Below are positions 1-64,000 of a stretch of 64,000 nt of DNA, one piece after another. The DNA is from Thermodesulfobacterium hveragerdense DSM 12571 (GTDB lineage Bacteria > Desulfobacterota > Thermodesulfobacteria > Thermodesulfobacteriales > Thermodesulfobacteriaceae). The position numbers were made by a program, and so were the translations under genes. The first letter of the stretch is position 1; each line of letters begins with the position of its first letter. The stretch is taken from contig NZ_AUIT01000002.1 of NCBI RefSeq assembly GCF_000423845.1, positions 1 through 64,000 on the forward strand, in the 5' to 3' direction. The notes beneath the pieces are model-generated. The model worked only from the letters and a program-made list of their open reading frames with translations, ran no database searches and was not told the origin of the DNA.

Positions 1-206
1 ATACCAAGGTTACCTAAGAAACAGGCAAGTTGTCTTTCATAGTAACCATTAGCTTTATTATCAATACTATCTCTAAGGAATATTTCTCTTTCTTTTTTCA
101 TGAGAGCGTTTAAGAGGAGTGCAGCAGCCATTTTGATACCCTCTTTTGATTCAATTTTTGAGATTTCACTTAAAACTTTTTCTAAATCTAAGTCTAAGTT
201 TTCCAT
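1..206 (-). CDS. IS256-family (mutator) transposase, N-terminal part, cut by window edge
   Basis: Translating the minus strand from the ATG at 206 gives an open frame of 68 codons that runs off the window. It contains the N-terminal signature of IS256-type DDE transposases: a stretch like KKEREIFL, then NKANGYYERQL and a following GNLG. A strong ribosome-binding site (AGGAGG on the minus strand, about 214-219) sits just upstream. The catalytic DDE residues would lie outside the window, so activity cannot be judged. The element's outer end probably lies near 330, where it appears to interrupt an IS110 gene. Confidence 0.8.
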   Translation of the reverse strand, partial: MENLDLDLEKVLSEISKIESKEGIKMAAALLLNALMKKEREIFLRDSIDNKANGYYERQLACFLGNLG

Positions 207-316
207 TTTACAGACCTCCTGGTTAGTTTAGTCTTTTAGGTTTTATGTTATCATTAATTTAAAAAATATTAAAAATTTTTATTATGCCTCTAAAATATTT
301 TATTAAAAGACACAAT

Positions 317-691
317 TTATATTCTACTCCCGAATTGGGGGTTAGAGAGAGCAAAAAGTGCAAGGATTTTAGCATCTTTGGGGTCAGATTTAGAGGGGTA
401 GTTTGCGGAGATGAAGTTAAAGAAGCGATGAAGGATTTTGGGGTTGATGATGAAGGCCTGGAAGCTATTAGCAAGGAGGAAATGATAGAGAGGGAGGAAG
501 AATCTACCAGTAGATTTCATGGCTACGATGGGGTTGATGAGTTGGTTAAAGATGGAAAGAAACTGAGAGAAGTCTTCTTGAGACATAGGGAAGGTTTGGG
601 ACAGGATGAAGTTTTGCTCTTTGAGGTCTTTGAGGACAGCGATGTTAAAAAAGGGGTCTTTGGAGAGGTCAACGCCGACGAAGGAACCCAT
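317..691 (-). pseudogene. IS110-family transposase, N-terminal fragment
   Basis: The 124-residue minus-strand frame matches the start of IS110 DEDD recombinases. It begins GVDLSKDPFF (first catalytic Asp), continues with an MKSTGRFFLPLYHFL segment where the family usually has ME-TG, then INP, and ends in SDPKDAKILA, the characteristic RuvC-like motif. The family is normally about 300-400 residues, and the second half, including the Ser-containing Tnp2 domain, is missing. The frame loses family resemblance after SNPQF (about 331) and hits a stop. That fits interruption by the IS256 element whose gene starts at 206. The Glu-to-Lys change in the second motif suggests it was already decaying. Confidence 0.75.
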
Positions 692-925
692 GTTCGCACC
701 TTCTTGTGTGGAGTTGATTTAGTAGAAGTCTCTTGCTCCATTCTCCCGTGTGGCAGAGGCTTAGGGAGCCTAACCAACTTATTTGGAGTTGAGGGACAGG
801 GGGACAGCCTCCTTTTGAGGCTTTTAAGCCTAAGAGCCATGGGGTCCTTGTCCCTCTTTATTTCGTTGTTGTTCATACTATTACTATATAACACGAGATG
901 TATTAAACAAAAACTAACATAAAAA
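692..925 (-). other. Non-coding left end of the IS110 relic, candidate bridge-RNA remnant
   Basis: This stretch lies upstream of the IS110 transposase start on the same strand, where IS110 elements encode their bridge RNA. Read on the minus strand it holds several short self-complementary blocks: AGGCTT/AAGCCT, CCTC/GAGG and GGGACA/TGTCCC. An open frame of 123 codons overlaps it but has low-complexity Ser/Thr/Pro/Lys content and no recognisable domain. The assignment rests on position and visible pairing only. The exact element end could not be fixed. Confidence 0.3.
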
Positions 926-941
926 TTGCAGGAGATGAATT

Positions 942-1691
942 ATGCAAGTTGAATACCTGTATATTATTTTAACAGTTGGTCTATTTATTCTTTCTGTTGT
1001 TTCAGGAATGCTTGGACTGGGGGTAGCTTTTGCCGCGATTCCTTTTCTTGGTCTTTTTTTACAGGATTTAATTCATCAGATACAACCATTAAGTCTTCTT
1101 CTTAACGGTATAACTGCACTTTTAGCCACGTTAGGGTTTGGAAAAAGTGGTCTTGTGGACTGGAAAAAAGCGATTGTGCTTTCAGTAGTAACTACTGTTT
1201 TTGCACCTATTGGAGCGTATATAGTCCATTTTGTAGAACAAAAATATGTCTGGTTTGTTTATTTTTTTGCTGTGGTGTATCTTGCCTATAGACTTTTTAA
1301 ACCAATCAAAAGAAAGGAATCAGAAGAAAAGTTTACTTTAGCTTTAATACTTGCTATACCAATCTCTATTTTAAGTGGATTCCTTGGAGTTGGACCTGGA
1401 TTTTTACTTATGCCTACCCTTATTATAGTGGGTATTGAACCTAAAAAAGCAGCAGGCATAAACGCCTGGGCAGTAACACCTCCGTCTTTTTCTGCTCTTA
1501 TTCCACACATTAAAACCGCACATTGGGATTTGTCTTTAGTGATTCCTTTGGTAATAGCAGGTGCTATAGGGGCTTTTATTGGGGCGAGGCTTACGAGTAT
1601 ATGGTTGCCAAGTAACCGCCTCAAACAACTTTTTGGAGTAGTGCTTGTAATAGTAACGTTATATAAAGTTCTTAGCATGTTTAGTCATTAA
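942..1691 (+). CDS. TauE/SafE (TSUP) family anion exporter
   Basis: A 249-residue integral membrane protein with about eight hydrophobic segments and the two internal repeats of the TSUP family: SGMLGLGVAFAAIPFL near residues 21-36 and SGFLGVGPGFLLMPTL near 146-161. Family members move sulfite, sulfoacetate or other organosulfur anions across the inner membrane, and the substrate cannot be told from sequence. The start is set by a GGAGA ribosome-binding site ending at 935. The chromate transporter gene begins two bases after its stop, so the two are probably co-transcribed as an oxyanion transport pair. Confidence 0.88.
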   Translation: MQVEYLYIILTVGLFILSVVSGMLGLGVAFAAIPFLGLFLQDLIHQIQPLSLLLNGITALLATLGFGKSGLVDWKKAIVLSVVTTVFAPIGAYIVHFVEQKYVWFVYFFAVVYLAYRLFKPIKRKESEEKFTLALILAIPISILSGFLGVGPGFLLMPTLIIVGIEPKKAAGINAWAVTPPSFSALIPHIKTAHWDLSLVIPLVIAGAIGAFIGARLTSIWLPSNRLKQLFGVVLVIVTLYKVLSMFSH

Positions 1692-1692
1692 G

Positions 1693-2823
1693 ATGTTGGC
1701 AGACCTTTTTGTATCGTTTTTAAAACTCGGACTCACTGCTTTTGGTGGTCCTGCGATGGTAGCTTACATAAAAGATCTTGCAGTTGAAAAAAAGCGATGG
1801 CTTGATAGTAAGACTTTTCAGGATGGAGTGGTGATAGCTCAGGCAATCCCAGGAGCTACTGCTATGCAGGTTGCAGCTTATGTAGGATTTAAAACCAGGG
1901 GAATATTAGGAGGGATCGCCAGTTTTACAGGGTTTGGGTTACCTGCTTTTTTGTTAATGCTTATTTTATCTTATTTTTATGTTAAGACACATGACCTTCC
2001 AGAGGTTATTTCAGTTTTTAACGGACTTCAAGTGGTAGTGATAAGTATTGTGGCTAACGCTTTTCTAAGTTTTGCAAGACCTTTGGTTAAGTCAAAGGGT
2101 GAGATGTTGATAGGTTTTTTTTCTTTTTTACTTTTTTGGCTTAAGGTTAGTCCTTTCTTGATCATCTTTATGTGTTTAGTTTTGTCCCAGTTACTGTTTA
2201 GAGATGTTTCTGTCTACAAACCAGGAAACTCAAAAAAAATAAATTTTATAGGTCTTGTATGTCTTATTTTTGTTCCTTTGATAGGCTTATTTTGTTTATA
2301 TTTTGTAGATAAGACCCTTTTTACGATTTCGCTAACCATGATAAAAATAGACCTTTTTGCTTTTGGAGGAGGTTATGCCTCTTTACCTCTTATGATGCAT
2401 GAATTTGTAGATAGATTGGTCTGGATTGATAATAAAACTTTCATAGATGGTATTGCTCTTGGACAAGTTACTCCAGGTCCGATAGTGATAACAGCTACTT
2501 TTGTAGGTTATCTATTAAAAGGTCTTTTGGGAGCTTTGATAGCAACGATTTCTGTTTTTACCCCATCTTTTATTATCATGGCATTATTCTGCGAGTTTTC
2601 AGATAAAATGAATCAATTAAAAATTTTTTTAAAAGCAAAACAGGGAATCTTAGCCTCTTTTTCTGGTTTACTTCTTTTTGTGGCGATTAAGTCTATAGTT
2701 TCTTTAGACTGGAATTTGTTGAAAGCCATGATGGCTATGGTGAGTTTCTTTGCTCTCTATCGAAAGGTTAACCTTGTTTACGTAGTTCTTATTTCTGTGT
2801 TGCTTTCAGCTTTTCTTTTTTAA
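1693..2823 (+). CDS. chrA: Chromate transporter, two-domain CHR family
   Basis: A 376-residue membrane protein made of two tandem CHR domains. The first has LTAFGGPAMVAY near residue 14 and AIPGATAMQ near 51. The second has DLFAFGGGYASLPLM near 217 and QVTPGPIVI near 258. This is the full-length bidomain form, which exports chromate in characterised members, though many homologues have unknown substrates. It follows the TauE/SafE gene with one spacer base. The last 56 codons including the stop, plus about 80 bp downstream, recur almost perfectly at 8752, so the downstream junction has been through a recombination event. Confidence 0.88.
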   Translation: MLADLFVSFLKLGLTAFGGPAMVAYIKDLAVEKKRWLDSKTFQDGVVIAQAIPGATAMQVAAYVGFKTRGILGGIASFTGFGLPAFLLMLILSYFYVKTHDLPEVISVFNGLQVVVISIVANAFLSFARPLVKSKGEMLIGFFSFLLFWLKVSPFLIIFMCLVLSQLLFRDVSVYKPGNSKKINFIGLVCLIFVPLIGLFCLYFVDKTLFTISLTMIKIDLFAFGGGYASLPLMMHEFVDRLVWIDNKTFIDGIALGQVTPGPIVITATFVGYLLKGLLGALIATISVFTPSFIIMALFCEFSDKMNQLKIFLKAKQGILASFSGLLLFVAIKSIVSLDWNLLKAMMAMVSFFALYRKVNLVYVVLISVLLSAFLF

Positions 2824-2904
2824 TCTCATTTTAGTAACATTTTCTTTTTAGTTATTTCACATTAATATCGCTAAAATTTAAAAATTTTTTAAATTTTTTA
2901 CAAT
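2656..2904 (+). repeat. Direct repeat copy 1 (chrA 3' end plus downstream DNA)
   Basis: About 249 bp match 8752-8999 in the same orientation. I see one substitution (A at 2670 against G at 8766) and one-base length changes in A runs near 2881 and 2904. The copies are 6,096 bp apart. This copy lies inside and just past the intact chromate transporter gene. The near identity implies a recent duplication, or ongoing recombination between copies. Confidence 0.95.
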
Positions 2905-2938
2905 TTCAAGATATGAAAAATATAAAAGTATTTTTTAT

Positions 2939-2992
2939 TGACATTTTTTAAAAATATGTTATCAGAATAAATAATATTTTTTTAAAAATATG
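2939..2992 (+). promoter_or_regulatory. Promoter with palindromic elements before the TonB receptor gene
   Basis: TTGACA at 2939-2944 and TATCAG at 2961-2966 are separated by 16 bases, a plausible housekeeping promoter. The spacer lies inside a near-perfect 19-base palindrome (2942-2960, ACAT...ATGT). A second AT palindrome, ATATTTTTTTAAAAATAT, lies at 2975-2992, with the shared AAAAATATGT half-site repeated 34 bases later. The layout fits a metal-responsive repressor operator, but no specific regulator can be assigned. Confidence 0.45.
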
Positions 2993-3039
2993 TTTCAAGT
3001 TGCAACTAATGAAAATTAGTTCTTGATAGGGGGGTTGAA

Positions 3040-5319
3040 ATGTGGGGCAAAAAAGCTTTATTTTTTGTTTTGGCTTTAAAAATGTTTTTTGTTTCTAAGG
3101 GTTTTGCAGAAGGGATTGATAAGGAAAGGTTGGAAAAAGAGGGAACTTTACCTGAGATCATAGTTACTGGTGAAAAAATAATTACTCCTACTAAAGAGAC
3201 AGCAGAAACAGTTTATACAGGGATAGGGATTACCAAAAAAGGGATTGAACTATCTGGAGAAAGGGGTAGTAGCAACGTTTGGTCTATCTTAAATATTTTA
3301 CCAGGGGTATATTTTGAAACTCCTGATCCTGCAGGTATTTCTTCAACTCAGAGAAGTATAACGATAAGAGGTGTTTCTGGTTCCTTGGGAACAATGTCTG
3401 TTGAAGGAGTCCCTGTTTACGGAGGAAACCCTATCGGTCCAAGGGAGTATATTTTTGACTTAGAAAACATGGAGGCAATTGATGTGTATAAAGGGGTTAT
3501 TCCTGTTGACCTTGGAACAGGTGCAGGAACAAGAGGGGGAACGGTTGAGTTAAAACCAAAATGGGCTAAAGATAAATTTGGGTTTGAATTTAAACAAGGT
3601 TTAGGGATGAATGATTATACTAAAACCTTTGTAAGAGTTGATTCAGGTAAATTACCTACCTTAGGGACTAAGTTTTCGCTTTCCTACTCTAATGCAGAGA
3701 CAGATAAGTGGAGAGGAAAAGGAAAACTTGGTCCAAGAGAAAACCTAAACTTTACTTTAGTTCAGGCTTTAGGAGAAAGAATTAACATAAAACTTTGGGC
3801 AAACTATAATGATCTTGACCATCATAAGTATGCTTCTCTTTCCTATCAAGATGCTAAAAAAGATAGATGGTTAGATTATAATGAAAACTTTACGGGCAAT
3901 CCCTCAAGAGATTGGTATTACTATAAATATCAGGAACTTGGATGGACAAATAAAGACTATTATGCCTTTTTAGATATAAGATTGTTAGACAAATTGATGC
4001 TTCAATTAAAACCTTATTACAGAATAGAAGAAAAAGGGGATTGGAGCGGAAGTAGAAGCATATCAGGTCCTATGAGACAAAGTAAACCAGGGGTAACTTG
4101 GAGTGGATGGGAGGTTAAAAGAAAAGGGGTTTTAACTCAACTTGTTTTTGATTTAAAGTTTTTTAGAGGACTTTTAGGCTATCATTATGAAGTCCAAGAA
4201 TGGGAGGACAGACCTTCTAAAAACTATTGGTTAAACCCTGATGGGAGCTTAACTTTTATTGGATGGGGTAGATTTACCAAAAGTATTTCTGATGGCTACT
4301 CTTCAAGTCCTTACCTTAAGTTTGCAGGAAACATAGGTAGACTAAGCTGGCAAGCAGGTCTTCAATATATAAAGAAAAAAGACGGAAAAAATGAAGGGTA
4401 CATTACTCAATACAATGGAACAGTGCCTTACTTACTAAGAGAACCTAAGCTTGATTATGGTGGAAGAAGTTATTCTGCGTGGGTTCCATCTTTTGGGCTT
4501 TCCTATACTTTTAACGATAAGATAGAGGTATATACAAGCTTTGGTAAAACCTTCCAAACCCCTTATATGTATATGCCAATAGTAAATCTTTACTATCGTC
4601 TTTATAATAAGTTTAAAAAGATGGGTATAACTCTGGATGATCTGTTTAATGATTATAAATGTGAAGAAACTTATAACTGGGATTTGGGGCTTAGGGTTAG
4701 AACTGAGAAGTTTGAATTATACCCAACCATTTACTTCTCTAAACATAAAAACTTAAACACACCTTTTACTCCAGGCTGGAAAGACCCAGATAATCCTGAC
4801 CAGCTTTTGATTGATCCTTCTACTGGTTTACCTGTAAGTTTTAATACCTTTATCGGTAAGGCAAAAGGATATGGGTTTGAACTTGCTTCAACGTTTTATA
4901 TTACCGATAAAATTTCCTTATTTTTCAACCCATCTTATGTAAAGATGAAATACGACGGAGACATCATAAGTGCTGGGACCCGTTATCCTGTTGATGGAAA
5001 ACAAGTAACAGGGGTTCCAGAAAAAATGCTCACTACAGGACTCATAGCAAGGTATAAAGGGCTTGAAATAGTTCCCAGATTTAGGTATGTAAGTAGTTAT
5101 TATGGAAATTTAGCACGTACAGAGAGGGTCTCTGGGTATGAAGTGTTTGATTTAATGGTTTCTTATAGTAAAGAAGAAATAAAAAGTTTAAGGCTTAAAA
5201 ACCTTAGATTAGCCGTTGAGCTTAACAACCTGTTTGATAGAAAATATATTTTTGGTACCGGTAGCTATTACCCAGGAACTCCTTTTAACGTCTTTGGGTT
5301 TGTATCTTTTAATTTTTAA
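3040..5319 (+). CDS. TonB-dependent outer-membrane receptor, probably metal or tetrapyrrole uptake
   Basis: A 759-residue outer-membrane protein. A Sec signal peptide covers about residues 1-23 (ending GFAEG). A plug domain follows, beginning with the LPEIIVTGEK motif near residue 37 and including ITIRGVSG. The remainder is a long aromatic-rich beta barrel ending in the classical C-terminal Phe (VSFNF). It would bind a substrate too large for porins and import it with TonB/ExbBD energy. The substrate is inferred from the neighbours (tetrapyrrole-methylase fold, NikK-like and NikL-like proteins, chelatase relic) to be nickel, cobalt or a metallated tetrapyrrole. The start has a GGGGGG ribosome-binding site 11 bases upstream. 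No TonB gene is seen in the window. Confidence 0.85.
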   Translation: MWGKKALFFVLALKMFFVSKGFAEGIDKERLEKEGTLPEIIVTGEKIITPTKETAETVYTGIGITKKGIELSGERGSSNVWSILNILPGVYFETPDPAGISSTQRSITIRGVSGSLGTMSVEGVPVYGGNPIGPREYIFDLENMEAIDVYKGVIPVDLGTGAGTRGGTVELKPKWAKDKFGFEFKQGLGMNDYTKTFVRVDSGKLPTLGTKFSLSYSNAETDKWRGKGKLGPRENLNFTLVQALGERINIKLWANYNDLDHHKYASLSYQDAKKDRWLDYNENFTGNPSRDWYYYKYQELGWTNKDYYAFLDIRLLDKLMLQLKPYYRIEEKGDWSGSRSISGPMRQSKPGVTWSGWEVKRKGVLTQLVFDLKFFRGLLGYHYEVQEWEDRPSKNYWLNPDGSLTFIGWGRFTKSISDGYSSSPYLKFAGNIGRLSWQAGLQYIKKKDGKNEGYITQYNGTVPYLLREPKLDYGGRSYSAWVPSFGLSYTFNDKIEVYTSFGKTFQTPYMYMPIVNLYYRLYNKFKKMGITLDDLFNDYKCEETYNWDLGLRVRTEKFELYPTIYFSKHKNLNTPFTPGWKDPDNPDQLLIDPSTGLPVSFNTFIGKAKGYGFELASTFYITDKISLFFNPSYVKMKYDGDIISAGTRYPVDGKQVTGVPEKMLTTGLIARYKGLEIVPRFRYVSSYYGNLARTERVSGYEVFDLMVSYSKEEIKSLRLKNLRLAVELNNLFDRKYIFGTGSYYPGTPFNVFGFVSFNF

Positions 5320-5344
5320 AAGTTAAAAAAAGGGGGGTTATAAA

Positions 5345-6172
5345 ATGAAAAATCTTAAAAAAATTTTACTATTAAGTCTCTTTTTTATAGGTTTTACTTT
5401 TTCTTTAGCTCAAGCAGAAGGTAGACTTTATCTTGTTAGCACCGGGGTTGGAGACCCTGATAATTTGACCTTAAGGGCTTATGAAGTTATCAAAAAAACT
5501 GATGTTATCTTTTGCAGTAAATGGACTTGTGAAAGGGTAAGAGATTTAATTAAGGGAAAAGAGGTTTATGATGCAGGCTTTGGTATTTTTCACCTTTTCT
5601 ATCGAAAAGATAGAGGGAACCCTAAATCTCAGATAGAAATAAAGTCTTTAAGTTTCGATGAAAAAGAAAAAAGAAAAGAGCTTGAAAAGATAACCAAGAT
5701 CATAAGAGAAGCTGTTAAGCAAGGTAAGGTGGTAGCCGTTCTTGAAGACGGTGATCCTACTATCTACGGTCCCCATATATGGTATGTGGAGGCGTTTAAA
5801 GACTTAAACCCAGAAATCATTCCTGGGGTGAGCTCTTTTAATGCAGCTAATGCGGCTATTAAAAAAAGCATTACTGGGGGTAAAGCCCAAAGTGTAACCC
5901 TTGCTGCAGGATTTTCTGACCTCGAGGCCCTTGCTAAAACAGGCACAAACCTTGTTATTTTTACCATGAGAATAAAAGACATAACCGAGGTTTTAAAGAA
6001 GATAGAAAAATATTACTCCCCAAAAACTCAAGTAATCTTTGTACTGCATGCAGGTTATAAAAACAAAGAAAGGGTTATAGCAGGAACCTTTGAAGATATT
6101 TATGAAAAAATTAGAGAGGTTCAGCTACCCTTTGAATATTTGGTTTATATAGGAGATTTTGGTGGAAATTAA
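5345..6172 (+). CDS. Exported tetrapyrrole-methylase-fold protein
   Basis: The 275-residue product begins with a clear Sec signal peptide (KNLKK, hydrophobic core, LAQA then Glu25). It is followed by a full SAM-dependent tetrapyrrole methylase domain: GVGDPDNLTLRA at 34-45, the GDPTIYG motif at 136-142, and PGVSS at 160-164. Cytosolic relatives methylate precorrins or uroporphyrinogen. Export is odd because SAM is not expected in the periplasm, so the domain may bind or handle a tetrapyrrole rather than methylate it. It lies 25 bases after the receptor gene with a GGGGGG ribosome-binding site, and its stop overlaps the permease start. Fold confidence is high; function is unknown. Confidence 0.8.
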   Translation: MKNLKKILLLSLFFIGFTFSLAQAEGRLYLVSTGVGDPDNLTLRAYEVIKKTDVIFCSKWTCERVRDLIKGKEVYDAGFGIFHLFYRKDRGNPKSQIEIKSLSFDEKEKRKELEKITKIIREAVKQGKVVAVLEDGDPTIYGPHIWYVEAFKDLNPEIIPGVSSFNAANAAIKKSITGGKAQSVTLAAGFSDLEALAKTGTNLVIFTMRIKDITEVLKKIEKYYSPKTQVIFVLHAGYKNKERVIAGTFEDIYEKIREVQLPFEYLVYIGDFGGN

Positions 6173-7514
6173 GGAACTTACTGGAATAAAGAATTTTTCT
6201 GTTTCTGAGAAAAAAACTGTTTACCTAAGAAGAGAGGTAGGGCTTATTCCTGCTATCATGCTTGTTGTTGGAAACACCGTAGGAACAGGTATTTTTACCA
6301 CCTCTGGATTCATTATAAAGGAACTTAGAGATCCAGGGGCTCTTCTTTTTCTGTGGCTCTTAGGAGGTTTGATTGCTTTTTTTGGTGCTCTTAGTTATGC
6401 TGAGCTTGGTAGACTTTTTCCTCGGGCAGGGGGAGAATATGTTTTTTTAAAAGAAACTTTTGGTGAGGTTTTTGGATTTCTTGCTGGCTGGATTTCACTT
6501 ATTGTTGGTTTTTCTGCTCCTATTGCAGCAACAGCTATTGCCTTTTCAAAATATTTTTTAGAACTTTTTTCAATACAAACCTCAGAATTAATCTCTAAAC
6601 TTTTAGCTATTTCAGTGATTTTACTTCTTTCTTTAGTTCACGTACAACGAATTAAAATAGCTGCTAATTTCCAAACAGGAATAACTTTCTTTAAAGTTCT
6701 TTTTCTTTTTGCCTTTATTTTCTTTGGATTCATATACACTAAAGAAGGAATGACTAACTTTGATATAGGAAGTTTAATTCCAAAAAAAGAGGCACTATTA
6801 AGCTTAAGTTTTCCTGTTTCTCTTATTTATGTTATGTATGCCTACAGTGGATGGAATGCTGCAACCTATATAGGAGATGAGATCAAAGATCCGCAAAGAA
6901 ACATCCCTTTAGCCCTTTTGTTAGGAATTTTAGTGATTGCAACTTTGTATCTGGGGACAAACTACCTTTATGTTAAAGTTCTTTCTTTTGAAGAAATGGC
7001 TGGCATTGTGGAGTTAGGGGCTAAGACAGCCGAAAAAGTTTTTGGAAACGAACTTTCTTTTATTTTTACTGCTGGAATTACCTTAGGTCTTCTTTCTGTT
7101 TTAAGTGCTATGATACTTGCCGGACCAAGGGTATATTATGCTATGGCAAGGGATGGGGTATTCTTTAAAGTATTTTCAAAAATTCATACAGAAAAAAAGA
7201 CTCCTATTTTTTCTATCCTTCTTCAGGCACTAATTGCTATTTTTATGGTAATAACCTCAACCTTTGAAGCTCTTCTTCTTTATATAGGATTTACTTTATC
7301 TCTATGTGCAAGTTTAACAGTTTTAGGTCTTATGAAACTTAAGAAAAAATTTATTTTCTCAGCTTTTGCTTTTATTTTGGTTAACCTCTGGATGATTATT
7401 TTTACTATCGTTACTAAGCCTCTAACCCTTTTAGCAGGAATGTTAACTATTTTAGCGGGCTTAACACTGTATTATTTCAAATTTAATCAAAAATTAAAAA
7501 CAAAAGGGGGTTAA
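6162..7514 (+). CDS. APC-superfamily amino acid/amine permease
   Basis: About 450 residues with roughly twelve transmembrane segments. It carries the APC signatures GNTVGTGIFTTSG near residue 39 and a conserved helix-6 region, YAYSGWNAATYIGDEIKDPQRNIP. The closest general type is the LAT/PotE-like amino acid transporter. The GTG at 6162 has AGGAG six bases upstream (6151-6155), so it is preferred over the TTG at 6159. It overlaps the end of the exported methylase gene by 11 bases, which implies translational coupling. An amino acid permease inside a metal/TonB operon is unexpected. It may import a chelating amino acid such as histidine or a metallophore fragment, but that is speculation. Confidence 0.82.
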   Translation: MEIKELTGIKNFSVSEKKTVYLRREVGLIPAIMLVVGNTVGTGIFTTSGFIIKELRDPGALLFLWLLGGLIAFFGALSYAELGRLFPRAGGEYVFLKETFGEVFGFLAGWISLIVGFSAPIAATAIAFSKYFLELFSIQTSELISKLLAISVILLLSLVHVQRIKIAANFQTGITFFKVLFLFAFIFFGFIYTKEGMTNFDIGSLIPKKEALLSLSFPVSLIYVMYAYSGWNAATYIGDEIKDPQRNIPLALLLGILVIATLYLGTNYLYVKVLSFEEMAGIVELGAKTAEKVFGNELSFIFTAGITLGLLSVLSAMILAGPRVYYAMARDGVFFKVFSKIHTEKKTPIFSILLQALIAIFMVITSTFEALLLYIGFTLSLCASLTVLGLMKLKKKFIFSAFAFILVNLWMIIFTIVTKPLTLLAGMLTILAGLTLYYFKFNQKLKTKGG

Positions 7515-7516
7515 GT

Positions 7517-8233
7517 ATGAAAAAATTTATTCTAAGTTTGGTTTTTATGTTTTCAACTTTTTTGTTCTGGGTAACGATCGGTTTTTGTCATATGCTTTGG
7601 ATCGAGAAAACTGATGGAAAGTTTACAGTGTTTTGGGGACATAAGGGCAAGGTTGAACCTTATAACCCTGCAGCAATAAAAGAAATTAAAGCTTTTGATA
7701 AAAAAGAAAAATCTGTAACACTTAAAAAAGAGATAATAAACAATCAACTCCTTCTTTCAGGTAAGGAAAAGCCTTCTTTAATCCTTGTTTCTATGGATGG
7801 AGTTTATTTGGTTACTACACCAGAAGGAAGGAAAAGAATGGATAAAATTGAAGCTCAAAAACAAGGGTTACAAGTGGTAGAAAGTTTTTATGTGATTCAA
7901 GCAACCAAAGCTATTTTTACAGATTCTTCTCTTCTAAAAAAAACTTTGGGTTTAAGGCTTGAACCAGTTTTTGTAAAAGCTCCTTATGAAGTAAAAGACG
8001 AAGTTGTAATAAAGGTCTTATATGAAGGGAAACCAGTTGAAAGTGTAATCATTTTTAATCCTTTTCATAAAGAAGTAGCTAAAACTGATATAAATGGGAT
8101 AGCAAGAATAAAGGTTGAAGACCTTAAGATGAAAGAAAACTACTATGCCTTGGTGTGTTTTTATAAGTTAAAAATCTCAGACCCTAAAGCTGACTATCTA
8201 TGGCTTATTACCTCTCTTACCTGGCAAAAATAA
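7517..8233 (+). CDS. DUF4198 periplasmic protein, NikK-like
   Basis: A 238-residue exported protein with a signal peptide (residues 1-24, ending IGFC) and the DUF4198 architecture found in NikK-type accessory proteins of nickel/cobalt uptake operons. The predicted mature protein starts HMLW, and an N-terminal His is typical of metal-handling proteins of this group. A C-terminal beta-sandwich region (about 150-230, with KAPYEVKDEVVIKVLYEGKP) resembles an Ig-like domain. It lies two bases after the permease stop, with the ribosome-binding site AGGGGG in the overlap. No ECF core components (NikM/CbiM, NikQ, NikO) are present in this window. Family call is good; the metal is inferred. Confidence 0.7.
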   Translation: MKKFILSLVFMFSTFLFWVTIGFCHMLWIEKTDGKFTVFWGHKGKVEPYNPAAIKEIKAFDKKEKSVTLKKEIINNQLLLSGKEKPSLILVSMDGVYLVTTPEGRKRMDKIEAQKQGLQVVESFYVIQATKAIFTDSSLLKKTLGLRLEPVFVKAPYEVKDEVVIKVLYEGKPVESVIIFNPFHKEVAKTDINGIARIKVEDLKMKENYYALVCFYKLKISDPKADYLWLITSLTWQK

Positions 8234-8258
8234 AATTTATAAAGAGGAGGGTAAAAAG

Positions 8259-8714
8259 TTGAAAATAATTTTATTAGTAATGTGTTTTTTACTGTGTATA
8301 AATCTTGGAGAAAAGGTGTTTGCTCACGAGGTTAATTATCAGGTAAGAGAAAGGGAGGGTATCTGTGTAAGCTTCTTTTTTGCAGACAAATCTCCGATGA
8401 ATTATGCGAAGATAGAAGTTTATGCACCAGATGAAAGAATACCTTTTCAGAAGGCAAGGACTGATAAAAACGGGATTTTTTGTTTTATGCCAGATAAAAA
8501 AGGTATTTGGAGAGTTGTGGTTAAAGGAGAAACAGAACACGGACTTCATGGGGCAGAAGTTGAAATGAAGATAAAAGATAGGTTAGAGGTAGAGGGTTTT
8601 AAGAAACCATTGATTGCTTCCCATACAAGATTTTTTATAGCTTTTGGAATTGTAGGCTGGATAATTGGGATAACGGGTGTTTATTTGTTTTTAAAATCAC
8701 GAAAGTCTGTTTAA
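8259..8714 (+). CDS. NikL-like membrane-anchored periplasmic protein
   Basis: A 151-residue product with a signal peptide ending KVFA before HEVNYQV. A transthyretin/carboxypeptidase-regulatory-like beta domain follows (SPMNYAKIEVYAPDE, then ARTDKNGIFCFMPDKKG and WRVVVKGETEHG). One transmembrane helix lies near residues 123-144, with a short basic tail. This is the layout of NikL, an accessory component of nickel ECF transporters. The TTG start at 8259 is supported by AGGAGG at 8245-8250. Like its neighbour, its predicted mature end starts with His. It is the last intact gene of the operon. Confidence 0.7.
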   Translation: MKIILLVMCFLLCINLGEKVFAHEVNYQVREREGICVSFFFADKSPMNYAKIEVYAPDERIPFQKARTDKNGIFCFMPDKKGIWRVVVKGETEHGLHGAEVEMKIKDRLEVEGFKKPLIASHTRFFIAFGIVGWIIGITGVYLFLKSRKSV

Positions 8715-8716
8715 AG

Positions 8717-8794
8717 ATGCTTATTTCATTTTTTGAATACTATGGGGCTCTTCTTTTTCTGGTTTGCTTCTTTTTGTGGCGATTAAGTCTATAG
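8717..8794 (+). pseudogene. Truncated first codons of a lost downstream gene
   Basis: An ATG two bases after the NikL-like stop opens a frame starting MLISFFEYYGAL that runs directly into the second direct repeat at 8752 and ends at 8794. The first 12 codons look like a hydrophobic N-terminus, for example of an ExbB/MotA-like or other membrane protein. The rest is out-of-frame repeat sequence. I read it as the stump of the next operon gene, cut by the recombination that placed the repeat here. Too short for a family call. Confidence 0.4.
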
Positions 8795-8999
8795 TTTCTT
8801 TAGACTGGAATTTGTTGAAAGCCATGATGGCTATGGTGAGTTTCTTTGCTCTCTATCGAAAGGTTAACCTTGTTTACGTAGTTCTTATTTCTGTGTTGCT
8901 TTCAGCTTTTCTTTTTTAATCTCATTTTAGTAACATTTTCTTTTTAGTTATTTCACATTAATATCGCTAAAATTTAAAAATTTTTTAAATTTTTTACAA
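8752..8999 (+). repeat. Direct repeat copy 2, with orphan chrA C-terminal fragment
   Basis: Near-identical to 2656-2904. The segment 8752-8919 is the last 56 codons, stop included, of the chromate transporter gene without any start, so it is a pseudogene fragment. The remaining 80 bp is the AT-rich DNA that follows the intact gene. The match ends about 20 bp before the left end of the IS3-like relic. Confidence 0.95.
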
Positions 9000-9022
9000 A
9001 TTTGATCATAGTATTTTTTAAT

Positions 9023-9801
9023 TGTGTCTACCAATTTGGGGTAAGAAGCCTTCCTCCTAAAATTAGATATCGCTTCTTTAAATCCAGGTAAACTTGGAGT
9101 GCTCCTCATTTTTGAGACAGTTATAATTTAGAATGGTGTGAAAAATTTTAAAAAAGGGGGTAAAAAGCATGCGTAAAACCAAATTCTCAACCGAGCAAAT
9201 CATTAAAATCCTCGCCGAGGCAGACCTCCCAAACAATTCAGTGGCTTCCGTAGCAAGAAAATACGGCATCAATCCTAACAACATCTAAGGCTTCAGACAA
9301 AAATTTAAAGGCCTCCATCAATTCAACATTCCCATAGCAGTCCTATGTAAACGATTCGACATCCCAAGAAGCTCTTTTTACCGTCAATCTGAAGATCGAG
9401 GAAGAAGTGATACCGCCGGGGCAACCTTTTCACATGGGCATATAGAGAGTTTTCATCGGAGCATGAGGGAGGAATTGCTTGATAGGTAGAAATTTGTGAG
9501 CCTTGAAGAAGTTCGGGAAATAGTGAAAAGGTGGGTGGAGAACTACAACAAGCAGCTCCTTACACTTAAAAACGTAGCATCTACATACAAAGCAAAATAT
9601 TCCTCTTCAACCTCTCGATTTTTTCATTTATCTATCTCTTGAATCTTTACCTCTATAAGTCGACTAATGCTTGCAAGGAGAGTAATAGAGGAAGATTTTT
9701 CGGTTTAAAATCTCCTTTAAGTTTTTCATAGGCTTCCCCTCCTTCTTAATTTTGAGTTTAAGTTTATCAGGGGAAGCCCTTACCCCTAAAATTTAGACAC
9801 A
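9023..9801 (+). mobile_element. Degenerate IS3-family element with recognisable terminal inverted repeats
   Basis: The left end starts TGTGTCTACCAATTTGGGG at 9023. The right end, read as reverse complement from 9801, is TGTGTCTAAATTTTAGGGG followed by TAAGGGC, and the left end continues TAAGAAGCC. These form imperfect inverted repeats of about 30 bp. The element is only about 780 bp, while IS3 members are about 1.2-1.5 kb, so an internal block including most of the catalytic core has been lost. A related single end is found alone at 32807. Confidence 0.75.
9169..9561 (+). pseudogene. IS3-family transposase remnant (OrfA plus pieces of OrfB)
   Basis: An ATG with a GGGGG ribosome-binding site opens MRKTKFSTEQIIKILAEA and SVASVARKYGI, the helix-turn-helix start of an IS3 OrfA, which stops at 9286-9288. 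Beyond it are OrfB pieces: LCKRFDIPRSSFYR (9332-9381 region), then a jump to HIESFHRSMREELLDR, an in-frame stop, and KFVSLEEVREIVKRWVENYN, which is the end of the integrase domain. The DDE core between them is absent. It is clearly inactive. Confidence 0.8.
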
Positions 9802-9815
9802 ATTAATGAAACACT

Positions 9816-10126
9816 ACCAAAAGAGTTTCAATTAAAGAGCCTGAAAGTTGCTTCTTAATTATTCTTGTTACCGATGGTAAAGCTAATGTTCCCCTAAATA
9901 AAAATGTCTCAGGTGATATTTTTGAAGAGATTAAAAAATTTGTACTACTATGAAAGATTTATCAGGAGTTGACTTTATCGTGGTTGATACAGAAAAGAAA
10001 AATAATTCTATAAAAAAGGATCTTGCTCTAAAAGTTGCTGAGTGGTTCTCAGCTAAATATATTTCAGTAGACGATCTAAAAGCAGAGACTATCTTAGAAA
10101 TCGTAAGATCACATAAAAACCTTTAG
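9816..10126 (+). pseudogene. C-terminal fragment of a ChlD/BchD-like chelatase subunit (VWA domain)
   Basis: Without any start codon, the frame from 9816 reads KEPESCFLIILVTDGKANVPL, the typical VWA segment of magnesium/cobalt chelatase D subunits. It continues to EEIKKF. A one-base slip near 9945 then shifts the frame, and the rest reads MKDLSGVDFIVVDTEKK through KYISVDDLKAETILEIVRSH to a stop at 10126. This is the normal C-terminal end of the family. The fragment begins right after the IS3-like right end, so insertion and deletion removed the upstream part. It suggests that the TonB operon once included a CobN/ChlD-type chelatase. Confidence 0.7.
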
Positions 10127-10184
10127 CTTCGGTTAAAAGATTTTTATTAATTGGTGAAGTTATAATAAAATGATCGATAAAAAG

Positions 10185-10259
10185 CGCCCCCAAGGGGATT
10201 CGAACCCCTGTCGCCGGCGTGAAAGGCCGGTGTCCTGGACCTGGCTAGACGATGGGGGC
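10185..10259 (-). tRNA. tRNA-Glu (anticodon TTC)
   Basis: The minus strand folds as a cloverleaf with acceptor GCCCCCA/TGGGGGC, anticodon arm CCGGC-CTTTCAC-GCCGG with TTC, and the T-loop GGTTCGAATCC. The CCA end is not encoded. Confidence 0.95.
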
Positions 10260-10272
10260 ACAACTCTCTATA

Positions 10273-10345
10273 TGGGCCGGGCAGGACTCGAACCTGCGAC
10301 TCTCGGCTTAAAAGGCCGATACTCTACCGACTGAGTTACCGGCCC
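10273..10345 (-). tRNA. tRNA-Lys (anticodon TTT)
   Basis: Minus-strand cloverleaf with acceptor GGGCCGG/CCGGCCC, anticodon loop CTTTTAA (TTT), T-loop GGTTCGAGTCC and discriminator A. It lies 13 bases upstream of tRNA-Glu in the same direction, so the two are probably co-transcribed. Confidence 0.95.
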
Positions 10346-10390
10346 AACGTTTTTTAAACTTTCTTAAATATAAACGGTTTCTTGGTTTTG

Positions 10391-11083
10391 TCAAGATATG
10401 TTTTTTATTTTTACTTCTATCTCTTGGATTTCTTCTGGGACACCTTTTAAGGCTTTAACAAAACCTAAAAGAGGATAGGCTAAAATGTCTGCTACAAAAT
10501 CTTTAAGAGGAACCTTCTTGCCGTTTACCTTTAGTATCACCTTTTCTCTTTTTTGTTCTATAAAATTTTTTAGAAAGCTCAAAAGTTCCTTTTCTTGCTC
10601 TATACTAAAAAAAGTTTCTTCAGGAAATCTATTTTTCCACCACTCTATATCTTCTTTCACCACAAAGCCTAAAAGATTCTTAAGTTCCTTTTTTACTAAG
10701 TTTAAATCCTCTTCTTTATCCTTTAAGACCCAAAGTTTAGGGAAAATGTCTACGTTCTTAAAGCCCTCAAACAAAACTAAGTCATATCCCCAAAAAACTG
10801 ATAGGAAATAACTGTACCAATCTTTAAAAGAAGTGAGATTGTTTTTTTGAGGGACTAAATAAAGAGTAATTAATTTTTCTTGAAAAAGAACAACCCCAGA
10901 AGCTCCATTTTCTCTATAAGTCCAAGTATCCTTATTAGGAAAATCAGTAAAGATTTCTTTCTCTTTACAAGATTTAACTACCCCTACCTTATATCCCTCT
11001 TCAGTTAATTTTTTAACTAAAAAGGAACCTATGGTAGTTTTTCCAGATCCGCTATAACCTGATAGTGCGAGAAAACAAGGCAT
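10391..11083 (-). CDS. mobB: MobB-like molybdopterin-guanine dinucleotide GTP-binding adapter
   Basis: A 230-residue P-loop protein with the Walker A motif GYSGSGKTT near residues 9-17, followed by VGVVKSCK. A conserved acidic segment, YDLVLFEGFKNV (about 113-124), is typical of MobB. The protein extends about 60 residues beyond the usual MobB length with a Lys-rich C-terminal part (from about 165). MobB helps attach GMP or another nucleotide to the molybdenum/tungsten pterin cofactor, which fits the aldehyde:ferredoxin oxidoreductase encoded at 44.9-46.7 kb. It is 11 bases downstream of the UPF0173 gene on the same strand. Confidence 0.8.
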   Translation of the reverse strand: MPCFLALSGYSGSGKTTIGSFLVKKLTEEGYKVGVVKSCKEKEIFTDFPNKDTWTYRENGASGVVLFQEKLITLYLVPQKNNLTSFKDWYSYFLSVFWGYDLVLFEGFKNVDIFPKLWVLKDKEEDLNLVKKELKNLLGFVVKEDIEWWKNRFPEETFFSIEQEKELLSFLKNFIEQKREKVILKVNGKKVPLKDFVADILAYPLLGFVKALKGVPEEIQEIEVKIKNIS

Positions 11084-11094
11084 GATAGATGACG

Positions 11095-11778
11095 TTATAG
11101 ATTGAATTCTTCCCCGGGCTTTAAAGGATGTATTTTAATCTCAAGCCCGTATTTTTTTATCTCTTTTTCTAAATCTTCTACCTTACCTGAGAGTACAGGA
11201 AAAGTCCCATAATGCATAGGGATAACTACTTTAGGTTTGATAAGTTCACAAGCCTTTGCAGCTTCTTTAGGCCCCATTACATAATGGTCTCCTATTGGTA
11301 ATAAGGCTATCTCAGGGCTATAGAGTTCACCGATTAACTTCATGTCTGAAAAGACCCCAGTATCACCTGCATGATAGATGATTAAGCCATTTTCAAGGGT
11401 GATTACAAAGCCGCAGGGTTCTCCTCCGTAGCTCCCATCAGGAAAAGAAGAACTGTGTAAAGCTGGCACCATGGTAAAACTAATACCATCTGAACGATAA
11501 GTTCCACCTATGTTCATGCCTATGGCTTTAGGAGCACCTTTCCGAAGGAGATATTGCTGAATTTCGTGGATTGCGACAAGTTCACCACCTTTTTTAGAAA
11601 GGGATAAAGCTTCCCCTAAATGATCTCCATGGGCATGGGTGATAAGGATATAGTCATAAGGTCCTTGGTCAGCATCCTTAGGAGAAATAGGATTAGTAAG
11701 CCATGGATCTATGATGATTTTTTTCCCTTTTTCTGAAACTATTTTGAAACAGGAATGACCATAATAGACTAACTTCAT
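11095..11778 (-). CDS. UPF0173 metal-dependent hydrolase (metallo-beta-lactamase fold)
   Basis: A 227-residue protein with YYGHSCFKI at the start, the metal-binding THAHGDHLGEA near residues 47-57, HAGDTGVFSD near 136 and a late MHYGTFP. These are the conserved histidine and aspartate ligands of the UPF0173 (YtkL-like) family. The length is normal. The physiological substrate of the family is not established. It is transcribed toward mobB and downstream of tRNA-Gly. Confidence 0.88.
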   Translation of the reverse strand: MKLVYYGHSCFKIVSEKGKKIIIDPWLTNPISPKDADQGPYDYILITHAHGDHLGEALSLSKKGGELVAIHEIQQYLLRKGAPKAIGMNIGGTYRSDGISFTMVPALHSSSFPDGSYGGEPCGFVITLENGLIIYHAGDTGVFSDMKLIGELYSPEIALLPIGDHYVMGPKEAAKACELIKPKVVIPMHYGTFPVLSGKVEDLEKEIKKYGLEIKIHPLKPGEEFNL

Positions 11779-11808
11779 GACATCACACCTTTAATCGAAA
11801 AAATAAAG

Positions 11809-11882
11809 AGCGGGCGACGGGATTCGAACCCGCGACCTGCTGCATGGCAAGCAGCCGCTCTACCAGGCTGAGCCACGCCCGC
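11809..11882 (-). tRNA. tRNA-Gly (anticodon GCC)
   Basis: Minus-strand cloverleaf with acceptor GCGGGCG/CGCCCGC, anticodon stem-loop GCTGC-TTGCCAT-GCAGC reading GCC, and T-loop GGTTCGAATCC. It sits 48 bases downstream of porB and 30 bases upstream of the UPF0173 gene. Confidence 0.95.
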
Positions 11883-11930
11883 TTAACAAGAAGTTATTAT
11901 AATTTATTTTTCCTTACTGTCAAGAAGAAT

Positions 11931-12902
11931 TTACTCATCTTTTTGTTCTGTTTGAGTTTCGCCAAAGCTTTCAGCAAGTTTAAGGAGTTTTTCGTATTCC
12001 TGGTTTACCCTCTCCTGGATGTAGGCTATTTGTTCAGGGGTAAGGTGTCTAAACCTTCTTTGGATCTTGAGATATTCTTCTACAGGTTTAGGTTTATCGA
12101 CTTTACGGTTGATGATGTATTTTCCGTCTATGACCTCATAAAGAGGAAAGACCCTTGTTTCTACCGCAAGTTTAGCTGTAAGAAGGCTGTCTTCGCTTTT
12201 TGTTCCCCATCCGGTGGGACAGGTTGCATAGACATGGATGAAGGCAGGACCGTTTACCAAGGCTGCTTTTTTAACCTTATTCATGAGATCGATAGGGAAG
12301 GCAGGGTTTGCGGTTGCGGCATAGGGTATGTTATGAGCTATCACGATGCCCATCAGGTTTTTTTTCCAGGTGGTTTGACCTTTGATGATTTTACCTGCAG
12401 GGCTTGTGGTGGTGTGTGCTCCAAAGGGGGTAGCTCCAGACCTTTGCACCCCTGTATTCATGTAGGCCTCGTTATCAAGGCAGATGTAGACAAAGTCATG
12501 GCCTCTTTCAAGGGCACCTGAGAGCCACTGAAGACCTATGTCAAAGGTAGCTCCATCTCCTGCAAACACAACGACGTTTATTTTTTCTTTGGATTTAAGT
12601 TTGCCTTTACGTTTAAGAGCTTTGATGGCAGCCTCGATACCTGATGCAACGGTAGCGGAGTTTTCGAAGGCAACATGGATCCAGGGTACATTCCAGGAGG
12701 TATAGGGGAAGGGGCTTGAGACGATTTCCATGCAGCCAGTTGAGGTGACAGCGATGGTATTGGGGCCAAGTGCTTTTAGGGCGAGCCTTAGAGGAAGCAC
12801 GGTGCCACAACCTTGACAGGCTCTATGGCCTTGAGCAAAGCCTTCATATTCAGGTAAGTTTTTTAAGGTAAAGCCTTTAAAGTTTTTGAGTTCTGGTCTC
12901 AT
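11931..12902 (-). CDS. porB: Pyruvate:ferredoxin oxidoreductase, beta subunit
   Basis: A 323-residue TPP-binding subunit. An N-terminal CQGCG motif supplies Cys ligands of the proximal 4Fe-4S cluster. The thiamine pyrophosphate/Mg motif begins GDGATFDIGLQW near residue 115 and ends at the DNEAYMNTG segment. A further Cys lies in ATCPTGWG. The enzyme decarboxylates pyruvate to acetyl-CoA and reduces ferredoxin. This is the last gene of a four-gene operon (gamma, delta, alpha, beta), with only four bases between alpha and beta. Codons are unusually rich in C-ending choices compared with neighbouring genes, as expected for a highly expressed enzyme. Confidence 0.92.
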   Translation of the reverse strand: MRPELKNFKGFTLKNLPEYEGFAQGHRACQGCGTVLPLRLALKALGPNTIAVTSTGCMEIVSSPFPYTSWNVPWIHVAFENSATVASGIEAAIKALKRKGKLKSKEKINVVVFAGDGATFDIGLQWLSGALERGHDFVYICLDNEAYMNTGVQRSGATPFGAHTTTSPAGKIIKGQTTWKKNLMGIVIAHNIPYAATANPAFPIDLMNKVKKAALVNGPAFIHVYATCPTGWGTKSEDSLLTAKLAVETRVFPLYEVIDGKYIINRKVDKPKPVEEYLKIQRRFRHLTPEQIAYIQERVNQEYEKLLKLAESFGETQTEQKDE

Positions 12903-12906
12903 AGGC

Positions 12907-14076
12907 TTACTCCTTTACACCGTAGATTTCATAAGGTGTGGTTGGTTTTTTGGTTAAGGTTTCAAAGGTTTTTTCGAAGATTTCAACGAAGTCTTCTTTG
13001 GTGACGTCTCTACCGCTAAGACCTGCAATCAGGTTAAGGACACGAGGTCTTTTGTTAGACTGATACAGGGCAGAGCGTACCTCTATACCTACTGGTCCAC
13101 CGGTTGCGCCATGACTGACAGCCCTGTCAACCACGCAGAGGGTTTTGACTTTACCGATGGCTTTGAGGAAGTCTTTGGTAGGAAATGGTCTCCAGAGTCT
13201 GATTCTTACCACACCTACTTTTTTCCCTTTAGCCCTGAGGATATCAACGGCATTCATGGCGTTTTCAGCAAGGCTACCCATGATGACGATAGCTACTTCA
13301 GCATCTTCCATCTGATAGGTTTCAACAGGGAGATACTTTCTTCCGGTAAGTTTTTCGAAATCTTTCCAGGCTTGAAGGATTATTTTATAGCTGGCTTTAA
13401 GGGCTTCATCCTGAGCTTTTTTAGCCTCGGTGTAGATTTCAGGGACACCGATAGCACCGATGGTTATAGGGTTTTTGGGGTCAAGTTTGTATTTGATTTT
13501 AAGGGGTGGGAGGTATTTATCGAGTAAGTTTTGGTCTAAGAAGGTGACAGGTTCGACCACATGGGAGAGGATGAAGCCATCGATGTTTACGGCGACAGGA
13601 AGTAGGGTTTTTTCGGCGACTTTATAGGCATGATAGATGAGGTCAACGGCTTGTTGGCCGTTTTCAGCGAAGAAATGGATCCAGCCAGCATCTCTCATGG
13701 ACATTACATCGGAGTGGTCGTTCCAGATACTGATAGGAGCAGAGACTGAGCGGTTGACAAGAGCCATGACGATGGGTAGTCTCATGCCAGATGCGATGAA
13801 GAGGGTTTCGTACATAAGGAGTAGGCCTTGAGCAGAGGTAGAGGTGAAGGTACGAGCACCTGTTGCGGCAGCCCCGATACAGGCACTCATGGCAGCATGT
13901 TCTGACTCAACAGGTATGTATTCGGCATCGAGTTCACCGTTGTTAACGAGTTCAGCGAGGTGTTCGACGATGTGGGTTTGAGGGGTAATAGGGTAGGCAG
14001 AGATTACGTCTACTTTGCACTGGGCCACAGCCTCAGCCACGGCAATGGAGACTTCTTTAGCGAATTTTTTAGTCAT
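12907..14076 (-). CDS. porA: Pyruvate:ferredoxin oxidoreductase, alpha subunit
   Basis: A 389-residue subunit with the PFOR domain I start (AVAQCKVDVISAYPITPQT, near residues 15-33) and YIPVESEHAAMSACIGAAATGARTFT-type sequence near 55. A C-terminal domain II contains KTLCVVDRAVSHGATGG. These regions contact pyruvate and the TPP ring. It lies one base after the delta gene and four bases before the beta gene. Other 2-oxoacid oxidoreductases look similar, but the four-subunit layout and PITPQT motif favour pyruvate. Confidence 0.92.
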   Translation of the reverse strand: MTKKFAKEVSIAVAEAVAQCKVDVISAYPITPQTHIVEHLAELVNNGELDAEYIPVESEHAAMSACIGAAATGARTFTSTSAQGLLLMYETLFIASGMRLPIVMALVNRSVSAPISIWNDHSDVMSMRDAGWIHFFAENGQQAVDLIYHAYKVAEKTLLPVAVNIDGFILSHVVEPVTFLDQNLLDKYLPPLKIKYKLDPKNPITIGAIGVPEIYTEAKKAQDEALKASYKIILQAWKDFEKLTGRKYLPVETYQMEDAEVAIVIMGSLAENAMNAVDILRAKGKKVGVVRIRLWRPFPTKDFLKAIGKVKTLCVVDRAVSHGATGGPVGIEVRSALYQSNKRPRVLNLIAGLSGRDVTKEDFVEIFEKTFETLTKKPTTPYEIYGVKE

Positions 14077-14077
14077 G

Positions 14078-14371
14078 TTATTCCTCCTCTAAGACCATAG
14101 TAATGGCTTTTTTAGGGCAGTTAGCGGCACAGATGCCGCAGCCTTTGCAGTAGAAAAGATTACAGATGAAGAAGCCATCCTGGTCTTGTTGATAGCAGAT
14201 GTCAGGGCAGAGGATGTAGCACATACCGCATTTGATGCATTTATCTTTATCAAGGACAGGCCTAAAGGCTCTCCAGTCACCGGTTTTAAATTTTTTAGAG
14301 TTGCCTGGTTCGAGGATATACATACCAGGTGCAAGTTCTTTCCAGCTTATAAGACCTTGGTCTTTTGGCAT
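14078..14371 (-). CDS. porD: Pyruvate:ferredoxin oxidoreductase, delta (ferredoxin-like) subunit
   Basis: A 97-residue protein with two 4Fe-4S motifs, CIKCGMCYILCP (about residues 40-51) and CKGCGICAANCP (about 74-85). This is the usual eight-Cys dicluster ferredoxin domain that carries electrons from the catalytic subunits to external ferredoxin. The N-terminal 35 residues are the usual porD extension. It sits 12 bases after the gamma gene and one base before the alpha gene. Confidence 0.92.
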   Translation of the reverse strand: MPKDQGLISWKELAPGMYILEPGNSKKFKTGDWRAFRPVLDKDKCIKCGMCYILCPDICYQQDQDGFFICNLFYCKGCGICAANCPKKAITMVLEEE

Positions 14372-14383
14372 GGCTTAACTCCT

Positions 14384-14932
14384 TTAATAGATTTTGGTTT
14401 CATCGATAGCCCTTTTAAGGGCTTTGATGTTTTTTTCAGCGAGGCGACCGAAGCGTGCGGTGATAGCTTGTTCGATGGCCTCAAGGGAGACAAGACCTGT
14501 AGCTTTTAGGAAGGCACCGAGCATGGTGGTGTTGGTGATAGGGAGTCCCAGTTCTTCGATGGCTATTTTGGTAGCGTCAACCACAGCGATTTTACCTTGG
14601 AAGTTATGAAGGAGTTTACGGAGTTCAGGTTCAGGGAGGTTGGAGTTAAGGATGGCGATACCAGAGGGTTTAAGGCCTTGGGTTATGTTAACGATTTTGG
14701 GTAGGGTAGGGTCAAGGACGAGGATGACGTCAGGTTCATAGATTTTTTCTCTTGAGCGGATAGGATTTTTGTCGATTCTTGCGAAGGCCTGAACAGGAGC
14801 GCCTCTTCTTTCAGGGCCAAAACTTGGGAAGGCCTGGGCATAATCTCCCTGGGAGATGGCAGCAACCGCGATAAGCTCAGCAGAGGTAACCGCCCCCTGC
14901 CCACCTCTTCCATGCAATCTAATCTCAACCAT
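14384..14932 (-). CDS. porC: Pyruvate:ferredoxin oxidoreductase, gamma subunit
   Basis: A 182-residue subunit beginning VEIRLHGRGGQGAVTSAELIA, the hallmark of the gamma domain, with FPSFGPERRGAPVQAF near residue 35 and NTTMLGAFLKATG near 133. It is first in the porCDAB operon. A GAGGTGG ribosome-binding site lies just upstream of the ATG at 14932. The 260-bp region upstream is shared with argF in the opposite direction. Confidence 0.92.
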   Translation of the reverse strand: MVEIRLHGRGGQGAVTSAELIAVAAISQGDYAQAFPSFGPERRGAPVQAFARIDKNPIRSREKIYEPDVILVLDPTLPKIVNITQGLKPSGIAILNSNLPEPELRKLLHNFQGKIAVVDATKIAIEELGLPITNTTMLGAFLKATGLVSLEAIEQAITARFGRLAEKNIKALKRAIDETKIY

Positions 14933-15067
14933 GTCCCACCTCGTTTTTAATTATTCTATTTTATTTGAAATAATTTACTATGATTATTTAAAAAATAAAG
15001 GGTCTTGTTAAAAAAATCACAAATCTGAAAAACCATTTAACTGGGGAAATTTAATGGTAGAAAGACC

Positions 15068-15092
15068 TTTTACCTCAAAGGTAAAAATTTTT
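15068..15092. other. Hairpin in the divergent porC/argF spacer
   Basis: TTTTACCT (15068-15075) and AGGTAAAA (15079-15086) form an 8-bp stem with a three-base loop, followed by ATTTTT. It lies upstream of argF and could be a small leader hairpin or attenuator. AT-rich stems of this size are frequent by chance in this genome. The rest of 14933-15192 shows no gene. Confidence 0.25.
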
Positions 15093-15192
15093 GAAAAAAA
15101 CACTTTACAAAATCAAAAATATGTTTAAAAATTAAAAAATTCTAAAGTTTTTAGTAAAAAATTCTGATAGTTTATCGTAAGGGGTAACAAAT

Positions 15193-16104
15193 ATGAGGAT
15201 AAAACATTTTTTAAGGGTTTGTGACTTCGATAGAGAAGAGGTTTGGAGTTTATTATTAAGAGCTCTTGAATTTAAGACAAAGGGCTATCCTCAGGATTCT
15301 TTAAAAGGTAAAATATTAGGGTTGATTTTTGAAAAACCCTCTACCAGAACGCGTCTTTCTTTTGAATCAGCGATGATAAAACTGGGTGGAAATAGTTTAT
15401 TTCTTTCTTCAAGGGATTTACAGCTTGCTCGAGGAGAGCCTATAAAGGATACCGCTAAAGTCCTTTCAAGATATTTAGATGTTATAGTTTTAAGAACTTA
15501 TAGCCATCAGACGATAGAAGAGTTTGCCAAGTATGCAACCATTCCTGTAATTAATGGGCTTTCTGACCTTCATCATCCTTGTCAAGCCTTTTCTGATATT
15601 TTAACGGTAATAGAAAAAGGCAGAGACCTTGCTAAAGAAAAGGTGGTTTGGATAGGTGATGGAAACAACGTGGCTTGTTCCTGGATAGAAGCAGCCGCAG
15701 TTCTTGGTTTTAAAATCACTGTAGCTTCTCCTCAAGGATATGAACCACCTAAGGATTTTATAGAGGAGTTAAAACAAAGGTATAATTTACAGATAGAAAT
15801 CTTACACGACCCAAAAGAAGCGGTAAAAGGAGCCACTGTTATCAATACTGATGTTTGGATTAGTATGGGGCAAGATGAAGAGGCTCAAACCAGAAGAAAA
15901 GTTTTTCAACCCTATCAAGTTAACGCGGACCTTCTAAAGCTTGCCAGTCCAGAGGCTATCGTGTTACACTGCTTGCCAGCTCATCGAGGAGAAGAAATTA
16001 CAGAAGAAGTTTTAGAAGGTGAATATTCCGTAGTTTGGGACCAAGCAGAAAATAAGATGTGGTTTCATATGGCTCTGCTTGAATTTCTATTAAAACGTGG
16101 TTAA
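15193..16104 (+). CDS. argF: Ornithine carbamoyltransferase
   Basis: A 303-residue enzyme with the carbamoyl-phosphate motif STRTR (about residues 50-54, in EKPSTRTRLSFE), the HPCQAFSDILT segment (about 130) and the ornithine loop HCLPAHRGEEI (about 265-275). It makes citrulline from ornithine and carbamoyl phosphate in arginine synthesis. The length matches anabolic OTCases. It is preceded by a GGGG ribosome-binding site and starts a plus-strand run of genes. No other arginine genes are nearby. Confidence 0.95.
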   Translation: MRIKHFLRVCDFDREEVWSLLLRALEFKTKGYPQDSLKGKILGLIFEKPSTRTRLSFESAMIKLGGNSLFLSSRDLQLARGEPIKDTAKVLSRYLDVIVLRTYSHQTIEEFAKYATIPVINGLSDLHHPCQAFSDILTVIEKGRDLAKEKVVWIGDGNNVACSWIEAAAVLGFKITVASPQGYEPPKDFIEELKQRYNLQIEILHDPKEAVKGATVINTDVWISMGQDEEAQTRRKVFQPYQVNADLLKLASPEAIVLHCLPAHRGEEITEEVLEGEYSVVWDQAENKMWFHMALLEFLLKRG

Positions 16105-16142
16105 ATTTTTTAGTAAAATACTAAAAATTGTTGGAGGAAAAG

Positions 16143-16625
16143 ATGGAGGGGATTAAAGAAGATTTCTATGTGAAAGTTTTTTATCGTTTAGGTCTTGAAG
16201 AGGAAAAAGCTCCGGAATGGTTTTCTCAGGAGCTTGAAACTTCTTTTATTTTAGGAAGAGAACACATTCCGAGGGTTATAGAAGAGGCTATTTTAGGTAA
16301 AAAAGAAGGAGACGAAGTTAAAATAGTGCTTCCTCCTGAGTCAGCTTATGGACCACATCTTCCTTATTTAATAAAAGAGGTAGAGATAAGCAGTCTTAAG
16401 CATCCGGAAAAAATAAAGGTAGGGGAATGGTATGACGAAGTAAGCCCTTATGGAGCAAGGATTTCGTTTAAAGTTCTTGAGGTCAACGGAGATAAAATAA
16501 AGGCAGATTTCAACCATCCTGCCGCAGGTAAAAACGTGGTGATTACTCTTAAAGTGTTAGAGGCAAGACCCGCTACTCCTTATGAAATCATGGCTGCTGA
16601 GATGAAAGCTTGTTCTGGGGGTTGA
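16143..16625 (+). CDS. SlyD-like FKBP-type peptidyl-prolyl isomerase
   Basis: A 160-residue protein with the SlyD layout. An FKBP half contains LGREHIPRVIEEAILGKKEGDE and PPESAYGPH, an insert-in-flap chaperone region follows, and the closing strand is DFNHPAAGKNVVITLKVLE. It catalyses proline isomerisation and acts as a chaperone. The His/Cys-rich metal-binding tail of E. coli SlyD is missing; only CSGG remains. The ATG at 16143 is preferred over a TTG at 16128 because GGAGG (16133-16137) lies five bases before it. It follows argF by 38 bases. Confidence 0.88.
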   Translation: MEGIKEDFYVKVFYRLGLEEEKAPEWFSQELETSFILGREHIPRVIEEAILGKKEGDEVKIVLPPESAYGPHLPYLIKEVEISSLKHPEKIKVGEWYDEVSPYGARISFKVLEVNGDKIKADFNHPAAGKNVVITLKVLEARPATPYEIMAAEMKACSGG

Positions 16626-16666
16626 AGATAGGTTTTACCAGAGAGGTTTCTCTGGAGACTTAGAGG

Positions 16667-17617
16667 GTGAATCCTTTTTTAGTAGTAAAGAACCTTACCT
16701 TAGGGTTAACCTATAATCGCGTTCCTTTAGTGGAAAAGGTAAGTTTTGAGGTCAAAAAAGGTGAGGTCCTTGGAGTTTTAGGAGAAAGTGGATCTGGGAA
16801 AACCTTAACAGGGTTTTCCTTGCTCAGACTTTTTCCTCCTGGGATTTCTTATTACTCAGGAGAAGTCTGGATAGATGGCCTTTCTCTTTATTCTTTGGAA
16901 GAAAAAGATCTTTTCCGAATAAGAGGGAAAAAAATTGCTATCATCTTGCAAGATCCTTTGAGCTCATTAAACCCGGTTTTATCTGTCAAAGAACAGTTAG
17001 AAGAAGTCTTAAAGGCTCATCGACCTGACCTTACTAAGAAAGAACGTTTTGATAAGATGTTAAATCTTTTAAAAGAAGTTGGGATTTCAGACCCAGAAAT
17101 ACGATTAAAGAGTTATCCCCATCAGCTTTCTGGAGGGTTGAGACAAAGGATAATGATAGCCATAGCCCTTGCTGGAGACCCTGAAATATTGGTAGCCGAT
17201 GAACCTACTACTGCCATCGACCCAACCCTGCAAATACAGGTTTTAAACTTGTTAAAAAGACTAAACAGGGAAAGAGGCCTAACGATAGTGTTTATTTCTC
17301 ATGATTTAGGGGTTATAAGATGGATAGCCCACAGAGTTGCTGTTTTTTATGCAGGAGAGATAGTAGAACTTGCACCGGTAGAAAGGTTATTTTTAACCCC
17401 TTTACATCCCTATACGCAGGCTTTAATAAACTCCTATCCTAAAGAGGGAAAGTTTAAGGTAGATTTAAAAGGAGGGGTGGTAGAACTTTCTAAAAAGCCT
17501 GAAGGTTGTTACTATCAGCTTCGTTGTGATCATCCCTGTGACAAAGCTAAATCTTATCATCCTCAATTGTTAGAGGTTGCTTCTCAACATTGGGTAAGAT
17601 GTTTTAGGTATGAATAA
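16667..17617 (+). CDS. Oligopeptide/dipeptide ABC transporter ATPase, OppD/DppD type
   Basis: A 316-residue ATPase with Walker A GESGSGKT (near residue 38), Q-loop in ILQDPLSSLNP, signature LSGGLRQR and Walker B VADEPTTAIDP. A C-terminal oligopeptide-transporter region carries paired Cys (CYYQLRCDHPC). The GTG start follows GGAGACTTAGAGG. The next gene, a paralogous ATPase, overlaps it by eight bases. The permease and substrate-binding partners are not in the window, so the pair probably serves a transporter encoded elsewhere. Confidence 0.88.
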   Translation: MNPFLVVKNLTLGLTYNRVPLVEKVSFEVKKGEVLGVLGESGSGKTLTGFSLLRLFPPGISYYSGEVWIDGLSLYSLEEKDLFRIRGKKIAIILQDPLSSLNPVLSVKEQLEEVLKAHRPDLTKKERFDKMLNLLKEVGISDPEIRLKSYPHQLSGGLRQRIMIAIALAGDPEILVADEPTTAIDPTLQIQVLNLLKRLNRERGLTIVFISHDLGVIRWIAHRVAVFYAGEIVELAPVERLFLTPLHPYTQALINSYPKEGKFKVDLKGGVVELSKKPEGCYYQLRCDHPCDKAKSYHPQLLEVASQHWVRCFRYE

Positions 17618-18563
17618 ACCTGTACTGGAAATTAAAAATATATGGAAGACCTATCATGTAAAGGTTTTAGGTGGATTAAAAAGTTATGAGGTGGTGGCTC
17701 TAAGAGGGATAAGTTTAAAGATAGAAAAGGGTGAGGTATTAGGAATTTTAGGGGAAAGTGGATGTGGTAAGTCAACTCTTGCGAAAATAGCCTTAGGTCT
17801 TGAAACTCCAGATAAAGGGGAGGTTTTTTGGTTTGGTAAGTCTTTGAAAAATCTTAATGGTAATACTTATAAGGCCTTAAGGGCGAAAGTGCAGGCTGTT
17901 TTACAAGATCCTTATTCTTCTCTAAACCCTCGTTATAAGATAAAAGATGTACTTTTAGAACCCTACTTCATTAACATAAGTCCTGATAAAAAAGAGGGAT
18001 TAAGTAAGGCTCAAGAGCTTTTAAACCAGGTAGGGCTGGATATCTCGGTGTTAGAAAAATATCCCCATGAGTTAAGCGGAGGTCAGCGTCAAAGGGTAGC
18101 CTTAGCCAGGGCTTTGATGGTTAACCCTGAGTTGTTAGTTCTCGATGAACCAACCTCTGCGTTAGACGTAACCATTCAAGCACAAATCCTTGAGCTTATG
18201 AAAACTTTAAAAGAACGTTACCAACTAAGCTATCTTTTAATAAGCCATTCCTTGCCTGTGGTTTTTTATCTTGCTGATTGGATAGGGGTGATATATCTTG
18301 GAACTTTGGTAGAGCTATGTCATAAAAGTTCGTTTAAACGTCTTAAACACCATCCTTATACCGAGCTTCTTATACGGTCTTATCTTGATCCCTTTGCTCC
18401 CTCTCAGATATTTCCTGAAATAGAAGTAGAACTTAACCCTCCTATTTCTGACGGATGTGTTTTCTTAGATAGATGTCCTGTTAAGACCAAAGATTGCTAT
18501 AAAACAAACCCATCACTTGTTAAAAAGACTGATTTACAATATATAGCTTGTTTTAATGTATAG
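17610..18563 (+). CDS. Oligopeptide/dipeptide ABC transporter ATPase, OppF/DppF type
   Basis: A 317-residue ATPase with Walker A GESGCGKST (near residue 48), VLQDPYSSLNPR, signature LSGGQRQR and Walker B LVLDEPTSALDV. The C-terminal CVFLDRCPVKTKDC motif is typical of OppF/DppF. It is translationally coupled to the preceding ATPase. Such pairs form the heterodimeric motor of peptide or nickel/opine importers. The substrate cannot be assigned. Confidence 0.88.
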   Translation: MNKPVLEIKNIWKTYHVKVLGGLKSYEVVALRGISLKIEKGEVLGILGESGCGKSTLAKIALGLETPDKGEVFWFGKSLKNLNGNTYKALRAKVQAVLQDPYSSLNPRYKIKDVLLEPYFINISPDKKEGLSKAQELLNQVGLDISVLEKYPHELSGGQRQRVALARALMVNPELLVLDEPTSALDVTIQAQILELMKTLKERYQLSYLLISHSLPVVFYLADWIGVIYLGTLVELCHKSSFKRLKHHPYTELLIRSYLDPFAPSQIFPEIEVELNPPISDGCVFLDRCPVKTKDCYKTNPSLVKKTDLQYIACFNV

Positions 18564-18934
18564 TTAACTATATGTTGTTTTAACTTCTTCCTTTTATGTT
18601 AAAAAATGGAAAAAAAGAAAAAAAACAAAAAACAGAAAACGGTAAAGAAAAAAAGAGATGTTAAAAACTATCCCCTTGGCTTTTAATAAAAACTTAACCT
18701 TAGATTCTTTATCCTTACTAAGGTTCAATAGCTGCCTTTTAATAACTATCTGAATCTTTGTTAAAAAGAAAAATTAAAATAAAAAATAAAAACCGACCTA
18801 AACCATCTTTTCTAAAATTTGAAAATCTCAGGGACTTTGTTTAAATTAAGTAATACAAGATAGAGGTCTTAAAAATTTAAATCTTTAACATCTTTTTACT
18901 CAAGATGTTCATTTAAGAGATGTATGGAGGTATT
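18564..18934. other. AT-rich spacer before dnaA with inverted repeats; possible origin region
   Basis: No gene is seen in about 370 bp. Visible elements are the palindrome TATAGTTAACTATA (18559-18572), a purine-rich A/G tract (18606-18660), the perfect inverted repeat AACCTTAG (18696-18703)/CTAAGGTT (18718-18725), and repeated TTTTAATAA-type blocks. I found no clear TTATNCACA DnaA box, so origin function is only a possibility suggested by position and composition. Confidence 0.3.
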
Positions 18935-20281
18935 ATGTCTGTTAGTTGGTCTTTAGTTAAAAGTAAGATAAAAGAGTTGTTACCAGAACCTATATTTAAG
19001 GTGTGGTTTGAGGCTCTCAACGGAGAGGTGGTCGAGGGTAAGCTTGTTTTAGAAGTTCCAAACGAGTTTACTAAAAACTGGATAGAGGAAAACTATTCAA
19101 CCTTATTAAGTCAAATAACAGCAGAGTATGGATTGATAGGGTATGGGTTTGCATTACATGAAATCCCTAAGGCTGAACAGTTAATCATACCTTATAATCC
19201 TGTAAATCTCATAGGAAGAAAACTTAGTCCTAAATATACCTTTGAGGATTTTGTGGTAGGGAAATGTAATGAATTTGCCTATAACATCTGCTATCAAGTA
19301 GCAGAGGAAAGGCCTAAGGGATATTTGATCTATCTTTATGGGAACTTTGGTTTAGGGAAAACCCATCTTACTCAGGCAGTAGGGAATACTCTCTTTAGTA
19401 GAGGTTTTGATCGTGTTTACTATCTTACTGCCCAGGATTTTTTAAACTATATGGTAAAATACCTTAGGTCTGGGATGATAGAAACCTTTAAAGAAAACTT
19501 TAAGGAGTATTGTGAGGTTTTGCTGTTAGAAGGGATTCATTTCTTTGCAGGAAAAGAGTACACCCAGAATGAACTTGCCTTTCTTTTAGACTATCTTTTA
19601 GACCAGGGAAAAACTATAATCTTTACCTCTCATAAGATGCCACAGGAACTAAACAGTATAGAAAGTTCTCTTAGGTCAAGGTTAAACTCATCGTTAATCA
19701 TTAAACTTAACGCACCAGATTTTCAAACTCGCAAAAAGATTATAAGACATAAAGCTAAAAAATTGGGATACAACTTAGGGTATGAAATAGTAGAATATTT
19801 AGCAAGAAAAGTAAGGGGAGATGTGAGACAGATAGAAAGTGTAGTTTTAGGGCTTATTGCCCGGGCTTCTTTATTAAAAGAACCTGTTTCTTTAACCTTA
19901 GCCAAAGAACTTATCGAGGAAATAGGTCTTAAGGATAGCTCTGACTCAGTAGATTTTGTCATAGAAACTACCTGTAAATTTTTTGGGATAGCCAAAGAAG
20001 ACCTTTTTTCTTCTTCCAGAAAAAAAGAACTTTCTCTTTCACGTCAGGTGATTATTTATCTTCTTAGGAATATTCTTAAAAAGCCTCTAAAAGACATCTC
20101 GCAAATTTTCAAAAAACAGCACTCTACGATCATCTACAACCTTAAAACTTTTGAGCAAAAGGTCCAGAAGGATGTCTCACTAAGAGCACGGCTCGATTAT
20201 CTGATAAAAGAAATTAACTTAGAATTAAACGATAAGAATTTGGATACCGAGATTGAGACTTCAGATGAAATCCTTCTCTAA
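18935..20281 (+). CDS. dnaA: Chromosomal replication initiator DnaA, divergent
   Basis: A 448-residue protein with DnaA domain I (WSLVKSKIKELLPEPIFKVWFEAL), Walker A GNFGLGKTHL (near residue 133), the box VII-like SSLRSRL, sensor II-like VRGDVRQIES and a C-terminal DNA-binding domain ending KKQHSTIIYNLKTFEQKV. Walker B is unusual: LLLEGIHFFAGK replaces the usual LLIDDIQF, and the sensor 1 TSD is TSH. The start at 18935 is favoured over the ATG at 18920 because GGAGG (18926-18930) lies between them. The gene is not next to dnaN or gyrB. It may be the main initiator or a second DnaA-like protein. Confidence 0.85.
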   Translation: MSVSWSLVKSKIKELLPEPIFKVWFEALNGEVVEGKLVLEVPNEFTKNWIEENYSTLLSQITAEYGLIGYGFALHEIPKAEQLIIPYNPVNLIGRKLSPKYTFEDFVVGKCNEFAYNICYQVAEERPKGYLIYLYGNFGLGKTHLTQAVGNTLFSRGFDRVYYLTAQDFLNYMVKYLRSGMIETFKENFKEYCEVLLLEGIHFFAGKEYTQNELAFLLDYLLDQGKTIIFTSHKMPQELNSIESSLRSRLNSSLIIKLNAPDFQTRKKIIRHKAKKLGYNLGYEIVEYLARKVRGDVRQIESVVLGLIARASLLKEPVSLTLAKELIEEIGLKDSSDSVDFVIETTCKFFGIAKEDLFSSSRKKELSLSRQVIIYLLRNILKKPLKDISQIFKKQHSTIIYNLKTFEQKVQKDVSLRARLDYLIKEINLELNDKNLDTEIETSDEILL

Positions 20282-21644
20282 ATTTCTTTCGAGGCTTAAA
20301 GACATCTTAGGAGAGAATAAGGTTCTTACTCAATCAAAAGACGTTGTGGTTTACTCTTTTGATTCTTCTGCGGCTATCGGGGTACCTTTAGCGGTAGCTT
20401 TTCCTGAAATAAAAGAAGAGGTAATAGAGGTTTTAAAACTTATCGCAGAATATAAGGTACCTTTGGTACCAAGAGGTGCTGGGACTGCAACCACAGGTAG
20501 TGCAGTTTCTCACACTAATGGCCTTATTTTGTCCTTTGAGCGTATGAACCGAATTTTAGAACTGAACTTAGAAGAAAGGATAGTTGTGGTTGAACCTGGT
20601 GTGTTAAACGGAGAACTTAAAAACTATCTGAAAAAGTTTGGCCTTTTTTATCCACCAGATCCGGCAAGTTATAACTACTCTACGATAGGAGGGAATGTAG
20701 CTACAGGGGCAGGAGGCCCAAGAGGTCTTAAGTATGGGACAACCAAAGACTATGTGTTAGCTTTAGAAGTAGGATTGCCAGGAGGAAAGATATTCTGGAC
20801 AGGTCCCTTTACCCTTAAAGGGGTGGTTGGTTATAATCTTACCCCTATTTTTGTGGGTTCTGAAGGCACCTTAGGGGTTTTTACTGAGATAGTCTTAAAA
20901 GTGGTACCTTTACCAGAAACAAGAGTCCTTTTGTTATCTTACCATGAGAGAGAAGAAGAACCGTTAGAAATCATCTCAGAGCTTTTGAAAGCCCTTATTA
21001 CTCCTGCTTCTGCAGAATTTATAGACAAGACCACTCTTTTAGCTTTATCAAAGAACAAACAGATAGAACTACCTGACAAAAAGGTTAGGGCCCTTCTCTT
21101 TTTAGAGTTAGACGGAACGATAGAGTCGGTTAAGAAAGAACTGAAAAAGGTAGAGGAATTATATCAGATAAAGGGAATTTTTTATCATAAAGCTGAAACA
21201 GAAGAAAAGATAGAAACACTCTGGGAGATAAGAAGAGCGGTTTCTCCGTCAGTAAGGATGTTAGGGGAAAGAAAGATTTCAGATGATGTGGTTTTACCAA
21301 GACGAAACATGAAAGAGTTTTTAAAGAAGGTTAGGAAGTTAGAAGAAGAAAAGGGGATCTATGTATGCTGTTTTGGTCATGCTGGGGACGGAAATTTTCA
21401 TGTAAATCTTCTTTTTTCTTCAGAAAAGGAAGAAGAGGCTAAGACCTTAAGGGAGGCTATTTTGAAAGAGGTTTTAAACCTGAAAGGAACCCTTTCTGGT
21501 GAACATGGCATAGGTTATGTAAAACGCTCATTTGTAGCCTGGGAACTAACCCCTCTTCAGTTAGAACTTATGAGAGGTCTTAAAAAGGTGTTTGACCCTG
21601 AAAATCTTTTAAACCCAGAGATAAAAATCCCTTTTAATTTATAA
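20265..21644 (+). CDS. FAD-linked oxidase, GlcD (glycolate/D-lactate dehydrogenase) family
   Basis: About 459 residues. The N-terminal FAD-binding type 4 domain contains PRGAGTATTGSA (near residue 70) and YNYSTIGGNVATGAGG. The C-terminal domain carries GHAGDGNFHVNLL and GTLSGEHGIGYVK, typical of GlcD/D-lactate dehydrogenase. It oxidises a 2-hydroxy acid. The frame is open from a TTG at 20253, but the ATG at 20265 is a more usual start. Both overlap the end of dnaA, and no good ribosome-binding site was seen for either. Its usual partners GlcE and GlcF are absent nearby. Confidence 0.85.
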   Translation: MKSFSKFLSRLKDILGENKVLTQSKDVVVYSFDSSAAIGVPLAVAFPEIKEEVIEVLKLIAEYKVPLVPRGAGTATTGSAVSHTNGLILSFERMNRILELNLEERIVVVEPGVLNGELKNYLKKFGLFYPPDPASYNYSTIGGNVATGAGGPRGLKYGTTKDYVLALEVGLPGGKIFWTGPFTLKGVVGYNLTPIFVGSEGTLGVFTEIVLKVVPLPETRVLLLSYHEREEEPLEIISELLKALITPASAEFIDKTTLLALSKNKQIELPDKKVRALLFLELDGTIESVKKELKKVEELYQIKGIFYHKAETEEKIETLWEIRRAVSPSVRMLGERKISDDVVLPRRNMKEFLKKVRKLEEEKGIYVCCFGHAGDGNFHVNLLFSSEKEEEAKTLREAILKEVLNLKGTLSGEHGIGYVKRSFVAWELTPLQLELMRGLKKVFDPENLLNPEIKIPFNL

Positions 21645-21652
21645 AGACTGTT

Positions 21653-22435
21653 ATGAGCCTTTATAACAAGATAAAACGCTTGGTAGGTAGGGCTATTTTT
21701 GGATATCAAATGTTATCCTCTGAGGATGTAATCATAGTGGCTATGTCTGGGGGAGAAGATAGCTTAGCTTTGGCTTATTTTTTAAGTGAGTGGAGAAAAA
21801 AGTTAAGAGCAAACTACAGGTTGATTGGTGTGCATTTAGACATGGGGTTTCCCTGTGATCAAGAAGTTTATAACAGGGGAGTTAAGTGGCTTGAAGGATT
21901 TTGTTATGGTTTAGATATAGAATTTTATGTAGAAAAAACTAACTGTGGGGAGCAGGCTTTAGAGGTTGCGGAAAAAAAGACTACCTCTCCTTGCTTCGTT
22001 TGTTCTTGGCATAGAAGAAAACATCTTTTTAAGTTAGCTGAAACCTGGAAGGCTAACAAGATAGCCTTTGGACATCATAAAGATGATCTTTTGACTACCT
22101 TTTTCATCAACCTTTTTTATCACGGAGAACTTTCTACCATTTTACCTGTTCAGGAGATGTTTAAAGGAAAGGTTTATCTTATAAGACCTCTTATTTTTGT
22201 AGAAAAAGATATGCTCTCAAGATTTGTAAAAGCCCAAGGTTGGGAGATTTTAGAAAACCCTTGCCCTTTTTCTGACAAAACCAAGAGAAAGTTTTTAGAC
22301 CACTGGCTTAAAGAGAACGTCTACACTCTGGATCCAAGAATTAAAAAAAGTATCTTTAACGCGGTATTTAACCCAAAGATAGAATATTTACCCCAAAAAC
22401 CTGTTCCATCTTATAAAAACAATCTTCAGAGGTAA
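21653..22435 (+). CDS. TtcA/TtuA-family tRNA thiolation ATPase
   Basis: A 260-residue N-type ATP pyrophosphatase with the PP-loop SGGEDSLAL (near residue 32), a central CFVCSWHRR (CxxC) motif near 114 and FGHHKDD near 138. This is the TtcA layout, in which Cys residues hold a 4Fe-4S cluster for 2-thiolation of tRNA. The PP-loop has Glu where SGGxDS often has Lys or Val. It lies eight bases after the GlcD-like gene. TtcA (position 32) and TtuA (position 54) cannot be separated by eye, and the N-terminal zinc finger of TtuA is not seen. Confidence 0.75.
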   Translation: MSLYNKIKRLVGRAIFGYQMLSSEDVIIVAMSGGEDSLALAYFLSEWRKKLRANYRLIGVHLDMGFPCDQEVYNRGVKWLEGFCYGLDIEFYVEKTNCGEQALEVAEKKTTSPCFVCSWHRRKHLFKLAETWKANKIAFGHHKDDLLTTFFINLFYHGELSTILPVQEMFKGKVYLIRPLIFVEKDMLSRFVKAQGWEILENPCPFSDKTKRKFLDHWLKENVYTLDPRIKKSIFNAVFNPKIEYLPQKPVPSYKNNLQR

Positions 22436-22445
22436 GGTTATTGAA

Positions 22446-23222
22446 ATGTTCTACGTACTTTTAGCAGGGATGTTTACTTGGTTTGCTACAGGCATCGGAA
22501 GTTTAGGAGTTTTTCTTTTAAAACGACCAAACCCTAAGTTTTTTTCTATATCCTTAGGGTTTTCAGCTGGGGTAATGATAGCAGCAAGCTTTTGGTCTTT
22601 GTTAACGCCAGCTTTGGAGATGGCTAAAAAGTTCCCTTTTCCTCCTTTTGTTGTTGTAAGCATAGGGTTCGTCTTAGGGGTTTTATTTTTAAGGTTGCTT
22701 GATTTGCTGGTTCCTCACCTACATCTTTTTGGTTCTGAGGAGGAAAAAGAAGGTTTTAAGGTTTCTTTAAGCGTTAGCGCCTTAGTTTTTTTAGCCATTA
22801 CCCTTCATAACATCCCTGAAGGATTGGCTGTTGGGGTTGCTTTTGGTAGTGTAAACCAAGAGGGATATTTTATCCAGGAAGCCATAAACTTGGCTTTAGG
22901 TATAGGGATACAGAATATACCAGAAGGGTTAGCCTTAGGGTTAACCCTTAAATTAAGTGGTATGTCTAAGCCTAAGGCCTTTATTTTAAGTTTTCTTTCA
23001 GCCGTGATAGAACCATTTTTTGCCTTGATGGGCTTTGGCGTGGTATCTTATTCTTCCTATTTTTTACCCTATTCTTTAAGTTTTGCTGCTGGTGCTATGA
23101 TGTTTGTAACCATAGAGGAGCTTCTTCCTGAGGCTCAAAAGGCTGCGAACACAGATTATTCCTCTTTGGGGTTTGGCTTAGGATTCCTTATCATGATGGC
23201 CCTTGATACCTATTTAGGTTAA
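22446..23222 (+). CDS. ZIP-family metal transporter
   Basis: A 258-residue membrane protein with about eight helices. The two ZIP metal-binding helices are visible as HNIPEGLAVGVAFG (near residue 120) and QNIPEGLALGLTLK (near 157), with a later EELLPEA. A His/Glu-bearing loop (HLHLFGSEEEKEG) lies between helices 3 and 4. This ZupT/GufA-like group imports zinc and other divalent metals. It follows the TtcA-like gene by 10 bases. Confidence 0.88.
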   Translation: MFYVLLAGMFTWFATGIGSLGVFLLKRPNPKFFSISLGFSAGVMIAASFWSLLTPALEMAKKFPFPPFVVVSIGFVLGVLFLRLLDLLVPHLHLFGSEEEKEGFKVSLSVSALVFLAITLHNIPEGLAVGVAFGSVNQEGYFIQEAINLALGIGIQNIPEGLALGLTLKLSGMSKPKAFILSFLSAVIEPFFALMGFGVVSYSSYFLPYSLSFAAGAMMFVTIEELLPEAQKAANTDYSSLGFGLGFLIMMALDTYLG

Positions 23223-23266
23223 ACCTTTCTTGACATTTTCTGAAACAAAGTCATATTTTATAAGAT

Positions 23267-24646
23267 ATGAAAGAGATTTGGATAGTTGATGATGAAATAG
23301 GAATTTTAGAGGTTTTAGAGGATATTCTTAAAGATGAAAACTATAAGGTTAAGACTTTTCTTTATGCAAAAGATTTTCTAAGGGAAATAAATCTTAGGCC
23401 TCCTGATGCGGTTTTTTTAGACCTTTGGCTTAAAGATGCAGACGGACTTGAAGTTTTAGATACTATCAAAAAGCTGTATCCATATTTACCGGTTATTGTT
23501 ATTTCAGGTCATGGCACCATTGAAACAGCGGTCAAAGCTATCAAGATGGGGGCTTTTGATTTTATAGAAAAACCCCTGTCTTACGAAAGAATAATGGTTA
23601 CCTTAGAGAATGCCTTAAGGGTTAGTTCTTTAGAGGAAGAAAACAAAAGATTAAGAGAAAAGCTTCTTGGTGAGGTTAAATTAACCGGGGTTTCTTCTGC
23701 GATTGAATCTTTAAGAGAGGTTATCTATAAAGTAGCCCCAACCGATACTACTGTCCTTATTTTAGGAGAATCAGGGGTCGGAAAGGAGGTAGTGGCTAAG
23801 TTTATTCATTTTTATTCTAATCGGGCTAAAGAACCCTTTGTAGAGGTCAATTGTGCTGCTATACCTGATACCCTTATAGAAGCCGAACTTTTTGGATATG
23901 AGAGAGGGGCTTTTACCGGTGCCTTTACCTCAAAGGCAGGAAAATTAGAGCTTGCTAATCGTGGAACCCTTTTCCTTGATGAAATAGGAGATATGACCCT
24001 TCCTTCTCAGGCCAAAATTTTAAGGGTTTTACAGGAAAAAAAGTTTGAAAGGCTTGGAGGAACCCGTTCTATAGAGGTAGATGTAAGGATTATTGCAGCA
24101 ACCAATAAAGATTTAAGAGAGTCTATAAAAAAAGGTTCTTTTAGAGAAGACCTTTATTACCGCCTTAACGCCTTCCCTGTTTATATACCTCCGTTGAGAG
24201 AAAGAAAAGAAGATATACCAGTTTTGGTGGAAGAGTTTTTAGAAGAGATGAGTTATAAAACAGCCTCAGGGAGAAAACGTCTTAAACCAGATGCCCTTTC
24301 TGCTTTGATGGAATATCATTGGCCAGGAAACGTAAGAGAGTTAAAAAATTTTATAGAAAGGTTGGTCATTCTTTCAAACAAAAGTGAGATAGGTTATGAA
24401 GACCTTCCTGAAGATTTTAAAAGGCTTTTAAAAAGAAAGGATTCTCTTTATTTGCAGGACCAACCGTGGTTTCAAGAAAAAGATTTTAAGTTTGCTAAAC
24501 AACTTTTTGAAAAAGAGTTTATTAAAAGAAAGCTTTTGGAGTATGGTGGAAACATCTCCTATACCGCAAGAGAAATTGGAATAGAGCGGGCTTATCTTCA
24601 AAAAAAGATAAAAGAGTTAGGGATAAAAGAAGAGGTTAAGGAATAG
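23267..24646 (+). CDS. Sigma-54-dependent response regulator, NtrC family
   Basis: A 459-residue regulator. A receiver domain covers residues 1-120, with the phospho-acceptor Asp in FLDLWLKDADG (near 52) and Lys in EKPLS (near 103). An AAA+ sigma-54 activation domain (about 140-375) has GESGVGKE and the sigma-54 contact loop GAFTGA. A Fis-type helix-turn-helix ends the protein (NISYTAREIGIERAYLQKKI). It activates RpoN promoters by ATP hydrolysis. No sensor kinase adjoins it, so it is an orphan here. It overlaps the convergent tsaD end by 11 bases. Confidence 0.92.
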   Translation: MKEIWIVDDEIGILEVLEDILKDENYKVKTFLYAKDFLREINLRPPDAVFLDLWLKDADGLEVLDTIKKLYPYLPVIVISGHGTIETAVKAIKMGAFDFIEKPLSYERIMVTLENALRVSSLEEENKRLREKLLGEVKLTGVSSAIESLREVIYKVAPTDTTVLILGESGVGKEVVAKFIHFYSNRAKEPFVEVNCAAIPDTLIEAELFGYERGAFTGAFTSKAGKLELANRGTLFLDEIGDMTLPSQAKILRVLQEKKFERLGGTRSIEVDVRIIAATNKDLRESIKKGSFREDLYYRLNAFPVYIPPLRERKEDIPVLVEEFLEEMSYKTASGRKRLKPDALSALMEYHWPGNVRELKNFIERLVILSNKSEIGYEDLPEDFKRLLKRKDSLYLQDQPWFQEKDFKFAKQLFEKEFIKRKLLEYGGNISYTAREIGIERAYLQKKIKELGIKEEVKE

Positions 24647-25634
24647 AAAGTTTTTTAAAAACAGCCCTGGCATAAGCCTCTGTATTTAGGTCTGCATAGT
24701 TTTTTTCTTGCCATTGTTTATAACCTAACAGACCTACCATGGCTGCATTGTCTGTACAAAATTCTAAGGAGGGAAAATAGATCTCAACCCCCGTATTAAA
24801 AGCCTTTTCTCTAAACCTTTGCCTCAATCTTTTGTTAGCAGCCACCCCACCTGCTACTACTACTTTTGGAACCTTTAAAACTTCGACGGCTCTAAAGGTT
24901 TTATAGACTAACACATCACATACAGCTTCTTCAAACCCTGCACAAAGGTCTTCAACCCTGTAGGAGTGGTTTTTTATGTAGTTTAAAACAGCTGTTTTAA
25001 GCCCAGAAAAACTAAAATCTAGAGACTTATCTTCTAATAAAGGCCTGGGTAAATATACAGCCGTAGGGTCTCCTTTTTCAGCCAGTTTACTTATTATCGG
25101 GCCTCCAGGATAGGGTAACCCTAAGAGTTTGGCTACCTTATCAAAGGCTTCTCCAGCTGCGTCATCTTTAGTATGTCCGATGACATAAAATTCAGAAAAA
25201 GACTTTACTAAAAAAAGAGCTGTATGTCCTCCAGACACAAGTAATCCTATAAAAGGAAACTCTATCTCCTTTTCTAAGAATACTGCCAAAAGGTGGGCCT
25301 GGAGATGGTCTACCGCGATAAGAGGTATTTTAAGGGCAAAACTAATCGCTTTAGCCAAGGACACACCTACCAAAAGAGAACCTATCAATCCTGGCCCAAA
25401 AGTAGCTGCCACAGCTTTGATTTGAGAAATTTCGGTATGGTTCTGGGTTAAAAGTTCTTTGACAAGAGGATAAAGTACCTCAAGTTGTTTTCTTGAGGCA
25501 ATTTCTGGTACAATACCACCAAAAGGCAAATGGATAGCTACTTGAGAGTAGAGAAGATGAGAGATAAGTTTTCCGTCTTCGGAAAAAAGAGCAACCCCTG
25601 TTTCATCGCAAGAGGTTTCTATAGCCAAAAGCAT
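24636..25634 (-). CDS. tsaD: tRNA N6-threonylcarbamoyladenosine synthase subunit TsaD
   Basis: A 332-residue ASKHA-fold protein with ETSCDETGVAL at the start, the Fe/Zn site HLQAHLLA (near residue 110), GGHTALFLV and VAGGVAANKRLR near 265. It transfers the threonylcarbamoyl group to A37 of ANN-decoding tRNAs. Normal length. It lies two bases downstream of the gmhA-like gene on the same strand. Confidence 0.95.
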   Translation of the reverse strand: MLLAIETSCDETGVALFSEDGKLISHLLYSQVAIHLPFGGIVPEIASRKQLEVLYPLVKELLTQNHTEISQIKAVAATFGPGLIGSLLVGVSLAKAISFALKIPLIAVDHLQAHLLAVFLEKEIEFPFIGLLVSGGHTALFLVKSFSEFYVIGHTKDDAAGEAFDKVAKLLGLPYPGGPIISKLAEKGDPTAVYLPRPLLEDKSLDFSFSGLKTAVLNYIKNHSYRVEDLCAGFEEAVCDVLVYKTFRAVEVLKVPKVVVAGGVAANKRLRQRFREKAFNTGVEIYFPSLEFCTDNAAMVGLLGYKQWQEKNYADLNTEAYARAVFKKLSIP

Positions 25635-25636
25635 GA

Positions 25637-26218
25637 TTATTCAGGGAAAAGAACATCTTCAAGCAATTCAGAAAAAAGATGAAGAAAAAGGAGATGTCCT
25701 TCTTGGATACGGGGGGTATCTTTGCTTGGTACAACTATCATGTGGTCGCAAAAAGGCTTCATCTTACCTCCAGTGCCTCCGGTTAACCCTACGGTATAAA
25801 GTCCCAGCTCCTTAGCAACCTTTAAGCCTTCTATAACATTGGGAGAATTCCCGCTGGTGCTAATGCCTAAAGCTAAATCTCCTTTTTTTCCTAAGGCTAA
25901 AATTTGTTTTACAAACACTTGAGAAAAGTCATAATCGTTAGAAATGGCGGTAAGTATTGACGTATCGGTGGTGAGGGCGATTGCTGGAAGAGGTCTTCTT
26001 TCTTTTTTAAATCTATTTACTAATTCTGCTGCTAAATGCTGTGCATCAGCCGCACTTCCTCCGTTACCAAAGATTAAAATTTTTCTACCTTTAAGGATGA
26101 CCTCCTTGGCTAACAACACCACTTCAACGATTTTAGTAGCTTCAGTCCTTAAAAACTCTTCTTGAATTTTTCTTGAACTTTCCCCTATAGTCAGGACTTT
26201 TTCCTTTAGTTTCTCCAT
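25637..26218 (-). CDS. gmhA: SIS-domain sedoheptulose-7-phosphate isomerase
   Basis: A 193-residue single SIS-domain protein with GNGGSAADAQHLAAELVNRF (near 51-70), TTDTSILTAISND and LGISTSGNSPN, then GGTGGKM. These are the GmhA active-site segments. It forms heptose 7-phosphate for lipopolysaccharide core synthesis, which fits a diderm cell. Other LPS genes are not adjacent. DiaA-type SIS proteins look similar, so some doubt about function remains. Confidence 0.85.
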   Translation of the reverse strand: MEKLKEKVLTIGESSRKIQEEFLRTEATKIVEVVLLAKEVILKGRKILIFGNGGSAADAQHLAAELVNRFKKERRPLPAIALTTDTSILTAISNDYDFSQVFVKQILALGKKGDLALGISTSGNSPNVIEGLKVAKELGLYTVGLTGGTGGKMKPFCDHMIVVPSKDTPRIQEGHLLFLHLFSELLEDVLFPE

Positions 26219-26231
26219 TTTTACCTCAATT

Positions 26232-27020
26232 TTAAAAGAATATGTATTTAAGTTTATAGAAGAGTATACCTAAATATTCATGAAATGCCAGATTGGTCAG
26301 GTTAAGATAAAGGTCGTTTGGAAAAAAGGTGGTAACTGAAAGCTCAGGTTTACAAAGTTTGTGGTTATAGTTTGTAGGATAGGGAATAGGGAGTAACCCT
26401 TCTTTTTTAAAAAGAAGGGTGGTTCTTGGTAGATGATAGGCAGAGGTTAATAAAAGAAACCTTTCTTCTGGAGAATTAAGTAAATTTTTAACAGCTTTAA
26501 CGCTGGTTTCTGTATCTAAAGGGATATCCACAGCCTCTACCTGATAACCCAATTTATTAGCAAACTCTTGGAGATAAGAAGCTCCCTTAGAGTCAGGGGT
26601 TTCGTATGAACCTCCAACGATTATAACCTTCTTCTCAGGATAAAGCTTTTTTAACTCTAAAGCCTTAAAAAATCTAACTAAAGTCTCTTTACTAAACCTC
26701 TCGTCTAAAGAAAGGTCTTTTTGACCATAAATTCTTCCTGTTAAAACTATTATCTTCTCAACCTTTGTTATCTCTTGTTGAGAAGGTATAGGATAATTTT
26801 TTTCTAACTGTTTTAAAAGAAAGTAAGGTAAAAATGGAGTGGTTGAAAGGTAGTATAATGCAACTGCTACAAAGAGAAAAAATCGCCTTCTTCCTCTTCT
26901 TTTACCAAGAATAACGTATATACTTACAGTTAATAAAAACAAAAAAATTAAACTAGAAGGACGAAAGAAAAATACACAAAATTTTTTGAATGAAAAAAAT
27001 AACTCTGAAATGGATGGCAT
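26232..27020 (-). CDS. YdcF/ElyC-like DUF218 membrane protein
   Basis: A 262-residue protein with two N-terminal hydrophobic helices (about residues 20-60) followed by the DUF218 domain. That domain has VEKIIVLTGRIYG, KVIIVGGSYETPDSKGASYLQE and DTETSVKAVKNLL, and later LLTSAYHLPRT. ElyC is linked to envelope and peptidoglycan precursor balance, while other members have no known role. It starts the ydcF-gmhA-tsaD minus-strand group, with 13 bases to gmhA. Confidence 0.8.
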   Translation of the reverse strand: MPSISELFFSFKKFCVFFFRPSSLIFLFLLTVSIYVILGKRRGRRRFFLFVAVALYYLSTTPFLPYFLLKQLEKNYPIPSQQEITKVEKIIVLTGRIYGQKDLSLDERFSKETLVRFFKALELKKLYPEKKVIIVGGSYETPDSKGASYLQEFANKLGYQVEAVDIPLDTETSVKAVKNLLNSPEERFLLLTSAYHLPRTTLLFKKEGLLPIPYPTNYNHKLCKPELSVTTFFPNDLYLNLTNLAFHEYLGILFYKLKYIFF

Positions 27021-27119
27021 AAATCTATATAACCTAAGACAACCTTTTAAGTTTAGATAAGCTTATCAGATTCCATAAAAATTTCAAGTCTTAATTTTAT
27101 TTTTCAAAGATAAGATTTG

Positions 27120-28204
27120 TTAAAGTGTGAAATTTTTTAATATAGGTAATTCATATATTGGTTCTGGACTTGGTTTTGAAAACAAAAATCCTTGCATAAG
27201 ATAGATACCTAAATTATATAAGCTTTTTGCTTCTCCTAAGGTTTCAATACCTTCAGCAAGCACTAAGATGTTATGAGCTGTGGCTACCTCAACTAAGGCC
27301 TTAATAAGGTCTCTTTTGATGGGGTTTAGATGTATTTCACTGATCAGTTCTCGACTTATTTTTATATAATTTGGATGTAGATTAATAAGAGCATCAAGCG
27401 AGCTATATCCTGTGCCTACATCGTCAAGGGCTACCTGAAATCCATTTTTTCGGTAGTAATCAAGTATGTTTCTCAGGTGAGAAAGGTCTATTACTTTTTC
27501 AGTTTCAACTACCTCAAAAACAAGGTTATCTGGGATCCACTCGAGTTGATAGGCCCATTTGATGGTATTTTGCAAGCAAAATTGAGGGTCATAGATGACT
27601 GTAGGAAGAAAGTTTATAAAAACCTTATAGTTTTTAAGACCTTTTACAGCTGCTAATTTGATGGCTGTTTCTCTACAACTTCTATCAAGGTAAAAGAGAG
27701 TATCTGTAACCCGAGCAGCTTCAAAGAGATACCCTGGACTTAAAATCTCACCGTTTGCCTTAACCCCCCCCTTGTTAGGCATTCAAACCCATAAATCTTT
27801 CGGTTTTTAAGGTCAACGATAGGTTGAAAGTAAATCGTTAAGCGATTGTTCTTCAATATTTCAAAATACACCTGATGTTCTAACAAAGAGAGAAAATAGG
27901 AGATAGGTCTGAGGGTTTTCAGTATAGCTATAACGTTAGTCTCATCAGAAGAATAACATAATTTTATTTCTTTTTTCTCATTTTCTGAAAGGTTTAGAAA
28001 CTTCAAAGACTGTATAAATTCGGGAAGATTTTGGTTTGAAACCTTAATAAATGTGCCTTCTGCACTGTAAGGTATATTTAAACTATCTAACCCTTTCATC
28101 AATTTTTCTACTAAAAAATCTATTTCAGAATATAGGTATACCATCACAGGTTCTTGAGGAAGTTCTGGTAAAATCTCACATTTGGGACAAAGTTTTGATC
28201 CCAT
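27120..28204 (-). pseudogene. EAL-domain cyclic-di-GMP phosphodiesterase, frameshifted in a G8 tract
   Basis: Two overlapping frames read as one EAL protein of about 361 residues. The first (28204 to 27740) ends in FQPIVDLKNRKIYGFECLTRGG. The second (in frame from about 27770) continues KANGEILSPGYLFEAA, then FEVVETEKV, DDVGTGYSS and LAEGIETL to 27120. The break lies in eight Gs (C8 at 27764-27771 on the plus strand). One extra G, or two fewer, restores the frame. EAL is ECL here, but the Glu and the DD motif are kept. The N-terminal 110 residues have a CPKC motif and no recognised domain. It overlaps the LytTR regulator's operon with a two-base gap. Sequencing error, slippage or phase variation are all possible. 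Confidence 0.75.
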
Positions 28205-28206
28205 CT

Positions 28207-28947
28207 TTAATCACCTCCCCTTTTTAAAGGTTTTGTGGTTGCCCTTATAAATTCTCTTAATTTTTTAGCCCCAAGCCTGCTGGTTTTTAACGTTATGTTA
28301 AGATCTAAAAAATTTATCTCGATTTTTCCATCAGGTAATGAACTCCAATTTTTAACTTTGTTTAAGTTTATAAGATAAGACTTGTGGATCCTAAAAAAAC
28401 CAAAGGGTTTTAATGCCTTTTCTAAAACTTGTATGCTATTTAAACATCTAAATTGACCTTCTTTGAGATATCCAATCGAGTGTTTAAGCTGTGCTTTAAA
28501 GAAATATATTTCTACACAACTTCTAAGGAAAATTTTTCCAGTTTTGTCTACAAAGTAAATTTGGGGCTTTTCTCCTTTAAATTTTCTTATTCTGTTTATT
28601 GTTTCTACCACATCCTCAAGAAAAAAAGGTTTTATTAGATATCCTACCGCACCAACTTTAAAGGCGGACAAAGCGTATTCTTCATAAGCAGTTTGAAACA
28701 CTATAAAAAGGTCCATCTGGTCTTGTCGCAACTCTAAAGCAAGTTCTATTCCGCTCTTCCCAGGCATCTTTACATCTATGAACACAGCATCTATGTCATG
28801 GTTTTTCTTGAGAACATCTTTGGCCTGATAAGCATTTTCAGCACTTAAGATCATGTTTACTCCAGCCTCACGAAGCAATCGTTCAAGTCTTGACAAACTC
28901 AAAGGCTCATCATCAACTATCAATACTTTCATGGTTTTATTTATCAC
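28207..28947 (-). CDS. LytTR-type response regulator
   Basis: A 246-residue regulator. The receiver domain (about 5-120) has the phospho-acceptor Asp in AVFIDVKMPGKSG and Lys in LIKPFF. The C-terminal LytTR DNA-binding domain (about 140-240) contains IYFFKAQLKHSIGYL and FFRIHKSYLINLNKV. It pairs with the LytS-type kinase encoded 48 bases upstream. Its stop is two bases before the EAL gene start, so the cyclic-di-GMP enzyme is probably part of the same regulatory output. Confidence 0.9.
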   Translation of the reverse strand: MINKTMKVLIVDDEPLSLSRLERLLREAGVNMILSAENAYQAKDVLKKNHDIDAVFIDVKMPGKSGIELALELRQDQMDLFIVFQTAYEEYALSAFKVGAVGYLIKPFFLEDVVETINRIRKFKGEKPQIYFVDKTGKIFLRSCVEIYFFKAQLKHSIGYLKEGQFRCLNSIQVLEKALKPFGFFRIHKSYLINLNKVKNWSSLPDGKIEINFLDLNITLKTSRLGAKKLREFIRATTKPLKRGGD

Positions 28948-28995
28948 CTTTAGGAATTATAATCATAAAACTTGGAGGATGTTGGGATTTAAGCA

Positions 28996-29976
28996 CTAAT
29001 TTTCCATTATATTTTTTAGTCTTTTAGCAAGTAACGTTAGTCCTGTCCCAAAAGTTAGAGCAGTTATCAGTTTTCCATTATTAGTTATCCAAAAAACAAT
29101 GTTTCTATCCGTCACTTTTGCTTTAATTATAATTTGAAGAGGTGTTTCTCTTTTTTCCGGGATACCATGAACTATAGCATTTTCTACTATTGGTAAAAGT
29201 ATAAGAGAGGGTATCCTGTACTTATAAGCCGATTTTTCAACATCTTCTAAAAGCAATATTTCTCTTCCTTTACGCACTTTTTCAACAAAGACGTAGGACT
29301 TTATTAGTTTGAGTTCTTCTTCAAGAGAAACCTCGGTTGGTTTGTTAAGGGCAGTCCGAACGACATGTATTAGATTTTTAAGATACATATTAGTATTTTG
29401 ACTATTAGTTTCTATAAGTTCTAAGAGAGTATGTAAGGAGTTTGCTAAGAAATGGATGTTCATAATTCTGAGAGTAAGCAGGTGTTCTGCTTCAAGGGCT
29501 TGTATTAAGATTAATTCCCTTCGATTTCTCATCCGAACAAATTGAAAGATTAAAAGACCGGTAAGGTAAGTCAACACTCCAACTGAGATAACGGTTATGT
29601 AAAGATTATCCTTTTCTTTCAAGATTAAGGGAATATTATGATTCATGTTTATAACGACTTGATAAGTAAGAAGGAACCCTACTACACCCACGAAGAAGGA
29701 TAGGAGACCGGAGATTAGCCACCAAAGAAAAACTGAATTTAATTTAGGTAACAGGTAACGGTTGTTTAGATAAACTGTGATAAAGGCTCCAGCTCCGATT
29801 AATATTCCAAGCAATGATCCATGAGATAAACCAACACAAAAACTATAACCTAAAAGTTTATACATTAAACCTGCGAGAATAGATGCATAAGCTATACCAA
29901 CTCCTATAAACATTAAACCATCGGTTTTTCCAATTTGTAGCTCGATTAAGGTATTTTGATCATAAATTTTGTTCAT
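28996..29976 (-). CDS. LytS-like (His_kinase family) membrane sensor kinase
   Basis: A 326-residue protein with about five hydrophobic segments in residues 15-165, followed by a kinase core. The H-box reads MNIHFLANSLHTL, where the family usually has INPHFLFNSLN. The ATP-binding region has LILLPIVENAIVHGI and GTGLTLLAKRLKNI. It has no known periplasmic sensor domain, so the membrane part itself may sense. It starts two bases after the flavoprotein stop and is followed by its LytTR partner. Confidence 0.82.
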   Translation of the reverse strand: MNKIYDQNTLIELQIGKTDGLMFIGVGIAYASILAGLMYKLLGYSFCVGLSHGSLLGILIGAGAFITVYLNNRYLLPKLNSVFLWWLISGLLSFFVGVVGFLLTYQVVINMNHNIPLILKEKDNLYITVISVGVLTYLTGLLIFQFVRMRNRRELILIQALEAEHLLTLRIMNIHFLANSLHTLLELIETNSQNTNMYLKNLIHVVRTALNKPTEVSLEEELKLIKSYVFVEKVRKGREILLLEDVEKSAYKYRIPSLILLPIVENAIVHGIPEKRETPLQIIIKAKVTDRNIVFWITNNGKLITALTFGTGLTLLAKRLKNIMEN

Positions 29977-29978
29977 AC

Positions 29979-31472
29979 TTAAACAAGAATCTTTTTTGTT
30001 TTTTGATGGATATGATTATAAAGGTTTAGGCAACCCAAAGCGACTCCTAAAAAGCCTTGTCCAGCAAAAGCGTGGTCTCCTAATAAATATAACCCACTGA
30101 AAGGGGTTATATTGTTTGGGATGTTCCATACAGAAGTTTTTGTCGTAAGTTGAAATCCACCAAGACAAAACCTACGCACATATTTAAAATAGGTAAAAGG
30201 GGTGGCAGAAAAGTATTCTTCCAAATCTTCCCTTCGTAAACCAGTTCTTTCAAGAAAAGTTTGGATGATTAATGCTTCAAGTTTTTTTCGTACAAACTTT
30301 AAATCGCTATCAGAAAGTTCCATCCACAGCTTTAATGGGGTATGGGTAGAAATAGTAAAGGTAAGGTAATCTCCTTTTTGTTCAAGAAAGGACAGATAAA
30401 GATATCCTGAGTTTAGAAGTCGCTTATCTTCTGATAAAACTAAAATTTTGGGATTAGTTTTATATCCAGAAAGCTTATCCCTTTTTATCTTGCCATATAA
30501 AACAAAAGCAGATAGATCACTTATTCCATTTCTAAACCTTTTGAAATAGTCAAAAAGATGAATATCTTCCTGAAAGAGACTGAGTTTCTCTAAAAAAGGT
30601 ATGGCTAAAACTAACCTATCTGTATGTAACACTTCTTGGTTGGTGTATATCAGGTATCCACCGGAGGTTTGTTTTATTTTTATTACTTCACAGTTATATT
30701 TTATTTCAATTTCCTCATCGATGCAATCCCAGAGTTTTCCAAAACCACCTTCAACCTTACAAACACCTGTAAAGTTATATCCTAAAGCCAAAGTTAGGGC
30801 AAGGGCTGAAGTTTTTTCTAAACTCGTCTGAGAAACTATAAAGTTTAGACCTTGTAAAACTTCGAAAAGTTTTTTTGGTAAGTTAGGATAAAATGTTTTG
30901 ATTAACTTTAATCCTTTTGTTTTTGATAGGGTAAGATACTTTAAAATCCTTGAGGGAGAGTTTTTTAAAAAATATGCTACCCCTTTTATCAGCCATTCAT
31001 AAGAAGTATATGCCTCAGGTATAAATATAGGGCTGGTTAAAAGTTCTTGAGTTATAGCGTATACATGTTTAAAGAAAGGTTTGTGGCCTTTGTGTTTACA
31101 GAATCGGTTAAATGATTCTATGGTTCTATCGGGATCAGAATATACAGCCAGAGAAATATCATTACCTAAGTCTACTTCGATAGTTGGATCAAGAAATTTG
31201 AATAACGGAGTTACCCTGGATTTTATCCCCAGTATGTAAAATAAACGGTCCAAGGGATAGTCTGGGAAAAGACCTGCGATGGTTGTGGCACCTGCATTAT
31301 AGATTGTTCCGTTTCGGTTAAAAGTTGAGGCACAACCCCCTAATCGATTACCTGCCTCTAAGAGTATCACTTCATGTCTAAGGCTTTTAAAAAGTTGAGC
31401 TCCTAAAATTCCACCTATTCCACCACCTATTATCAACAAAGCTCCATCCTTATTGATCGGATTTCTTTCCAT
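29979..31472 (-). CDS. CrtI-like FAD-dependent oxidoreductase (carotenoid desaturase/isomerase family)
   Basis: About 497 residues with an N-terminal Rossmann FAD motif, LLIIGGGIGGILGAQ, followed by LLEAGNRLGGCASTF. A C-terminal FAD contact, FSGLYLLGDHAFAGQGFLGVALG, is as in phytoene desaturases, CrtISO and retinol saturases. The ATG at 31472 is chosen over a TTG at 31508, and it overlaps the methyltransferase stop by 23 bases. No phytoene synthase or other carotenoid gene is in the window, so the substrate is open. Its place beside a photolyase and a two-component system suggests a pigment or light role. Confidence 0.78.
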   Translation of the reverse strand: MERNPINKDGALLIIGGGIGGILGAQLFKSLRHEVILLEAGNRLGGCASTFNRNGTIYNAGATTIAGLFPDYPLDRLFYILGIKSRVTPLFKFLDPTIEVDLGNDISLAVYSDPDRTIESFNRFCKHKGHKPFFKHVYAITQELLTSPIFIPEAYTSYEWLIKGVAYFLKNSPSRILKYLTLSKTKGLKLIKTFYPNLPKKLFEVLQGLNFIVSQTSLEKTSALALTLALGYNFTGVCKVEGGFGKLWDCIDEEIEIKYNCEVIKIKQTSGGYLIYTNQEVLHTDRLVLAIPFLEKLSLFQEDIHLFDYFKRFRNGISDLSAFVLYGKIKRDKLSGYKTNPKILVLSEDKRLLNSGYLYLSFLEQKGDYLTFTISTHTPLKLWMELSDSDLKFVRKKLEALIIQTFLERTGLRREDLEEYFSATPFTYFKYVRRFCLGGFQLTTKTSVWNIPNNITPFSGLYLLGDHAFAGQGFLGVALGCLNLYNHIHQKTKKILV

Positions 31473-32661
31473 AAACCACATAAAGAGGGTCTGAAAAATT
31501 AGAGGCAAAGGACCATCTGTCTTCTACAGGACGAGGATAGCCACGGAGGCTGTAGGTTTCTAACTCATCCAACTCTTCAGTTCTTGCTAATAATTCCAAC
31601 ACGTAACCCATCCTTTCAAACTCGTGAAGGTCAATCCAAACTTTGATTACTTTGGTAGGAAAATAACGGTTTGAAAAAGAAAAGAAGATTTTCCCTCCGG
31701 GCTTTAAAATCCTTTTTACTTCCTTTAACAATTCAAGAGGACGAACCACATATTCGATAGAAAGATCACATACTACGACATCAAAGTAGTCACTCTCAAA
31801 AGGAAGGGTTGGGTCAGCGTTTAAGTCATGAACGACCCTGTGGTGAAGCCTTGAATTTGCCTCAAGTTCTCTCATGTTGATCCCAAGCCCATAAACCTCA
31901 TAGTCTCCCTCAGGAAGATGGGACTCAAAAGAACTCATAAGGTCAAGCACTTTTCCTGATTTGGGAATTTTGTTCTCATAAAATCTGATTAAGTTGTGAT
32001 GACATGTCCTATCAATATGACCTATAAGTCTTGGTTCATGATAAAAAATGGTATCTTCATTTTCATCTAAACGTGAAAAGGATTTAGGGTTATCTAATTC
32101 AAAGTCTGTAGGATTGTTCTTATAACGAGCCTGCATTCCAGGACCATTAAGACTCGCTTCCCAGAAGTTCTTACATCTTCCTCCAACCTCAGAGTCTTTT
32201 TTTGATATCTTTAATAGCTTTGCCTTAGCCTTTACTTCAAAAAGAGCCAGAGGATGATTAGCATCAAGAACAAAATTCCCAGAAGAATCTATATCCAGTA
32301 TTCTTCCAGGAAAAGGATTACCTTCAAATATCCCAGGAAGACCTTTAAAAAATCCTAAAAGATAGAACCTCCCTTTCTTTAGTTTTAAGTATGAAAGAGA
32401 TTTAGGAGGTTTAAACTGCCAATTTTTACACTCATAGACTTTTCTTTTTTCATAAGATATCATCGATTTTATCTCTGAAGAGTTAACCTCTATCTCTTCA
32501 CCTTCTTGACCGTACATTACAAGGTCAGAAATTTTTCTGGGAAAAAGGTCCCCTTCGCGCCAAACGTTTACACTGCAAAAGTACTCATCTACATGTTTTG
32601 CAAGAGAACTTTCCCACATAATTTGTAAGACAACTTCAACTCTTCTTTTTTTTAAATCCAT
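31450..32661 (-). CDS. SAM-dependent methyltransferase with FKBP-like N-terminal region
   Basis: A 403-residue protein. Residues about 1-170 end with GRILDIDSSGNFVLDANHPLALFEVKAKAKLL, which resembles the closing strand of FKBP/SlyD proteins (D-NHPLAG-). The catalytic front of an FKBP domain is not obvious. After a linker, FYHEPRLIGHID (about 233) introduces a class I methyltransferase domain with motif I VLDLMSSFESHLP, FDVVVCDLSIEYV and LKPGGKIFFSFSN. The methyl acceptor is unknown. A clear AGGAGG lies just before the ATG. It is the first gene of the operon divergent from the photolyase gene. Confidence 0.75.
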   Translation of the reverse strand: MDLKKRRVEVVLQIMWESSLAKHVDEYFCSVNVWREGDLFPRKISDLVMYGQEGEEIEVNSSEIKSMISYEKRKVYECKNWQFKPPKSLSYLKLKKGRFYLLGFFKGLPGIFEGNPFPGRILDIDSSGNFVLDANHPLALFEVKAKAKLLKISKKDSEVGGRCKNFWEASLNGPGMQARYKNNPTDFELDNPKSFSRLDENEDTIFYHEPRLIGHIDRTCHHNLIRFYENKIPKSGKVLDLMSSFESHLPEGDYEVYGLGINMRELEANSRLHHRVVHDLNADPTLPFESDYFDVVVCDLSIEYVVRPLELLKEVKRILKPGGKIFFSFSNRYFPTKVIKVWIDLHEFERMGYVLELLARTEELDELETYSLRGYPRPVEDRWSFASNFSDPLYVVYGKKSDQ

Positions 32662-32806
32662 CGAAATCCTCCTACAATTTTTATTTACCCTTAAATTAAT
32701 AGTTTAAACAATTTTTTGTTCTTTGGTTCCTGTTTTTGTCAGATTATTCTAAAGTTGAAAAAATCTTTAAAAACTTTAAATTTTATACTGTTAATGTTTC
32801 ATTGAT

Positions 32807-32845
32807 TGTGTCCAAATTTTAAGGGGTAAGGGTTTTCCCTCCTGG
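32807..32845 (-). mobile_element. Orphan terminal end of the IS3-like element
   Basis: TGTGTCCAAATTTTAAGGGG followed by TAAGGGTTTTCCCTCC closely matches the right end of the relic at 9801 read inward (TGTGTCTAAATTTTAGGGG, TAAGGGCTTCCCC). No transposase sequence accompanies it. It lies 52 bp upstream of the photolyase start, so it could influence expression there. It is either a solo end left by deletion or a miniature derivative. Confidence 0.6.
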
Positions 32846-32896
32846 TAAAGATGATAAATTAACCCACAAAATCGATTTATAACTGGATTACAAACT

Positions 32897-34282
32897 ATGA
32901 ATTTTATGGAAAATATATTGGATAGGGTTGAATTTTTAAATCAGCATAAATTTAATGAGAAGGGTCAATACATTCTATACTGGATGTATCATTCTCAGAG
33001 AGAAGATCTCAATTATGCCTTAGAGTTTGCAATTTTTCTTTCTAATAAACACAAAAAACCACTTGTTGTCTACTTTCCCATAACAGACTTTTATTTTCAT
33101 TCGAATAAAAGATATTATTTTTTTATGCTTGAGGGTGTACTAAAAACAAAAAATAAGATCGAAGATAGAGGGATTAAATTTCTATTAGAGTTAACCAACA
33201 AACCTTTTTACGAAGTAGTTATCGAAAAGTCTCGTGATGCTGCTGTGTTAGTTTTAGAAAAAGCTTATTTAAAATACCATAGAAAGATTAGACAGGAAAT
33301 AGCCAGAAGGGTTGGTTGTTGTGTATATAGTGTGGAAGATAATGTCGTTGTCCCGATTAAGGTGGTTTCAACCAGATTAGAACCTTATGCAAGGACTATC
33401 AGGAATAAACTTTACTCTAAGATGCCTAAATATTTGAGAATACCTCCAAAATTAGATTTAAAGATAAAATCAGTTTCCATGGACTTTGGTTTTAACGAAG
33501 AACATCCAAAAGAGGTTGAAGAACTAATCAAGAGATTAAACATAGATAAAAGCGTAGAAGAGGTAACCAAACATTTTCGTGGGGGAGAGGAAGAAGCTTC
33601 TAATAAATTAGAAATTTTCATCAAAGAAAGACTTCACAAATATAGGACACTTCGATCAAATCCTGGTTATAACTATCAATCAGACTTAAGCCCATACTTG
33701 CATTTTGGGCAAATATCTCCAGTTAGGGTCGTTTTAGAGATTCTTAAGTTTTATGACAGAAGGGATGAAAACGTGGAGGCTTTTTTTAACGAACTGATAG
33801 TATGGAGAGAACTTGCACGTAACTTTTGTTATTACAATCCTTTGTATAACGAATTTGAAGGAATCCCCACGTGGGCCAAGCAGACCTTAGAAGAACATCT
33901 AAACGACAGGCGAGAATATGTATATAGCCTAAAGGATTTAGAAGAAGCCAACACCCATGATAGTTATTGGAATGCTGCACAAAAGGAACTTCTGAAGACT
34001 GGGAAAATGCATAACTACATGAGAATGTATTGGTGTAAAAAATTGATAGAGTGGACAACTCATCCTAAAGAAGCCTTCAACATAGCCTGTTATTTAAACG
34101 ATAAGTACTCTTTAGATGGAAGGGACCCAAATGGATATTTAGGAATATCATGGTGTTTTGGAAGTTGCGACCATCCTTGGCCAGAAAGGAAAATTTTTGG
34201 AAAAGTAAGATACATGAGTAAAGAAGGACTTAGTAGAAAGTTTGATATGGATAAATATTTACAAAGAATCGATCGACTTTAG
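32897..34282 (+). CDS. Class II CPD photolyase
   Basis: A 461-residue flavoprotein. The N-terminal photolyase fold begins with YILYWMYHSQREDLNYALEFA (about 23-43). The C-terminal class II signatures are FFNELIVWRELARNFCYY, MRMYWCKKLIEW, YLNDKYSLDGRDPNGYLGISWCFG and HPWPERKIFGKVRYMS. It uses FADH2 and blue light to split cyclobutane pyrimidine dimers. It is divergent from the methyltransferase/flavoprotein operon. An alternative ATG four codons in is possible. Confidence 0.93.
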   Translation: MNFMENILDRVEFLNQHKFNEKGQYILYWMYHSQREDLNYALEFAIFLSNKHKKPLVVYFPITDFYFHSNKRYYFFMLEGVLKTKNKIEDRGIKFLLELTNKPFYEVVIEKSRDAAVLVLEKAYLKYHRKIRQEIARRVGCCVYSVEDNVVVPIKVVSTRLEPYARTIRNKLYSKMPKYLRIPPKLDLKIKSVSMDFGFNEEHPKEVEELIKRLNIDKSVEEVTKHFRGGEEEASNKLEIFIKERLHKYRTLRSNPGYNYQSDLSPYLHFGQISPVRVVLEILKFYDRRDENVEAFFNELIVWRELARNFCYYNPLYNEFEGIPTWAKQTLEEHLNDRREYVYSLKDLEEANTHDSYWNAAQKELLKTGKMHNYMRMYWCKKLIEWTTHPKEAFNIACYLNDKYSLDGRDPNGYLGISWCFGSCDHPWPERKIFGKVRYMSKEGLSRKFDMDKYLQRIDRL

Positions 34283-34314
34283 ATAAGCTTAACTTAAGAA
34301 ACTTACAAATATGG

Positions 34315-34389
34315 CGGGGCTGACGGGACTTGAACCCGCGGCCTCCTGCGTGACAGGCAGGCGCTCTAACCTTGCTGAGCTACAGCCCC
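34315..34389 (-). tRNA. tRNA-Asp (anticodon GTC)
   Basis: Minus-strand cloverleaf with acceptor GGGGCTG/CAGCCCC, anticodon loop CTGTCAC between CCTGC and GCAGG, T-loop GGTTCAAGTCC and discriminator G. No CCA is encoded. Confidence 0.95.
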
Positions 34390-34650
34390 ACGTTATAAAC
34401 ATAAAAATAACATATCTTTCTAAAAATGCAACCCTCAACGTGTAGAGGTTTTAAAAAATTTTATTCTTTTTGCCTCAATTTTCTGATATAAAAAACCTTT
34501 TTAAGGCATCCCAAGTCTCTACAAATAAAAAGAAGTATCTCCTTTGTTTGCAGAGATCTTTCAAGAAGCTCAAAAGAATAAGCGCGTAAGGCAGAAATAA
34601 TTCAGTCTTCTGCAATTACAACAAAGCGTTTTCAAATGCCCTTATTTGGC
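34390..34650. other. Spacer upstream of pgi, no gene recognised
   Basis: About 260 bp between tRNA-Asp and the pgi promoter holds no open frame of note. A partly mismatched hairpin (TCTCTACAAA near 34515 against TTTGCAGAGA near 34557) and a short GCAGAA/TTCTGC stem are visible. They could belong to a small RNA or leader, but nothing here matches an RNA family I know. Confidence 0.3.
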
Positions 34651-34678
34651 TTGACAAATCGTTCTTTTTTCTTAAAAT
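34651..34678 (+). promoter_or_regulatory. Housekeeping-type promoter for the pgi operon
   Basis: TTGACA at 34651-34656 and TAAAAT at 34673-34678 with a 16-base spacer, 32 bases before the pgi ATG, which has AAGGAG just upstream. Confidence 0.65.
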
Positions 34679-34710
34679 ACTTGGATAAATCAACCCAAAA
34701 GGAGTTTTAA

Positions 34711-36429
34711 ATGTCTCAACCTCCCAAGATTGTTAAAACTTATCGAGATTTTGGGCACATCAAACGCCCGAGAAACCTGTCTAACGAACAAAAACAAGAG
34801 CTTTTACAAAGGTTGTTTCAAAAAGATCCCTCTCTTTTTAGTTCTGACCCAGCAATTCAAGAGAAGATAAAAAAACGTTTAGACTGGATAGACGGAGTTA
34901 CTCCTATTCTACTTAAGATAAAAGATTATCAGACTTTTGCAGAAGAGGTAAAAGGTGAGTTTTCTCACATAGTTTGGTGTGGAATGGGTGGCTCTGCCCT
35001 TTTTCCGTTGGTATTATCTCAGATGTTTGGTCCTCAGCCAGGCTATCCTCAATTTTTGGTGGTTGATACCAATGATCCAGAGATTATCAAGCAAGTAGAA
35101 AACTTACCGTTAGAAAAGACCTTATTTTTTATCGTTTCTAAATCAGGGACTACGTTAGAGACCCTTTCTCATTTAAAGTATTTTTGGCAGAAATCAGAAG
35201 GAAAGGGCTTAAACCCTGGTAATCATTTTGTAGCTTTAACCGATCAGGGCTCTCCTCTTGAAGAACTGGCTAAAGAGCTTGGTTTTAGGAAGGTTTTTAC
35301 CCATCCTCTTTTTATAGGTGGAAGATATGCCGCTCTTTCTGAAATTGGGTTTTTACCTGCGGCTTTGATGGGTCTTGATCTGAATAAAGCCTTAAGTTAT
35401 GCCCAAAAGATGTATGAGGCTTGCCATGCAGACATTCCTTGGGGATATAACTTAGCTGCTTCTTTGGCTGAGTTTTTGGTAGAGGCTTATGTGCAGGGCC
35501 AGGATAAAATTTCTCTTATTACCGATCCATTGCTTAAACCCTTTGCCTTATGGTTAGAGCAACTATTGGCTGAAAGTTTAGGGAAGAATTATACAGGATT
35601 GGTGCCCATAGTAGGAGAATCTCCAGGATCTCCTACTGTTTATGGAAACGATAGAACTTTTATCTATCTAACCCTTAAAGGCAGAGAAAAGATTTATCAG
35701 AGGTTGATTTCAGACCTTACAGAAGAAGGTTTCAGGGTAAAAACCTATGTTTTGGATGAAAGATACGAAATTTTTGCTGAAGCTTTTCGCTGGATGTTAG
35801 CCACCGCCCTCTGTGGTTATTTTCTTACTTTAAATCCCTTTGATGAACCGGATGTGGTGCTTACCAAAGAAAAAACCAGAGAATTTTTAGAAAAGTTCAA
35901 ACAAGAGAGGGATTTCGGCATAGAACTTTATTTAGACGAATCTACAGGTATTAGTTTCTATTATGAAGATACCATATCGATCGAATTTCCTAAATTTTCA
36001 GCCTTACTTAAGAAGTTCTTTAAGGATTTTTCTCCTTGGACTTATGTGGGATTGTTGGCTTATCTTCCCTCAACTCCTGAGATTGAAGACATTTTTAGGG
36101 ATTTTAGGACACTTGTTCGTGAAAGAAAGAATTGTAGCACCGTTTTTGGTTTTGGACCAAGGTATCTGCATTCTACAGGACAGATGCATAAAGGGGGTCC
36201 TATTCTTTCAAGGTTTATGATTTTTACCAGAAAAGGTAGAAACCCTGAGCAGATAATCCCAGGGGAAGGATATACCTTTTGGGACCAACAGTTTGCTCAG
36301 GCCTATGCAGATTTTAAGGCCCTGGTAGAAAGGAAAAAGCCTGTTATCCTTATCCATCTTACAGAAAATTATAAGGAAGATTTGAAAACTTTTTATCATC
36401 TATTAGAAAAAGCCTTGAGTTTTGAATAG
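34711..36429 (+). CDS. pgi: Glucose-6-phosphate isomerase
   Basis: A 572-residue PGI with two SIS-type halves. [13 protein letters not shown] (near 89) and [18 protein letters not shown] (near 142) bind the sugar phosphate. [24 protein letters not shown] carries the conserved GGR-S region, and [19 protein letters not shown] (near 480) completes the active site. The sequence resembles the isomerase half of bacterial transaldolase-Pgi fusions rather than E. coli Pgi, but no transaldolase part is present. It interconverts glucose 6-phosphate and fructose 6-phosphate. It heads a plus-strand operon reaching hemB eight bases later. Confidence 0.92.
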
Positions 36430-36437
36430 GAGGAAAG

Positions 36438-37415
36438 ATGTTTTTCCCAGAGTATAGACCAAGAAGGCTAAGGAAAAACGAAAGCATCCGTTCCTTGGTA
36501 AGAGAAACCATTCTTACGGTAGATGATTTGATCTATCCTCTTTTTGTGTGCGAAGGAAAGGGAGTAAAACAGGAAATAAAATCTATGCCAGAGGTTTACC
36601 GGTTTTCTTTAGACCAGGTTATAGATGAAGTAAAGCAGGTGGTGGAATTAGGGATTAAAGCTGTCCTTCTTTTTGGGATACCTGATAAAAAAGACGAAGT
36701 AGGTAGTTCAGCCTATGCTAAAGAAGGAATCGTCCAAAAAACTGTTAGAACTTTAAAAGAAAAATTTCCTGACCTTATGGTTATTACAGACGTCTGTCTT
36801 TGTGAATATACTTCTCATGGACATTGTGGAATAATCAAAAATCATACGGTGGATAATGAAGCTACCTTAGAGCAACTTGCTAAGGTGGCTTTGTCTCATG
36901 CCAGAGCAGGGGCTGATATGGTTGCTCCTTCGGACATGATGGACGGAAGGGTAGGGCGGATTAGAGAAGCTCTTGATGAAGCAGGTTTTATTGATGTCGC
37001 TATCATGAGCTATGCAGTTAAATATTGTTCAGCTTTTTATGGGCCTTTTAGGGAGGCTGCTGATTCAGCTCCTAAGTTTGGTGACCGCAGATCATATCAG
37101 ATGGATCCTGCTAACATAAGAGAGGCTTTAAGAGAGGCTTATTTAGACGTTCAAGAAGGTGCAGACATTTTGATGGTTAAGCCTGCTATGCCTTATTTAG
37201 ACGTAATAAAAACAATAAGACAAGAATTTAACCATCCGTTAGCTGCTTATCAGGTTAGCGGAGAGTATGCTATGATAAAGGCTGCTTCTAAGTTGGGATG
37301 GCTTGATGAAGAAAAGATCATGTTTGAAAGTTTGATAGCCATTAAAAGAGCAGGAGCAGACTTAATTATCACCTATTTTGCCAAAAAGGTTGCTCAGGCC
37401 TTAGCTAAGAGATAG
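36438..37415 (+). CDS. hemB: Delta-aminolevulinic acid dehydratase (porphobilinogen synthase)
   Basis: A 325-residue enzyme with the zinc-type metal site [14 protein letters not shown] (near 117-130) and the two Schiff-base lysines in [18 protein letters not shown] (near 198) and [13 protein letters not shown] (near 250). It condenses two ALA molecules to porphobilinogen in heme and corrinoid synthesis. An AGGAGG lies just upstream of the ATG. It is three bases before the rlpA gene. Confidence 0.96.
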
Positions 37416-37418
37416 TTT

Positions 37419-38180
37419 ATGATAATAAGATTAACCTGGGTGCTAGGTTTTTGTTTGTTTCTTACCGGGTGTGCAAAACCTCCTAAACCAGTAGTTTTAA
37501 ATGACGAATACAGTCACTCAGCCCCCTCCTCAACCCTACCAGGCTGGTTAAAACCTTATACCATTAACGGGAAAACTTACTACCCTTTACCTTCAGCCAA
37601 AGGGTATGAAGAGGTTTGTGTGGCTTCCTGGTATGGGCCAGGTTTTCACGGTGAGTTTGCCGCAAGTGGAGAAGTATATAACATGTATGATTATACCGCA
37701 GCCCATAAAATACTACCTATGGGAACCTATCTTTTGGTCACAAACCTTGAAAACGGAAAACAGGTAGTGGTAAGGGTTAATGATAGAGGTCCTTTTGTAG
37801 GTGAAAGATGTCTTGACCTTAGTTATGCCGCAGCTAAAGAGTTAGGACTTATCGGTAAAGGCACGGCTAAGGTTAAAATCGTGGCTCTGGGAGAAGGAGA
37901 AATCAAGGACGATAAAATGGTATATACCTCTATTCCTGATTTTAATAAAGGCGAGTTCTATCTTCAGGTAGGGTCGTTTAAACAAAGAGAAAATGCTTTA
38001 CAATTTAAGAGACAATTGGAAAAAGAGTCCTTTAAGGTGGAGATAGAACCTTTTATTAAAGGAGACTGTATCTTCTATAGGGTGCAGGTTTATTTAAGCA
38101 ACGATTTACAACAGGCCTTAGCTCTTTCACAGACGCTAAAAAAACAAAGGTTTAAACATGCCTTTCTGGTTGCTCGTTAA
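37419..38180 (+). CDS. rlpA: RlpA-family septal ring lytic transglycosylase lipoprotein with SPOR domain
   Basis: A 253-residue lipoprotein with lipobox LTGC (Cys near 18). The RlpA double-psi beta-barrel (about 68-155) contains ASWYGPGFHGEFAASGE and VRVNDRGPFVGERCLDLS. A C-terminal SPOR domain (about 180-250, FYLQVGSFKQRENA) binds denuded glycan at division sites. It cleaves peptidoglycan strands during daughter cell separation. Anchoring as a lipoprotein again supports a diderm envelope. Confidence 0.92.
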   Translation: MIIRLTWVLGFCLFLTGCAKPPKPVVLNDEYSHSAPSSTLPGWLKPYTINGKTYYPLPSAKGYEEVCVASWYGPGFHGEFAASGEVYNMYDYTAAHKILPMGTYLLVTNLENGKQVVVRVNDRGPFVGERCLDLSYAAAKELGLIGKGTAKVKIVALGEGEIKDDKMVYTSIPDFNKGEFYLQVGSFKQRENALQFKRQLEKESFKVEIEPFIKGDCIFYRVQVYLSNDLQQALALSQTLKKQRFKHAFLVAR

Positions 38181-38192
38181 CGGTGTTAATCT

Positions 38193-38915
38193 ATGGAAAA
38201 AGATCTGGAAGAACTGGAAAAAATCATAGAATTTCGATTTCATAATAAAGACCTGTTGAAGAGTGCTTTAACTCATAAGTCTTATAAAATAAATCATAAA
38301 GAATTAGCTTTAGAAGATAACGAAAGACTTGAGTTTTTGGGAGATGCTGTGTTAAATCTTTGCATTTCTCAGTGGATTTTTCATAAATACCAGAAAGATC
38401 AGGAAGGTGTACTTACTAAAAAAAGGGCATACCTTGTGTGTAAAGCAACTTTGATAAAGGTAGCTAAAAAATTGAATCTTTTAGACTATCTTTACTTAGG
38501 TAAAAGAGAGCAATTCCTCGATTTGAAAAGTAAAGAAAATATAGCTGCCAGAGCTTTAGAAGCCCTTATAGGGGCTATATTTTTAGAAGGTGGACTTGAA
38601 GTTGCCTGTGAAAAGGTGAAAACATGGTTTAAACCTTACTTAGTAAATTTTCCGAAAATTATAGGATATGATTACAAAACAGAATTGCAGGAATTTTTAC
38701 AAAGTAGATATCATGAAAGACCTGAGTATGAGGTGGTTTCTGTTTCTGGACCTCCTCATAACCCTAAGTTTGAGGTGGTGGTAAAACTAAACGGAAAGAT
38801 CTTAGGTAAAGCCAAAGGTCCTTCTAAGAAAGAAGCAGAAAACCTTGCAGCCAAAAAAGCCTTAAAACAACTGAAGGCTGAGGAAAGGGAGGAGTATATA
38901 AAAGGTGGAGCTTAG
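38193..38915 (+). CDS. rnc: Ribonuclease III
   Basis: A 240-residue endonuclease with the RNase III signature NERLEFLGDAVLNL (near 43-56), the second catalytic Glu segment ALEALIGAIFLEGG (near 121) and a C-terminal double-stranded RNA-binding domain (about 160-230, KTELQEFLQSRYHERPEY to KKEAENLAAKKALKQL). It processes rRNA and structured mRNAs. It lies between rlpA and era, as rnc-era neighbours commonly do. Confidence 0.95.
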   Translation: MEKDLEELEKIIEFRFHNKDLLKSALTHKSYKINHKELALEDNERLEFLGDAVLNLCISQWIFHKYQKDQEGVLTKKRAYLVCKATLIKVAKKLNLLDYLYLGKREQFLDLKSKENIAARALEALIGAIFLEGGLEVACEKVKTWFKPYLVNFPKIIGYDYKTELQEFLQSRYHERPEYEVVSVSGPPHNPKFEVVVKLNGKILGKAKGPSKKEAENLAAKKALKQLKAEEREEYIKGGA

Positions 38916-39258
38916 AGGACATCATCTAATCTGTTTGCAATTCTACAAAGGTTTAGGATATAATGAAGCTTTTGTAGAAAACCTAAACAAGGTGGTTGAG
39001 GCTTGGGAAAAATCTCCTGTGCTTATCGTCGAAGGCCCTGATGTGGTTTGTAAAGCCTGCCCTTATCTTGATGGCCAAGTTTGTAAGCTTAGTGATAAGA
39101 TATCTCAAAAAGATCGTTTAGCGTTAGAGCTTCTTAAGTTAAAACCAGGCTTTTTGGTAAAAAAAGCAGAGATAAAGGATAAGCTTCCTAAGGTATGTGA
39201 TAGATGGAAAAATGAGGCTTGTATAGACTGTTTGTGGAAAAAGTTTTGTTTTAAGTAA
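38905..39258 (+). CDS. DUF1284 cysteine-rich protein
   Basis: A 117-residue protein starting with the conserved LRGHHLICLQFYKGLGY of DUF1284. Cys pairs occur in CKACPYLDGQVCKL (about 56) and near the C-terminus (CDRWKNEACIDC), suggesting an iron-sulfur or zinc site. The function of the family is not known. The GTG start overlaps rnc by 11 bases, so it is translationally coupled between rnc and era. Confidence 0.8.
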   Translation: MELRGHHLICLQFYKGLGYNEAFVENLNKVVEAWEKSPVLIVEGPDVVCKACPYLDGQVCKLSDKISQKDRLALELLKLKPGFLVKKAEIKDKLPKVCDRWKNEACIDCLWKKFCFK

Positions 39259-39286
39259 ACAAATTTAAACATAGAGGTGTTTACAG

Positions 39287-40219
39287 ATGAGTATAGAAAC
39301 TAAAAGTTTTGAGGAAACAAAAGAGTCTAAAACCAGATCTGGGTTTGTGGCTATCGTAGGATTTCCTAATGTAGGTAAATCAACGTTATTAAACCGGATA
39401 ATAGGCACTAAGGTTTCTATCGTAAGTCCAAAACCCCAAACTACCAGGTTTAACATAAAAGGTGTTCTTACCCAAGACAACTATCAGATAGTTTTCATAG
39501 ATACCCCAGGGATTCATGACGCAAAATCTCTCTTTAATAAAATGATGGTAGAAGAAGCTTTAGAGGCTTTAGAAGAAGTAGATCTCATTTTATGGGTCGT
39601 AGATGTGACCCATAGATTACCTGAAGAAGAACGACTTTTAGACATCATCAAAAGAGCCGACAAGCCTACCATCTTGGTTTTAAATAAAATAGACCTTATC
39701 AAAAAGAGTGAACTTCTTCCTATGATAGACTATTTTTCTAAACTACATGACTTTAAGGCCATCATCCCTGTTTCTGCTTTGAAAAACGACGGAATCGAAA
39801 GGATCATCGATGAACTGGTGAAGCTTTTACCAGAAGGTTTTTTTTATTATGAACCAGAAAGGGTTACCGATTTACCTTTAAGTCTTCTGGTGGCAGAGAT
39901 TGTCAGAGAAAAAATTTTTCAACTAACCTATCAGGAAATACCCTATAGTACCGCGGTTAAAGTGGAACAAATAAAAGAAGACGAAGAAAAAAACTTGCTT
40001 TATATCCAGGCAACGATATTTATCGAAAGAGACTCTCAAAAGGGTATCATCATAGGGAAACAAGGCCAGATGTTGAAAAAGATAGGCACCCTTGCAAGAG
40101 AAGAATTAGAATTTCTCTTAGGAAAGAAGATATACTTAGCCCTTTGGGTAAAAACACTAAAAGACTGGCGAGAAAAAGAAACCTATATCAGAAACTTAGC
40201 CATTCCGTTTAGGGAGTAA
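39287..40219 (+). CDS. era: GTPase Era
   Basis: A 310-residue ribosome-assembly GTPase. G1 GFPNVGKSTLLN (near 22), the switch region PKPQTTRFNIKG, G3 DTPGIH and G4 NKID are followed by a C-terminal KH domain with GIIIGKQGQMLKKIG (near 255). It binds the 3' end of 16S rRNA during small subunit maturation. A GAGGTG ribosome-binding site precedes the ATG. It is convergent with the chemoreceptor gene, with two bases between the stops. Confidence 0.95.
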   Translation: MSIETKSFEETKESKTRSGFVAIVGFPNVGKSTLLNRIIGTKVSIVSPKPQTTRFNIKGVLTQDNYQIVFIDTPGIHDAKSLFNKMMVEEALEALEEVDLILWVVDVTHRLPEEERLLDIIKRADKPTILVLNKIDLIKKSELLPMIDYFSKLHDFKAIIPVSALKNDGIERIIDELVKLLPEGFFYYEPERVTDLPLSLLVAEIVREKIFQLTYQEIPYSTAVKVEQIKEDEEKNLLYIQATIFIERDSQKGIIIGKQGQMLKKIGTLAREELEFLLGKKIYLALWVKTLKDWREKETYIRNLAIPFRE

Positions 40220-40221
40220 GC

Positions 40222-42174
40222 TTAGACTTTTTTAAACTCAGAAAGATAGATTTCTTGCATCTTATCTAACAGTTCTCTTAATTTCAGAGAATGCATTCCA
40301 ATTTCCTTTTCTAAATTTCTAACCTTTTCTGTTTGACCAGAGTCATAGGCCAAAACGATTTCTTTAGCTAAAAGATGGCATTTCTTGTGAACTTCTTCAA
40401 ACTCCTTAAAAACAGGTATGTTTCTAAACTTTGCCCCTTCCTCTCCATAATACCATTTACCTATGCCACAGCCTTGATAGTTTCCTATAATTTCAGCATT
40501 TAGCTTTTCCCAACCTTTTAGATGAGATTTAACTCTCAAGTACATCCTTTCATGGTCTCCTTTAAAGATATCGAAAAGGCTTTCTTTTAGTTTTTGAGTA
40601 ACCACAGCGGTTGCTGTATGCCTTAGATCAGATGAAATCAAAATTAGGTGATAGATAGATTGCCCTAACTTTTCTATAAAACCATCTATTTCAGACGAAA
40701 GTTTGGCTACTTTTTCGACGTTTTTACTGATTTCTTCGCTGGCAACAGACTGTTGTTCTGTGGCAGCAGCGATTTGAGAGATAGCATCTTTAACATTTTG
40801 AGAAGAGGTTACGATTTGGTTTAAAACCTGTTTTACTTTTTCTAAAGAGGCTAAGGCATTCTCAACCTCTTTAGCGGTAGTTTCCATCTTGTTAAAGGCT
40901 TGGGTGGTATCTTGCTGGATGTTGCCTATTTTTTCTGCGATTTCTTGGGTAGCCTTTAATGTTTTATCAGCTAACTTTCTTATCTCATCAGCCACTACCG
41001 CAAAACCTTTTCCATGCTCCCCAGCACGAGCCGCTTCAATCGTTGCGTTAAGTGCAAGGAGATTCGTTTGGTCTGCTATATCTTTTATTAACTGAACGAT
41101 GTAATCGATTTCTTCAGCCCTTTGATTTAAGCTATCCATCACCTGCTTTAGGGCCATGGTTTCCTGATTAGCTTTTAAAACAATACTACCTGTTTCTTCT
41201 GAAAGGGTTTGAGCCTCAAAAGCAACCTCGATATTATGAGAGGCTAAGTCTGACACAGAGGTTGCGTTTTTAGCAATGTCTCCGATGGTAGCTGTCATTT
41301 CCTCGATTGCTGCCGCTATTTGGGAGGCCTGATTTGCTAACTGTTTTGCATTCTCAGAGGTTTTATCTACATATCTAAAGTTTTCGTCTGTTGCATCAGC
41401 TAAGCGAGAAGAATAGGAAAGAGATTTTTCGTTAAGTTCGATAAAAGAGGTAAGTAGCTTGTGAATACTTCTTGCTACCCTTCCGGTGATGTCTTTATAG
41501 TCTATATAAGGCACTTTGACCGTTAAATCTCCCTCAGCCATCTTTTGCAAAACTAAAGCCAGATGGTCTAAAGGTTTATGAGAGACAATATAAGCTATAT
41601 AAACCGCTAAGAAGGCTCCTATGATTCCTAAAAATCCAAGCACTCCGTAAGAGATTTGAGTTTTAGTGATGATAGAAAAGATATCATTATACTGGAGGGT
41701 TAACACCAGAGCCCCTAAAACCTCCCCTTCGTTTACCTTGTGGCAACTCAAACATCTGTTTTCAGCTTTAAGAGGGTAAATTCCTTTTAAGCTATCTTTT
41801 TCTTTAACGAAAAATTCTTTACCAGCTAATACTGCTTCTTTCTCTTTTGATGGTAAATCAAAAGAACCTTCTTTATTTCCGCCAAATTGAGCCTCAATTT
41901 TGGGGCTTTTTAAAACTTTAACGTTACCCAGAGAAGAGAGATAGTAATTTCTTAGTTCTTTATAATTAGGGCTTGCCATATCTTTGATTAAGGCTTCTTT
42001 TACAGCTTTAGCATAATGGGGTAATGTTTTAGTTTTAGCTTGATGAAGGTTTATATAGTATAGACTATAACTGGTTACAAAAACAGTAATTGCAATTCCT
42101 ATAAAAAGAACTAAAACCAAGGGTATGGTAAGCTTCCACCTCAACCTGAGGTTCTTGTTTAAACTATCAAACAT
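40222..42174 (-). CDS. Methyl-accepting chemotaxis protein with periplasmic heme-c motif and CZB domain
   Basis: A 650-residue receptor. An N-terminal helix (about 15-37) is followed by a periplasmic sensor region (about 40-180) containing CLSCHK, a c-type heme attachment motif. A second helix and HAMP (about 180-260) follow, then a signalling domain with the hairpin tip [22 protein letters not shown]-type sequence. The C-terminus (about 540-620, [14 protein letters not shown] and [11 protein letters not shown]) is a CZB zinc-binding domain. It probably senses redox or a gas at heme and is tuned by zinc or hypochlorite at CZB. Similar DcrA-type receptors occur in sulfate reducers. Confidence 0.88.
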
Positions 42175-42317
42175 CCTGTTACCTCCTAACTTTTAAAAGT
42201 TACTAAAAAATTTTTATATTTAAAAAATGATAAAAGTCAAGAGAAATTTGTTTGAAAAAAGAAAAAATTTTTGAGAACCCCATAAAAACAAAAAGAGTTA
42301 GTTGAGAAAGATTGGTT

Positions 42318-42773
42318 TTACGATTTTTTGCAGTCTTTGCAAACACCGTAGGCTTGAATTTCTAAGGTTTCAACCTTAAAGTCAAAGTCTTTTTCTATAT
42401 TTTCGGTTAAATCCTTTAAAACCTGATATTCCTCAGAAGGCATGTAGTTAATAATTTTACCACAAACTTTGCATATAAGATGATAATGGTCTCTTTCTTC
42501 CTGTTTTATGAATTCAAAACGAGCTTTACCTTCTTGAAATTCTAATTTTTTGATTATGCCAAGCTGAGTAAGAAGTTCTAAAGTTCGGTATACAGTAGCT
42601 AATCCTATACCAGGTAATATCTCTTTTAGCTTCCAAAAAATTTCTTCAGCTGTGAGATGGCCTTCTGTTTGACTGAGAAGGTTGAGTATGGCCTCTCGTG
42701 CCTGGGTTTTTCTTAAACCACACTCTTTAAAACCATGTTTTTTCCAACACCATCCACCATGTCTCATAATCAT
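42318..42773 (-). CDS. Fur-family metalloregulator
   Basis: A 151-residue regulator with the winged-helix part (LRKTQAREAILNLLSQTEGHLTAEEIF) and a metal-binding C-terminal half: RDHYHLICKVCGKI, and a final CKDCKKS with paired Cys for structural zinc. It could be Fur, PerR or Zur type. A His-rich start (MRHGGWCWKKHG) is unusual. It lies 19 bases after hesA on the same strand, so it may be the last gene of the AOR maturation group rather than a free-standing regulator. Confidence 0.85.
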   Translation of the reverse strand: MIMRHGGWCWKKHGFKECGLRKTQAREAILNLLSQTEGHLTAEEIFWKLKEILPGIGLATVYRTLELLTQLGIIKKLEFQEGKARFEFIKQEERDHYHLICKVCGKIINYMPSEEYQVLKDLTENIEKDFDFKVETLEIQAYGVCKDCKKS

Positions 42774-42792
42774 TTAATTAAACAAAACTTTC

Positions 42793-43479
42793 TTAAAAAT
42801 GCAACTCTATTTTTTGATATTCCTGATTAAGTAGATCTATGTATAACAATTTCTTGGAAAGAAGTTCTCCTTTGTTTAAGATTATTTTTAACACCTCACA
42901 CACCTGAATCCCAGCTACCACAGCAGGAGAAAAAGAAGGAGTTCCTAACTCTTTTTCTATTCCTTCTTTATGGTGTTTGTAGACGATAGATAAAGTCCTA
43001 TCTCCTGGCAAAACGGTTGTGACCTGACCATACCATCCTGCTATCGCACCATGTATCAGAGGTATTTTTAGTTCTTCACAAACCTTTTCAAGAAGAATTC
43101 TATGGGGGATGCTATCAAGGGCATCTACCACCACCTCATGACCTGCGACCACCTCTTTTGCGTTTTTTTCTTCTATTCTGGTTAAAATAGGGTTTACTAC
43201 TACATCAGGATTAACTTCTAAGATTCTTTCTTTAGCTACCAAAGCCTTTTTTTTCCCAAGGGTATTAACTGTACTAAAAAGCTGTCTATTTAGGTTGGTT
43301 TCTTCAAAGGCCTCATCATCAACCACAGTTATCCATCCTATACCAAGTCTTGCAAGCATTTCAACCACATATCCACCAAGGCCTCCACATCCAGCAACCA
43401 ACACCTTAGTTTTTTTTAGTCTCTCTTGTTCCTCTAAAGAAAGCATTTTAAAGTTTCTTAGGTATTTTTTTTCTATCAA
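42793..43479 (-). CDS. HesA/MoeB/ThiF-family adenylyltransferase
   Basis: A 228-residue E1-like enzyme with the nucleotide motif VAGCGGLGGYVVEMLARLG (near 28), the DDEAFEETNLNRQ segment with its catalytic Arg (near 57-69) and VVDALDSIPHR. It lacks the C-terminal Cys pairs and rhodanese domain of longer MoeB proteins. It would adenylate the C-terminal Gly-Gly of the MoaD-like protein encoded just upstream, preparing sulfur transfer to the pterin cofactor. Three bases separate the genes. Confidence 0.88.
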   Translation of the reverse strand: MIEKKYLRNFKMLSLEEQERLKKTKVLVAGCGGLGGYVVEMLARLGIGWITVVDDEAFEETNLNRQLFSTVNTLGKKKALVAKERILEVNPDVVVNPILTRIEEKNAKEVVAGHEVVVDALDSIPHRILLEKVCEELKIPLIHGAIAGWYGQVTTVLPGDRTLSIVYKHHKEGIEKELGTPSFSPAVVAGIQVCEVLKIILNKGELLSKKLLYIDLLNQEYQKIELHF

Positions 43480-43482
43480 GGG

Positions 43483-43704
43483 TTAACCTCCTCCAACTGG
43501 TGGAAAAATGGCAATAACATCACCGTCAGAGATCGGTTCGTCTAAGGAGTAATCTCTTCCGTTGACCAAAAATATGGACACCTGTTTCTCTGGTATGCCA
43601 AGCTTTTCAAGGATAAATCTCCCGTTTATACCTGGAAAAAATTCAAAGTCAATTTCATTTGCTCTTCCTTCTCTTAAGGTGGCAAAAAGTTTAACCTTTA
43701 TCAT
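43483..43704 (-). CDS. moaD: MoaD/ThiS-family sulfur-carrier protein
   Basis: A 73-residue ubiquitin-like protein from MIKVKLFATLREGR to the C-terminal tail FPPVGGG, whose terminal Gly is the site of adenylation and thiocarboxylation. The ATG at 43704 has AGGAGG (43711-43716 region) before it, so the longer open frame from 43767 is not used. It supplies sulfur for the dithiolene of the molybdenum/tungsten pterin. It sits between the radical-SAM maturase and its E1-like activating enzyme. Confidence 0.85.
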   Translation of the reverse strand: MIKVKLFATLREGRANEIDFEFFPGINGRFILEKLGIPEKQVSIFLVNGRDYSLDEPISDGDVIAIFPPVGGG

Positions 43705-43723
43705 GTTTAAACCTCCTGCAATT

Positions 43724-44761
43724 TTAAGGACATAGAGCAAAACCTCTGCTCCACAAACAGTCTCCACAGGAAGGCATCAAAGCATAACAATCGCACTCAG
43801 AGGTTTTTACCAGTTCACAGCCATCTACCAGGTCACAATCGATACAAGAAGGGTACCTATTTGCATAGATCCGGTAGTAAAAATCTCTATATTGAGGACT
43901 TTGAAAAATTTCTGTTAGACTTTTTTCTCTTAAGTCTCCAAAGGGATGTTTTAATATTTGCTTTTTTCTACCAAAAATATATTCTATCATATTATGAGAA
44001 AACCGGTAGCAAGGATAAACCCTGCCGTCTGACCCTATCACCAAAGCTTTTTCCTCTATAAAAGGACAATATCTTTCAGTCTTAAGCTCAACCTTAGGCA
44101 AAACCAGTTTTAACCCACTCCTTAAAGCATAAAGTTTAACCTTTTCAAACAGATCCTTGAGTTCTTGGTTAAGGTACTTTTCATAGAGTATATTATCTTT
44201 ATTGCTTTCTACCTGAGGCACAAGCTGAGAAATGATAAGTTGATAGGCTTCTATTTCATTACAAAGGTTTATAATCTTAAGAAGTTCTTTCTGATTTTCT
44301 TTTGATAACACAAACTCTACCAATAAAAGAGGATATTCAGACCTGAGTTCTTGCTTAATCTTATTTAGGTTTTTAAGATTTTCTATCAGATTGGTTAAGG
44401 GATATCCCCTTATCTTTTCGTAAACTTCAAAACTACCGTCGATAGAGACCACTAACTTTTTTATTTTAGTAGCAACTATTTCTACAAGGTCATCCTTCAA
44501 TAGACTTCCGTTGGTAGTTAGCGTAAGATTAAATTTAGAAAACAGTTCTATTGCCTCTTTTATGTTAGGATAGAATAGAGGTTCTCCTATACCCCCTAAG
44601 ACTATTTCTTTTAAATCTATATCTTTTATTTCCTTATAAATTTTTTCTAAAAGAAAAAAATCTAAATCTTGCAAGGTTTCTTCCCAGCCATGACGATAAC
44701 AGATTTTGCAATTAAAGTTACATCTGTTGGTAAGTTCTAAGTATAGTTTTTCAAAAATCAA
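43724..44761 (-). CDS. Radical-SAM maturase of tungsten aldehyde:ferredoxin oxidoreductase
   Basis: A 345-residue radical SAM protein with the cluster motif CNFNCKIC (Cys 13, 17, 20). A SPASM-like C-terminal region is very rich in Cys (CPFIEEKALVIGSDGRVYPC, then many between residues 305 and 345). These are features of the tungsten-cofactor oxidoreductase maturases found next to aor genes. It probably acts on the AOR cofactor or polypeptide. A GGAGG lies before the ATG at 44761. It is separated from aor by a terminator hairpin, and the moaD gene follows. Confidence 0.82.
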   Translation of the reverse strand: MIFEKLYLELTNRCNFNCKICYRHGWEETLQDLDFFLLEKIYKEIKDIDLKEIVLGGIGEPLFYPNIKEAIELFSKFNLTLTTNGSLLKDDLVEIVATKIKKLVVSIDGSFEVYEKIRGYPLTNLIENLKNLNKIKQELRSEYPLLLVEFVLSKENQKELLKIINLCNEIEAYQLIISQLVPQVESNKDNILYEKYLNQELKDLFEKVKLYALRSGLKLVLPKVELKTERYCPFIEEKALVIGSDGRVYPCYRFSHNMIEYIFGRKKQILKHPFGDLREKSLTEIFQSPQYRDFYYRIYANRYPSCIDCDLVDGCELVKTSECDCYALMPSCGDCLWSRGFALCP

Positions 44762-44811
44762 GAAATACCTCCTGTATAAGGAATGTTGAAAAAGGATCGA
44801 TCGTTAAAAAG

Positions 44812-44841
44812 GGGCTTCGGTAAATTTTTACCGAAGCCCTT
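44812..44841 (-). terminator. Hairpin terminator between aor and its maturase gene
   Basis: GGGCTTCGGTAAA (44812-44824) pairs perfectly with TTTACCGAAGCCC (44827-44839). Read on the minus strand it is followed by CTTTTTAAC (44811 downward), and on the plus strand by TTTTTT, so it could work in both directions. It would end most aor transcripts and lower expression of the downstream maturation genes. Confidence 0.8.
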
Positions 44842-44873
44842 TTTTAATTTCTACATCTAACTCTTTTCAATTC

Positions 44874-46673
44874 TTAGACTTCTAACCTTTTTAAGGTTTC
44901 TTCCTTAGGATAACCTTTTTCGTCCCAACCTCTTACCTCGTAGTATTTAGGCAAAAGGTCTGAAAGTTTATGTACTACACCTTTGGAAGGTCCTTCAGAT
45001 ATTGGTTCTTCTATTAACCTCTTAGGAAGGGTATCCTGAGATGGGTCTATACCGGCTTTTAGGTTAAACAGTCTTTCTAAATTATAGATTTTTTCTCCTG
45101 CGGCAAGAAGGGTTTCTTCTGTGTAGTCGGTACCACAAACAGCATTCATCAGGTCTACATAGTCTTTAAGCCCTAAAGCAAAGGAGGTGAAAAGGCACAT
45201 TCCAAGAGAATCTATAACTGCAGTTAGGTCTTGGAAAATTTTTGCCCATTCAGCCTTGCCTTCTGTAGAGAACCTGTCAAGCTTTTGAGGAATACCCAAG
45301 ATTTCAGCAGAGATAAGGTATCCTCTCACATGACATCCACCCCTGTTGGCTGTGGCATAAACTAAACCATGTCCTTGGACCCCTCTTGGGTCATAAGCAG
45401 GAAGTTCTAATTTTTTGACACTCATAGAAAGATGAGGAGCACCATAGGCTTCGCACAATCTATAAGATCCTTCTGCCATCTTATCTCCTAATCCTTCTCT
45501 TTTTCCTATCTTTATCGTCCAACCTACGATAGCTTCTGGGTCTCCAAATTTAAGAGATATTCCGTCTTTATCTATCTCATCATCTTTGATGTATCCTCTT
45601 TGATAAAGCTCCATAGCAGCTGCTATGGTAGCCCCTGTAGAGATGGTGTCTAATCCATACTGGTTACACCAGTAGTTAGCCTCAGAAATGGCATTTAAAT
45701 CGTAAACCTCACAGTTTGCTCCATAGGACCATACGGTTTCATACTCAGGGCCACCAACCTCTTTTCCGTCTTTTAATCTTACCACCCTTCCACAGGCTAT
45801 AGGACATCTAAAGCAGGCATGTTTTTTGGTTAAAATGGTTTTGGCCATGGTTTCACCGCTTATTTTATCAGCCTCAGGGGTATAGGCTCTTTGAAAGTTA
45901 GCCACAGGAAAGATACCATGTTCGTTTATTATGTTTACCAAGATGGCTGTTCCATAGGCAGGAAGTCCTTCTCCAGTGACAGGGTTTTCACGAATGATTT
46001 TTATCTTGCTTGCTACTACATCTTTTACTTTTTGTTCGTCAGCCACAGAAACACCCTTACTACCTTTGGCTACTATAGCTTTTACGTTTTTAGACCCCAT
46101 AACAGCACCCACTCCAGACCTTCCAGCTGCTCTGTCATAATCGTTCATCACCGCAGCTATCCTTACTAATTTTTCCCCCGCTGGTCCTATCGCAAGGACT
46201 TTGGCCTTATTTCCATATTTTTGTTTTAAAAGGTCGGTGGTTTCATAAACCAACTTTCCCCAAAGATGGGCTGCATCTTTTATCTCCACTTTATCATCTT
46301 CTATGGCGATATAGACTGGTTTGGAGGCTTTTCCCTCAAGGATTATCATGTCATAACCAGCAGCTTTAAGTTCAGCTCCAAAAAAACCTCCTGAGTTAGA
46401 ACAAGCTATAGCCTCTGTTAGAGGAGATTTTGTAACCACCATATATCTTCCACCCGTAGGCACAGAGGTACCGGTAAGAGGACCTGTGGTTATTATCAAC
46501 TTATTGTCAGGACTAAAGGGGTCTACCTTAGGGTCTATTTCTTCAAACAAGTACTTACTTGCAAGACCTCTTCCTCCAATATACTTCTTAGCCCATTCAG
46601 CATTTAAATCTTCAACCTTAATAGATTGATTAATTAGGTCAATTCTTAAAATTTTTCCAGCATACCCGTACAT
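44874..46673 (-). CDS. aor: Aldehyde:ferredoxin oxidoreductase (tungsten enzyme)
   Basis: A 599-residue protein with the AOR N-terminal domain (GYAGKILRIDLINQS, KYIGGRGLASKYLFEEI), the pterin-binding region with NSGGFFGAELK, and the 4Fe-4S Cys set: CFRCPIACGR (near 288-297) and MCLFTSFALG (near 495). It oxidises aldehydes to acids, or reduces acids, with ferredoxin. MobB (10.4 kb) and the adjacent maturase, moaD and hesA fit cofactor supply. It has its own promoter and terminator. Confidence 0.93.
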   Translation of the reverse strand: MYGYAGKILRIDLINQSIKVEDLNAEWAKKYIGGRGLASKYLFEEIDPKVDPFSPDNKLIITTGPLTGTSVPTGGRYMVVTKSPLTEAIACSNSGGFFGAELKAAGYDMIILEGKASKPVYIAIEDDKVEIKDAAHLWGKLVYETTDLLKQKYGNKAKVLAIGPAGEKLVRIAAVMNDYDRAAGRSGVGAVMGSKNVKAIVAKGSKGVSVADEQKVKDVVASKIKIIRENPVTGEGLPAYGTAILVNIINEHGIFPVANFQRAYTPEADKISGETMAKTILTKKHACFRCPIACGRVVRLKDGKEVGGPEYETVWSYGANCEVYDLNAISEANYWCNQYGLDTISTGATIAAAMELYQRGYIKDDEIDKDGISLKFGDPEAIVGWTIKIGKREGLGDKMAEGSYRLCEAYGAPHLSMSVKKLELPAYDPRGVQGHGLVYATANRGGCHVRGYLISAEILGIPQKLDRFSTEGKAEWAKIFQDLTAVIDSLGMCLFTSFALGLKDYVDLMNAVCGTDYTEETLLAAGEKIYNLERLFNLKAGIDPSQDTLPKRLIEEPISEGPSKGVVHKLSDLLPKYYEVRGWDEKGYPKEETLKRLEV

Positions 46674-46723
46674 AGTACACCCCCTTTTTTGATATGTTTG
46701 TAATTACTTACTTCTTTTTAACT

Positions 46724-46751
46724 TTTATATAAAAACTTTTTAAAAAGTCAA
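46724..46751 (-). promoter_or_regulatory. Promoter of aor
   Basis: On the minus strand TTGACT (46751-46746) and TATAAA (46729-46724) with a 16-base spacer, about 50 bases before the aor start, which has AAAGGGGG just upstream. Confidence 0.6.
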
Positions 46752-46815
46752 GTTTAATTTTTTGTTGTTAAAGATCTAAACCTCAGAAATAAAGGAGTTA
46801 TTTCTTTAGGTTGGT

Positions 46816-46842
46816 GAGGGGAGGCTTAAAAATGCCTCCCTC
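46816..46842 (-). terminator. GC-rich hairpin after cydB, no clear T tract
   Basis: GAGGGGAGGC (46816-46825) pairs with GCCTCCCTC (46834-46842) around a short AT loop, 10 bases after the cydB stop. It may act as a terminator or mRNA stabiliser, but no U run follows on the minus strand. Confidence 0.4.
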
Positions 46843-46851
46843 TTGTGAAAA

Positions 46852-47871
46852 CTAATTCTCTTTAGAGGAGATTTTAAAACTAAAGGTTTTATAAGCCCAA
46901 AAAGTATAAGCCAGTACTATGGGTACAAAAATCAGAGCTACTACCGTCATAATTTGAAGGGTGAGAAGGCTTGAAGAGCTATTATAGATGGTTAGGTTCC
47001 AGGCAGGATTAAGAGAAGAGGGGAGCATGTTGGGGAAAAGGCCAGCAAAACCCCAAGCAGAAAAACCCGAGATACCTACAGCTGAAGCTAAAAAAGCCCC
47101 TAAGAAGTTTTTCTTGATTAAAAAGGGAAATATCATTAAAAAACCTGCTAAGGATAATACAGGGAAGACTAAAAGTAAAGGACAGTTAAAGTAATTTTGC
47201 CAGAGGTTGGTTGAAAGATAGGCACCAAAAAAGAATAGTCCAGCCAATATCAGAGTGACAGCCGTAAACTTTTTAGAAAGAGTAGCTGCCTTTTCTGATA
47301 GCTCTCCGTTTGTTTTAAAGGCTATCCAATTACAACCATGAGCAGCAAAACAAAACACAAAAAGAAGTCCTCCTAAAATCCCAAAAGGATTAAGTAAAGT
47401 AAAGAGAGAACCGTGGTAGATACCCTTTTCATCTATAGGTATACCCTGAAAAATGTTGGCAAAGGCTACTCCAAGAAGAAAAGGTGGCAGTATACTTCCT
47501 AAGAAAAACCCTAAATCCCATAAGGTTTTCCAGAGAGGTTTGTCGTATTTGTTGCGATATTCTATAGAAACACCTCTAAGGATAAGAGAAAATAACAATA
47601 AAAGTAGGGCTGAATAAAGGGAGCTAAACATCACCGCATAGGTTTTAGGAAAGGCTGCGAAAGTTGCCCCTCCTGCAGTGATTAACCAGACTTCATTTCC
47701 GTCCCAGAAAGGACCAAGGGCCTGGTAAATGGCCTTTTTTTCTTCTTCTTTCTTACCGAGAAGATAGAAGGCTGAACCTGCTCCGAGGTCAAACCCGTCT
47801 AAAACAAAATACCCTGTCCAAAGTACAGCCCAGAGAACAAACCATATTATTTGGTAAATGTTGCCTTCCAT
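46852..47871 (-). CDS. cydB: Cytochrome bd oxidase subunit II
   Basis: A 339-residue membrane subunit with about eight helices. The start contains GYFVLDGFDLGAG (near 20-32), then FWDGNEVWLITAGGATFAAFP (near 53) and a C-terminal region ending in basic residues. These are CydB motifs. It partners CydA in a quinol oxidase of high oxygen affinity, used by anaerobes for oxygen removal. It lies 24 bases after cydA. Confidence 0.95.
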   Translation of the reverse strand: MEGNIYQIIWFVLWAVLWTGYFVLDGFDLGAGSAFYLLGKKEEEKKAIYQALGPFWDGNEVWLITAGGATFAAFPKTYAVMFSSLYSALLLLLFSLILRGVSIEYRNKYDKPLWKTLWDLGFFLGSILPPFLLGVAFANIFQGIPIDEKGIYHGSLFTLLNPFGILGGLLFVFCFAAHGCNWIAFKTNGELSEKAATLSKKFTAVTLILAGLFFFGAYLSTNLWQNYFNCPLLLVFPVLSLAGFLMIFPFLIKKNFLGAFLASAVGISGFSAWGFAGLFPNMLPSSLNPAWNLTIYNSSSSLLTLQIMTVVALIFVPIVLAYTFWAYKTFSFKISSKEN

Positions 47872-47895
47872 TTTTTCACCCCCTTATTCTAATTT

Positions 47896-49221
47896 TTAAT
47901 ATCCCAAGGTTTTTGCCGCTTCTTTTTCAGGCCCTTTGATCGCAGTTTTGATGATTAACCAAAAGCACACAAAACCTAAAATTCCATATACTATGATAAA
48001 AGCCGGAAAAGAAATAGCTACCTGACTGACAGAAAGAGGGGACACTGCGTCTTTAGTTTTCATAAGTCCATAAACTATCCAGGGTTGTCTTCCTACCTCA
48101 GCTACGATCCATCCAAGCTGACAAGCGATATAAGGTAAGGGTATGTTTATGATAAGTAACCTTAAAAGGAGCGGGTAGTTTTCTGGACTGTTTCTTCTTA
48201 TACAAGCCCATAGACCAAGAAAGAGGAATAGAAAGCCAAGTCCAACCATAAGCCTAAAACTCCAGAAGTTTAGGGCTACAGGAGGTCTTTCTTCTTTAGG
48301 CCATTCCTTAAGGCCTTTTACCTCTGCATTAAAATTATGGTAAGCCAGTAAACTTACCATACCTGGTATTTTAAATGCCTCTACCACGTTTTTTTCGTTT
48401 TCTTCGTCAGGTATAAGTAAAAGAGCAAAGTCTGCACTTTTTTTGGTTTCCCAGATGGCTTCCATTGCAGCTAATTTAGTGGGCTGGGTTTTAGCCACGA
48501 TAGCACCATGATGATGTCCAAGAACTACCAACAAAAGCGCCCAAACTAAAGTCCAAATGGCTGCGATCCTAAAGGATTTTTTGAAAAAAGACAACTCTCT
48601 TTTTTTAAGAAGATGGTATCCACATACCCCTAAAACAAAAAAACCACCAAGGGTAAAGCTGGCTGGTATTACGTGTAAAAACTGAGACCAACCAAAGGGA
48701 TTGGTTAAAAGGGCCCAAAAGTCAGTAAGTTCTGCCCTTCCATTTCTTATCTCAAAACCTACGGGATTTTGCATCCAACCGTTGGCAAGTAAAATCCAAA
48801 GCGCGGAAATGGTTGAGGCTATAGCTGTTAACCAGATGGCTGTCGTAGTAACCTTAGGATTAAGCCTCTCCCAGCCAAACCACCATACCGCGATAAAGGT
48901 AGACTCAAGGAAAAAGGCTAAGGTAGCCTCTATAGCCAATAAAGGCCCAAAAACATCTCCTACGTATTCAGAATAATAACGCCAGTTGGTTCCAAACTGA
49001 AACTCAAGGGTTATTCCTGTGACCACCCCTAAACCAAAGTTGATCAGAAAAATTTTCCCCCAGAACCTGGCAGCCCGCTTAAAATCTTCATCTCCAGTCT
49101 TAAGCCATAGGGTTTGATAGATAGCGGTTAAAAAAGAAAGACCTAACGTAAGGGGTACAAACAAAAAATGAAAAATGGCTGCTGCTGCAAACTGAAGCCT
49201 TGACAACCATAATACATCCAT
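47896..49221 (-). CDS. cydA: Cytochrome bd oxidase subunit I
   Basis: A 441-residue subunit with LSRLQFAAAAIFHFLFVPLT at the start (heme b595 His in helix 1), RDI-like quinol region and GWIVAEVGRQPWIVYGLMKT (near 375). The insert between helices 6 and 7 is short (the region around EERPPVALNFW), so it is a short Q-loop type. The enzyme reduces oxygen to water at the expense of quinol. It follows the Rrf2-type regulator gene by 27 bases and is probably under its control. Confidence 0.95.
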   Translation of the reverse strand: MDVLWLSRLQFAAAAIFHFLFVPLTLGLSFLTAIYQTLWLKTGDEDFKRAARFWGKIFLINFGLGVVTGITLEFQFGTNWRYYSEYVGDVFGPLLAIEATLAFFLESTFIAVWWFGWERLNPKVTTTAIWLTAIASTISALWILLANGWMQNPVGFEIRNGRAELTDFWALLTNPFGWSQFLHVIPASFTLGGFFVLGVCGYHLLKKRELSFFKKSFRIAAIWTLVWALLLVVLGHHHGAIVAKTQPTKLAAMEAIWETKKSADFALLLIPDEENEKNVVEAFKIPGMVSLLAYHNFNAEVKGLKEWPKEERPPVALNFWSFRLMVGLGFLFLFLGLWACIRRNSPENYPLLLRLLIINIPLPYIACQLGWIVAEVGRQPWIVYGLMKTKDAVSPLSVSQVAISFPAFIIVYGILGFVCFWLIIKTAIKGPEKEAAKTLGY

Positions 49222-49248
49222 AAAGCCCCCTTTTTTTAGTTTTTATGT

Positions 49249-49683
49249 TTACTCTTTTTTAAGGGCTAATATTTCTGCCTCTGCAAGTTTATCAAAGGTG
49301 TAAGAAGAAAGTTTTTCTCTAAAACACTCGTTTATATCATGCAGTACCTTGTTTACCGGACAAAATTCGATTCTTTTACACTGTTCCTTTTTGATAAAAC
49401 ATCGGGTAAAGGTAATAGGGCCTTCAAACGCTTCGACTACCTCTAACAAAGAAATCTGTGAAGGTTTTTTTAACAACTGATACCCACCGGTTTTACCTCT
49501 TTTTATGGTTAAAATTCCTGCTTTTTCTAAAAACTGAGCAATCTTGGCTAAAAAAGCCTTAGGTATTTCCATCGTCCGACAAATCTCTTCTCGAGAGGCG
49601 ATCGTTTTTCCTTGATATAAATAGATACAGGACAGATAAAGAACCATCCTTATCGCATAGTCCTGTGCGGCTGTAAACTCCAC
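49249..49683 (-). CDS. Rrf2-family transcriptional regulator, probable Fe-S sensor
   Basis: A 144-residue winged-helix protein: TAAQDYAIRMVLYLS, the recognition helix region REEICRTMEIPKAFLAKIAQFLEKAGIL and the wing KRGKTGGYQL. Three Cys (CFIKKEQCKRIEFC, near 99-112) match the cluster-binding loop of IscR/NsrR-type proteins. It likely senses oxygen, nitric oxide or iron through an Fe-S cluster and controls the downstream cydAB genes. An inverted repeat lies directly before its start. Confidence 0.9.
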   Translation of the reverse strand: MEFTAAQDYAIRMVLYLSCIYLYQGKTIASREEICRTMEIPKAFLAKIAQFLEKAGILTIKRGKTGGYQLLKKPSQISLLEVVEAFEGPITFTRCFIKKEQCKRIEFCPVNKVLHDINECFREKLSSYTFDKLAEAEILALKKE

Positions 49684-49693
49684 AGTTTTCCTC

Positions 49694-49720
49694 TTAAGTA
49701 GATGTTTTTAGTCTACTTAA
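49694..49720 (-). promoter_or_regulatory. Operator-like perfect inverted repeat before rrf2-cydAB
   Basis: TTAAGTAGA (49694-49702) and TCTACTTAA (49712-49720) are perfect inverted copies 9 bases apart. The repeat lies just after the predicted -10 box, over the probable transcription start, and 11 bases before the Rrf2 gene. That position suits repression by the Rrf2 protein. Confidence 0.65.
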
Positions 49721-49725
49721 ATTTT

Positions 49726-49753
49726 ATTTTAAAAAAAATTTTTTTGATGTCAA
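49726..49753 (-). promoter_or_regulatory. Promoter of rrf2-cydAB
   Basis: On the minus strand TTGACA (49753-49748), 16 bases, TAAAAT (49731-49726), leading into the inverted repeat. Confidence 0.65.
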
Positions 49754-49788
49754 TACTGATTTTAAAATTTTATACAATTTGGGTTAAC

Positions 49789-49817
49789 TTGTTTATAAAC
49801 AAAAGTTATGTTAAAAT
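49789..49817 (+). promoter_or_regulatory. Promoter of the cyclic-di-GMP enzyme gene
   Basis: TTGTTT (49789-49794, weak) and TAAAAT (49812-49817) with a 17-base spacer, 27 bases before the ATG at 49845, which has GAAGGA upstream. Confidence 0.45.
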
Positions 49818-49844
49818 ACTCTTTAAACATCTTTTTGAAGGACT

Positions 49845-52800
49845 ATGGAAAAATTTTTAAATTTTGCGGTTTGTAATTGTCAAAAGGATAGGTCTTTAGT
49901 TTGGGAAGAACTTGTTGATGGAATTGTAAAGAAAACAGGGTTAAAGATCGAGCTAAAAATCTTCAGAGATCTGGAAGAGGAGCTTAGGTATTTAGATTCT
50001 TTTCTTCCAGACATTTATTTTTCCTCTTTTGTTAACAGTTGTGCTCTTGTTAAAAAGGGCTTTATCCCTGTAGCTAAGGTGAAAGGTTTAGGTCATTCCA
50101 ACTTTTGTTTGATAAGCAGAAAGGATTTTTTAGAGTTTAATCACAAAGAAAAAGAATTTTTAAAATTAGGACTTTTAAAAAATCCTTGTCTGATAAACTT
50201 GCTCTTAGTATTATATCAAGATTTCCCTATTTCTTTAAATAGAGTTTTGCCTATCTTGTTTTCCTCTCAAAAGGAGATTAAAGATTCTTTTTTAAAAAAA
50301 CACATAGACCTTGCTTTACTATCAGCTGATTTTTTAAAAAATAATCAAGAAATATTTAGATCTAACTTCTGGTTACCCATATCTTACCATGATATACATT
50401 TTTTCATGCTCAACCCAGGTTCTCCTTATTTTTTATGGTTAAGAGACTTTTTTCTAAACCCCTTTACTTTAAAGGGATTAGAGGTTGATCTTGTCTCCCA
50501 AGAAGAACAGTTTATAAAAACCTTTGCTATACTGCCAGAACTTTTGTCAACCCTATGGGAAAAGGCCTTGATTTATGAACTTTTTTATAAATCTTCATAT
50601 TTAGGTATGTTAATCTACCGAGATGACCAGGTTTTATTGGCTAATGAATATGCCCTAAAACGACTAAACTACGAACCTCAAGATTTAAAAGACTATAAAA
50701 TGGAAGATCTTTTTTCCGAGGAAAGGATTAAAAAGTTGGTAAGAGAAAACATTAAAAAAAGATGCACAGGAGAGTTTTTTTCCACCGTTTACAATGAAGT
50801 GCCTGTAAAAACTAAACAAGGCAGAAAAAGGTGGTTTAACGTTTATGAAGATACCATAGTTTTTCAAGGAGATTTTGGGGGCTTATCTTTAGTAATAGAC
50901 ATAACCTCAGAGGTAAGGTATAAAAAGCTCATCGAAGTGTTAAAAGAGATTAATCATTTAATGATAGAAAGTTATTCTGAAGAGGAGTTGTTTGATAAAG
51001 TTGTGAAAACCTTGGTCAAGGTCCTGGAATTAAAAGGAACTTGGATAGGAGAGATAGATGAACTAACCAGAAGAGTTAAGCCTATTCTGTATTATCCAGA
51101 AACCCTAAGCTTTATAAATAGGCTTGATCCTTATCTTTTTTCTTTAGAAAATCAAACCCTCAGTTTTTATAAAGCTTTTCACGAAAAAAAATAAACATAA
51201 TACCTGATGTGGAAAAGTATCATTACCTTAAAGATGTTTCTGAGATCTTAAAGGCTTTAAACGTAAGATCGGTTTGCAGTGTTCCTATAATGAAAGGAAA
51301 ACGGGTTTCTCATGTGTTGGTGCTTTGGGCGGATGAGCCCAACTTTTTTACAGAAGAGTACTTTGAGCTGTTAGAAGAACTTAAAAACAACCTTTCTTTT
51401 GCCTTAAAAAAAATAGACTTGTTTTTAAGAATACAAATTTTTAACGACTTTATCAAACAAAGCGGAGACATGTTAATCATTGCTGATGTAGACGGAAAGT
51501 TAGAATACTTAAATCCGGTTGCCTTCCATGAACTTGAGTTTGAGGAAGACCCTTTTGAAGTTAACATATTTAAGTTATTAGGTATTACCTCTGAAGAAAT
51601 AAATCAGGTTTTAAAGGGTTTAAATATTATAAAAAAGATTATTTCTCTTTCTTCAACCAAAAAACGAAGTTTTTTAGAAATAAAATTAACTTTAGTTAAG
51701 TTTGCCGATTATAAGAAAGTTATCATCTTAGGTAAAAACCTCACCAAAGAAATAATTTTTGAAATAGAAAAGCAAAAGATGTTAACTCAGGACCTGCTTA
51801 CAGGTTTGTTAAACTACCAGGGATTTGCTCAAAAAACAACCGACCTGTTGCAGGTGGTGAAAGAAGGTATCCTTGTGTTGTTAGATATATACAACTTTTC
51901 TTACATAAACCATTTTTACGGACTTGAGGCAGGAGATAAAGTTTTGACAACCGTTGCTCAGAGGTTGAAAGAGTCTTTTCCTAATGCGTTAATCTCTCGT
52001 CTGGTAGGAGATAGTTTTTCTTTATTTTTGATAGATTATGAAAAAAAAGATACTTATAGTTTGATAAAAAAAATTCACGAAATTTTTACCCTACCTATTG
52101 AAGTAAAAGAAGGAGAAAGGGTATTTTTAGAGTTTCAAGGAGGTATTGTTTTTTATCCAGAAGATGGCAATAGCTTTATTGAGATGTGGCGAAAAGCAAA
52201 TGTTTTGTTGAGTGAGGTTAAGAAAAAAGGTCCTAATCTGATAGAAATTTTTAATCCTTATGTAGAAAAACACGTAGAAAACATATTTTTTGTAGAAAAT
52301 TTGGTTAAAAAGGCTATTCAGGAACATCTCTTTGTTTTTTACTATCAACCTTATTTTACTTCTGACCTTGAGGTTGCAGGGCTTGAGGCCCTGGTTAGGA
52401 TAAAAGCGGATGGAAAAGTTTTTAACCCAGGAGATTTTATAGATTACTTAGAAAACAGCCCTTACTTGAAGGATTTTGAAGAAATAAGCATAGATAAAAA
52501 TTTAGAAACCTTGGTAAACATTCAAAAACCTGTTTCAATCAACATCTCTTCTAAAAGTTTAGAAACTATGCACATTTTTGAAATACTCTCTAAAAAGGTA
52601 GACTTGTTAAAAAACATACCTTGTTGCTTGGGGATTGAAATCACAGAACATGCTTTAGCCACTAATTTAGAAAAAGCAAACAAACTTTTGAGAATGCTCA
52701 AGTTTTATCGAATCAACATATCGATAGATGATTTTGGGACAGGTTATTCCTCTTTACATTATCTAAAAGATCTACCGATAGATTTTATAAAAATAGACCA

Positions 52801-53038
52801 AAGTTTTGTCAGAGATTTCTTAACTGACAAGAAAACTTTTTTTATCTTAGAAACCATAATAACCCTGGCTAAAAAACTTAACATAAAAACCATAGCTGAA
52901 GGAGTGGAAACCAAAGAACAATTTGAGGTTTTAAAGGAGTTAGGTTGTGACTATTTTCAGGGATTTTTATTTGCCAAACCTATGCCAGAAGAAGAATGTT
53001 TTGAATATTTAAAAAAGTTTAAAAAGCCTAACCTATGA
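49845..53038 (+). pseudogene. PhnD-like/PAS/GAF/GGDEF/EAL cyclic-di-GMP protein, frameshifted in an A8 run
   Basis: Two frames (49845-51194 and, in register, from 51191 to 53038) join into one protein of about 1,064 residues. Domains in order: a PhnD-like solute-binding domain (about 1-230, DIYFSSFVNSCALVKKGF), PAS (about 250-360), GAF (about 365-530), PAS (about 535-640), a GGDEF-like domain (about 650-800) and EAL (about 810-1060). The break lies in eight As (51184-51191), and one more A makes HEKKINIIPDVEKYHYL continuous. The GGDEF signature appears as LVGDSFSL, so cyclase activity is doubtful. The EAL site is kept: GLEALVRI, IDDFGTGYSS and IAEGVETKEQ. No signal peptide or membrane helix is seen. 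It overlaps pyk by four bases. Confidence 0.78.
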
Positions 53039-54471
53039 AAAAAACCAAGATAGTAGCCACCATAGGTCCCAAGACCCAGAATCTTACATTGATAAAAAAA
53101 TTGATAAAGGCTGGGGTTAATGTTTTTAGGTTAAATTTTTCTCACGGTGACCATGAATACCATAAGCAAAGTATAAAGCTTATAAGAAGGGCTTCGGCAG
53201 AGTTAAAACTTCCGGTAGGTATTTTACAAGACCTTTCAGGCCCTAAAATCCGAATAGGAGAGGTTAAAAAACCCTTTTTAGTCCATGCAGGAGAGATTCT
53301 TGAACTACATAAAACCAAGATTTTGGGAGAAAAGACAGGAGATTGTTTTAAGGTTTCTGTAGAGTATCCCGAAATCCTTGAAGACCTAAAAGAGAAAGAC
53401 CTTATCTATGTAGCAGACGGTTTAATTAAGTTGAGAGTGATTAAAGTTTTAGAGGATAGAGTTATTACTGAAGTATTGCAGGGAGGGGTTATTTCTTCTA
53501 AAAAAGGTCTTAATTTCCCTGGTGTTTCTCTTTCTATACCGGCTTTTACTCCCAAAGATAGAGAGGACCTTTTGTTCGGACTTCAGAATGAAATAGATTT
53601 TGTAGCCCTTTCCTTTGTGAATAGAAAAGAAGACGTTTTAGCTTGTAAAGAGGTGATAGAGAAATTTGGCAAGGGGCAACCTGTGTTTGCCAAGATAGAA
53701 ACACAAACTGCTCTTGAAAACATAGAAGAAATTTTAGAGGTAGCTGACGGACTTATGGTTGCAAGGGGAGACCTTGGGGTAGAGGTTCCTATCGAACGAG
53801 TTCCTGTTATACAAAAAGTATTGGTAGAAAAGGGTAGAAAATTGGGTAAACCGGTGATAATTGCTACTCAAATGCTAACCTCCATGATTGATTCTACCAT
53901 GCCTACAAGAGCAGACGTTTCAGACATCGCCAATGCGGTTTTAGACGGGGCTGATGCTTTGATGCTTTCAGACGAGACAGCTATAGGCAACTTCCCTGTA
54001 GAGTGTGTAAAAATGATGGTTAAAATCATCAAAGAAGCTGAAAAGCTGTATCCTTATCTAAAAGAAACTTATCAGGAAGTGTCCTCAGATTTTGCCATTG
54101 CCTATAGCAGTTGTGTTTTAGCTTCTGAGGTTAAAGCCAAAGCTATCGTAGTTTTTACTAAATCTGGCAGTTCTGCCATGCGGATAGCTAAGTTTAGACC
54201 TAAGGAGTTGATTTTAGCCAACGTCCATGACGAAGAAATCTTAAGACGTCTTACGATAGTTTGGGGGGTTTATCCTTGTTTTGTGCTTTCTGAGGTAAAA
54301 ACGGTAGACGGGATGGTAAAAGAATTTTTGGTAAGGGCCTATCAAAAAGGGCTTATTAAGAAAAAAGATACGTTAGTTTTAACCATGGGGTATCCTGTAG
54401 GAAAGGTTGGGTCTACCAACCTGATAAGGTTGGTTAAACCAGAACAAATCCAAGCTCTCTTAAAAAGCTAA
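53035..54471 (+). CDS. pyk: Pyruvate kinase
   Basis: A 478-residue enzyme with KTKIVATIGPKTQN at the start, RLNFSHGDHEYH, the catalytic Lys/Glu/Asp region (FAKIETQTALENIEEI, DGLMVARGDLGVEVP) and ATQMLTSMIDSTMPTRADVSD. It makes pyruvate and ATP from phosphoenolpyruvate. The length matches the basic bacterial form without the extra PEP-utilising C-terminal domain. Its ATG overlaps the stop of the cyclic-di-GMP gene. Confidence 0.96.
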   Translation: MKKTKIVATIGPKTQNLTLIKKLIKAGVNVFRLNFSHGDHEYHKQSIKLIRRASAELKLPVGILQDLSGPKIRIGEVKKPFLVHAGEILELHKTKILGEKTGDCFKVSVEYPEILEDLKEKDLIYVADGLIKLRVIKVLEDRVITEVLQGGVISSKKGLNFPGVSLSIPAFTPKDREDLLFGLQNEIDFVALSFVNRKEDVLACKEVIEKFGKGQPVFAKIETQTALENIEEILEVADGLMVARGDLGVEVPIERVPVIQKVLVEKGRKLGKPVIIATQMLTSMIDSTMPTRADVSDIANAVLDGADALMLSDETAIGNFPVECVKMMVKIIKEAEKLYPYLKETYQEVSSDFAIAYSSCVLASEVKAKAIVVFTKSGSSAMRIAKFRPKELILANVHDEEILRRLTIVWGVYPCFVLSEVKTVDGMVKEFLVRAYQKGLIKKKDTLVLTMGYPVGKVGSTNLIRLVKPEQIQALLKS

Positions 54472-54478
54472 ATTTGTT

Positions 54479-55549
54479 ATGCCAGTTTTAACCTTTTCAA
54501 AGGTTTTAGAACTTGCCAAACAAAAACGGATTGCTCCGGTTTATATTTTTATAGGAGAGCCACAACTTTGTAAAGAAAAAGCAAAAGAAATCTATAATAT
54601 TTTACAGGACAAAGGTTCTACCATAGAAGTTTATAACCTAAACGATAAAGAAGACAAAAGGGTTTTTTCAAAGATTAAAGGATATCAAGAGGGACTTTTT
54701 GGTTTACGAAAAGTCTATTTAATCTTAGGAGGAGAAAACATAGAAATTTCTAAAGAAGAGGAGATGGTAAAAAGTTTAGAAAAAGAAACCCTGGTGTTTA
54801 CCTGGTTTATCATAGCAGAAAGGTTTGAAGAAAATAGACCTTTGTATCAGTTTGCTTTGCAAAAAGGTGCGATAGTTTTTTTTAACTTTAAAAAAGAAGA
54901 GGATTTCTTAGAAACAGAGCTTATTCTAAAACTTAAAGAAGCTGGAAAAACGATGGACAGAAAAACTACAGAACTTTTTTTGTCTTTGGTAGGAAAAGAT
55001 TATCAACATTTTTTAAACGAACTTGATAAACTTTTGCTATATACTGAAGAAAGAGCTGTGATTACAGAAGAAGATGTATGGAGCGTAACCATCCCTCTCG
55101 AAGAGGAAGTGCTTTTTATGGTGGAAGAAAGTCTTTTTCAGTCTGGCCCAGAGAAAGCCTACAGGATAGTTGCACAACTTTTGGACCATAAAGAAGAACC
55201 TCATAGAATTTTAAGTTATCTGTATAAATCTTTTAAGATTTTTCAGATATTAGCAGAATTTTTGGAAAAACACCCTGAATTGAAAAAAGAAGAAAGGTTT
55301 AGTCAATTTTCCAAAAAATGGGAGGAGATCAAAACCGACCCTATAGTAGAAATTCCTAAAGTGTTAACTGAACGGCATCCCTATCGAATTTTTAATCTTA
55401 AAAAGCATTTAGAAAAAATAAAAAATCTTACCCAAGTGTTTGAGGAACTATACAAGGCTGACCTTTCTTTAAAAAGAGATTTTAAAAACCCTTATCAGGT
55501 TTTTAAAGAACTTTTTATCAAACTCTGGCAAAAGACCTTACAACCCTAA
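54479..55549 (+). CDS. holA: DNA polymerase III delta subunit
   Basis: A 356-residue clamp-loader subunit. The N-terminal domain begins VYIFIGEPQLCKEKAKEIYN and includes the degenerate P-loop region. DYQHFLNELDKLLLYTEER (about 175-195) marks domain II, and a helical collar domain ends the protein. It opens the beta clamp within the gamma complex. It follows pyk by seven bases and is convergent with the ParB-like gene. Confidence 0.85.
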   Translation: MPVLTFSKVLELAKQKRIAPVYIFIGEPQLCKEKAKEIYNILQDKGSTIEVYNLNDKEDKRVFSKIKGYQEGLFGLRKVYLILGGENIEISKEEEMVKSLEKETLVFTWFIIAERFEENRPLYQFALQKGAIVFFNFKKEEDFLETELILKLKEAGKTMDRKTTELFLSLVGKDYQHFLNELDKLLLYTEERAVITEEDVWSVTIPLEEEVLFMVEESLFQSGPEKAYRIVAQLLDHKEEPHRILSYLYKSFKIFQILAEFLEKHPELKKEERFSQFSKKWEEIKTDPIVEIPKVLTERHPYRIFNLKKHLEKIKNLTQVFEELYKADLSLKRDFKNPYQVFKELFIKLWQKTLQP

Positions 55550-55554
55550 AGTTT

Positions 55555-56490
55555 TTAGATTGTTTCTAAAATTTTCTTAATAACTTCTTTATTTTGGGTT
55601 AAAGACTCAATTTTTTGAGACAATTCTTGACCATCTTTAACTTTAAAAAGTAGTTCTATTTCTTTTTTTTCTAAGTAAGGAGATAGTTTTACGTTTATCT
55701 GTTTTTTTTGTAATTTTTCAATATAGGGTTTTAAAGTCATTATTTTTGCGGATAGGGTAGGGTAATAAAGCCCTTTTAGTCTTTCAAAAAAAGTTTTTCT
55801 TCTCTGGTTAAACTCCTCATGGTTTAAGGCATCTTTTAGCTCTTCAGGTAATAAGCAAGATAACCTTAAACGACGCTTTAGGTCTAAAAGTTTTTCTAAC
55901 ACCTCTCTTTGTTCGCTAAAACTCAGATTGAGCCGAGTTATCACCAACAAAAACTCTTTTTTTTCTGTTTCATTTAAAAATTGAAAAAATTGCAAAATAT
56001 GAAGGTTTAGTTTATCATTAATGATTAAATTTTTAAATTCAATGTCTAATTTATTTATTTCAAGTAAAATTTTAAGCCATATAATATTAGGAGGAAGATC
56101 GATTTTTTTCATCAGAATAAAGATTTCGTTTAAGGGAAAAAGAGGTATGGCTTTGTTTAGAAAGCAAGCTTTTTCCACTAAATTTAGGTTACGAAAAAGA
56201 TTGCTTTCTAAAGAAATAAGAAGGAGCTCTTTAGGAGAGAGATTTTCTAAGACCAGAGCTTTAATCTCTTTACATCTAAGGGTTTTACAGGCTAAAACTC
56301 TACCTTCTCCACAGATTATCTGAACGTTTCCTTCTTTTGTAAGATAAACGACAGGGGGTTGTAATAACCCCCAATTTTTGATACTTTCAATCAAAAAAAT
56401 GTCTCTTTTAGGAAAAGAAAAAAGATAAGACCTATCTTCTGTCGACACAGAAGATAGGTCTATGGTATTACATGTTATTGGGCCTAACAC
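55555..56490 (-). CDS. ParB-like nuclease-domain protein
   Basis: A 311-residue protein. Residues about 10-100 form a ParB/Srx fold with FLIESIKNWGLLQPPVVY and IICGEGRVLACKTL, the CTP-binding GERR-like motif here being GEGRV. ENLSPKELLLISLESNLFRNLNLVEKA continues as in ParB. The rest is a long helical region rich in Lys/Glu without a clear centromere-binding domain. No parA gene or parS site was recognised nearby. The start overlaps the purC stop by one base. A strong 15-bp hairpin lies within codons 10-21. Confidence 0.72.
   Translation of the reverse strand: MLGPITCNTIDLSSVSTEDRSYLFSFPKRDIFLIESIKNWGLLQPPVVYLTKEGNVQIICGEGRVLACKTLRCKEIKALVLENLSPKELLLISLESNLFRNLNLVEKACFLNKAIPLFPLNEIFILMKKIDLPPNIIWLKILLEINKLDIEFKNLIINDKLNLHILQFFQFLNETEKKEFLLVITRLNLSFSEQREVLEKLLDLKRRLRLSCLLPEELKDALNHEEFNQRRKTFFERLKGLYYPTLSAKIMTLKPYIEKLQKKQINVKLSPYLEKKEIELLFKVKDGQELSQKIESLTQNKEVIKKILETI
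56428..56461 (-). terminator. 15-bp perfect hairpin inside the start of the ParB-like gene, possible attenuator
   Basis: AGACCTATCTTCTGT (56428-56442) and ACAGAAGATAGGTCT (56447-56461) pair perfectly around CGAC. On the minus strand it is followed by TATCTTTTTTCTTTT, like an intrinsic terminator, yet it lies 29 bases into the open frame. It could stop purC transcripts and limit expression of the ParB-like gene. Confidence 0.6.
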
Positions 56491-57380
56491 TACAAGGTCT
56501 TTCCTGTAAGCCTATAGAGGGCTTCTAAATATTTTTCTCTGGTTTTTAACATGATGTCCTCAGGAATGTTAGGGGGATTTTGAGGGTCCCAAGAAATAGA
56601 TTTTAACCAATCTCTTATAAACTGTTTATCAAAGCTTTTCTGAGGTTTTCCAGGTTGATACTCATCTTTGGGCCAAAAACGTGAAGAATCAGGGGTTAAA
56701 ACCTCATCTATTAAGATGATTTTGTCTTCATAAACCCCAAACTCAAACTTAGTATCTGCTATGATAATCCCCTTGCTTTCTGCATACTCCGAGGCTTTTT
56801 TATAAATCTTTAAAGAGGTTTCTTTTAAAAATCGAGCTATCTCAACCCCTACTAATTTTTCCATCTCCTGATAGGTAATGTTGATGTCATGCTCTCCTAT
56901 TTCTGCTTTGGTTGAGGGAGTAAAAATAGGCTCAGGGAGTTTATCAGCCTCTTTTAGACCTGGTGGTAAAGGTATTCCACAGACTTGTCCTGTTTTCTGA
57001 TATTCTTTCATGGCAGACCCGGTAATGTAGCCACGGACGATACATTCTACAGGTAAAACCTTAGTTTTTTTGACTAACATACTGCGTTGAGCCAAGATTT
57101 CTTTATATTCTTTTAGTGTCTCAGGATACTCCTCAAGGTTTGCGGTAATCAGATGATTGTCTACGATGTCTTTTAAAAAGTCAAACCAAAAAAGGCTCAT
57201 CTGAGTTAAAACTTTCCCTTTATCTGGAATAGGAGTAGGAAGAACTACATCAAAGGCTGAAATCCTGTCGGTAGCTACGATAAGAAGTTTATCCCCCAAG
57301 TCATAGATGTCTCTAACCTTTCCTCTTTTAAGAAAGGGGACTTTTTCCAAGTTAGTTTCCCAAACAAATTGGTTCATCAT
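56490..57380 (-). CDS. purC: Phosphoribosylaminoimidazole-succinocarboxamide synthase
   Basis: A 296-residue SAICAR synthase. The N-terminal ATP-binding KRGKVRDIYDLGDKLLIVATDRISAFD, then RSMLVKKTKVLPVECIVRGYITGSA, and IIIADTKFEFG and LIDEVLTPDSSRFW in the C-terminal part are all conserved. This is the longer eukaryote/proteobacterial-style form. It catalyses the eighth step of purine synthesis. No other purine genes are adjacent. The ATG has GGAGG upstream. Confidence 0.95.
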   Translation of the reverse strand: MMNQFVWETNLEKVPFLKRGKVRDIYDLGDKLLIVATDRISAFDVVLPTPIPDKGKVLTQMSLFWFDFLKDIVDNHLITANLEEYPETLKEYKEILAQRSMLVKKTKVLPVECIVRGYITGSAMKEYQKTGQVCGIPLPPGLKEADKLPEPIFTPSTKAEIGEHDINITYQEMEKLVGVEIARFLKETSLKIYKKASEYAESKGIIIADTKFEFGVYEDKIILIDEVLTPDSSRFWPKDEYQPGKPQKSFDKQFIRDWLKSISWDPQNPPNIPEDIMLKTREKYLEALYRLTGKTL

Positions 57381-57395
57381 TTTTTCCTCCCCGGA

Positions 57396-57749
57396 TTAAG
57401 TTATGGATTTAGCAAGTTTCCTTGTTCTTTTCTTAAATTTAGCCGCTAATTTTCTGTATCTTTCATATTTTGTCCAGTCTTTATTATTTTTAGCTTCTTC
57501 GGCTAAAGCTTTAAACTTTTTAACCTTAGCTTTGATTTCTCTCATAGAGGCACCAACTTTTTTAGGTTCTTCTTTTATACCATAAGCTTTTTTAAGAGCA
57601 GAAATAAGCTCTTCTTTGTTCATTCCGTGAACACCTGAAATTTCTGGTATCTGTAAGGCGATTTCCCTTAATTCTTTGATGGTCATCTTCTCAAATTTTT
57701 TCTCCAACTTAGGAAGTTCTTTTGTTTCTTCCTGTTTTACCTCATCCAT
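57396..57749 (-). CDS. Small Rho-N-like basic protein
   Basis: A 117-residue, Lys/Glu-rich protein. Residues about 22-60 (MTIKELREIALQIPEISGVHGMNKEELISALKKAYGI) form the helical Rho N-terminal or SAP-like domain. Residues 65-117 are a strongly basic helix (MREIKAKVKKFKALAEEAKNN and RKLAAKFKKRTRKLAKS). A nucleic-acid-binding role is likely, with no known pathway. Its start has an AAGGAGG ribosome-binding site, and it lies 15 bases before purC. Confidence 0.75.
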   Translation of the reverse strand: MDEVKQEETKELPKLEKKFEKMTIKELREIALQIPEISGVHGMNKEELISALKKAYGIKEEPKKVGASMREIKAKVKKFKALAEEAKNNKDWTKYERYRKLAAKFKKRTRKLAKSIT

Positions 57750-57853
57750 AGTCTTTAACCTCCTTCTTGAGAGATAGTTTTAAACCCTAAAATCTCTTTT
57801 AAGTTATCATAAAATTAAAAGAAATCAATAAAATAACCTAAGGGTCTCTTATC

Positions 57854-59134
57854 TTAAAATTCTTTTTCAAAATTTTCTAATACTTTGAAAACTTCGGCCA
57901 CAAAATAAATAGACCCAGTAACCAGAATTTTGGAGATAGGTTCGTTCAAGGCTGCTCTTAGAGCTTCTTGTGGTGAGGGAAAAAAGTCAACTTCTTCTTG
58001 ATTATAATTTGCAATAGCTTTCTTCCATTCAGAAAGGGTTACTATTTTTCTGTGGGAGGAAAATTCACATAAAAAGGTTTTATAACTAATTTGGTTTAGT
58101 TTAAAAAACATATCTAAGAAAGGTTTTTGTCCGTCTTCGTTGGTTACTCCAAAAATAACTAAAAATGATCTATCACATCCTTTAGTCAAAAGGTCCTTTA
58201 CCAAGGCTTCTATCCCGTCAGGGTTATGGGCTACATCGATTAAAAATTCTTTTTCTCTTATTTTTATCTTTTCGTATCGCCCTTTCCATCTTACCTCTTT
58301 TAAAGCTTTTTTTACTGTCTCAGGGTCTATAGACAAGAGATTAAGGTTTTCAAGTATTTCGAGAGCTTTTAGTGCACAACCTAAGTTTTCTCCTTGATAG
58401 ATTCCTGACAGCAGACTTAGAGAAAGGTTTTTAAAGGTTTTTTCTCCGTAATAATTCCAAAAACCATGATCCTCGACTACAAAAAAATCTTTGTTTAAAA
58501 AATAACCTTTTGTTTTTAGCTGTGATAGTTTATGATAAAAAACTGGTAAAGCCTGAGGCTTAATGTTTCCAAATACGCATGGCACCTTTCTCTTTATGAT
58601 ACCTGCTTTTTCATAGGCTATTTGTTCTAAGGTAGTTCCTAAGTATTTGGTATGATCAAAACCTACGTTAGTAATGATGCTTACTTCAGGAAAGACTACG
58701 TTTGTAGCATCAAGTCTTCCTCCCATACCACACTCAATCACCGCAAAATCTACTTCTGTTTGACTAAAATAAAGAAAAGCAACAGCAGTGGTAACCTCAA
58801 AAAAGGTTAGATTGAAAGCTTGAGCCAGAGGTTTTACCTCAGAGATTAAGGCTTCAAGGGTTTCATCTGGTATGTCTTGTCCGTTTATTTTAAACCTTTC
58901 GTTAAGTTTAAAAAGATGAGGGGAGGTGTAAAGACCTACTTTAAACCTATGCTGTTTTAAAAGTTCGGTTAAGATAGCAGCAGTTGAACCCTTACCGTTG
59001 GTACCGGCAATATGTATAATTTTAAGTTTTCTTTGAGGATTTCCCAGCCTGGTTAAGACTTGAGTAATTCTTGCTAAACCAGGTTTTATCCGGTGAAATC
59101 CTAATTGATATAACCACTCTAAAGAAGAAGACAT
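57854..59134 (-). CDS. folC: Folylpolyglutamate synthase/dihydrofolate synthase
   Basis: A 426-residue Mur-ligase-fold enzyme with the P-loop IHIAGTNGKGSTAA (near 40-53), TSPHLFKLNERFKING, AVIECGMGGRLDATNV and DVAHNPDGIEALV (near 300). It adds glutamate to folates and probably also forms dihydrofolate. It follows the cation exchanger gene by five bases. Confidence 0.93.
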   Translation of the reverse strand: MSSSLEWLYQLGFHRIKPGLARITQVLTRLGNPQRKLKIIHIAGTNGKGSTAAILTELLKQHRFKVGLYTSPHLFKLNERFKINGQDIPDETLEALISEVKPLAQAFNLTFFEVTTAVAFLYFSQTEVDFAVIECGMGGRLDATNVVFPEVSIITNVGFDHTKYLGTTLEQIAYEKAGIIKRKVPCVFGNIKPQALPVFYHKLSQLKTKGYFLNKDFFVVEDHGFWNYYGEKTFKNLSLSLLSGIYQGENLGCALKALEILENLNLLSIDPETVKKALKEVRWKGRYEKIKIREKEFLIDVAHNPDGIEALVKDLLTKGCDRSFLVIFGVTNEDGQKPFLDMFFKLNQISYKTFLCEFSSHRKIVTLSEWKKAIANYNQEEVDFFPSPQEALRAALNEPISKILVTGSIYFVAEVFKVLENFEKEF

Positions 59135-59139
59135 AAACT

Positions 59140-60162
59140 TTAATTATTGAAACTCTGGATTACTAAATAACCATACACTAAATAACAAATCCCTGAAATT
59201 ATAAAAAGATAAACAGGAATTTTTTTAAAAAGGTTTAAGAAGAGGACATAGATAAGCCCTAAGGATATGGCAATTATCGCTGAAGTCAAAGCTAATCCTT
59301 CTACTATCCAATCGGTGAAAAGAAGACCTACACTTACAGGAAAGGTTGACTGAAAAACCATAGCTCCGGTCATGTTTCCCAGAGCTAAAACGTCTCGCTC
59401 TCTTAAAGTCCAAATCAGGCTGTTAAACTTTTCAGGAAGTTCAGTAGCTAAGGGAGCTATTAAAAGGGCAAAAAGAAGAGGGTCTAACCCCCAAGAATGA
59501 GACAAAACCTCTAATTTTTCTACAAAAAGATGAGCACCTTTCACCATCAAGATAAGGGCTAAAACTACCTGAACTGACGAAAGAAACACCACGGTATTCT
59601 TGGTAGGGTTCTTAATCTTTAGTATTTTTTCTAAATATAGGTTTTCTTCTGACTCAACTTCCAAACTTTCTGCCCGAAAGGTAAAGAAAAGATAGATAAA
59701 ATAGTTAATCAATAGTAATAAGCCGATAATGTAATGCACAAAACGGGTATTTTCAAAGAAAAAGGGAAAAAAGATAGCCAAGGAATAACTAATTAGAAAG
59801 AAAGTAAAATCTCTTTTAAAAGTTTTAGGTTCAAGATACACCTGTAAAACCTTTCTTCTTTTTAAAAGATAGCTCAAAAAAACCCCTATACCTACGAGAA
59901 ACAATCCAGCAGTAACTAACATAAAAGGAGCTCCTAAAATCGCTCCTATGCCTATAGAAGAGCCTCCTTCTCCTTTGTACATCAGAATGGCTACTAAGGG
60001 AATAATGGTTTCTGGAAGAGCTGTCCCTACGGCTGCAAGTACACTGCCTACCACTGCTTGGGATAAAGAAAGGGCTTTACCTAAATTTTCAACTCCGTTG
60101 GTAAATATTTCTGCACAAAACAATATGATTAAAAGTGCTAATACTAACAAAATTATGTCCAT
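59140..60162 (-). CDS. Sodium/calcium exchanger-family (CaCA) cation antiporter
   Basis: A 340-residue membrane protein of about ten helices with both alpha repeats: AVVGSVLAAVGTALPETIIPLVA (near 36-58) and FALLIAPLATELPEKFNSLIW (near 230-250). These form the ion-binding core of YrbG/NCX-type exchangers. It probably exports calcium or another cation using the sodium or proton gradient. It lies in the zinc-ribbon, universal stress protein, exchanger and folC operon. Confidence 0.88.
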   Translation of the reverse strand: MDIILLVLALLIILFCAEIFTNGVENLGKALSLSQAVVGSVLAAVGTALPETIIPLVAILMYKGEGGSSIGIGAILGAPFMLVTAGLFLVGIGVFLSYLLKRRKVLQVYLEPKTFKRDFTFFLISYSLAIFFPFFFENTRFVHYIIGLLLLINYFIYLFFTFRAESLEVESEENLYLEKILKIKNPTKNTVVFLSSVQVVLALILMVKGAHLFVEKLEVLSHSWGLDPLLFALLIAPLATELPEKFNSLIWTLRERDVLALGNMTGAMVFQSTFPVSVGLLFTDWIVEGLALTSAIIAISLGLIYVLFLNLFKKIPVYLFIISGICYLVYGYLVIQSFNN

Positions 60163-60177
60163 ATCGTAAGCCCCTCT

Positions 60178-61041
60178 CTATAAAAAAACTTGATCTACTA
60201 TCAACATAGGTATTTCAATCCTTCTAACGACTTCTCTGGCAATAGAACCTAACCCTTTTTGAACCATTTTACCTTTTTTTCCCATGATTAACAGGTCGAT
60301 TGCCTGATTTTTAACAAATTCTTCTATTTTTTCAAGCCTTTTCCCTACTGTTACTTCAAACTTTATTTTTTGGACAAAATCTTGTTCATCACTAAAGTTT
60401 GCTATGAGTTTTTTCCATAAAGCATATCTTTGTTCTTTTTCTTCTTCGATAATATCTGAAGTTAATACAGTTTTTTTAAGAAAATCAGGCGGTTGTATTA
60501 CGTTTAGGCACGATATTTCTAAGACGTTTTTTTTGCTTAAAAGAGAAGCCATTTTTAAACAGGATTTGCTTGTTTCAGAAAAATCTATAAGACAACCTAA
60601 TCTTTGGATCTTGGTAAGAGAGGTTTCTTTAACCACTAAGAAATTACAGTTAAGCCTTTCAATCATTTTCTCTGCGGTAGGAACTTTTAGAAAATGGGGT
60701 ACATACCCTAAAACTAAGACAAAGGGTTTGACCTGCTCGATAAACTTGGTAAGGGAATACCAAAAGTTACCTAAAATGACTTTAGTCTGAAAATTAAATC
60801 GTTTTTTAGTCTTTTCGTCTATATGGGAGCTAACAAATTCCTTTAAATCCTGTTTTAACCTTTGTTTTTCCTCCTCTAAATAAGGTTGAAGGTAGGCAGG
60901 AGGGGTTAAAAAATATTCGATGGCATGAAAAAGTATGATGTTAGAAACCTCAGGCAAATGTTCAGCCAAAAAAATTCCAGAATTTATTACCGTTGGGGTT
61001 AATTTTTTAAAATCTATAGCTAAAGCTATCGTTAAACTCAT
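60178..61041 (-). CDS. Tandem universal stress protein
   Basis: A 287-residue protein with two Usp domains. The second half ends with the ATP-binding pattern LLIMGKKGKMVQKGLGSIAREVVRRIEIPMLIV (G-x2-G-x9-G-S type). The first half (about 1-150) keeps the fold but lacks this motif. Usp proteins respond to energy or ion stress by unknown means. It lies 18 bases after the zinc-ribbon gene and 15 before the exchanger gene. Confidence 0.85.
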   Translation of the reverse strand: MSLTIALAIDFKKLTPTVINSGIFLAEHLPEVSNIILFHAIEYFLTPPAYLQPYLEEEKQRLKQDLKEFVSSHIDEKTKKRFNFQTKVILGNFWYSLTKFIEQVKPFVLVLGYVPHFLKVPTAEKMIERLNCNFLVVKETSLTKIQRLGCLIDFSETSKSCLKMASLLSKKNVLEISCLNVIQPPDFLKKTVLTSDIIEEEKEQRYALWKKLIANFSDEQDFVQKIKFEVTVGKRLEKIEEFVKNQAIDLLIMGKKGKMVQKGLGSIAREVVRRIEIPMLIVDQVFL

Positions 61042-61059
61042 AACTTTTTACCTCAATCT

Positions 61060-61572
61060 TTATTTGTCTCTGTGCCAGTAAACTCTTACTAATTTGTCTC
61101 CTTTGGACCATCTAAATTCTAAATCCCCTTTATACGCCCTGTAAAGAGCCCTTCCAAGTCTTTGAGCTAAATGGTCGGTAGTGGTCTCGATAATAGTTGT
61201 CCCATCTTCTTCGTTTATATTGATAATTTGATGCAGAGGATTAATGTTGCGAGCCCTTTCATACTCATTGTTTAAAAGTTTCATGATATCACCCCTGTGA
61301 GATTCCCAAAAACCACCTGAAATATAAAGGTATCCCATAGCATACTGTTCTATAGCCTTTTTACAACCTGGGCATATCAGTTGAGGAACTGTATCAACTT
61401 CTTTTAGTTCCTCATATAAATCCTCGTCTATAACCCAACGTTTATCTTTAAACACTGCTTTACATCTGGGACAGATGGCCTCTCCTGCAGGAGCCTCTTT
61501 AATTGCGTAAGGGTCTTCAGTGGTCTCAAAAACATGCGTATGTTTTATCCATCTATCCCCTTTTTTACTCAT
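61060..61572 (-). CDS. Zinc-ribbon protein, BCAM0308-like
   Basis: A 170-residue protein with two CxxC pairs, CPRCKAVF (near 34) and CPGCKKAI (near 67), forming a zinc ribbon. A conserved C-terminal part follows (TTTDHLAQRLGRALYRAYKGDLEFRW). The pattern resembles the BCAM0308 family of unknown function. It is first in the operon with the universal stress protein and has a consensus promoter and a GGAGGG ribosome-binding site, so it is probably well expressed. Confidence 0.7.
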   Translation of the reverse strand: MSKKGDRWIKHTHVFETTEDPYAIKEAPAGEAICPRCKAVFKDKRWVIDEDLYEELKEVDTVPQLICPGCKKAIEQYAMGYLYISGGFWESHRGDIMKLLNNEYERARNINPLHQIININEEDGTTIIETTTDHLAQRLGRALYRAYKGDLEFRWSKGDKLVRVYWHRDK

Positions 61573-61609
61573 ATACCCTCCCTTTTTTTCAAAATGTTTT
61601 CCTTTTAAA

Positions 61610-61638
61610 ATTATAAGTTCTCATAAAGCCTTTGTCAA
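61610..61638 (-). promoter_or_regulatory. Consensus promoter of the zinc-ribbon/Usp operon
   Basis: On the minus strand TTGACA (61638-61633), a 17-base spacer and TATAAT (61615-61610), both hexamers perfect, 38 bases before the gene start. Confidence 0.8.
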
Positions 61639-61723
61639 CAAAAGATTTTTTCAGCAAACAATTCGATTGGATGTATACTAATTGAAAGTAATTTTAATAA
61701 AATAAAATATAAAGAAATCATGA

Positions 61724-61751
61724 TTGACTTTTAAACTTTATCCATTAAATT
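61724..61751 (+). promoter_or_regulatory. Promoter for the small gene at 61816
   Basis: TTGACT (61724-61729), a 16-base spacer and TAAATT (61746-61751). It leaves about 57 bases of leader before the ATG at 61816. Confidence 0.45.
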
Positions 61752-61815
61752 TACCGTTATGGCTTATCGATGGCTTCCACCATCAAAAAATCATAAGCCG
61801 TTATGGGAGGGAAAA

Positions 61816-62247
61816 ATGGTTGATAGGATAGAGCTTGAAAATGGGTTAACTTTAGAAATATGGGATTATTCAAGAAGACTGGCTGGGGATAGATGGTTGG
61901 TAGGTCTTTTAATTCAGGTAGGAGTTTCTCCAGAAAAAGAAGACTTTGCCAACGAAACTTATTATAACCTTTTTATGGAAAAAACCGACGGAAAGGTATA
62001 CTACCGCTACAGAAAAGAAAGACATTTCGTACCTGAGGACCAAATTAATCAACTTTTTTCAACGATGAAAGAAGGATTTTTAAACGTAGCCCTTCCTTAC
62101 CTTTCTCATCCAGAATTCAAAGAAAGGTTGATCAAACATGAGGTAGACCTTTTTCAGAAAAAGATGGATTGGGAAAGGTCAATACAGGAAAAAGACGCAG
62201 AAACAGAGCGTTTAGAAGAGATCTGGAAAGAAAAAGACATATATTAA
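61816..62247 (+). CDS. Hypothetical protein, unknown family
   Basis: A 143-residue soluble protein, VDRIELENGLTLEIWDYSRRLAGDRWLVGLL through a C-terminal charged helix (QKKMDWERSIQEKDAETERLEEIWKE). I do not recognise a named domain with confidence. The open frame extends to an ATG at 61759, but GGGAGGG (61805-61811) stands before the ATG at 61816, while 61759 has no ribosome-binding site and would be nearly leaderless. The stop overlaps the convergent mtgA end by four bases. Confidence 0.65.
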   Translation: MVDRIELENGLTLEIWDYSRRLAGDRWLVGLLIQVGVSPEKEDFANETYYNLFMEKTDGKVYYRYRKERHFVPEDQINQLFSTMKEGFLNVALPYLSHPEFKERLIKHEVDLFQKKMDWERSIQEKDAETERLEEIWKEKDIY

Positions 62248-63122
62248 GGATTTTCTGTCTTTTTTTCTTCTGGATTAGAATCTGGCTGAGGGGTTTCTTT
62301 TAAAGGAGATTGTTCAGGCTCGGGGGTTAATGGAAGTTTATTAGGAGTGTCCTCAGGTTTTTCAGGTTGATTGGGTGTAGGCTCAGGTTCGGTAATGTCT
62401 TCTGTGTCTTTTTCTACGTCTTGATATTCCTCTTTGATGATACCTCTTTTTTTCATGATAAAGTAGATCAATCTACTTCTTTTTTCGACATATGGTTGAT
62501 GCCCTAAAGGGTTATATTTTAAAGGATTAGGAAGCACAGCTACCAACCTTGCTGCTTCCCAGGGAGAAAGATGTTTTGCACTTTTTCCGTAGTAATGTCT
62601 GGCTGCTGCTTCGGCTCCAAAGATACCCTCTCCCCATTCAGCCACATTTAGATAAAGTTCTAAAATGCGTTTTTTAGATAAGGTGTTTTCAAGCCTTATG
62701 GTAAGGATGGCTTCTCGAATTTTTCTTATAGGATTTTTAGAAGGACTTAGGTAAAGATTTTTGGCAAGCTGCTGAGAGATGGTACTTCCTCCATATTTAA
62801 GCTTTCCCTCTTTTAGGTTTTTCTCCAAGGCCTTTTTTATACCATCAAAATCAAAACCTTCATGTTTATAAAATTTGTCATCTTCTCCGATTAACACAGC
62901 TTTGACTAAGTAAGGAGAGATGTTGGTTAAAGGAACCCAAATCTGTTTTATTTGAACCTTTTTTCCTTCTTTTTCCCATTGTTTTATACGGTATTTCATC
63001 ATAGCGGTAAGTTTAGGGTTTTGGGTTTTTAGAGAAGAGACATCAATTAAAAGGGGATATCCTATAAGATAAAATAAAAAGGCTGCAACAAATACAAAAA
63101 AGATAATTTTTAAAGTTTTCAT
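62244..63122 (-). CDS. mtgA: Monofunctional peptidoglycan glycosyltransferase
   Basis: A 292-residue membrane-anchored GT51 enzyme. One helix (about 5-25) is followed by the catalytic domain with VLIGEDDKFYKHEGFD (catalytic Glu, near 78), GGSTISQQLAKNLYLSPSKN and RKIREAILTIRLE. From about residue 230 a Pro/Glu/Thr-rich tail of some 60 residues (EPEPTPNQPEKPE) is unusual for MtgA and may be a disordered periplasmic linker. It polymerises lipid II. Confidence 0.92.
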   Translation of the reverse strand: MKTLKIIFFVFVAAFLFYLIGYPLLIDVSSLKTQNPKLTAMMKYRIKQWEKEGKKVQIKQIWVPLTNISPYLVKAVLIGEDDKFYKHEGFDFDGIKKALEKNLKEGKLKYGGSTISQQLAKNLYLSPSKNPIRKIREAILTIRLENTLSKKRILELYLNVAEWGEGIFGAEAAARHYYGKSAKHLSPWEAARLVAVLPNPLKYNPLGHQPYVEKRSRLIYFIMKKRGIIKEEYQDVEKDTEDITEPEPTPNQPEKPEDTPNKLPLTPEPEQSPLKETPQPDSNPEEKKTENP

Positions 63123-63172
63123 GGTTTTATAATTATATGATAAAATGGTAAAAAAACAAAATGGAGGGCAAG

Positions 63173-64000
63173 ATGGGGTTGGTTGAAAAACTAATCAAAA
63201 AGGCAGAAGGAAAGATTGTAAAAGTGGTACTTGACGGAATAGGAGATTTGCCTGTGAAAGACGGAAAAACCCCTTTAGAGTTAGCTTATACCCCTAATCT
63301 TGACCAGTTGGCTAAAAAATCAGCTACAGGTCTGCATATTCCTGTAGACTATGGTGTTACTCCAGGTAGTGGGCCAGGACATCTTGGGATTTTTGGTTAT
63401 GACCCTTCTCAAATTGTCATAGGAAGGGGAGTTTTAGAAGCCTTAGGGGTAGGTATAGAACTAAAAGATACAGACGTGGCTGTTAGAGGTAATTTTGCTA
63501 CGGTTGAATACCAAAACCAAATTCCTATCGTGATAGATAGAAGGGCAGGTAGAATTCCTACCGAAGAGAACCAAAGGCTAATCGCCAAACTTTCCGAAAA
63601 AATAAAAAACATAGATGGTGTCGAGGTGATTTTAAAATCAGGAATGGAACACCGATTTGTGGTGGTTTTTAGGTTTCAAGAAAAGCTTTCAGATTTGGTA
63701 AATAAACTAAACGATACAGACCCTCAAGTTTTAGGAAAACCTCCTATCCCGGTTTCTTCTCCTTATCCAGAGGTTAAAAAAGTAGTAGAAGTGATCTCTA
63801 AGTTTATCGATCAAGCCTCTGAAATCTTAAAGGATGAACCTAAGGCTAATTACGTCTTACTAAGGGGTTTTTCTGTAAAGCCTGACCTTCCAACTATACA
63901 ACAAAGGTTTGGGTTAAACCCATGTTGTATAGCGACCTATCCTATGTATAAAGGACTTGCAAGCCTTGTAGGGATGAAAATAATTTCTGTCAAAGGGACA
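63173..64000 (+). CDS. apgM: 2,3-bisphosphoglycerate-independent phosphoglycerate mutase, archaeal type (partial)
   Basis: The frame from the ATG at 63173 is open for 276 codons to the window edge. KVVLDGIGDLPVKDGKTPLE and the Ser-bearing VTPGSGPGHLGIFGYDP, then VAVRGNFATV and VILKSGMEHRFVVVFR, are ApgM motifs of the alkaline-phosphatase superfamily. It interconverts 3- and 2-phosphoglycerate using divalent metals. ApgM is usual in archaea and some thermophilic bacteria. GGAGGG (63163-63168) supports the start. The C-terminal third is missing only because of the window end. Confidence 0.93.
   Translation, partial: MGLVEKLIKKAEGKIVKVVLDGIGDLPVKDGKTPLELAYTPNLDQLAKKSATGLHIPVDYGVTPGSGPGHLGIFGYDPSQIVIGRGVLEALGVGIELKDTDVAVRGNFATVEYQNQIPIVIDRRAGRIPTEENQRLIAKLSEKIKNIDGVEVILKSGMEHRFVVVFRFQEKLSDLVNKLNDTDPQVLGKPPIPVSSPYPEVKKVVEVISKFIDQASEILKDEPKANYVLLRGFSVKPDLPTIQQRFGLNPCCIATYPMYKGLASLVGMKIISVKGT

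Follow-up and report, generated by a model that had tools for sequence, protein, structure and literature searches.

The described proteins closest to the one reported here are the tetrapyrrole methylases CbiF and CobM, which share its SAM motifs, provide its best family match and are among its best fold matches. It differs from them in sequence (21-23% identity in the structure alignment), in its predicted export, in a family loop of its own at about residues 72-110 that is absent from CobM and CbiF, in having a receptor as neighbour, and in belonging to a genome without a B12 pathway. CysG and the SUMT enzymes (CobA) have the fold in common with it, and the CobA-like domain of the same genome lies in a separate gene (G000:C9). 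CbiK-P, the periplasmic cobaltochelatase of Desulfovibrio vulgaris, is likewise an exported B12/siroheme-pathway enzyme of a sulfate reducer, but it has a chelatase fold instead of a methylase fold. The HmuS/CobN-like haem dechelatases of the Bacteroidota work in a similar manner, as a tetrapyrrole-pathway homologue employed in TonB-linked haem use, yet their fold and family are different. Finally, the NikL and DUF4198 accessories of nickel/cobalt ECF importers have counterparts in the operon described below, and one DUF4198 domain is fused to a relative of the protein, whereas the gene cassette itself contains no CbiM-type importer.

The window analysed here is a stretch of 64,000 nucleotides from Thermodesulfobacterium hveragerdense DSM 12571, and the cassette described below, with its flanking repeats, lies on the plus strand. 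The gene at 5345-6172 encodes a tetrapyrrole-methylase-fold protein of 275 residues with a signal peptide, hereafter TPM. The first-pass annotation had recognised the core motifs of SAM-dependent methylases in it, and this is confirmed: PF00590 (TP_methylase) covers residues 27-252 at practically full length (profile positions 1-211 of 212, 142 bits with a cut-off of 27.8, 3.5e-41), and the motifs STGVGDPDNLT (GxGxGDxxxLT), EDGDPTIYG, PGVSSFNAANAA, LVIFTM and LHAG are all seen. An AlphaFold2 model built with 72 sequences (mean pLDDT 89) has the tetrapyrrole methylase fold, with Foldseek matches to 1pjs, 1cbf, 3nei and 4e16 (E about 1e-15, TM by query 0.64-0.67), the nearest solved structures being CysG (1pjs, the top match), CbiF and CobM. 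At the level of families the assignment is less specific. The best match among NCBIfam-type models is TIGR01465 (CbiF/CobM) with 91.3 bits, which does not reach the equivalog cut-off of 259.65; neither are the cut-offs reached for SUMT (74.8 vs 198), CysG (77.2 vs 400) or the RsmI model TIGR00096 (31 bits vs 167.9). The genome holds only three PF00590 domains, namely those of a 505-residue frame (the one on G000:C9), which I take as a CobA-type siroheme enzyme, of a 280-residue frame, which I take as RsmI, and of TPM, so that TPM is no part of a B12 pathway. In the databases and literature searched, neither a curated model nor a publication turned up that describes an exported TPM family, and the literature likewise gave no experiment on a family member and no account of tetrapyrrole methylases in the periplasm or of SAM methyltransferases that are exported. 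The earlier view of the system as a candidate for an undescribed one holds insofar as no curated family was found for TPM.

Most of the best conserved columns of the family lie in the SAM motifs. Four columns are invariant, and three of these (G34, P138 and G161) lie in SAM motifs. In the glycine-rich loop G34-T42 (GVGDPDNLT, 5444-5470), T42 is nearly invariant among 72 relatives; in G136-D137-P138 (5750-5758), G136 is kept in 71 of 72 and residue 137 is Asp in 61 and Asn in 11; in P160-G161-V162-S163 (5822-5833), residue 163 is either Ser or Gly; and A236-G237 (6050-6055) is again nearly invariant. The SAH-binding residues of Rhodobacter capsulatus CobM (Pro10, Asp83, Ser112, Leu165 and Ala193; PMC6478909), when placed by motif, correspond to TPM residues 35, 137, 163, about 207 and 236. 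The window protein keeps at least three of the five (Asp137, Ser163 and Ala236) and has Val35 for Pro10, a position at which most relatives have Pro, while the relatives linked to PCPU-type receptors (see below) have Asn at 137 and Gly at 163. As these positions are mostly kept, either SAM or an analogue would be used outside the cytoplasm, or the pocket has been retained for another ligand. The earlier interpretation therefore stands in part only: export and the linkage to a receptor and to nickel-type proteins are supported, whereas a repurposed protein that makes no use of SAM is not shown.

A Sec signal peptide had also been claimed, and the sequence bears this out. Residues 1-24 (5345-5416) read MKNLKKILLLSLFFIGFTFSLAQA, followed by EG, with a Lys-rich n-region, a hydrophobic core with a 12-residue Kyte-Doolittle mean of 2.56, and a c-region with predicted cleavage after A-Q-A. 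A ribosome-binding site, GGGGGG, is located 8-13 bases 5' of the ATG (5332-5337), so that the peptide is expected to be translated, and no in-frame ATG, GTG or TTG occurs between the signal peptide and the first strand (the domain starts at residue 27). Every orthologue in the genus has a signal peptide, the letters of which change faster than those of the domain. Homologues that lack the peptide, together with an internal start, would have argued against export according to the first-pass annotation. Homologues without the peptide do exist in six loci, and they form one nested group beside a FecBCD-type importer; the N-termini of these proteins are not hydrophobic even in the longest possible frame, and hence they do not show any sign of an internal start in the window protein. 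On these sequence grounds, I consider the export of TPM well supported.

The gene directly upstream (3040-5319) encodes a TonB-dependent receptor of 759 residues (PF00593 93.8 bits, PF07715 38.4 bits), which is siderophore-receptor-like, with TIGR01783 as its best NCBIfam match, below cut-off. It ends 25 bases 5' of the TPM gene, on the same strand and in the same operon, in line with the association noted previously. The end of the TPM gene overlaps an APC-superfamily amino-acid permease (6159-7514, PF13520 178.6 bits) of the same operon, unmentioned in the earlier work; it is SLC7-like, its closest solved chains being xCT, y+LAT, b0,+AT, LAT and BasC-type proteins, and may move an amino-acid-like ligand. 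The nickel-type accessories that had been reported are a DUF4198 protein with a signal peptide (7517-8233, PF10670 42.6 bits, cut-off 34) and a NikL-like protein of the periplasm that has a single hydrophobic helix, at its C-terminus (8259-8714; NF058648 54 bits, below the curated cut-off of 100). The operon has no CbiM-type component, and the only CbiM of the genome is about 57 kb away, at C2:65280. Just beyond the window, a second DUF4198 gene is followed by this CbiM of a nickel/cobalt ECF system (G000:C2:64545-65861).

The cassette from the receptor to the NikL-like gene is bracketed by a direct repeat of 251 bp (2656-2906 and 8752-9002, 99% identity), which takes in the 3' end of a chromate-transporter gene plus sequence downstream of this gene. 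Such a repeat fits gain or loss of the cassette as a block; it could permit loss by recombination, or it could mark an insertion. Remnants of a transposase-like gene are present at 9170-9600, right after the cassette. Within the genus, the receptor, TPM and the permease have orthologues in an identical set of 7 among 14 genomes and are jointly absent from the other seven, and a close permease orthologue is found in TPM-bearing genomes only. With three TonB receptors in a genome of 1.73 Mb (G000), a chance adjacency of TPM and receptor is unlikely. An alignment of the sequences 5' of the genus operons was too rich in AT and too diverged to reveal a conserved operator.

In order to discern how far the family extends, I searched 395 genomes of the phylum with a profile of ten members, and then inspected 51 further loci. 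Full-length matches above about 130 bits separate from the canonical cytosolic methylases, which score 90-110 bits, mostly over the C-terminal part; one match from a fragmentary genome scores between the two groups. The tree puts the canonical cytosolic methylases in among exported TPMs, and monophyly of the latter is not supported. With dozens of relatives, TPM represents a large exported family, widespread in the phylum and apparently undescribed. Besides proteins with a single TPM domain, the family comprises tandems of two TPM domains (L043, L076, L077, L080-L082), a chain that joins DUF4198 to TPM (L086), and fusions of TPM to an Oxidored_molyb (SUOX-like) region that is apparently duplicated (L111-L114, L116-L118, L120-L126). 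A CxxCH motif is found in 11 of the SUOX-like/TPM genes against 10 of 963 other nearby open reading frames; as a covalent-haem motif, it suggests a c-type haem on a methylase-fold protein. In these fusions (range L112-L126) the motif lies at residues ~136-170. Two proteins (L080 and L082) have likely lipoboxes, and these, the DUF4198 fusion and the SUOX-like/CxxCH fusions are independent signs of export. An APC permease is present in 28 of 60 TPM loci and CbiM in three loci of the survey; nickel/cobalt accessories occur in a minority, and other loci have TupA-like, FmdE or BtuF/FecB-like proteins. A candidate relative from the Bacteroidia (L006) was rejected as an RsmI-like protein. The matches in plasmid records, including one in Manganitrophus, were set aside too, being canonical B12/siroheme methylases only.

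The linkage to receptors extends well beyond the genus. In the survey of the 395 genomes, of the kind that the first-pass annotation had proposed, a receptor was found within 3 kb of 52 out of 66 TPM genes, in all 52 cases on the same strand, and from these sequence comparisons I regard the linkage as well supported. The receptors belong to several classes: siderophore-like in the window, haemin-like (L042, L097) and selenocysteine-containing types. In ten loci an in-frame TGA, read as selenocysteine, interrupts the receptor adjacent to TPM, in nine of them within RLPCP-U-DYYWW (L044, L083, L087-L091, L095, L096) and in one within HCMP-U-PRD (L086). NCBIfam models already cover these receptors as PCPU- and FCYXU-type selenoproteins (NF049944-NF049947). 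Selenocysteine-containing TonB receptors are treated in PMC12013277 (deep-Sep) and in the review PMC13188914, and the portions available of these two sources describe no link to an exported methylase-fold protein. In the present survey, 11 of 12 PCPU receptors have an adjoining TPM (10/10 above cut-off and one partial), and so have five of six FCYXU-like receptors; the TPM beside a selenocysteine receptor is cytosolic in two loci and otherwise exported. In the PCPU receptors, the Cys and the selenocysteine lie between motifs that I take to resemble the FRAP and NPNL boxes known from haem receptors. For none of the selenocysteine TonB receptors did I find a described ligand. The window receptor differs from this type, which stands beside many relatives of TPM: it has no internal stop, and the four models are absent from its matches.

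A small hairpin whose loop contains GGU follows the receptor TGA, though its stability does not clearly exceed that of shuffled sequence; a tRNA-Sec above threshold is found in 40 of 42 genomes, lesser matches there being probably other tRNAs. One locus has a tRNA-Sec-like gene of 56 bits (L089:3805-3892) upstream of the selenocysteine receptor on the opposite strand, with a 75-bit one elsewhere in the genome. Another (L151, G245) has a TGA-containing receptor that is related to the PCPU type, below cut-off, and adjoins ABC-transporter genes, without a TPM neighbour.

The location of TPM follows the mode of transport. In all six loci with a TPM that lacks a signal peptide (L095, L096, L105, L107, L108, L110), genes for a FecCD permease, an ABC ATPase and/or a Peripla_BP_2 protein are present, together with a soluble methyltransferase gene. 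In L088, with Peripla_BP_2 and methyltransferase genes and no permease seen, the signal peptide is kept. Not counting L116, L119, L124 and the seemingly exported L091_4465, whose starts are unclear, 54 TPMs are exported without an importer gene and one with it, whereas six are not exported and have an importer and one (L093) is not exported and has none. FmdE behaves similarly, being exported in five loci with an exported TPM (L084, L094, L106, L115, L123) and cytosolic in four loci with a cytosolic one, with L112 as an exception. The exported FmdE protein of L094 also has a CxxCH motif. The Fisher p-values (8e-7 and 0.05) overstate independence, because the six cytosolic TPMs are one nested group in the tree, and the correlation with importers therefore represents one or two events. 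The simplest reading of these gene arrangements is that TPM acts on the ligand of the receptor in whichever compartment this ligand arrives.

As for the ligand, the DUF4198, NikL-like and CbiM genes point to nickel or cobalt, while the TupA-like and FmdE genes of other loci point to other metals or to a shared chelator; the metal may thus vary between loci, or may not be what they have in common. Given the CbiF-like fold, a metallo-tetrapyrrole would be the natural candidate. Neither the window nor any of 22 loci has a cobalamin, NiCo or Moco riboswitch that reaches the Rfam threshold, and hence there is no direct pointer to a corrinoid or to one particular metal. A link to haem export through CcsA-like neighbours was considered and set aside, since the only support for it is a weak PF01578 match that stays under its cut-off.

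From the fold, signal peptide, operon, co-inheritance and receptor linkage, all established at the level of sequence, I propose that TPM belongs to a cassette for TonB-dependent uptake and handles its ligand in the periplasm, where it binds or modifies the metal chelate or metallo-tetrapyrrole of the receptor, and I put the probability of this reading at roughly 0.5. It is favoured by the shared presence in half of the genus, by the linkage across receptor classes including nearly all PCPU and FCYXU-like receptors, by the extracytoplasmic fusions, by a location that follows transport, by the nickel/cobalt genes and by the retained SAM residues. Against it weigh the small share of loci with nickel/cobalt accessories, the single nested group behind the importer correlation, the lack of riboswitches at threshold, and the tree, in which cytosolic methylases mix with exported TPMs. 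The ligand, the metal, the order of steps and the catalysis I infer as follows. The receptor would carry a metal chelate through the outer membrane, the likeliest being a tetrapyrrole that contains nickel or cobalt, or something similar; TPM would bind this chelate in the cleft that in CbiF and other relatives is occupied by SAM and a cobalt corrinoid, and would modify or open it, which would free the metal or let it be handed on; the DUF4198 and NikL-like proteins would then bring the metal to an importer of the ECF class (CbiM-type), and the SLC7-like permease could exchange an amino-acid-like ligand or remnant.

Alternatively, TPM may be a non-catalytic binder or chaperone, its fold kept in order to hold a metallo-tetrapyrrole or metallophore, like the solute-binding protein of a system without an ABC importer. 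Export where an ABC importer is absent, the tandem copies, the extracytoplasmic fusions and the family loop would all fit, but the conservation is centred on the SAM motifs, beyond the need of a pure carrier, and I regard this option as improbable, if the strongest of the alternatives. Slightly less probable still is a methyltransferase that is active in the periplasm, where it would draw on SAM or another donor, perhaps delivered by the APC permease, and methylate the imported tetrapyrrole in order to make it less stable or to tag it for uptake. The mostly kept CobM positions at 35, 137, 163 and 236, the concentration of the best conserved columns in the SAM motifs and the permease in nearly half of the loci are in its favour. 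However, this permease is nearest to amino-acid exchangers, the PCPU-linked group has Asn at 137 and Gly at 163, and the literature searched yielded no exported SAM methyltransferase. To my knowledge, there is no known periplasmic SAM pool.

Salvage of corrinoids, in which the receptor imports B12-like compounds and the CbiF-related TPM holds or remodels them, seems rather unlikely. CbiF/CobM is the closest family, and the window genome, being without a B12 pathway, may need corrinoids; however, two cassette-bearing members of the genus have seven methylase matches, as a B12 pathway gives, one member with seven has no cassette, a cobalamin riboswitch is lacking at threshold, and siderophore or haemin models give the receptors higher scores than BtuB does. 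That the signal peptide is unused, and TPM an ordinary cytosolic methylase beside a receptor by accident, would suit the cytoplasmic location of SAM and the six relatives without a peptide, but is very hard to reconcile with peptides in all genus orthologues and some 50 relatives, two likely lipoboxes, the SUOX-like/CxxCH and DUF4198 fusions and the lack of an internal start.

I rate the system, in which TPM would serve as the ligand-handling component, as TonB-dependent uptake with an unexpected periplasmic component. More far-reaching, and in my view doubtful, is the idea that sulfate reducers and their relatives carry out SAM-dependent tetrapyrrole chemistry in the periplasm, with an exported CbiF-like methylase modifying metallo-tetrapyrroles imported by TonB receptors, many of them selenoproteins, and thereby stripping them of nickel, cobalt or other metals; if true, periplasmic tetrapyrrole methylation would need SAM or another methyl donor to be delivered outside the cytoplasm. 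SAM enzymes are taken as cytoplasmic; with a broad family that is exported, keeps its SAM site and is inherited together with TonB receptors, the presence of SAM in the periplasm, or else a new role for the pocket, can be tested directly. The exported TPM is at the same time a possible partner of the selenocysteine TonB receptors, and its cassette a lead to a route, so far unrecognised, by which anaerobes acquire metals or tetrapyrroles.
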